DNA of 15,793 nucleotides, from assembly GCA_003242675.1 (NCBI GenBank), contig QGVE01000053.1, forward strand, positions 1-15,793, read 5' to 3'. The number at the start of each line of letters is the position of its first letter. Position 1 is the first letter of the stretch. The DNA comes from Bacillota bacterium. Its GTDB lineage: Bacteria > Bacillota_E > Symbiobacteriia > Symbiobacteriales > Symbiobacteriaceae. Shown piece after piece: positions 1 through 15,793 of this stretch. The position numbers and the translations under genes were made by a program. The notes beneath the pieces are model-generated. The model saw only the letters and a list, made by a program, of their open reading frames with translations, did no database searches and had not been told where the DNA came from.

Positions 1-6
1 GAGCGG

Positions 7-12
7 TATACT
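7..12 (+). promoter_or_regulatory. Probable -10 box of the thiT leader
   Basis: TATACT matches the sigma-A -10 consensus at five of six bases and would start transcription near position 19, about 20 bases before the TPP aptamer. The -35 box would fall outside the window, so the promoter is only half visible. Confidence 0.5.
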
Positions 13-40
13 TAATGTAGCCTCATAACTGGCCGAGAGC

Positions 41-131
41 CGCTAGGGGAGCCGTTGCAACGGCTGAGAACCGGGGTGAACCCCGGGACCCTGTCACCTG
101 ATCCGGGTAATGCCGGCGTAGGGAAGCGAGC
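41..131 (+). promoter_or_regulatory. TPP riboswitch (THI element)
   Basis: The conserved TPP aptamer blocks appear in order: CTAGGGGAGCC (43-53), GGCTGAGA (62-69), GACCCT (87-92), ACCTGATCCGGGTAATGCC (96-114) and GCGTAGGGAAG (116-126). P1 can form between CGCT (41-44) and AGCG (125-128). The element lies directly upstream of a thiamine transporter gene, as is usual for this class. AGCGAGC (125-131) can instead pair with GCTCGCT (156-162) inside the terminator. P1 and the antiterminator therefore compete for the same strand, which predicts termination when TPP is bound. Confidence 0.96.
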
Positions 132-150
132 CTCGCGGACACTTCGTGTA

Positions 151-178
151 CCGCAGCTCGCTGGGCTGCGGTTTTCTC
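151..178 (+). terminator. Riboswitch expression-platform terminator
   Basis: CCGCAGC (151-157) pairs with GCTGCGG (165-171) around a 7-base loop and is followed by TTTTCTCGT. It is an intrinsic terminator between the TPP aptamer and thiT. Its 5' arm and loop are the bases that the antiterminator would capture (156-162), so this is the predicted OFF state. Confidence 0.88.
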
Positions 179-223
179 GTGCCACGCGGGGGCGAGTAGG
201 TTGGGTGCACGGAGGTGTCCGAC

Positions 224-772
224 ATGTCTGATGCCCGGCTTCGTCTGCGGCGCCTCGTCGAGACCGCGATGATGGTCGCGGCCGCCGTGGCGCTGTCGTT
301 CGTGAAGGTGTGGGAGATGCCGCAGGGCGGGTCCGTCACGCTGGGCTCCATGGTGCCGATCCTGCTGGTCGGCCTGCGCCACGGCCCCGCGTGGGGGATC
401 GCCGCCGGGGTGCTGGACGGCGTGCTGCAGTACTGGCTGGAGCCCTTCTACTTCCATCCGGTGCAGGTGCTGCTGGACTACCCGATCGCGTTCGGCCTCC
501 TGGGCCTGGCCGGATTGGCCCGCGGCCGCGGCCGCTGGGCGGCCGCCTGGCTGGGCAGCCTGGCCATCGCCGGCCGGTTCGTCGCGCACGTCATCTCCGG
601 CGTGGTCTTCTTCGCCGAGTACGCGCCCGAGGGCCAGCACCCGCTGGTCTACTCGCTGATCTACAACGGCGCCTACCTCCTGCCTGAGGCCGTGCTCAGC
701 GCGGTGCTGCTCACGGTCCTGCTGCCGGCGCTGGAGCGGGCGCTGCCGGCCCAGGCGAAGTCCGCGCTCTGA
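224..772 (+). CDS. thiT: Thiamine transporter ThiT (ECF S component)
   Basis: Substrate-binding S component of an energy-coupling-factor thiamine importer in the cytoplasmic membrane. Such proteins bind thiamine and dock on a shared EcfA/EcfA'/EcfT module, which is not in this window. The 182-residue product has about six hydrophobic segments and the family signature: W-x-MPQGGSVTLGSMVP near residues 28-44, then a Gly-rich stretch GIAAGVLDGVLQYWL and HPVQVLLDYPIAFGLLGLAG. Length matches the ThiT (YuaJ) family. I chose ATG 224 because GGAGG (211-215) sits 8 bases upstream. An in-frame GTG at 215 would start inside that ribosome site. Control is by the TPP riboswitch upstream. Family assignment is firm. 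Confidence 0.95.
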   Translation: MSDARLRLRRLVETAMMVAAAVALSFVKVWEMPQGGSVTLGSMVPILLVGLRHGPAWGIAAGVLDGVLQYWLEPFYFHPVQVLLDYPIAFGLLGLAGLARGRGRWAAAWLGSLAIAGRFVAHVISGVVFFAEYAPEGQHPLVYSLIYNGAYLLPEAVLSAVLLTVLLPALERALPAQAKSAL

Positions 773-779
773 GGACCCG

Positions 780-805
780 GCCCCGGCGGCGTGTCAGGCC
801 GGGGC
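780..805 (+). terminator. Possible weak terminator after thiT
   Basis: GCCCCGGC (780-787) and GCCGGGGC (798-805) form a perfect 8-bp stem with a 10-base loop, just after the thiT stop. There is no run of T after it, only a C-rich stretch, so it may be a transcript-end stabiliser or factor-assisted stop rather than a standard intrinsic terminator. Confidence 0.4.
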
Positions 806-813
806 GCGCCCGA

Positions 814-842
814 TTCCCCCCGCCCTCCCCGTGCGTCATAAT
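814..842 (+). promoter_or_regulatory. Weak promoter candidate before the miniprotein gene
   Basis: CATAAT (837-842) resembles a -10 box and is the only AT-rich hexamer in the gap. TTCCCC (814-819) lies 17 bases upstream but matches the -35 consensus at only three positions. If real, it would start the transcript covering the next three genes. Confidence 0.3.
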
Positions 843-891
843 GTAAGGTGCGATCGTGCATCGCTGATTTCAGGGGAGGTCGCGGGGGGAA

Positions 892-1017
892 ATGCGCGCA
901 CGGATGAACCCCGGCGTGGTCGTGGCGGTGGCCATGGTCGCCTTCTTCGTCGGGGTGTGGCTGGTGGGCTACCTGGCCGGGTTCTCGGGCGAGCCCGAGA
1001 CCTTCCTGAAACCCTAG
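892..1017 (+). CDS. 41-residue single-span membrane miniprotein, unknown
   Basis: A short reading frame from ATG 892 to TAG 1015-1017. I do not recognise the family. The product begins MRARMNPG, so it is positive at the N-terminus. One hydrophobic segment follows (about residues 9-30, with a Phe-Phe-Val-Gly-Val-Trp core). It ends in a short acidic, polar tail containing GEPETF. This topology fits a single membrane span with the N-terminus inside. AGGGGAGGT (872-880) lies 11 bases upstream and GGGGGG is closer still. An alternative start is ATG 904. It could be a small subunit of a membrane complex, but nothing nearby names a partner. It may be cotranscribed with the two genes downstream. Confidence 0.5.
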   Translation: MRARMNPGVVVAVAMVAFFVGVWLVGYLAGFSGEPETFLKP

Positions 1018-1046
1018 GGCGCAGGGCCCGGAAAGAAGGTTGAAGC

Positions 1047-1481
1047 GTGGCAGAACAGGAGCCGTTCCGGGACGGACAGGAGCCCGTCATCTACCTGCCC
1101 GCGGAGGCGGGGACCGCCACCGCCCCCGACGGCCGGAAGCTGGTCTTCTTCAGCGTGCCGGCCCTGGACCTGATGATCAAGCAGGTGCTGGCGGAGCAGC
1201 CCCGCCAGTACACCTATCGCTGGGGGTACCACCCCCGGGAGCGGCTGCACGTGCTGCTCTTCGCCTGGCCCACCGGCCACGGCGCCGGCCTGGCCATCCC
1301 GGAGGGAGTGGGGGACCCGATCCTCCACTTCATGCTGGGCACCACCGACGTTTACATCACGTCGGCCCCCATCGGCGACAAGCTGGGCGGGCCCGCCACG
1401 CCGGAGGCCATCGACCAGATCCGCCGCGGCATGACCGTGTACCTGCCCGAGGTGAAGTTCAAGCCGGAGGGCTGGGCCTGA
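1047..1481 (+). CDS. Conserved-looking hypothetical protein, 144 aa
   Basis: I do not recognise this protein. It is soluble, with no signal peptide or membrane span. It alternates short strand-like segments (VIYLPAE, KLVFFSVPAL, TYRWGYHPRERLHVLLFAW) with a C-terminal part rich in Pro and Gly (GVGDPILHFMLGTTDVYIT) and a helix around EAIDQIRRGM. The start is GTG 1047, with AGAAGG (1034-1039) 7 bases upstream. The stop codon is one base before the start of the M29-like peptidase gene, so the two are almost certainly translated from one mRNA and may be coupled. No catalytic motif is evident. Confidence 0.8.
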   Translation: MAEQEPFRDGQEPVIYLPAEAGTATAPDGRKLVFFSVPALDLMIKQVLAEQPRQYTYRWGYHPRERLHVLLFAWPTGHGAGLAIPEGVGDPILHFMLGTTDVYITSAPIGDKLGGPATPEAIDQIRRGMTVYLPEVKFKPEGWA

Positions 1482-1482
1482 G

Positions 1483-2409
1483 ATGGCCGCGGGGTGGACC
1501 GGCACGGTGCTGCGGGACAGCCTCGGGCTCCAGCCGGGCGAGCGCGTGCTGATCCTCGCCGACCGGGCGCTGGAGCCGGCGGCGGAGGCGCTTGCGGAGG
1601 CGGCGCGCGCCCTTCACGCCGGCGCCGTGGAGCTCAGGACCCTGCCGGAGCCCCGCCGGGTGCGGCTCGTCCCCAAGTGGCTGACGGCGGCGGTGGGGTC
1701 GGCCGACGCGATCATCTCCCTGCGGGCGGCCCTGCGGCTCGGCGTGGAGGACGCCCTGATGCGGGCGGCCCTGGATGCCTTCCGCCGGGCGGGGCGCGGC
1801 CGCTGGGTCTCGATGGCGCAGGTGGAGATGGAGACGCTGGAGATCGTCCTGGCCCCCGGACTGGGGGAGGTCGTGGCCCGCACCCTGGCCCTGGCCGCGC
1901 GGCTCCGGGCCGCGACCGGCGTCAGGCTCACGGCCCCCGGCGGCACCGACCTGCGGGTGACCTACGCGGGCCGGCCGGTGTGGGCGGACACCGGCCGGGT
2001 CCGGGAGCCGGGGGCGTTCGGCAACCTGCCGGCCGGCGAGGCGTTCGTGGCGCCGCTCGAGACCGGCGCCGAAGGCCGGCTGGTGGTGGACGTGGCCCTG
2101 GGGGACATCCCGCTGGACCGGCCGGTCGCGCTCACCTTCCGGCACGGCCGCGTGGTGGCGGTGTCCGGCGGCGAGGCGGCGGCCGAGCTGCGCCGCCGGC
2201 TGGGGGACGACCGGTGGGCGTGGACCGTGGGCGAGCTGGGGCTCGGCGCCAACCCGCACGTGAAGCCGTGCGGCCGGGTCGCCCTGGCGGAGAAGGCCCT
2301 GGGCACGGCCCACGTCGCCCTGGGCGGCAACCTGGCCTTCGGCGGCCGGAATCCCGCCCCGACGCACTACGACTGCGTGATCGCCTCCCCGACCGTGGAC
2401 TTTCTGTAA
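1483..2409 (+). CDS. M29-like metallopeptidase (aminopeptidase family)
   Basis: Related to the thermophilic aminopeptidase family M29 (AmpS/AmpT type) and the similar NicX-like hydrolytic fold. These are cytoplasmic two-metal enzymes that remove N-terminal residues from peptides. The diagnostic C-terminal half is present: NLPAGEAFVAP with Glu186, GELGLGANP with Glu251, EKALGTAHVALG with Glu270 and His277, and a terminal HYD with His295 and Asp297. These match the usual metal and catalytic positions. The Tyr normally found about seven residues after the His corresponds to a Leu here. At 308 residues it is shorter than typical M29 enzymes (about 400), and the N-terminal domain is reduced. ATG 1483 follows the upstream stop by one base, with GGAGG at 1466-1470. 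The true substrate is uncertain. Confidence 0.8.
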   Translation: MAAGWTGTVLRDSLGLQPGERVLILADRALEPAAEALAEAARALHAGAVELRTLPEPRRVRLVPKWLTAAVGSADAIISLRAALRLGVEDALMRAALDAFRRAGRGRWVSMAQVEMETLEIVLAPGLGEVVARTLALAARLRAATGVRLTAPGGTDLRVTYAGRPVWADTGRVREPGAFGNLPAGEAFVAPLETGAEGRLVVDVALGDIPLDRPVALTFRHGRVVAVSGGEAAAELRRRLGDDRWAWTVGELGLGANPHVKPCGRVALAEKALGTAHVALGGNLAFGGRNPAPTHYDCVIASPTVDFL

Positions 2410-2418
2410 GGCAAACGC

Positions 2419-2450
2419 AAGGGCCCGCCCCCGGAGGGGCAGGCCCTTTC
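2419..2450 (+). terminator. Terminator between convergent genes
   Basis: AAGGGCC-c-GCCCC (2419-2431) pairs with GGGGC-a-GGCCCTT across a short CGGA-type loop, followed by TTTC. On the minus strand the stem is followed by TTGCGTTT. It probably stops transcription from both the peptidase gene and the convergent Pro-rich gene. Confidence 0.7.
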
Positions 2451-2451
2451 G

Positions 2452-2976
2452 CTATGCCTCCGCGGCGGGCTCTCCGTCTGCCGCACCCGTGCCGCCGGCC
2501 GGCTGGACGTCGATCACGTCGGGCCCGGCCGGGCCGAACAGCCCGATGTGCCCCAGGCCGGAGCGCTCCGGGAGCGGCTCGCCCGGCGCCGCCCCCAGTA
2601 CCTCCGCCGCCCGGAGGGCCAGGTCGGGAAGATGGCCGAACAGGAGGCCGGAGAGCTCCAGGAAGCCTTGGATGGCCGGGAGCACGCTGCTTAAGGCGGG
2701 CTCCAGGACCGCCATCCACTCCACCCGGGCCGGTTCAGGGCCCATGCCTCCGCCCGGCGCTGGGTACAGGCCGTGCGGCGCCGCGGCCGGATGCCAGGCC
2801 GCCCGGAGCGCCGCAGGGGGTCCGCCCGGGCCCGCCGGGGTCCAGGGCGGGCGGGCCGCCGGGTACCACGCCGGCGCGCCCGGCATGGCAGGCGGCGGGT
2901 ACCAGGCCGGAGCCGCCGGACCGCGTCCGGCCGGCCACGGGGGGCGGCCCATCGGCAGTGGGGAGAAGTAGGACAT
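2452..2976 (-). CDS. Pro/Gly/Ala-rich hypothetical protein, 174 aa
   Basis: I do not recognise a family. Residues 1-82 are a low-complexity region rich in Pro, Ala, Gly, Trp and Tyr, with an imperfect internal repeat (PAWYPPPAMPGA then PAWYPAARPPW). Residues 83-130 form a likely helical domain (EWMAVLEPALSSVLPAIQGF... LPDLALRAAEVLG), and the tail is acidic. There is no signal peptide or Cys. Such aromatic/Pro-rich heads occur in spore-coat and surface-associated proteins of Firmicutes, but that link is only inference. I chose ATG 2976 because GAGGAAGG (2987-2994 on this strand) precedes it. A longer frame to 3045 lacks a ribosome site. It lies 79 bases downstream of the hydrolase gene on the same strand. 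Confidence 0.7.
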   Translation of the reverse strand: MSYFSPLPMGRPPWPAGRGPAAPAWYPPPAMPGAPAWYPAARPPWTPAGPGGPPAALRAAWHPAAAPHGLYPAPGGGMGPEPARVEWMAVLEPALSSVLPAIQGFLELSGLLFGHLPDLALRAAEVLGAAPGEPLPERSGLGHIGLFGPAGPDVIDVQPAGGTGAADGEPAAEA

Positions 2977-3002
2977 CGGCGTCACACCTTCCTCGGGGGT
3001 CT

Positions 3003-3019
3003 GCCCCATTCTATGGGGC
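3003..3019 (-). repeat. Short perfect hairpin between two minus-strand genes
   Basis: GCCCCAT (3003-3009) and ATGGGGC (3013-3019) form a 7-bp stem with a 3-base loop in the leader of the Pro-rich gene. No T run follows in either direction, so it is not a standard terminator. It may limit read-through from the upstream hydrolase gene or stabilise the mRNA end. Confidence 0.4.
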
Positions 3020-3055
3020 GACCCGCCGGAGGGGTGTGGGCGCACCGGCCGCAGG

Positions 3056-3820
3056 TCAGACGACCGGGTTGGCCAGGGTGCCGATGCCGGGGACGTGGAT
3101 CTCGATGAGGTCGCCGGGCTTCATCGCGCCGACGCCCTTGGGCGTGCCGGTCAGGATCAGGTCGCCGGGCAGGAGCGTCATGATCTGCGACAGGTAGCTG
3201 AGCAGCTTCGGCACCGGGTGGATCATCCGCCGGGTGGAGTCGGACTGGCGCACCTCCTCGTTGCAGGTGAGGGTGATGTGCACGTCGGACGGGTCGATGC
3301 CCTCCGTCACCACGGCCGGGCCGCAGGGGCAGAAGGTGTCGTAGCACTTGCCCCGGCCGAACCCGAAGACGCCGTCCGCCTTCTGCGCGTCCCGGTACGA
3401 GACGTCGTTGGCGATGGTGTAGCCGAACACGTACGCGAGCGCCTCTTCCTCGGGGACGTTCTTCATCCGCCGGCCGATCACGACCGCGAGCTCGGCCTCC
3501 CAGTGCACGGTGGCGTCCCGGGCCGGCAGCTGGATCGCCTCCCCCGGCCCGATCAGGGCCGAGGGCGGCTTCAGGAAGAACATCGGGCGCTCCGGGGCCG
3601 TGTTGCCCAGCTCGGCGGCGTGCTCGGCGTAATTGCGGCCGATGCACACGATCTTCGACGGCGTGACCGGCGCCAGGAGCTGGACCGCCCGCAGGGACAC
3701 CGCCCGGCCGGTGGGCCGGCCGCCTTCGTACGGGGCGCCATCCAGCTCGTGGATCACATCCCCCTCCTGCCGGCCCCAGCGGGGCGGGCCGTCCTCCGTC
3801 ACGAAGCGAACGTAGCGCAT
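3056..3820 (-). CDS. Fumarylacetoacetate hydrolase-family enzyme
   Basis: Cytoplasmic Mg2+-dependent hydrolase or decarboxylase of the FAH superfamily, acting on acylpyruvate-type or ring-cleavage 2-keto acids. Residues 1-50 are the N-terminal region. The FAH core follows, with KIVCIGRNYAEHAAELGN (His67 in the lid), VHWEAELAVVIGR (Glu108 and Glu110, metal ligands), GYTIANDVSYRDAQ (Asp139, metal ligand) and LILTGTPKGVG near residue 221. Length (254) fits the short bacterial FAHD1/YcgM-like subgroup. One oddity is GRGKCYDTFCPCGP, with two extra Cys where many relatives have Phe or Leu. I chose ATG 3820; GGAG lies 11 bases and GGAAGAG 5 bases upstream. No aromatic-degradation gene is nearby, so the substrate cannot be named. 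Confidence 0.9.
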   Translation of the reverse strand: MRYVRFVTEDGPPRWGRQEGDVIHELDGAPYEGGRPTGRAVSLRAVQLLAPVTPSKIVCIGRNYAEHAAELGNTAPERPMFFLKPPSALIGPGEAIQLPARDATVHWEAELAVVIGRRMKNVPEEEALAYVFGYTIANDVSYRDAQKADGVFGFGRGKCYDTFCPCGPAVVTEGIDPSDVHITLTCNEEVRQSDSTRRMIHPVPKLLSYLSQIMTLLPGDLILTGTPKGVGAMKPGDLIEIHVPGIGTLANPVV

Positions 3821-3935
3821 GCTCTTCCGCGCTCCTCTCGCAGCGGATCTCGGGGTCGTGCGGGATCCCCTCCGGGTTCTTCTGCGCGGCGGCCGCAACT
3901 CCTTTGCGCGGAATCAATTCCCTACCCGTACCTAC

Positions 3936-3964
3936 TTACCGTTCGTCACCAACTAACGTAATAG
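3936..3964 (+). promoter_or_regulatory. Candidate promoter of the YceI-family gene
   Basis: TTACCG (3936-3941) and TAATAG (3959-3964) are separated by exactly 17 bases in the AT-richest part of the divergent gap (3821-4009), about 40 bases before the YceI-family start. The -35 match is only partial. The same gap holds an imperfect palindrome GGAAT-CA-ATTCC (3910-3921) that could be an operator. I could not identify a convincing promoter for the divergent hydrolase gene. Confidence 0.45.
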
Positions 3965-4009
3965 AAGGCACGGGGGAATCCCGGCCGAACATCGGGGAGG
4001 AGGAAAAGT

Positions 4010-4540
4010 ATGGCGAAGAGCGTGTGGGTCGTGGACAATGCGCACAGCCTGGCCGAGTTTTCCGTGCGGCACATGATGATCGCGACGGTGAAGGGCCGCT
4101 TCACGGAGGTGGAGGGCCGCATCGAGGTGGATCCCGCGGATTTCACGACCGCATCCATTGAGGGCTCTGTGAAGACCGCGTCGATCAACACCGCCGACTC
4201 CGCCCGCGATGACCACCTGCGTTCCGCCGACTTCTTCGATGCCCAGAACTACCCGACCCTGACCTTCAAGAGCACGAAGATCGAGCGCGCCGGCGACGGG
4301 TACAAGATGACCGGCGACCTGACCATCCGCGGCGTCACGAAGCCGGTGACCTTCGACGTCGAGTTCGCGGGCACCGGCAGGGACCCGTGGGGCAACGAGA
4401 GGCTGGGCTTCTCCGCCAGCGGCAAGATCAACCGCAAGGACTTCGGGCTCACGTGGAACGCCGTGCTGGAGACCGGCGGCGTCCTCGTGGGGGAGGAGGT
4501 CAAGATCGAGCTGCACATCGAGGCCACGAAGCAGGCCTGA
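4010..4540 (+). CDS. YceI-family lipid-binding-fold protein
   Basis: YceI-family beta-barrel (lipocalin-like) protein. Characterised relatives bind polyisoprenoids or other amphiphiles. The 176-residue product carries the family pattern from the start: WVVDNAHSLAEFSVRHMM, then VKGRFTEVEGRIEVDP, SINTADSARDDHLRSADFF with YPTLTFKSTKI, GDLTIRGVTKPVTFDVEF, and FGLTWNAVLETGGVLVGEEVKIELHIEA at the C-terminus. There is no signal peptide, so it should act in the cytoplasm, as in several Gram-positive and Thermus proteins, unlike the secreted E. coli YceI. GGGGAGGAGGA (3994-4004) lies just upstream of ATG 4010 and predicts strong translation. It appears monocistronic and divergent from the hydrolase gene. 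Confidence 0.94.
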   Translation: MAKSVWVVDNAHSLAEFSVRHMMIATVKGRFTEVEGRIEVDPADFTTASIEGSVKTASINTADSARDDHLRSADFFDAQNYPTLTFKSTKIERAGDGYKMTGDLTIRGVTKPVTFDVEFAGTGRDPWGNERLGFSASGKINRKDFGLTWNAVLETGGVLVGEEVKIELHIEATKQA

Positions 4541-4558
4541 TCCCTGGCACATAGCGTG

Positions 4559-4599
4559 AGCGGCCTGGCCGGCGGCGCCGATCCGCCGGTCAGGCCGCT
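4559..4599. terminator. Long hairpin between convergent genes
   Basis: AGCGGCCTG (4559-4567) pairs with CAGGCCGCT (4591-4599), and CCGGCGG (4569-4575) with CCGCCGG (4583-4589). A G-T step between them gives a G-U pair only in the plus-strand RNA. The result is a 17-bp stem with a 7-base loop, between the ends of the YceI-family gene and the zinc-ribbon gene. No T run follows on either strand, so it may be a factor-dependent stop or 3'-end stabiliser. Confidence 0.5.
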
Positions 4600-4635
4600 G
4601 TCCGCGCAGGGCCGCTCATTCCTACGTTTCGCTGA

Positions 4636-6459
4636 TCAGAAGCCCAGCAGCAGCTGCACGCTGCGCTGCATGAGCCGGTCCAGGGACCGCCCCATCCCCA
4701 TCAGCAGCTCCTCGATCTCCTGGTCGGACATGTCGTTCAGCCGCTTCGCCCCGGTGAGGTCGGGCAGGTCGAGCTGGCCCTCCAGCACCTCGGTCGCCGT
4801 GCTGATCGTCAGCTCGAGGTCGAAGGCGGGGTCCCACGGGCTCATGGGCTCCACCGCGAGGGTCATCGTCACGTCCTGCTCGAAGCGGTTGTTCTGCACC
4901 GCGTTGCTGGCCAGCGTGCTCAGCGTACCGGAAAACTCCGCCTCGGAGCCGTAGTCGCTGAGCTTCAGCGTGAAGTCGTGGGTGGTGCGGTCCTTGCCCT
5001 TCTGCACGTTCCGGTCGGTGACCGCCGTATCGCTCAGGTGCAGGCCTCCTGCCCGCTCGCCGCCCTCATACACCTCGAACGAGAGGGCGACCTCCGTCTC
5101 CGCCCGGTCCTTGCCCGCGGCGGTGGTGGTGCTGCGCCACTCCACGACGAGTTCGTCCTCGTACGAGGGGCTGTAGACGGACCGGAGGCTGACCTTCCCG
5201 CTGCGGGTGCGCTTCGCGTCCGGGGAGCCCCAGTCCGCGGCCTGCACCGCCACCGGGAAGGCGCGGCCCTGGGCGTTTTCCACGGTGAACTCCAGCTTCT
5301 GGTCGACGAGCCGCTTGCCGTCGGTGTACACCGTCCAGGTGAGGCCGGCGGGGAAGTTCAGGCCCGCCAGCGACGCGGCGACCTTGTCCGCGCCCTCCCG
5401 CAGCCGCGAACGGGCGTGGGCCGGATCCTGCCAGTCCGCCAGTTCGGGCCCGCCGTTGGCCGCCGCCGCGGCGGCGATCTCGCTCAGGAGGCCGAGGGCC
5501 TCGTCGTCGTCCCGGAACGAGGCGGCGAGGTGGGTGAGCAGCTCGCGCAGGCGGGCCTCGGACAGCCGCAGGACCAGCCGGTCCAGCTCCACCGGGCCGT
5601 CCGGCGAGCTGTACTGCACTCCCTTCTCCAGGGTCACCTCTTCCTCGGCGATGAAGTCGTAGACGAGGCGGGCGTAGCCGGCGGCCAGCCTGGCCAGCTC
5701 ATCCTCGTTCTCCCTCAGCACGGCCCGCAGCCGGTTCTCCGTCTCGATCCGGTCCGGCCCGGTGTAGTCATAGAAGCCCCGGTCGCGGAAGAACTGCCGC
5801 AGATTCCGGTTCTCCAGCACGATGTACTCCCGCTCCAGCTCCGGCACGTGGAGGGCGAGGTAGTCGGGCGTCTGCCAGAACTCGGCCGAGATCAGGTCCT
5901 CGCCCCGGAGGCGGAACCCTGCCGTGATGCCGGTGGCCTGGCTGCGGGGGTCCAGCTGCACGTCCATCTCCAGCGCGGAATCCTTGAACAGCGCATCGGC
6001 CTCGTCCAGCCCGCGGGTGCCCCCGGTGATGACGATGTGCGTCCGCGAGGGCCGTTCGGCCATCAGGCGCTCCAGGTCGAGCCGCGCCTTCTGCGCGGTG
6101 CGGATCTCGGCGGCCAGGCCGGCCACGTAGCTGCGCTGCACCTCGAAGAACAGCTGCTTGGGCGATCGGGGCAGGAGCAGGTAGGAAGCCGCCGCGCCGC
6201 CGGCCACCAGCAGGACCAGCAGGGCCGAGAGGACGAGGGCCGCCCGTCCGTTCCGCGCGAAGCGGCCCCTGCCGGCCGGACCCGGTGCCCCCTGCGCCAG
6301 CGCGCCGGCCGCCTCCTGGGGCTGAGCCGCCTGCTCGTGCGCCGGCATCTCGCCGGGGGAACCGACGGACGGCGGCTCCGCCTGCGGGAGCCGCGTGCCG
6401 CAGCTGCTGCAGTAGCGCGCCGCGTCCGGAACCGGGGCGCCGCACTGAGGACAGAACAT
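4636..6459 (-). CDS. Zinc-ribbon membrane protein with large outer domain
   Basis: A 607-residue protein of unknown function. Its N-terminus is a short zinc ribbon (Cys3, Cys6, Cys17, Cys20, in MFCPQCG and YCSSCG). A Pro/Ala/Gln-rich linker (about 24-68) and one membrane span (about 73-96) follow. The remaining ~510 residues should face outside. That outer part is mixed helix and strand, highly charged, and has no Cys or catalytic motif that I recognise. The layout resembles Firmicutes zinc-ribbon-TM proteins annotated only as domains of unknown function, possibly envelope sensing or homeostasis. I chose ATG 6459, because GGGAGG precedes it and the ribbon begins there. A longer frame to 6609 would add an Arg-rich, unrelated leader. 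Confidence 0.82.
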   Translation of the reverse strand: MFCPQCGAPVPDAARYCSSCGTRLPQAEPPSVGSPGEMPAHEQAAQPQEAAGALAQGAPGPAGRGRFARNGRAALVLSALLVLLVAGGAAASYLLLPRSPKQLFFEVQRSYVAGLAAEIRTAQKARLDLERLMAERPSRTHIVITGGTRGLDEADALFKDSALEMDVQLDPRSQATGITAGFRLRGEDLISAEFWQTPDYLALHVPELEREYIVLENRNLRQFFRDRGFYDYTGPDRIETENRLRAVLRENEDELARLAAGYARLVYDFIAEEEVTLEKGVQYSSPDGPVELDRLVLRLSEARLRELLTHLAASFRDDDEALGLLSEIAAAAAANGGPELADWQDPAHARSRLREGADKVAASLAGLNFPAGLTWTVYTDGKRLVDQKLEFTVENAQGRAFPVAVQAADWGSPDAKRTRSGKVSLRSVYSPSYEDELVVEWRSTTTAAGKDRAETEVALSFEVYEGGERAGGLHLSDTAVTDRNVQKGKDRTTHDFTLKLSDYGSEAEFSGTLSTLASNAVQNNRFEQDVTMTLAVEPMSPWDPAFDLELTISTATEVLEGQLDLPDLTGAKRLNDMSDQEIEELLMGMGRSLDRLMQRSVQLLLGF

Positions 6460-6555
6460 GACCGAAAACCTCCCTGACTTGGTGGAAGCCTGGCGCCGGG
6501 CGCGCCAGGACTTCCCTACCCATTCGCTCCGGTCGCGCCTCACTCCTCCGCCCGC

Positions 6556-6592
6556 GCAAAGAGAAGGGGCCGGAGGCCCGTCCCTCCGGCCC
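6556..6592 (-). terminator. Terminator after ychF
   Basis: Read on the minus strand, GGGCCGGAGG and CCTCCGGCCC (6583-6592 and 6567-6576) form a 10-bp stem with a 6-base loop, followed by a pyrimidine tract CTTCTCTTTG. It begins 14 bases after the ychF stop codon and separates ychF from the zinc-ribbon gene, which therefore probably has its own promoter within 6460-6555. Confidence 0.8.
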
Positions 6593-6605
6593 GGAAGGCA
6601 CCGTC

Positions 6606-7709
6606 TCAAACGTTAAACCGGAACGTGACCACGTCGCCGTCCTGCATCACGTAGTCCTTGCCCTCCAGCCGCACCTTGCCCGCCTCCCGGGCTGCGGCCA
6701 GGGAGCCGGCGGCGACCAGGTCGTCGTAGGCGACCACCTCGGCCCGGATGAACCCGCGCTCCATGTCGGAGTGGATCTGGCCGGCCGCCTGCGGCGCCTT
6801 GGTGCCCTTGCGGATGGTCCAGGCGCGCGCCTCGGTCTCGCCCGCGGTCAGGAAGGAGATCAGGTTGAGCAGGCGGTAGCCGTGCTTGATGACCCGGTCG
6901 AGGCCGGACTCGGTGAGCCCCAGGTCGGCCAGGAAGGCCGCCCGCTCCGCGTCGTCCATCTCCGCCAGCTCCGATTCGATCTTGGCGGAGATGGGCACCA
7001 CCTCGCTGCCCTCCCGCTCGGCCAGCTCCCTGACCTGGGCCACGTACGGCACGGCGAAGGGGTCCGCCACGTGCTCCTCGGCCACGTTGGCGACGTACAT
7101 CACCGGCTTGGCGGTGATGAGGTGCAGCCCCCGCAGCACCCGGGCCTCCTCTTCCCCTTCGATGGGCACGGTGCGGGCCGGCCGGCCGGCCTCCAGCGCC
7201 TCCTTCAGGCGGGTGAGCAGCCCGTACTCCACCTGGGCCTCCTTCACACCCGCCTTGGCCGCCTTGGCGGCGCGCTCGTACCGCCGCTCCACGGTCTCCA
7301 GGTCGGCGAGGATCAGCTCCAGGTTGATGACTTCAATATCCGACAGCGGGTCGACCCGGCCGCTCACGTGCGTGACGTTGGGATCCTCGAAGCAGCGCAC
7401 GACGTGGGCGATGGCGTCGACCTCGCGGATGTGGTGCAGGAACTTGTTGCCCAGCCCCTCGCCCTTCGACGCGCCCTTCACCAGGCCGGCGATGTCGATG
7501 AACTTGATGGTGGTGGGCACGATGCGGGCGGAGTTGAACATCCTGGCGAGGACGGGCAGGCGCTCGTCCGGCACCTCGACGACGCCGACGTTGGGCTCGA
7601 TGGTGCAGAACGGGTAGTTCGCGGCCTCCGCGCCGGCGCGGGTGATCGCGTTGAACAGCGTGGATTTCCCGACGTTGGGCAGGCCCACAATGCCGATGGA
7701 GAGTCCCAT
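6606..7709 (-). CDS. ychF: Redox-linked P-loop ATPase YchF
   Basis: Obg-family P-loop protein that prefers ATP over GTP, binds ribosomes and influences oxidative-stress responses. The 367 residues match the normal length. Walker A is GLPNVGKST (9-17), and the switch/G3 region is DIAGLVKGASKGEGLGN (72-88). The usual NKxD is replaced by the YchF-type N-V-A-E (YVANVAEE, 205-212), which explains ATP preference. A coiled insertion spans about 130-175. The C-terminal TGS domain covers about 283-366 (LNLISFLTAGETEARAWTIR... DYVMQDGDVVTFRFNV). I chose ATG 7709, where the conserved MGLSIGIVG begins and GAGGGGGG precedes. It is divergent from the Crp/Fnr gene and behind a near-consensus promoter. Confidence 0.97.
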   Translation of the reverse strand: MGLSIGIVGLPNVGKSTLFNAITRAGAEAANYPFCTIEPNVGVVEVPDERLPVLARMFNSARIVPTTIKFIDIAGLVKGASKGEGLGNKFLHHIREVDAIAHVVRCFEDPNVTHVSGRVDPLSDIEVINLELILADLETVERRYERAAKAAKAGVKEAQVEYGLLTRLKEALEAGRPARTVPIEGEEEARVLRGLHLITAKPVMYVANVAEEHVADPFAVPYVAQVRELAEREGSEVVPISAKIESELAEMDDAERAAFLADLGLTESGLDRVIKHGYRLLNLISFLTAGETEARAWTIRKGTKAPQAAGQIHSDMERGFIRAEVVAYDDLVAAGSLAAAREAGKVRLEGKDYVMQDGDVVTFRFNV

Positions 7710-7740
7710 GGAAAGCCCCCCTCTTGTAGACACCTCAACG

Positions 7741-7769
7741 ATTATACTGGATGAGGATCGCACCCGCAA
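7741..7769 (-). promoter_or_regulatory. Sigma-A promoter of ychF with overlapping palindrome
   Basis: On the minus strand TTGCGG (7769-7764) and a perfect TATAAT (7746-7741) are separated by 17 bases. The start of transcription would be near 7734. The -35 hexamer is one half of a perfect 12-bp palindrome CCGCAATTGCGG (7764-7775), so a dimeric repressor could block it. No matching plus-strand -10 box exists, so the palindrome is not simply a second promoter. Confidence 0.85.
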
Positions 7770-7843
7770 TTGCGGCCGGCAGGGGACCGGCTCCCGGTTG
7801 TCGTACATTTTAAATCTGTCCTTTTCCTGGAGGTGAGCCCGGC

Positions 7844-8515
7844 ATGACCGACCTGGATTTCCTGCGGAGCCTCGCGCTCTTCCAGGGCCTGTCTGAGGAG
7901 GAGCTGGCCCGCGTGGCCGCCATCGCGCGCGAGCGCCACTACCGCAAGGGGACGATCCTGTTCAGCGAGGGCGACCCCGGCGAGGCCATCTACTTCGTCA
8001 AGAAGGGCCGGGTGCGGGTCTTCCGCACCGCGGCCAACGGCCAGGAACAGGTGCTCCGGGTCTGGGGGCCGGGCCACGAGGTCGGCCTGGTGGTCCTGGC
8101 GGACAAGGCCCCGTACCCGGCTAGCGCGCAGGTCACCGAGGACTCGGTGCTCCTCGTCTTCCGGGTGGACGACCTGCTCCAGATCCTGCCCGAGAGCCGG
8201 ACGCTGGCGGCGAACGCGTTCTGCCTGGTCGGCCAGCGGCTCAGGCTCGCCCGGGACCTGGCCCACGACCTGGCCGTGCACAACACCCACGGCCGGCTGG
8301 CCAACCTGCTCCTGCGGATGGCGGAGGAGCAGGGGAGCAACGTCATCACCCTGGGCATGACCCACCAGGAGATCGCGGGGATGATCGGCACGAGCCGCGA
8401 GACCGTCACCCGGGTGCTGGGCGACTTCCGGCGCACCGGCTGCATCGCGGTCCGGGGCGAGCAGGTGGTCATCCAGGACGAGCGCAAGCTGCGGGAGTGG
8501 ATGGGGGAAAACTGA
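7844..8515 (+). CDS. Crp/Fnr-family transcriptional regulator
   Basis: A 223-residue regulator. Residues ~8-115 form the cyclic-nucleotide-binding-like beta roll (LFQGLSEEELARVA..., GTILFSEGDPGEAIYFVKKGRVRVFR). A long dimer helix spans ~117-145, and the winged HTH covers ~150-220. The recognition helix TSRETVTR (183-190) has the same Arg-Glu and Arg spacing as E. coli CRP (SRETVGR), predicting TGTGA-like half-sites. The region equivalent to the CRP cAMP pocket reads GHEVGLVVLADKAPYPASAQV and lacks the Arg-Ser pair that binds cAMP. The only Cys residues are 127 and 200, so there is no Fnr-type iron-sulfur cluster. The signal is unknown; heme or NO is possible. TGGAGGTGAG (7828-7837) precedes ATG 7844. 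Confidence 0.93.
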   Translation: MTDLDFLRSLALFQGLSEEELARVAAIARERHYRKGTILFSEGDPGEAIYFVKKGRVRVFRTAANGQEQVLRVWGPGHEVGLVVLADKAPYPASAQVTEDSVLLVFRVDDLLQILPESRTLAANAFCLVGQRLRLARDLAHDLAVHNTHGRLANLLLRMAEEQGSNVITLGMTHQEIAGMIGTSRETVTRVLGDFRRTGCIAVRGEQVVIQDERKLREWMGEN

Positions 8516-8547
8516 GCGGGCGGCGCCTGTGTGCCGCCCGTTTTCCG
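8516..8547 (+). terminator. Intrinsic terminator of the Crp/Fnr gene
   Basis: CGGGCGGC (8517-8524) and GCCGCCCG (8533-8540) form an 8-bp stem with an 8-base loop, directly after the stop codon and followed by TTTTCC. It isolates the regulator from the cupin operon, which therefore needs its own promoter. Confidence 0.85.
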
Positions 8548-8551
8548 CGGC

Positions 8552-8567
8552 CGTGACGGATCTCACA
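8552..8567 (+). promoter_or_regulatory. CRP-like operator upstream of the cupin operon
   Basis: CGTGA-CGGATC-TCACA matches the CRP consensus TGTGA-N6-TCACA at 9 of 10 arm positions. It lies 85 bases before the cupin start and next to a regulator gene with CRP-type recognition residues. If the weak -10 candidate TAGACT (8613-8618) is used, the site centre falls near -65, in the range of class I activation. No good -35 box is present (GGCCCG), as expected for an activator-dependent promoter. Binding is inferred. Confidence 0.6.
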
Positions 8568-8612
8568 CGGAACCGGCGCGCCGCGGCACGGCCCGGCCGC
8601 CGGATACCCGGG

Positions 8613-8618
8613 TAGACT
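8613..8618 (+). promoter_or_regulatory. Candidate -10 box of the cupin operon
   Basis: TAGACT is preceded by GGG rather than a TG extension, and there is no recognisable -35 hexamer 17 bases upstream. It is the best -10 match between the regulator's terminator and the cupin gene. The absence of a -35 agrees with activation from the CRP-like site. Confidence 0.4.
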
Positions 8619-8648
8619 AGAGGAAACCCGCGAGAAAGGGGATCGGCC

Positions 8649-8957
8649 ATGCAGGTTCAGCTGATCCGGCCCCCGAAGCCGGCGGCGGACGGGGTCTCCG
8701 CCGAGATGATCCACAACTGCCAGGACATGCAGGTGGTGCTGATCCAGCTGAGCCCGGGCGGCGCGCTGCCGGTGTCCACCTCCTCCTCCAGCGTCAGCCT
8801 GCAGGTGGTGAGCGGCCGCTGCGAGCTGGTGGCCGGGGCGGAGTGGGTCGAGGCCAGGGCCGGGACGATGTGGTTCTACCCGCCGGGCGAGCCGTTCGGC
8901 GTGAGGGCCACCGACGAGCCGGCCACCGTGCTGGCCACGTACGCGCCGAGGCCATGA
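8649..8957 (+). CDS. Small cupin-fold protein lacking metal-binding His
   Basis: A 102-residue single-domain cupin. The fold is visible in the pattern LIQLSPGGALPV...SLQVVSGRCELVAG (first motif) and ARAGTMWFYPPGEPFGVRATDEPATVLATY (second motif, with the usual Pro-Pro-Gly before the aromatic). The His and Glu ligands normally found in motif 1 are replaced by a Ser-rich run (STSSSS), and the only His is residue 22. It therefore probably does not bind metal in the classical way and may be a ligand-binding or regulatory partner. AAAGGGG (8635-8641) lies 7 bases upstream. Its stop overlaps the next start as ATGA, showing translational coupling to the membrane protein gene. Confidence 0.8.
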   Translation: MQVQLIRPPKPAADGVSAEMIHNCQDMQVVLIQLSPGGALPVSTSSSSVSLQVVSGRCELVAGAEWVEARAGTMWFYPPGEPFGVRATDEPATVLATYAPRP

Positions 8958-10264
8958 GCGGACCGGAGAAGAAGGGGCCTCAGGTGATCGACCCGGCCAA
9001 GTCGCCGCCGCTCTACGTACCCGTCGGCATGGCCCTGGCGGGGATCCTGGGGCTGCTGGCGCTTCAGGCGCTCGTCCTCTACAAGGCGCCGATGATCTTT
9101 GGCCCCTTCCGCTTCAACCCCGCCGCGCTCGCCGCCGTGCACCTGTTCACGCTGGGCTTCGCCACCTCCGTCATGATCGGGGCCTTCCACCAGATCACGC
9201 CGGTGATGCTGCTGGGCCGCCCCGTGGAGGGCCGGTGGGCGCTGCTGCAGTGCGCCGCGTACCTGGCCGGCAGCTGGGCCCTGGTGTGGGGGTTCTACCA
9301 CTCCGCCGGGCCGTGGATCACGGCAGGGGGCACCCTGGTGGTGCTTTCCCTGCTCGCCTTCGCCGCGCTGGTGGTGCGGGCGATGCGTTCCGCCACCCAG
9401 TGGACGGTCGCCGGCCGCTTCATGGCGGTGGCCCTCTCGTTCGTGCTGGGCACGGTGGTCTGGGGCCTGGTCCTCGCCTTCAACCTGCGCTTCGGCTTCC
9501 TGCCCAACCCCCTCGACTACTCGCCGCTGGGGGCGCACGTGCTCCTGGGCCTGGGCGGCTGGTTCATGCTCACCATCTTCGGCGTCTCCTACCAGCTCTT
9601 CCCCATGTTCGCGCTGACCAACCGGCCGGGCGCCGCCTCGGGCACCACCGTGCTTGTCCTGCTGGCTGCGGGGCTTTGGGGCGCGTTCGCGTCCCTGCTC
9701 CTGCACCTGCCGGCCGCGGTCACCGCCGCCGGACTGGTGACGGTCGCGGCCGGCGCGGCCCGCTACGCCCTCGACTTCGCCGCCATGATGCGGCAGCGGC
9801 GCAGAGCCGAACTGGACCTCTCCATGCGCTTCGCCGTGACCGCGCTGGCCTTCCTGGTGCCGGCCGCGCTCCTGCTCGTGCTCAGCGCCTGGCACCGGCC
9901 CGCGGCCGTGCCCGGGGCCTGGCTCTTCCTGTTCGGCTTCGTCGCCACGATGATCCTGGGCATGCTGTACCGGATCGTCCCGTTCCTCTTCTGGCACTAC
10001 CTGATGAAGCACCGGCGCACCAAGACCCAGCGGCTGCCCACGCTGGACCAGATGTTCTCCCAGCGGGCGGCGCGGGCGGGCTACCACTGCTGGACGGCGG
10101 GCGTGGCTCTCACCGGGCTGCTCCTGCTGGGCGGCGCCCTGGGCTGGTGGGACGCCCGCTACCTGGTGCGGGGGAGCATCATCCTCAATCTGATCGGCAG
10201 CCTGCTGTTCGCCGGCACCCTCCTTCAGGTGTTCACGGCCAGGCCGATCGACGGAAAGGAGTGA
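8954..10264 (+). CDS. 12-TM protein resembling NnrS / heme-copper oxidase subunit I
   Basis: A 436-residue polytopic membrane protein with about twelve spans (near 22-43, 57-79, 96-116, 122-142, 155-177, 193-216, 230-250, 255-278, 293-311, 321-346, 379-397, 405-427). Candidate heme- or metal-binding His residues sit in or next to spans: His63 in AVHLFTLGFA, His79 in GAFHQITPVMLLGRP, His195 in GAHVLLGLGGWF, and His348/His353 after GMLYRIVPFLFWHYLM. Twelve spans and the H-x3-LGF type motif recall heme-copper oxidase subunit I and NnrS, the heme/copper membrane protein linked to nitric oxide resistance. The complete His set of a terminal oxidase is not evident, so respiration is unlikely to be its sole role. 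It overlaps the cupin gene by 4 bases and lies 8 bases before the MIP18-family gene. Exact family not certain. Confidence 0.85.
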   Translation: MSGPEKKGPQVIDPAKSPPLYVPVGMALAGILGLLALQALVLYKAPMIFGPFRFNPAALAAVHLFTLGFATSVMIGAFHQITPVMLLGRPVEGRWALLQCAAYLAGSWALVWGFYHSAGPWITAGGTLVVLSLLAFAALVVRAMRSATQWTVAGRFMAVALSFVLGTVVWGLVLAFNLRFGFLPNPLDYSPLGAHVLLGLGGWFMLTIFGVSYQLFPMFALTNRPGAASGTTVLVLLAAGLWGAFASLLLHLPAAVTAAGLVTVAAGAARYALDFAAMMRQRRRAELDLSMRFAVTALAFLVPAALLLVLSAWHRPAAVPGAWLFLFGFVATMILGMLYRIVPFLFWHYLMKHRRTKTQRLPTLDQMFSQRAARAGYHCWTAGVALTGLLLLGGALGWWDARYLVRGSIILNLIGSLLFAGTLLQVFTARPIDGKE

Positions 10265-10272
10265 CCCACGCG

Positions 10273-10614
10273 ATGAACGACGCGAACGACACCCGCCAGG
10301 AGTCCGCCCGGCCGACGGACCGGGAGGCTCTGGCGCGCACCCTGCTGCGCAGCGTGTACGACCCGGAGATCGGGCTCAACATCGTCGACCTGGGGCTCAT
10401 CTACGAACTGCACGTGGACGAGCAGGACCGGTGCCGCGTGCTCATGACCTTCACCACCGCGGGCTGCCCGGTGGGCGGCCACCTGGTGAACGAGGTCTAC
10501 GAAATCCTGGGCGCCCTCGGCTTCGCCGACGTCCGGGTGGACGTCACGTTCGACCCGCCGTGGTCGCCGGAGCGCATGTCGCCCGAGGCCCGGCGGCAGC
10601 TGGGCTGGCCGTAG
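10273..10614 (+). CDS. MIP18-family (DUF59) Fe-S assembly-type protein
   Basis: A 113-residue member of the MIP18/DUF59 family, relatives of which (SufT, PaaD, Mrp N-domain) help assemble or insert Fe-S clusters. Signature features are LLRSVYDPEIGLNIVDLGLIYEL (residues 24-46, including Asp30-Pro-Glu), TFTTAGCPVGGHL with the conserved Cys65, and VDVTFDPPWSPERMSPEARRQLGW at the C-terminus. Length is typical of stand-alone members. AAAGGAG (10255-10261) lies 11 bases before ATG 10273. An in-frame GTG at 10261 overlaps that ribosome site and is less likely. As last gene of the cupin / 12-TM unit, it may mature a metal centre there, but this is inference. Confidence 0.93.
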   Translation: MNDANDTRQESARPTDREALARTLLRSVYDPEIGLNIVDLGLIYELHVDEQDRCRVLMTFTTAGCPVGGHLVNEVYEILGALGFADVRVDVTFDPPWSPERMSPEARRQLGWP

Positions 10615-10674
10615 GCCGGAGGTGCGGGCGAGGCCCGATCCGCAGCGGGCCGGGGCATAGCCGGATTCCCGCCA

Positions 10675-10703
10675 TTGGCATTCGCTCCGAACTGCGCTAC
10701 CAT
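10675..10703 (+). promoter_or_regulatory. Sigma-A promoter of the PrsA-like gene
   Basis: TTGGCA (10675-10680) and TACCAT (10698-10703) are separated by exactly 17 bases. The start of transcription would be near 10710, giving a ~40-base leader. It makes the foldase gene independent of the cupin operon. Confidence 0.75.
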
Positions 10704-10749
10704 ACGGGTATGGCCCTGTTTCAAACCTGCACTGAAGGAGCGTGGCACG

Positions 10750-11634
10750 TTGGCGAGCGAGAACAACCGAGCGACGATGGCCCTGGCCGTGGCGGTGACC
10801 CTGGTGGTGGCGGGCCTCGGCGGCTATTTCGTGGGCAGCAGCACGCAGCGACCCGGCGCGGACGCCGAGGTCATCGCGACGGTCAACGGCGACCGGATCA
10901 CCCGGGCGGAAGTGCACGACAAGCTGATGGCTTACTACGGCGCGGGCGTCGTTGACGACATGATCCTGACCCGCCTGGTGGACCAGGAGGCCGCCAAGGC
11001 GGGCGTGACGGTGACCGACGCCGAGGTGGAGGAGAAGTTCGCGGCGACCAAGGCCGCTTACGGGGGCGACCTGAACTTCGCCTGGGCCCTGAGCCAGTAC
11101 GGCCTGACCGAGGCGCAGTTCCGCGACATGCTGCGCCGGGACATGGTCGCCACGCGGGTGCTCCGGCAGCAGCTGCAGCCCGACGATGCCACGCTGCGGG
11201 CGTACTTCGACGAGATGCAGAGCTCCGACGAGACCCGGAAGATCAAGGTGCGTCACATCCTCGTCGAGACCGAGGAGAAGGCCAACGAGATCCGGGCCCA
11301 GCTGAACGCCGGCGCCGACTTCGCGGAGCTGGCGAAGGCGGAGTCGAAGGACACGGCCTCCGCAGCCCAGGGGGGCGACCTGGGCCTGATCGGCAAGGGC
11401 GACACGGTCGCCGAGTTCGAGGCGGCGGCGTTCGCCCTGGGTGACGGCGAGATCTCGGCCCCCGTGCAGAGCCAGTACGGCTGGCACATCATCCAGGCCT
11501 ACCACCTCGACTTCGAGCGGGAGAAGGAGGCCATCCGGGAGCAGTACCTGAACGAGAAGGTCAGCGAGCGGCTGGGCACCTGGTACAGCGAGCTGCGGGA
11601 GAAGGCCCAGATCACCAACTCGCTCGCCGGGTAA
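10750..11634 (+). CDS. Membrane-anchored PrsA/parvulin-type peptidyl-prolyl isomerase
   Basis: Extracytoplasmic foldase that helps exported proteins fold by cis-trans isomerisation of prolyl bonds. The 294-residue product has an N-terminal anchor (about 9-30, MALAVAVTLVVAGLGGYFVG). A SurA/PrsA-type chaperone region follows (about 38-160), beginning EVIATVNGDRITRAEV. The parvulin domain is at about 165-253, with KVRHILVETEEKA (His169), AQGGDLGLIGKGDTVAEFEAAAF and SQYGWHIIQAY (His246). The C-terminal helix is highly charged. The membrane segment has no lipobox Cys, so this is a transmembrane-anchored form, not the lipoprotein typical of Bacillus PrsA. I chose TTG 10750 because GAAGGAG (10734-10740) lies 9 bases upstream. 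ATG 10777 is the alternative but would lack that spacing. Confidence 0.93.
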   Translation: MASENNRATMALAVAVTLVVAGLGGYFVGSSTQRPGADAEVIATVNGDRITRAEVHDKLMAYYGAGVVDDMILTRLVDQEAAKAGVTVTDAEVEEKFAATKAAYGGDLNFAWALSQYGLTEAQFRDMLRRDMVATRVLRQQLQPDDATLRAYFDEMQSSDETRKIKVRHILVETEEKANEIRAQLNAGADFAELAKAESKDTASAAQGGDLGLIGKGDTVAEFEAAAFALGDGEISAPVQSQYGWHIIQAYHLDFEREKEAIREQYLNEKVSERLGTWYSELREKAQITNSLAG

Positions 11635-11640
11635 GCCGCA

Positions 11641-11673
11641 GACCGGGCCAGGGGGAAGCCTCCTGGCCTGGTC
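11641..11673 (+). terminator. Hairpin after the PrsA-like gene
   Basis: GACCGGGCCAGG (11641-11652) pairs with CCTGGCCTGGTC (11662-11673), a 12-bp stem including one G-U, with a 9-base loop. No T run follows, so it may only reduce read-through into the protease gene, which starts 23 bases later and shows no separate promoter. Confidence 0.45.
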
Positions 11674-11696
11674 GCGCATGACGGGGGTGGTGTCGG

Positions 11697-13580
11697 GTGG
11701 ACGCGCGCACGCGCTGGCGCATCTTCCTGGTGGTCGGCGTGGCGGCGCCGGCGGTGATGGGCGCGGGCGGCCTGCTCCTCGCCCGGCTGGCGACGGGGCA
11801 GTTTCCCGACCTCCTGCGGCTGCCCTCCGGGCAGGCCGTCCTGGCCGGTCTGGCGGCGGGCGGGGCCTCCCTGGCCCTGGTCGGGCTGCTCTCCAAGCTG
11901 AGCGACCGGCTGGAGGAAGCGCTGCGGCGCACGGGCATGCGGGCGGGCGAGGAGGTCCTGCGGACCGTTGGCTACCCGCTGATGGTGGTGATGGTGACCA
12001 CGTCGGCCATCGGCGAGGAGCTCCTGTTCCGCGGCGGCCTGCAGTCCCTGCTGGGCCTCGTGCCCGCCGCCCTCCTGTTCGGGTTCAGCCACGGCGGCTG
12101 GATGCGGGAGCACCGGGCATACGCCGCGGTCGCGGCCCTCTCCGGGGCCATCTTCGGCGGCGTGTACGCCCTGACCGGCGACCTGTGGGCCCCGGCGATC
12201 GGCCACAGCGTCCACAACGTCCTCTCCACCCTCCTGCTGGGCCGCCACGTGGAGGTCGAGTGGCGCGGCCCGGTGCCGGTGGTCCGGCTGGTCCCGGACG
12301 AGCCCGAGGAGACGCAAAGGGAGGAGGTGCCGCGCATGTCCTTCCCCAGCCCGTATCCGCCCCGGCCCACGGCCCGGGACCTGGGCCTCGTGACCGGCCA
12401 CCTGCCGCCGGGGCCGCAGAACGACATCTGCGACGTTCCGGGGGTGCGGGTCGGCCACGCGACCCGGGTGGAAGGCGAGGGGCCGCTGGTGCCCGGCAAG
12501 GGGCCGATCCGCACCGGTGTGACGGCGATCCTGCCCCACGGCGGCAACCTGTTCCAGCAGAAGGTGCCCGCGGGGGTCTTCGTGCTCAACGGCTTCGGCA
12601 AGGCGACCGGCCTCGCCCAGGTGGCCGAGCTGGGCACCCTCGAGACGCCGATCCTGCTCACCAACACCCTCTCCGCCTTCCGCGCGGCGGATGCGCTGGT
12701 GAGCTACATGATCGAGCGGAACCCGGAGATCGGCGTGACCACGGGCACGGTGAACCCCGTGGTCGGCGAGTGCAACGACGGCTACCTGAACGACATCCAG
12801 GGGCGGCACGTGTCGGAGGAGATGGTGCGGGCGGCCCTGGAGGGCGCGTCCACGGGCCCGGTCGCGCAAGGGGCGGTGGGCGCGGGGACCGGCATGGTCT
12901 GCTTCGGCTTCAAGGGCGGCATCGGGTCATCGTCCCGCCGGGTGGACCGGTACATGCTGGGCGCGCTGGTGGTCGCGAACTTCGGGCGCCGGGAGGACCT
13001 GCTGATCCACGGGGTGCCCGTGGGGCGGCGGCTCAAGCACTACCCGGACGAGCCGGAGGCGGCGGACGCCTCGCCGGCGGCCGGGCCGGCGCCCGGGCCC
13101 GAGCCTGCGCCCGGTGAGGAGCCTGCGCCTGCGGCGGAGCCTGCGCCTGCGCCCGATGCGGCGCCGGACCCGGATGCTGCGGCGCCCGGCGAGCCCGAGC
13201 AGGGGTCGGTGGTGGTCGTGCTCGCAACCGACGCGCCGCTGGACGCCCGGCAGCTCACGCGCCTGGCCCGGCGCGGCGCCCTGGGCCTGGCCCGGGTGGG
13301 GGGCAGCGCCGCCAACGGCAGCGGCGACTTCGTCCTCGCGTTCTCGACCGCCAACCGCGTGGCGCACGGGGCCGGCGACCCGCTCAGGGCGGTGACCCTG
13401 CTCCGGGACGACAGCCCGATCATGGATGACCTGTTCCGCGCGGCCGTGGAGGCGGTCGAGGAGGCCGTGCTCAACGCCCTGTTCACGGCCCGGACGGTGA
13501 CGGGCCGCGACGGCCACGTGGCCCACGCGCTGCCCGTAGAGCAGGTCCTGGCGTGGGTAAAGCAAAAACATCCCTTATGA
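11697..13580 (+). CDS. CPBP membrane protease fused to P1 (DmpA-type) peptidase
   Basis: One 627-codon frame with two enzyme modules. Residues 1-~185 are a CPBP/Rce1-type intramembrane protease with several spans and complete motifs: Glu107-Glu108-x3-Arg112 (GEELLFRG), Phe128-x3-His132 (FGFSH), and His170-x3-Asn174 (GHSVHN). A charged linker (~186-213) leads to a P1/DmpA-type aminopeptidase (~225-624), a self-cleaving N-terminal nucleophile hydrolase. Its signatures are DVPGVRVGHAT, NDGYLNDI, VVANFGRR (Asn428), GSVVVVLATDAPL (Gly503/Ser504, predicted cleavage and nucleophile) and NGSGDFVLAFSTAN (Ser542, Asp544). GTG 11697 has GGGGGTGG six bases upstream. A strong internal ribosome site at the junction suggests that the peptidase may also be made alone. 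I know of no such fusion; a lost stop codon or sequencing error is the alternative. Confidence 0.85.
   Translation: MDARTRWRIFLVVGVAAPAVMGAGGLLLARLATGQFPDLLRLPSGQAVLAGLAAGGASLALVGLLSKLSDRLEEALRRTGMRAGEEVLRTVGYPLMVVMVTTSAIGEELLFRGGLQSLLGLVPAALLFGFSHGGWMREHRAYAAVAALSGAIFGGVYALTGDLWAPAIGHSVHNVLSTLLLGRHVEVEWRGPVPVVRLVPDEPEETQREEVPRMSFPSPYPPRPTARDLGLVTGHLPPGPQNDICDVPGVRVGHATRVEGEGPLVPGKGPIRTGVTAILPHGGNLFQQKVPAGVFVLNGFGKATGLAQVAELGTLETPILLTNTLSAFRAADALVSYMIERNPEIGVTTGTVNPVVGECNDGYLNDIQGRHVSEEMVRAALEGASTGPVAQGAVGAGTGMVCFGFKGGIGSSSRRVDRYMLGALVVANFGRREDLLIHGVPVGRRLKHYPDEPEAADASPAAGPAPGPEPAPGEEPAPAAEPAPAPDAAPDPDAAAPGEPEQGSVVVVLATDAPLDARQLTRLARRGALGLARVGGSAANGSGDFVLAFSTANRVAHGAGDPLRAVTLLRDDSPIMDDLFRAAVEAVEEAVLNALFTARTVTGRDGHVAHALPVEQVLAWVKQKHPL
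12319..12338 (+). promoter_or_regulatory. Strong internal ribosome binding site and ATG
   Basis: GGGAGGAGGT (12319-12328) sits about 8 bases before an in-frame ATG (12336-12338), exactly at the boundary between the CPBP module and the P1 peptidase. The quality equals the best ribosome sites in the window, so it looks like a true gene start retained inside a longer frame. Confidence 0.75.
12336..13580 (+). CDS. Alternative product: stand-alone P1/DmpA-type aminopeptidase
   Basis: Translation from the internal ATG would give a 414-residue soluble peptidase, close to the size of family members once the ~45-residue insert is discounted. DmpA-type enzymes hydrolyse small peptides and amides, some of them D- or beta-amino acyl peptides, after splitting into two chains. 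The first conserved block (DICDVPGVRVGHAT) begins about 30 residues in, as in free-standing enzymes. Cleavage before Ser291 (Ser504 of the long form) would give chains of about 290 and 124 residues. With no signal peptide, it would be cytoplasmic when made alone but membrane-tethered in the long form. Which form dominates cannot be told from sequence. Confidence 0.6.
   Translation: MSFPSPYPPRPTARDLGLVTGHLPPGPQNDICDVPGVRVGHATRVEGEGPLVPGKGPIRTGVTAILPHGGNLFQQKVPAGVFVLNGFGKATGLAQVAELGTLETPILLTNTLSAFRAADALVSYMIERNPEIGVTTGTVNPVVGECNDGYLNDIQGRHVSEEMVRAALEGASTGPVAQGAVGAGTGMVCFGFKGGIGSSSRRVDRYMLGALVVANFGRREDLLIHGVPVGRRLKHYPDEPEAADASPAAGPAPGPEPAPGEEPAPAAEPAPAPDAAPDPDAAAPGEPEQGSVVVVLATDAPLDARQLTRLARRGALGLARVGGSAANGSGDFVLAFSTANRVAHGAGDPLRAVTLLRDDSPIMDDLFRAAVEAVEEAVLNALFTARTVTGRDGHVAHALPVEQVLAWVKQKHPL
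13101..13154 (+). repeat. 18-bp tandem repeat coding EPAPxx
   Basis: Three 18-bp units begin at 13101, 13119 and 13137, each with GAGCCTGCGCC. They encode EPAPGE, EPAPAA and EPAPAP. They form the core of a Pro/Ala/Glu/Asp-rich insert of about 45 residues (13060-13205), which ends just before the predicted autocleavage serine of the P1 peptidase. Confidence 0.9.
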
Positions 13581-13747
13581 TGTGAACCTTTTTAGCAGGG
13601 TGTACGTATAAGTGGGTGAAAAGCGGGTCGTAGTCGGGTCAAGCAATGGAAGATTCAGGAAATCAAGTACGAAGGGCAGTCTTTTATCTGAGGGCGAAAA
13701 CGCGCAGACGGTGCCGCGGCCCTAGCCTTGAAAGAAGGGGATGAGGG

Positions 13748-14731
13748 ATGGTCGACGCGTTAACGCGCCTGCTGGAGGAGGGCAGGTATGCCCGGTGCCT
13801 CTTCTTTGCGGAGCAGATCCTGGGGGAGGGCGGCCTGCCGCCCTCGGAGCAGGCCGGCATCCACCTGATCATGAGCCGCTGCCGGCTGCTTCTCCAGGAC
13901 GCGCCCGGTGCGGTGCTCTCCGGCCTCACCGCCGTGAAGCTGGCCGAGCAGGAGCAGGAGTACGACCTGCTGGGCCGGGCGCTGCTGGCGCTGGGGGCCG
14001 CGTATGCCGCGCTCCACCAGCACGAGAAGGCGCTGGAGTGCTTCCAGCGGTATTTCGCGTATCGTGTCTACTACCGCGCAGCCGCCCGGCTGGAGGGAGC
14101 GGCGTGGAAGTCGCTGGGGATCACCTACCAGCGGCTCCTGCAGCCGGAGCGGGCCGTGCACGCCCTCGAGGCGGCGCGGACCTGGTTCGCCGCCCACCAG
14201 ATGGAGCGCGGCGCCTTCACGTGCACCCACGACCTGATCAACGTATACCTTTATCTGGCGCGGGAGGACCGCAGCCAGCTCAGGCCGGCTCGGCGGCTGC
14301 TCGTCGAGCAGCGGGCGATCGCCGCCCGGCATCCGCACGATCCGTTCTACGCCGGGACGTACCTGCTCGACCTCGCAGCCTGGCTGGTCAGCGGCGGCAA
14401 CCCCTGCCTCGGGGCGGTGGCGGCCGCACGGGCCCTGAACGTCTACGGCGACGACCCGGCCCACGCCTGCCACTGCTACCTGACGCTCGCCCGGTGCGCG
14501 CTCGAGCGGGGCGACGCGTCCCAGGCCCTCCGCTTCGTGCTTGCGGCCATGAGCGAGGCCGTCACGGCCGGCCAGCCCGAGCTGGAACAGCTGGCAGCCC
14601 GGGCCCTGGACGACCTGGTGGAGCGGGAGGGCCTGCAGATCCTGCGCCACCTCGACGCCGCCTACGAGGCGGCGGCCCGGTTCCCCGATGAGATGCCGCC
14701 GGTTCCGCCGATCCGGCGGGACCTGCAGTAG
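13748..14731 (+). CDS. TPR-like repeat protein, 327 aa
   Basis: An all-helical protein with degenerate tetratricopeptide repeats, probably a protein-protein interaction scaffold in the cytoplasm. Helical pairs with Ala/Gly/Leu at TPR positions are clearest at GRALLALGAAYAALHQHEKALECFQRYF (about 77-104) and AWKSLGITYQRLLQPERAVHALEAARTWF (about 118-146). A Tyr- and Cys-containing second half follows. There is no HTH, signal peptide or membrane span. Its first 46 residues align without gaps to the protein encoded at 14824, with 15 identities including the LxRL, GxY, Cys17, GGLxP and RCR positions, so the two are paralogs. AGAAGGGG (13733-13740) lies 7 bases before ATG 13748. Regulators with TPRs exist in Firmicutes, but I see no evidence for that role here. 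Confidence 0.8.
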   Translation: MVDALTRLLEEGRYARCLFFAEQILGEGGLPPSEQAGIHLIMSRCRLLLQDAPGAVLSGLTAVKLAEQEQEYDLLGRALLALGAAYAALHQHEKALECFQRYFAYRVYYRAAARLEGAAWKSLGITYQRLLQPERAVHALEAARTWFAAHQMERGAFTCTHDLINVYLYLAREDRSQLRPARRLLVEQRAIAARHPHDPFYAGTYLLDLAAWLVSGGNPCLGAVAAARALNVYGDDPAHACHCYLTLARCALERGDASQALRFVLAAMSEAVTAGQPELEQLAARALDDLVEREGLQILRHLDAAYEAAARFPDEMPPVPPIRRDLQ

Positions 14732-14743
14732 CACCCGTCCGCC

Positions 14744-14770
14744 AGCCCCGCGGCCGGGGCTGTTTCCTTT
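14744..14770 (+). terminator. Terminator between the TPR-like paralogs
   Basis: AGCCCCG (14744-14750) pairs with CGGGGCT (14755-14761) around CGGC and is followed by GTTTCCTTT. It lies 13 bases after the first TPR-like gene, so the second paralog is probably transcribed separately. No clear promoter is visible in 14771-14815; TTGCGC/TATCGG with 16-base spacing is weak. Confidence 0.75.
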
Positions 14771-14823
14771 GCGCACCGCACAGGGAAGACTATCGGCGAC
14801 TCCGGAAGAGAGGCGGTGAGCGG

Positions 14824-15372
14824 ATGACGAGGAGCCTGGAACGCCTCTTCCGCACAGGGGACTACCGGGGCTGTGAGGTCTGCGGGCGCCGGCTGCTCCG
14901 GGCCGGGGGTCTCGCGCCGGCCCAGCGCCTGCGCGTCCTGGTGCTCGTGGAGCGCTGTCGGCGGGCCGCCGGACGGGTCGGGCGGATCTCCAGCGCCCGG
15001 CTGCGGCTGATCAGCGCCGCGATGCTCCGCGGCGCCGGCCGCCACCAGCAGGCGGCCCAGGAGGCCTTTCGCGCGCTCCTGGAAACGGAAACCCTGAGCC
15101 CCCTGGCCGTGCGGGCCCAGCTCTTTCTCAGCGACCTGGCCGCCGCGACCGGGCGGCTGGTGGAGGCCCTCGCGTTCGCCCTGGCGGCGCGGACCGCGGC
15201 CGCGGCCGGGGGGATGGGCGGGATGGAACGCAGGGCCTCCGACCTCCTGGCGGCGCACCTGCGGGCCGGCGGGTGGACGGCCTTTGCCGAGCTGGCCGGC
15301 GCCCTGGCCGCCCAGGGGGTCGACGTCTACGAGTACCTGGACCTGGACGAGCTCATCTCCGTCCGCAGCTGA
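14824..15372 (+). CDS. Short TPR-like paralog, 182 aa
   Basis: All-helical protein that shares the N-terminal module of the upstream TPR-like protein (LxRLxxxGxY, Cys17, GGLxP at 28-32, Arg44-Cys-Arg46). Further helical pairs follow, e.g. AAMLRGAGRHQQAAQEAFRALLE (about 66-88) and LFLSDLAAATGRLVEALAFALAAR (about 100-123). It is about half the length of its paralog and ends in an acidic stretch (DVYEYLDLDELI). Composition is extremely Arg/Ala-rich. GAGAGG (14808-14813) lies 10 bases upstream of ATG 14824. Function unknown; the tandem arrangement suggests duplication followed by shortening and divergence. Confidence 0.75.
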   Translation: MTRSLERLFRTGDYRGCEVCGRRLLRAGGLAPAQRLRVLVLVERCRRAAGRVGRISSARLRLISAAMLRGAGRHQQAAQEAFRALLETETLSPLAVRAQLFLSDLAAATGRLVEALAFALAARTAAAAGGMGGMERRASDLLAAHLRAGGWTAFAELAGALAAQGVDVYEYLDLDELISVRS

Positions 15373-15454
15373 GGAACCGCCCGCCGGGATGAAGGGGATC
15401 GGCTGCGCCCTGCAGAAACCTACCGGCAGTTCGTGCTCGGCAGGAGGGGTGGCC

Positions 15455-15682
15455 ATGCGGTCCCGCCTCTTTTCCCCGGGCCGGCGGCTGGTGGCCGAGG
15501 TCGTCTCCGTGTATCGTGACCGCGCCGTCCTCGCCTTCGGGGGCGGCGTGCGGCTTGAGGTCGCGGCGCGGGTGCCGCTCCGGGAGGGCGAGCGGGTCGC
15601 CCTCCGGGTGGAGCGCGCGGCGGACGGCACCGTCGTGCTCCGGCTGGCGGGGGACGAGCCCGGGCTCGATCGACGGGTATAG
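15455..15682 (+). CDS. Small beta-rich protein, 75 aa
   Basis: A short protein of alternating hydrophobic and charged residues (RLVAEVVSVYRDRAVLAFGG, VRLEVAARVPLREGERVALRVER, GTVVLRLAG), which predicts a five-strand small barrel. The pattern (a value-carrying strand, a Gly turn, then LREGERVxLRVE...VLRL) resembles the N-terminal region of FliK-like hook-length proteins, but that is a resemblance of pattern only. AGGAGGGG (15442-15449) lies just before ATG 15455, which is better spaced than GTG 15449. It precedes another plus-strand start by 27 bases and may be the first gene of an operon continuing beyond the window. Confidence 0.7.
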   Translation: MRSRLFSPGRRLVAEVVSVYRDRAVLAFGGGVRLEVAARVPLREGERVALRVERAADGTVVLRLAGDEPGLDRRV

Positions 15683-15709
15683 GGCGTGCGGCGAAAGGGG
15701 GCCTTCGGT

Positions 15710-15793
15710 GTGATCCTGGGCACCGGCGGCGCCATCGTGGCGGTGGAGCGGCTCGCCCGGGCCGTCGACCGCCACGGCGAGCGGTTCTTGAGG
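15710..15793 (+). CDS. Start of an unidentified gene (partial)
   Basis: From GTG 15710, 28 codons run open to the end of the window. The visible part begins with a Gly/Ala-rich hydrophobic stretch ([18 protein letters not shown]) followed by a basic, amphipathic segment. AAAGGGGG (15694-15701) lies 8 bases upstream. Too little is present to name a family. The gene is close to the small beta-rich gene and on the same strand. Confidence 0.5.

Follow-up and report, generated by a model that had tools for sequence, protein, structure and literature searches.

The window, which is the whole stretch of 15,793 nucleotides that was analysed, contains a reading frame in which a CPBP intramembrane protease continues without a stop codon into a DmpA-type peptidase of the S58 (P1) family. 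These two families normally occur as separate proteins. A preliminary description of the locus proposed that it may make both a membrane-tethered bifunctional protease and a soluble peptidase, coupling membrane cleavage to the trimming of fragments. The question that this locus raises is what has been retained: the fusion of the two enzymes, or a peptidase gene that begins inside the protease gene.

Overall organization of the fused reading frame

The frame at 11697-13580 on the forward strand comprised 627 codons without a stop, with the CPBP module preceding the S58 module (Table 1). The ORF, the Pfam matches and the conserved motifs bore out the preliminary description of a complete CPBP module and a complete P1 (S58) module in one open frame, and the product sizes given there (~65 kDa and ~43 kDa) matched the masses calculated for the full fusion (65.1 kDa) and for the product of the internal start (42.5 kDa). 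The AlphaFold model of the fusion (mean pLDDT 76, pTM 0.60) revealed two folded modules and two stretches of low confidence, namely the linker residues 202-214 and residues 450-500. A separate public record, P0002, was 99% identical to the window ORF and alike in architecture.

Table 1. Positions of the features of the CPBP-S58 locus in the window.
Feature	Position	Strand	Details
CPBP-S58 fusion ORF	11697..13580	+	627 aa, GTG start, about 65 kDa; upstream SD-like duplex -15.4 kcal/mol
CPBP (Rce1-like) membrane module	11697..12299	+	residues 1-201; from Pfam, AlphaFold model and hydropathy
EExxxR motif, E107-R112 (E107-E108...R112)	12015..12032	+	invariant in alignment A1
FxxxH motif, F128-H132	12078..12092	+	invariant in alignment A1
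HxxxN motif, H170-N174	12204..12218	+	invariant in alignment A1
Disordered, length-variable linker, residues 202-214	12300..12338	+	pLDDT <50; variable in A1; holds internal SD and start
Internal Shine-Dalgarno AGGAGGTG	12322..12329	+	8 nt before in-frame ATG 12336; fusion frame reads EEV
Nested S58 reading frame from internal ATG	12336..13580	+	414 aa, about 42.5 kDa
Ala/Pro/Glu-rich disordered insert, residues 450-500	13044..13196	+	end of alpha chain, just before self-cleavage site
Predicted autoproteolytic bond G503-S504 (Ser504 as Ntn nucleophile)	13203..13208	+	from alignment to DmpA and BapA; both residues invariant in A1

In the CPBP module, Pfam PF02517 (Rce1-like) matched residues 94-175 with 42.6 bits against a gathering score of 22.4. 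All three CPBP motifs were invariant across the aligned fusions in A1; this alignment and its tests contained 22 fusions, with P0004, P0012 and P0013 left out. The model showed seven helices in this module, two of which were only 14 and 16 residues long, and a β-hairpin (residues 183-200) after the last helix. We took six of the seven helices to be membrane-spanning and left out the segment 70-91 as polar. A hydropathy scan alone, performed on P0001, gave five hydrophobic segments, in agreement with a multi-pass protein. With the helix limits set by us from the model, the loops on the N-terminus side held 15 Lys and Arg residues versus 2 on the opposite side, and the number of spans was even. 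Because of this bias and the even number of spans, the S58 part would lie in the cytoplasm, as would the N- and C-termini of the CPBP module in the model. A search for solved structures with the CPBP profile gave none at E-values up to 1, and the NCBIfam family NF041647 (ABC permease/CPBP) matched the window protein weakly and over part of its length (27.7 bits, cut-off 435). Based on family, motifs and multi-pass topology, the module belongs to the CPBP intramembrane proteases, with proteolysis as a predicted activity.

In the second module, Pfam PF03576 (Peptidase_S58) matched residues 242-608 with 414 bits against a gathering score of 23.9. The alignment with PDB 2drh covered the length of the module, those with BapA and DmpA covered two stretches of it, and residue 13 of the internal-start product corresponded to residue 3 of 2drh. 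Comparison of the S58 part of the model with chain A of 2drh gave a target TM-score of 0.92 and 48% identity. The G503-S504 bond aligned with G249-S250 of DmpA and N249-S250 of BapA, and Ser542 and Asp544 aligned with Ser288 and Glu290, catalytic residues of BapA. The Pfam match, these residues and the fold point to a DmpA/BapA-type peptidase, with autoprocessing and aminopeptidase activity as predicted properties. S58 enzymes are oligomers and act on the N-terminal residues of small peptides or amides.

Distribution of the fusion

The two-domain architecture, which the preliminary description had proposed to look for in related genomes, was present in 24 of the 120 homologues listed, at 49-99% identity to the 627-residue protein. 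Every two-domain homologue with an organism name belonged to Symbiobacterium or Symbiobacteriaceae. Among 154 genomes of the class, a full-length match in one frame was found in three (G001, G004 and G005), all within an order of eight genomes, and in G003 of the same order the fusion was cut by the contig end. The CPBP profile at 1e-10 matched 20 of the 154 genomes, comprising all eight of the order (the match in G007 being a contig-end fragment) and 12 others with open frames of 149-377 codons. In G068 and G047, the CPBP and S58 matches were located on different contigs. S58 matches with long open frames were also observed elsewhere in the class, for example in G137, G138 and G139. When the N-terminal part was searched for other partners of CPBP, the 15 matches were 14 fusions already known and one algal CPBP.

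All members of the window's clade that were seen (P0001-P0011 and P0014) were fused, with linkers of differing length in A1. An all-fused clade despite varied linker lengths would fit some selection for the fused frame.

Conserved Shine-Dalgarno sequence and start codon at the junction

A Shine-Dalgarno (SD) sequence and a start codon were found at the junction in all six adjacent CPBP/S58 loci with DNA (window, G005, G001, G004, G003 and G002). Among the fusions, the junction read AGG GAG GAG GTG CCG CGC ATG in the window, GAG GAG GAG GTG CCG CCC ATG in G005, GGT GAG GAG GTA GCG CCC ATG in G001 and AGG GAG GAG GTG TCC GGA TTG in G004, while that of G003 (GAG GAG GAT ACT GCT ATG) was located 13 codons further upstream. 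The SD core, of 6-8 bases, ended 8 nt before the start codon in five of five fusions, with TTG as the start in G004. The near-perfect SD and ATG that had been noted at the junction were thus confirmed by AGGAGGTG, its 8-nt spacing and its conservation.

Duplex energies computed against a generic anti-SD (16S) tail were -15.1 kcal/mol at the window junction versus -15.4 kcal/mol at the start at 11697. By this measure, the window junction start ranked second of 52 in-frame internal NTG codons, after the GTG at 13467 (-15.6 kcal/mol), and the junction start was the strongest such codon in G005 (of 50), G001 (of 51), G004 (of 40) and G003 (of 27). When exact SD cores at 8-nt spacing were considered, the window junction was the sole 8-base match among the 52 codons. 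Cores of at least 6 bases preceded few of the other in-frame NTG codons: 1 of 51 in the window, 1 of 49 in G005, 2 of 50 in G001, 1 of 39 in G004 and 2 of 26 in G003.

Among the protein sequences, 15 of the 22 fusions had the pattern E[VAEGD]xxM in their linker, whereas 5000 rounds of shuffling averaged 1.3 and never exceeded 6; this control is descriptive, because the pattern was picked with the sequences in view and the rows share ancestry. The seven fusions without the Met pattern comprised P0008, P0009 and P0011, which had Leu at the Met position (TTG in the DNA of G004), P0010, in which Met followed one codon later, and P0022, P0034 and P0066, whose linkers contained no Met. We also compared 16 separate S58 homologues: five had their start no more than one residue away from the internal Met (P0026, P0031, P0032, P0040 and P0044), three started earlier (P0023-P0025), five started later (P0027, P0029, P0033, P0035 and P0069) and three were too remote. 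At the sequence level, the SD and the start codon inside the frame are conserved.

RNA structure prediction gave a hairpin over the window SD (z -0.91) and none at the junctions of G005 or G004; with the hairpin in the window only, RNA structure at the junction was set aside.

Out-of-frame overlap of the two genes in relatives

In G002, the DNA revealed CPBP and S58 genes that overlapped by 95 nt in different frames. The S58 ATG was located inside the CPBP gene and was preceded by GGAGG at a distance of 9 nt, and the CPBP stop followed 92 nt downstream of the S58 start. As the S58 gene of G002 is out of frame with CPBP, it needs its own start.

A search with the G002 CPBP gave 35 proteins, including the query's own record P0123, and many of them aligned over their full length, the tail in the other frame included. 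Using ten CPBP/S58 protein pairs matched by equal size of their source contigs (those of P0139/P0033 differ by 2 bases), we asked whether one DNA sequence can encode both the CPBP tail and the S58 start. For nine of the ten pairs, a single DNA sequence in the +2 frame could encode both proteins all the way between the listed S58 start and the CPBP stop, over 14 to 29 codons including the stop, compared with at most 6 codons in 200 shuffled controls; the pair that failed was P0137/P0031. In a second test, based on the residues seen in 48 S58 proteins, 21 of the 35 CPBP tails (last 23-24 residues plus stop) fitted a +2-frame reading of the S58 start block, versus none of the 35 in the +1 frame and 2 of 1750 shuffled tails. 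Of the 21 tails that fitted, 20 placed the CPBP stop in the Asn-Asp codons of the S58 gene. The 14 tails that did not fit were of several kinds: P0132, P0133, P0134 and P0149 were visibly similar but failed the strict residue sets, P0137 and P0145 were Arg-rich, P0140, P0141, P0143, P0144 and P0152 ended otherwise, and P0155-P0157 were remote CPBPs. An analogous SD pattern was found in 16 of the 21 overlap members (shuffle mean 2.8, maximum 9), with P0136, P0147 and others fitting loosely and DNA behind P0123 only. These pattern tests were designed after the sequences had been seen, and related sequences are not independent.

In eight of the nine fitting pairs, the listed S58 protein began late (MGL..., MMG..., MLG... 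or MRS...). The true S58 start lies upstream of the listed one according to the DNA in G002, and presumably does so in the rest; we infer that gene callers avoid long overlaps. Annotation can in this way conceal the nested start.

The new observation here, read from the G002 DNA and the coding capacity of the protein pairs, is that in relatives the CPBP and S58 genes overlap in different frames. The preliminary description had named a frameshift separating the modules in close relatives as evidence against its reading; such frameshifts were found at the level of the family, but not among the window-clade members seen.

Repeated changes of frame state and the genomic context

The CPBP tree comprised 54 rows, of which 24 were fused, 21 were overlapped and 9 were others; P0012, P0013, P0140, P0141, P0143, P0149 and P0155-P0157 were left out. 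Rooted on G008 together with G006, which forms a long branch, the tree required at least six changes of state on the best tree and five to six in bootstrap trees, and three changes were forced by well-supported branches. The S58 tree agreed in kind, with seven changes, two of them forced; it contained 80 of 83 rows (without P0004, P0012 and P0013), and its label "separate" mixes overlapped genes with unknown neighbours.

The gene order YchF, Crp-type regulator, FeS-assembly-type protein, PpiC, CPBP-S58 and TPR protein was shared by the window, G005, G001 and G004. G002 had CPBP, S58 and TPR in common with them, and the 12 kb compared there gave no match to PpiC. We take the loci of the window, G005, G001, G004 and G002 to be orthologous. 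In G006, the CPBP gene was open in frame into a different, Lar-like protein, with YchF and PpiC nearby, and the junction read GGT GAG GTG CTC GGC ATG. This second protein showed a sub-threshold match to Lar_N (19.9 bits, cut-off 23.3), and its relatives in G001, G002 and G004 had open frames of 416-428 codons, compared with 418. The CPBP gene has thus come to run, with no intervening stop, into either of two downstream genes, and both junctions carry an SD-like stretch and an ATG.

Since in-frame and out-of-frame states have been interchanged, the selected constant is probably the translation of S58 from inside the CPBP gene. The constant element would be an S58 gene nested in the CPBP 3' end with its own start, of which the fusion represents one frame state, with the fusion as such probably a non-essential feature. 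Of the interpretation first given for this locus, two products from one locus remains the best reading in view of the conserved internal start, whereas the view of the fusion as the point of the arrangement was not supported, given the out-of-frame relatives and at least three state changes. A conserved two-domain protein need not mean that selection keeps the fusion, as the same enzymes overlap out of frame elsewhere. The family offers a natural experiment on gene fusions arising and dissolving through frame change, in which the need for a tethered form becomes testable by comparing fused and overlapped relatives.

Selection for a bifunctional tethered protease, in which CPBP cuts membrane proteins, S58 trims the released peptides and the internal start tunes the subunit ratio, is an explanation that we regard as unlikely. 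It would agree with two intact active sites whose residues are invariant in the 22 fusions, and with the frame kept by the window-clade members seen despite their differing linkers. Against it stand the relatives that keep both proteins out of frame, the repeated changes of state (at least three) and the one relative, G006, in which CPBP is fused to a Lar-like protein instead. The action of S58 enzymes on small peptides or amides also speaks against such a division of labour, and we know of no substrate link between S58 enzymes and CPBP.

Proposed mechanism

The arrangement that we favour, and consider likely, is a nested gene pair: the S58 gene would start inside the CPBP 3' end with its own SD, and both fused and free products would be made in Symbiobacterium and several relatives, where the two frames coincide. 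Points that count against it are the GTG at 13467 with its slightly stronger duplex energy, the seven fusions without the Met pattern, the predicted hairpin over the window SD and the uniformly fused state of the window-clade members seen. Most likely, these are a 65-kDa membrane-tethered form and a 43-kDa free form. Ribosomes starting at 11697 would produce the membrane-anchored CPBP-S58 protein of 65 kDa, and its self-cleavage would yield a 52-kDa membrane α chain and a 13-kDa β chain. Ribosomes starting de novo at 12336 would produce the free S58 enzyme of 43 kDa, which would be cleaved into chains of 30 and 13 kDa. The use of both starts, the self-cleavage and the cytoplasmic orientation of the S58 part are predictions from the sequence and the model. 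Because S58 enzymes are oligomeric, the long and short subunits may co-assemble. The tether would hold at the membrane a small-peptide aminopeptidase that is ordinary in other respects; the tethered form is probably an extra product, and its benefit, if any, is probably lineage-specific.

Termination-reinitiation coupling fitted the data poorly, since the fusions lack a stop ahead of the S58 start and in G002 the stop lies 92 nt beyond it. As classical reinitiation is unlikely, the SD must recruit ribosomes de novo. A more speculative extension, which we consider doubtful as a whole, is that selection holds the S58 ribosome-binding site (RBS) and start inside CPBP while the frame drifts between fusion and +2 overlap; subunits would co-assemble in fused members, the ratio of starts would set the membrane share, and out-of-frame relatives might use low-level +1 frameshifting.

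It is quite unlikely that the internal SD and Met merely persist from a time when the gene was separate and that the fusion is the sole product. An in-frame fusion would retain such a sequence for some time, and 5 of 16 separate homologues do begin at the internal Met or one residue from it; however, the SD and start have been kept 8 nt apart in an otherwise variable linker, the TTG that replaces ATG in one fusion is still a start codon, and G002 requires its internal start. Very improbable is the proposal that ribosomes shift to the +1 frame within the overlap of out-of-frame relatives and so produce the fusion there too, which would make both products universal. In its favour are the length of the overlap and the constant position of its end, with the CPBP stop in the S58 Asn-Asp codons of nearly all fitting tails, but no slip site stood out by eye in G002, the sole overlap locus with DNA. 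The plain alternative of the preliminary description, a lost stop codon, is excluded together with sequencing or assembly error by the separate record P0002 and by the diverged fused homologues among the 24 with both domains, and its probability is practically nil.

Comparison with known systems

Neither the CPBP-S58 pair nor a Symbiobacterium S58 enzyme was named in the titles or abstract openings among the literature matches listed. The CPBP module resembles the CPBP/ABI intramembrane proteases (Rce1-like, PF02517) in its three motifs and in a Pfam score over the cut-off, and differs from them in its short form, its C-terminal β-hairpin and the S58 peptidase that is fused or overlapping; NF041647 (ABC permease/CPBP) represents another CPBP fusion type on record. 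The S58 module shares with DmpA (1b65), BapA (3n2w) and PH0078 (2drh) the fold, the length counted from near the internal Met and the Gly/Asn-Ser self-cleavage site. In contrast to these enzymes, the window protein adds an N-terminal membrane protease module, and its clade adds an insert of 51 residues, rich in Ala, Pro and Glu, ahead of the cleavage site.

Internal in-frame starts are known from M13 gene 1/G11p, where the long and the short product are purified together as a complex (PMC9228878), and from the N-terminal proteoform pairs of Salmonella (PMC11005335). Both resemble CPBP-S58 in having one frame and two starts; they differ in that the CPBP-S58 starts would separate two enzymes which elsewhere have a gene each and whose frame relation varies among relatives. 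The GeneTack survey collected frame-separated gene pairs whose homologues are fused (PMC3711429) and is similar in setting fused against frame-separated neighbours. Unlike those pairs, CPBP-S58 has at least three state changes in one family, with the downstream RBS retained where checkable. Among unidirectional overlapping genes, overlaps of 1 or 4 nt greatly predominate according to a study on translational coupling (PMC10666635). CPBP/S58 likewise consists of unidirectional overlapping genes; its overlap, however, is 95 nt (G002) or has no stop at all, and termination-reinitiation is therefore unlikely and de novo initiation would be needed (PMC10666635). Overall, CPBP-S58 appears to combine two known kinds of arrangement, gene nesting by an internal start and fusion of neighbours, and the repeated switching of frame around a retained RBS would set it apart.

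Start-site signals and the insert within the fusion

A hairpin was predicted at 12318-12350 of the window, in which the internal Shine-Dalgarno sequence was paired with the bases immediately 3' of the junction-start ATG; no such hairpin was present in the predictions for G005 and G004, two genomes of the same order with fused CPBP-S58. An in-frame GTG at 13467, late in the S58 module, showed a Shine-Dalgarno-like duplex of -15.6 kcal/mol, slightly stronger than that of the junction start. The alignment of the fusions revealed that the Ala/Pro/Glu-rich insert was long in the Symbiobacterium clade and was also found in the homologues P0016 and P0018; it was absent or short in the other aligned fusions.

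Gene arrangement in related genomes

The PpiC match and the CPBP gene were approximately 1.4-1.6 kb apart in G004, G006 and G008 of the order, and the two were neighbours without such a gap in the window and in G005 and G001 (the latter also carrying the fusion).

Coordinates of features in the window and in related genomes
Feature	Stretch	Position	Strand	Remark
M29-type metallopeptidase	window	1483-2409		Pfam match
YceI	window	4010-4540		Pfam match
Zinc-ribbon protein	window	4636-6609	-	Pfam match
YchF GTPase	window	6606-7808	-	Pfam match
Crp-type regulator	window	7844-8515		Pfam match
FeS-assembly-type protein	window	9235-10614		Pfam match
Disordered insert, Ala/Pro/Glu-rich	window	13044-13196		directly ahead of S58 self-cleavage site
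PpiC-CPBP gap	L047 (G004)	5593-6979
PpiC-CPBP gap	L051 (G006)	5044-6485
PpiC-CPBP gap	L050 (G008)	7529-9158

The CPBP match and the S58 gene of G008 were located on different contigs. In this S58 gene, an in-frame TAA broke the N-terminal block (L049, ~8150-8700), and the S58 start may therefore lie downstream of this codon. In G006, the CPBP gene shared one open frame with a Lar_N-like protein (L051, 6485-8413) in place of S58, and GGTGAGGTG plus an ATG were present at this junction.
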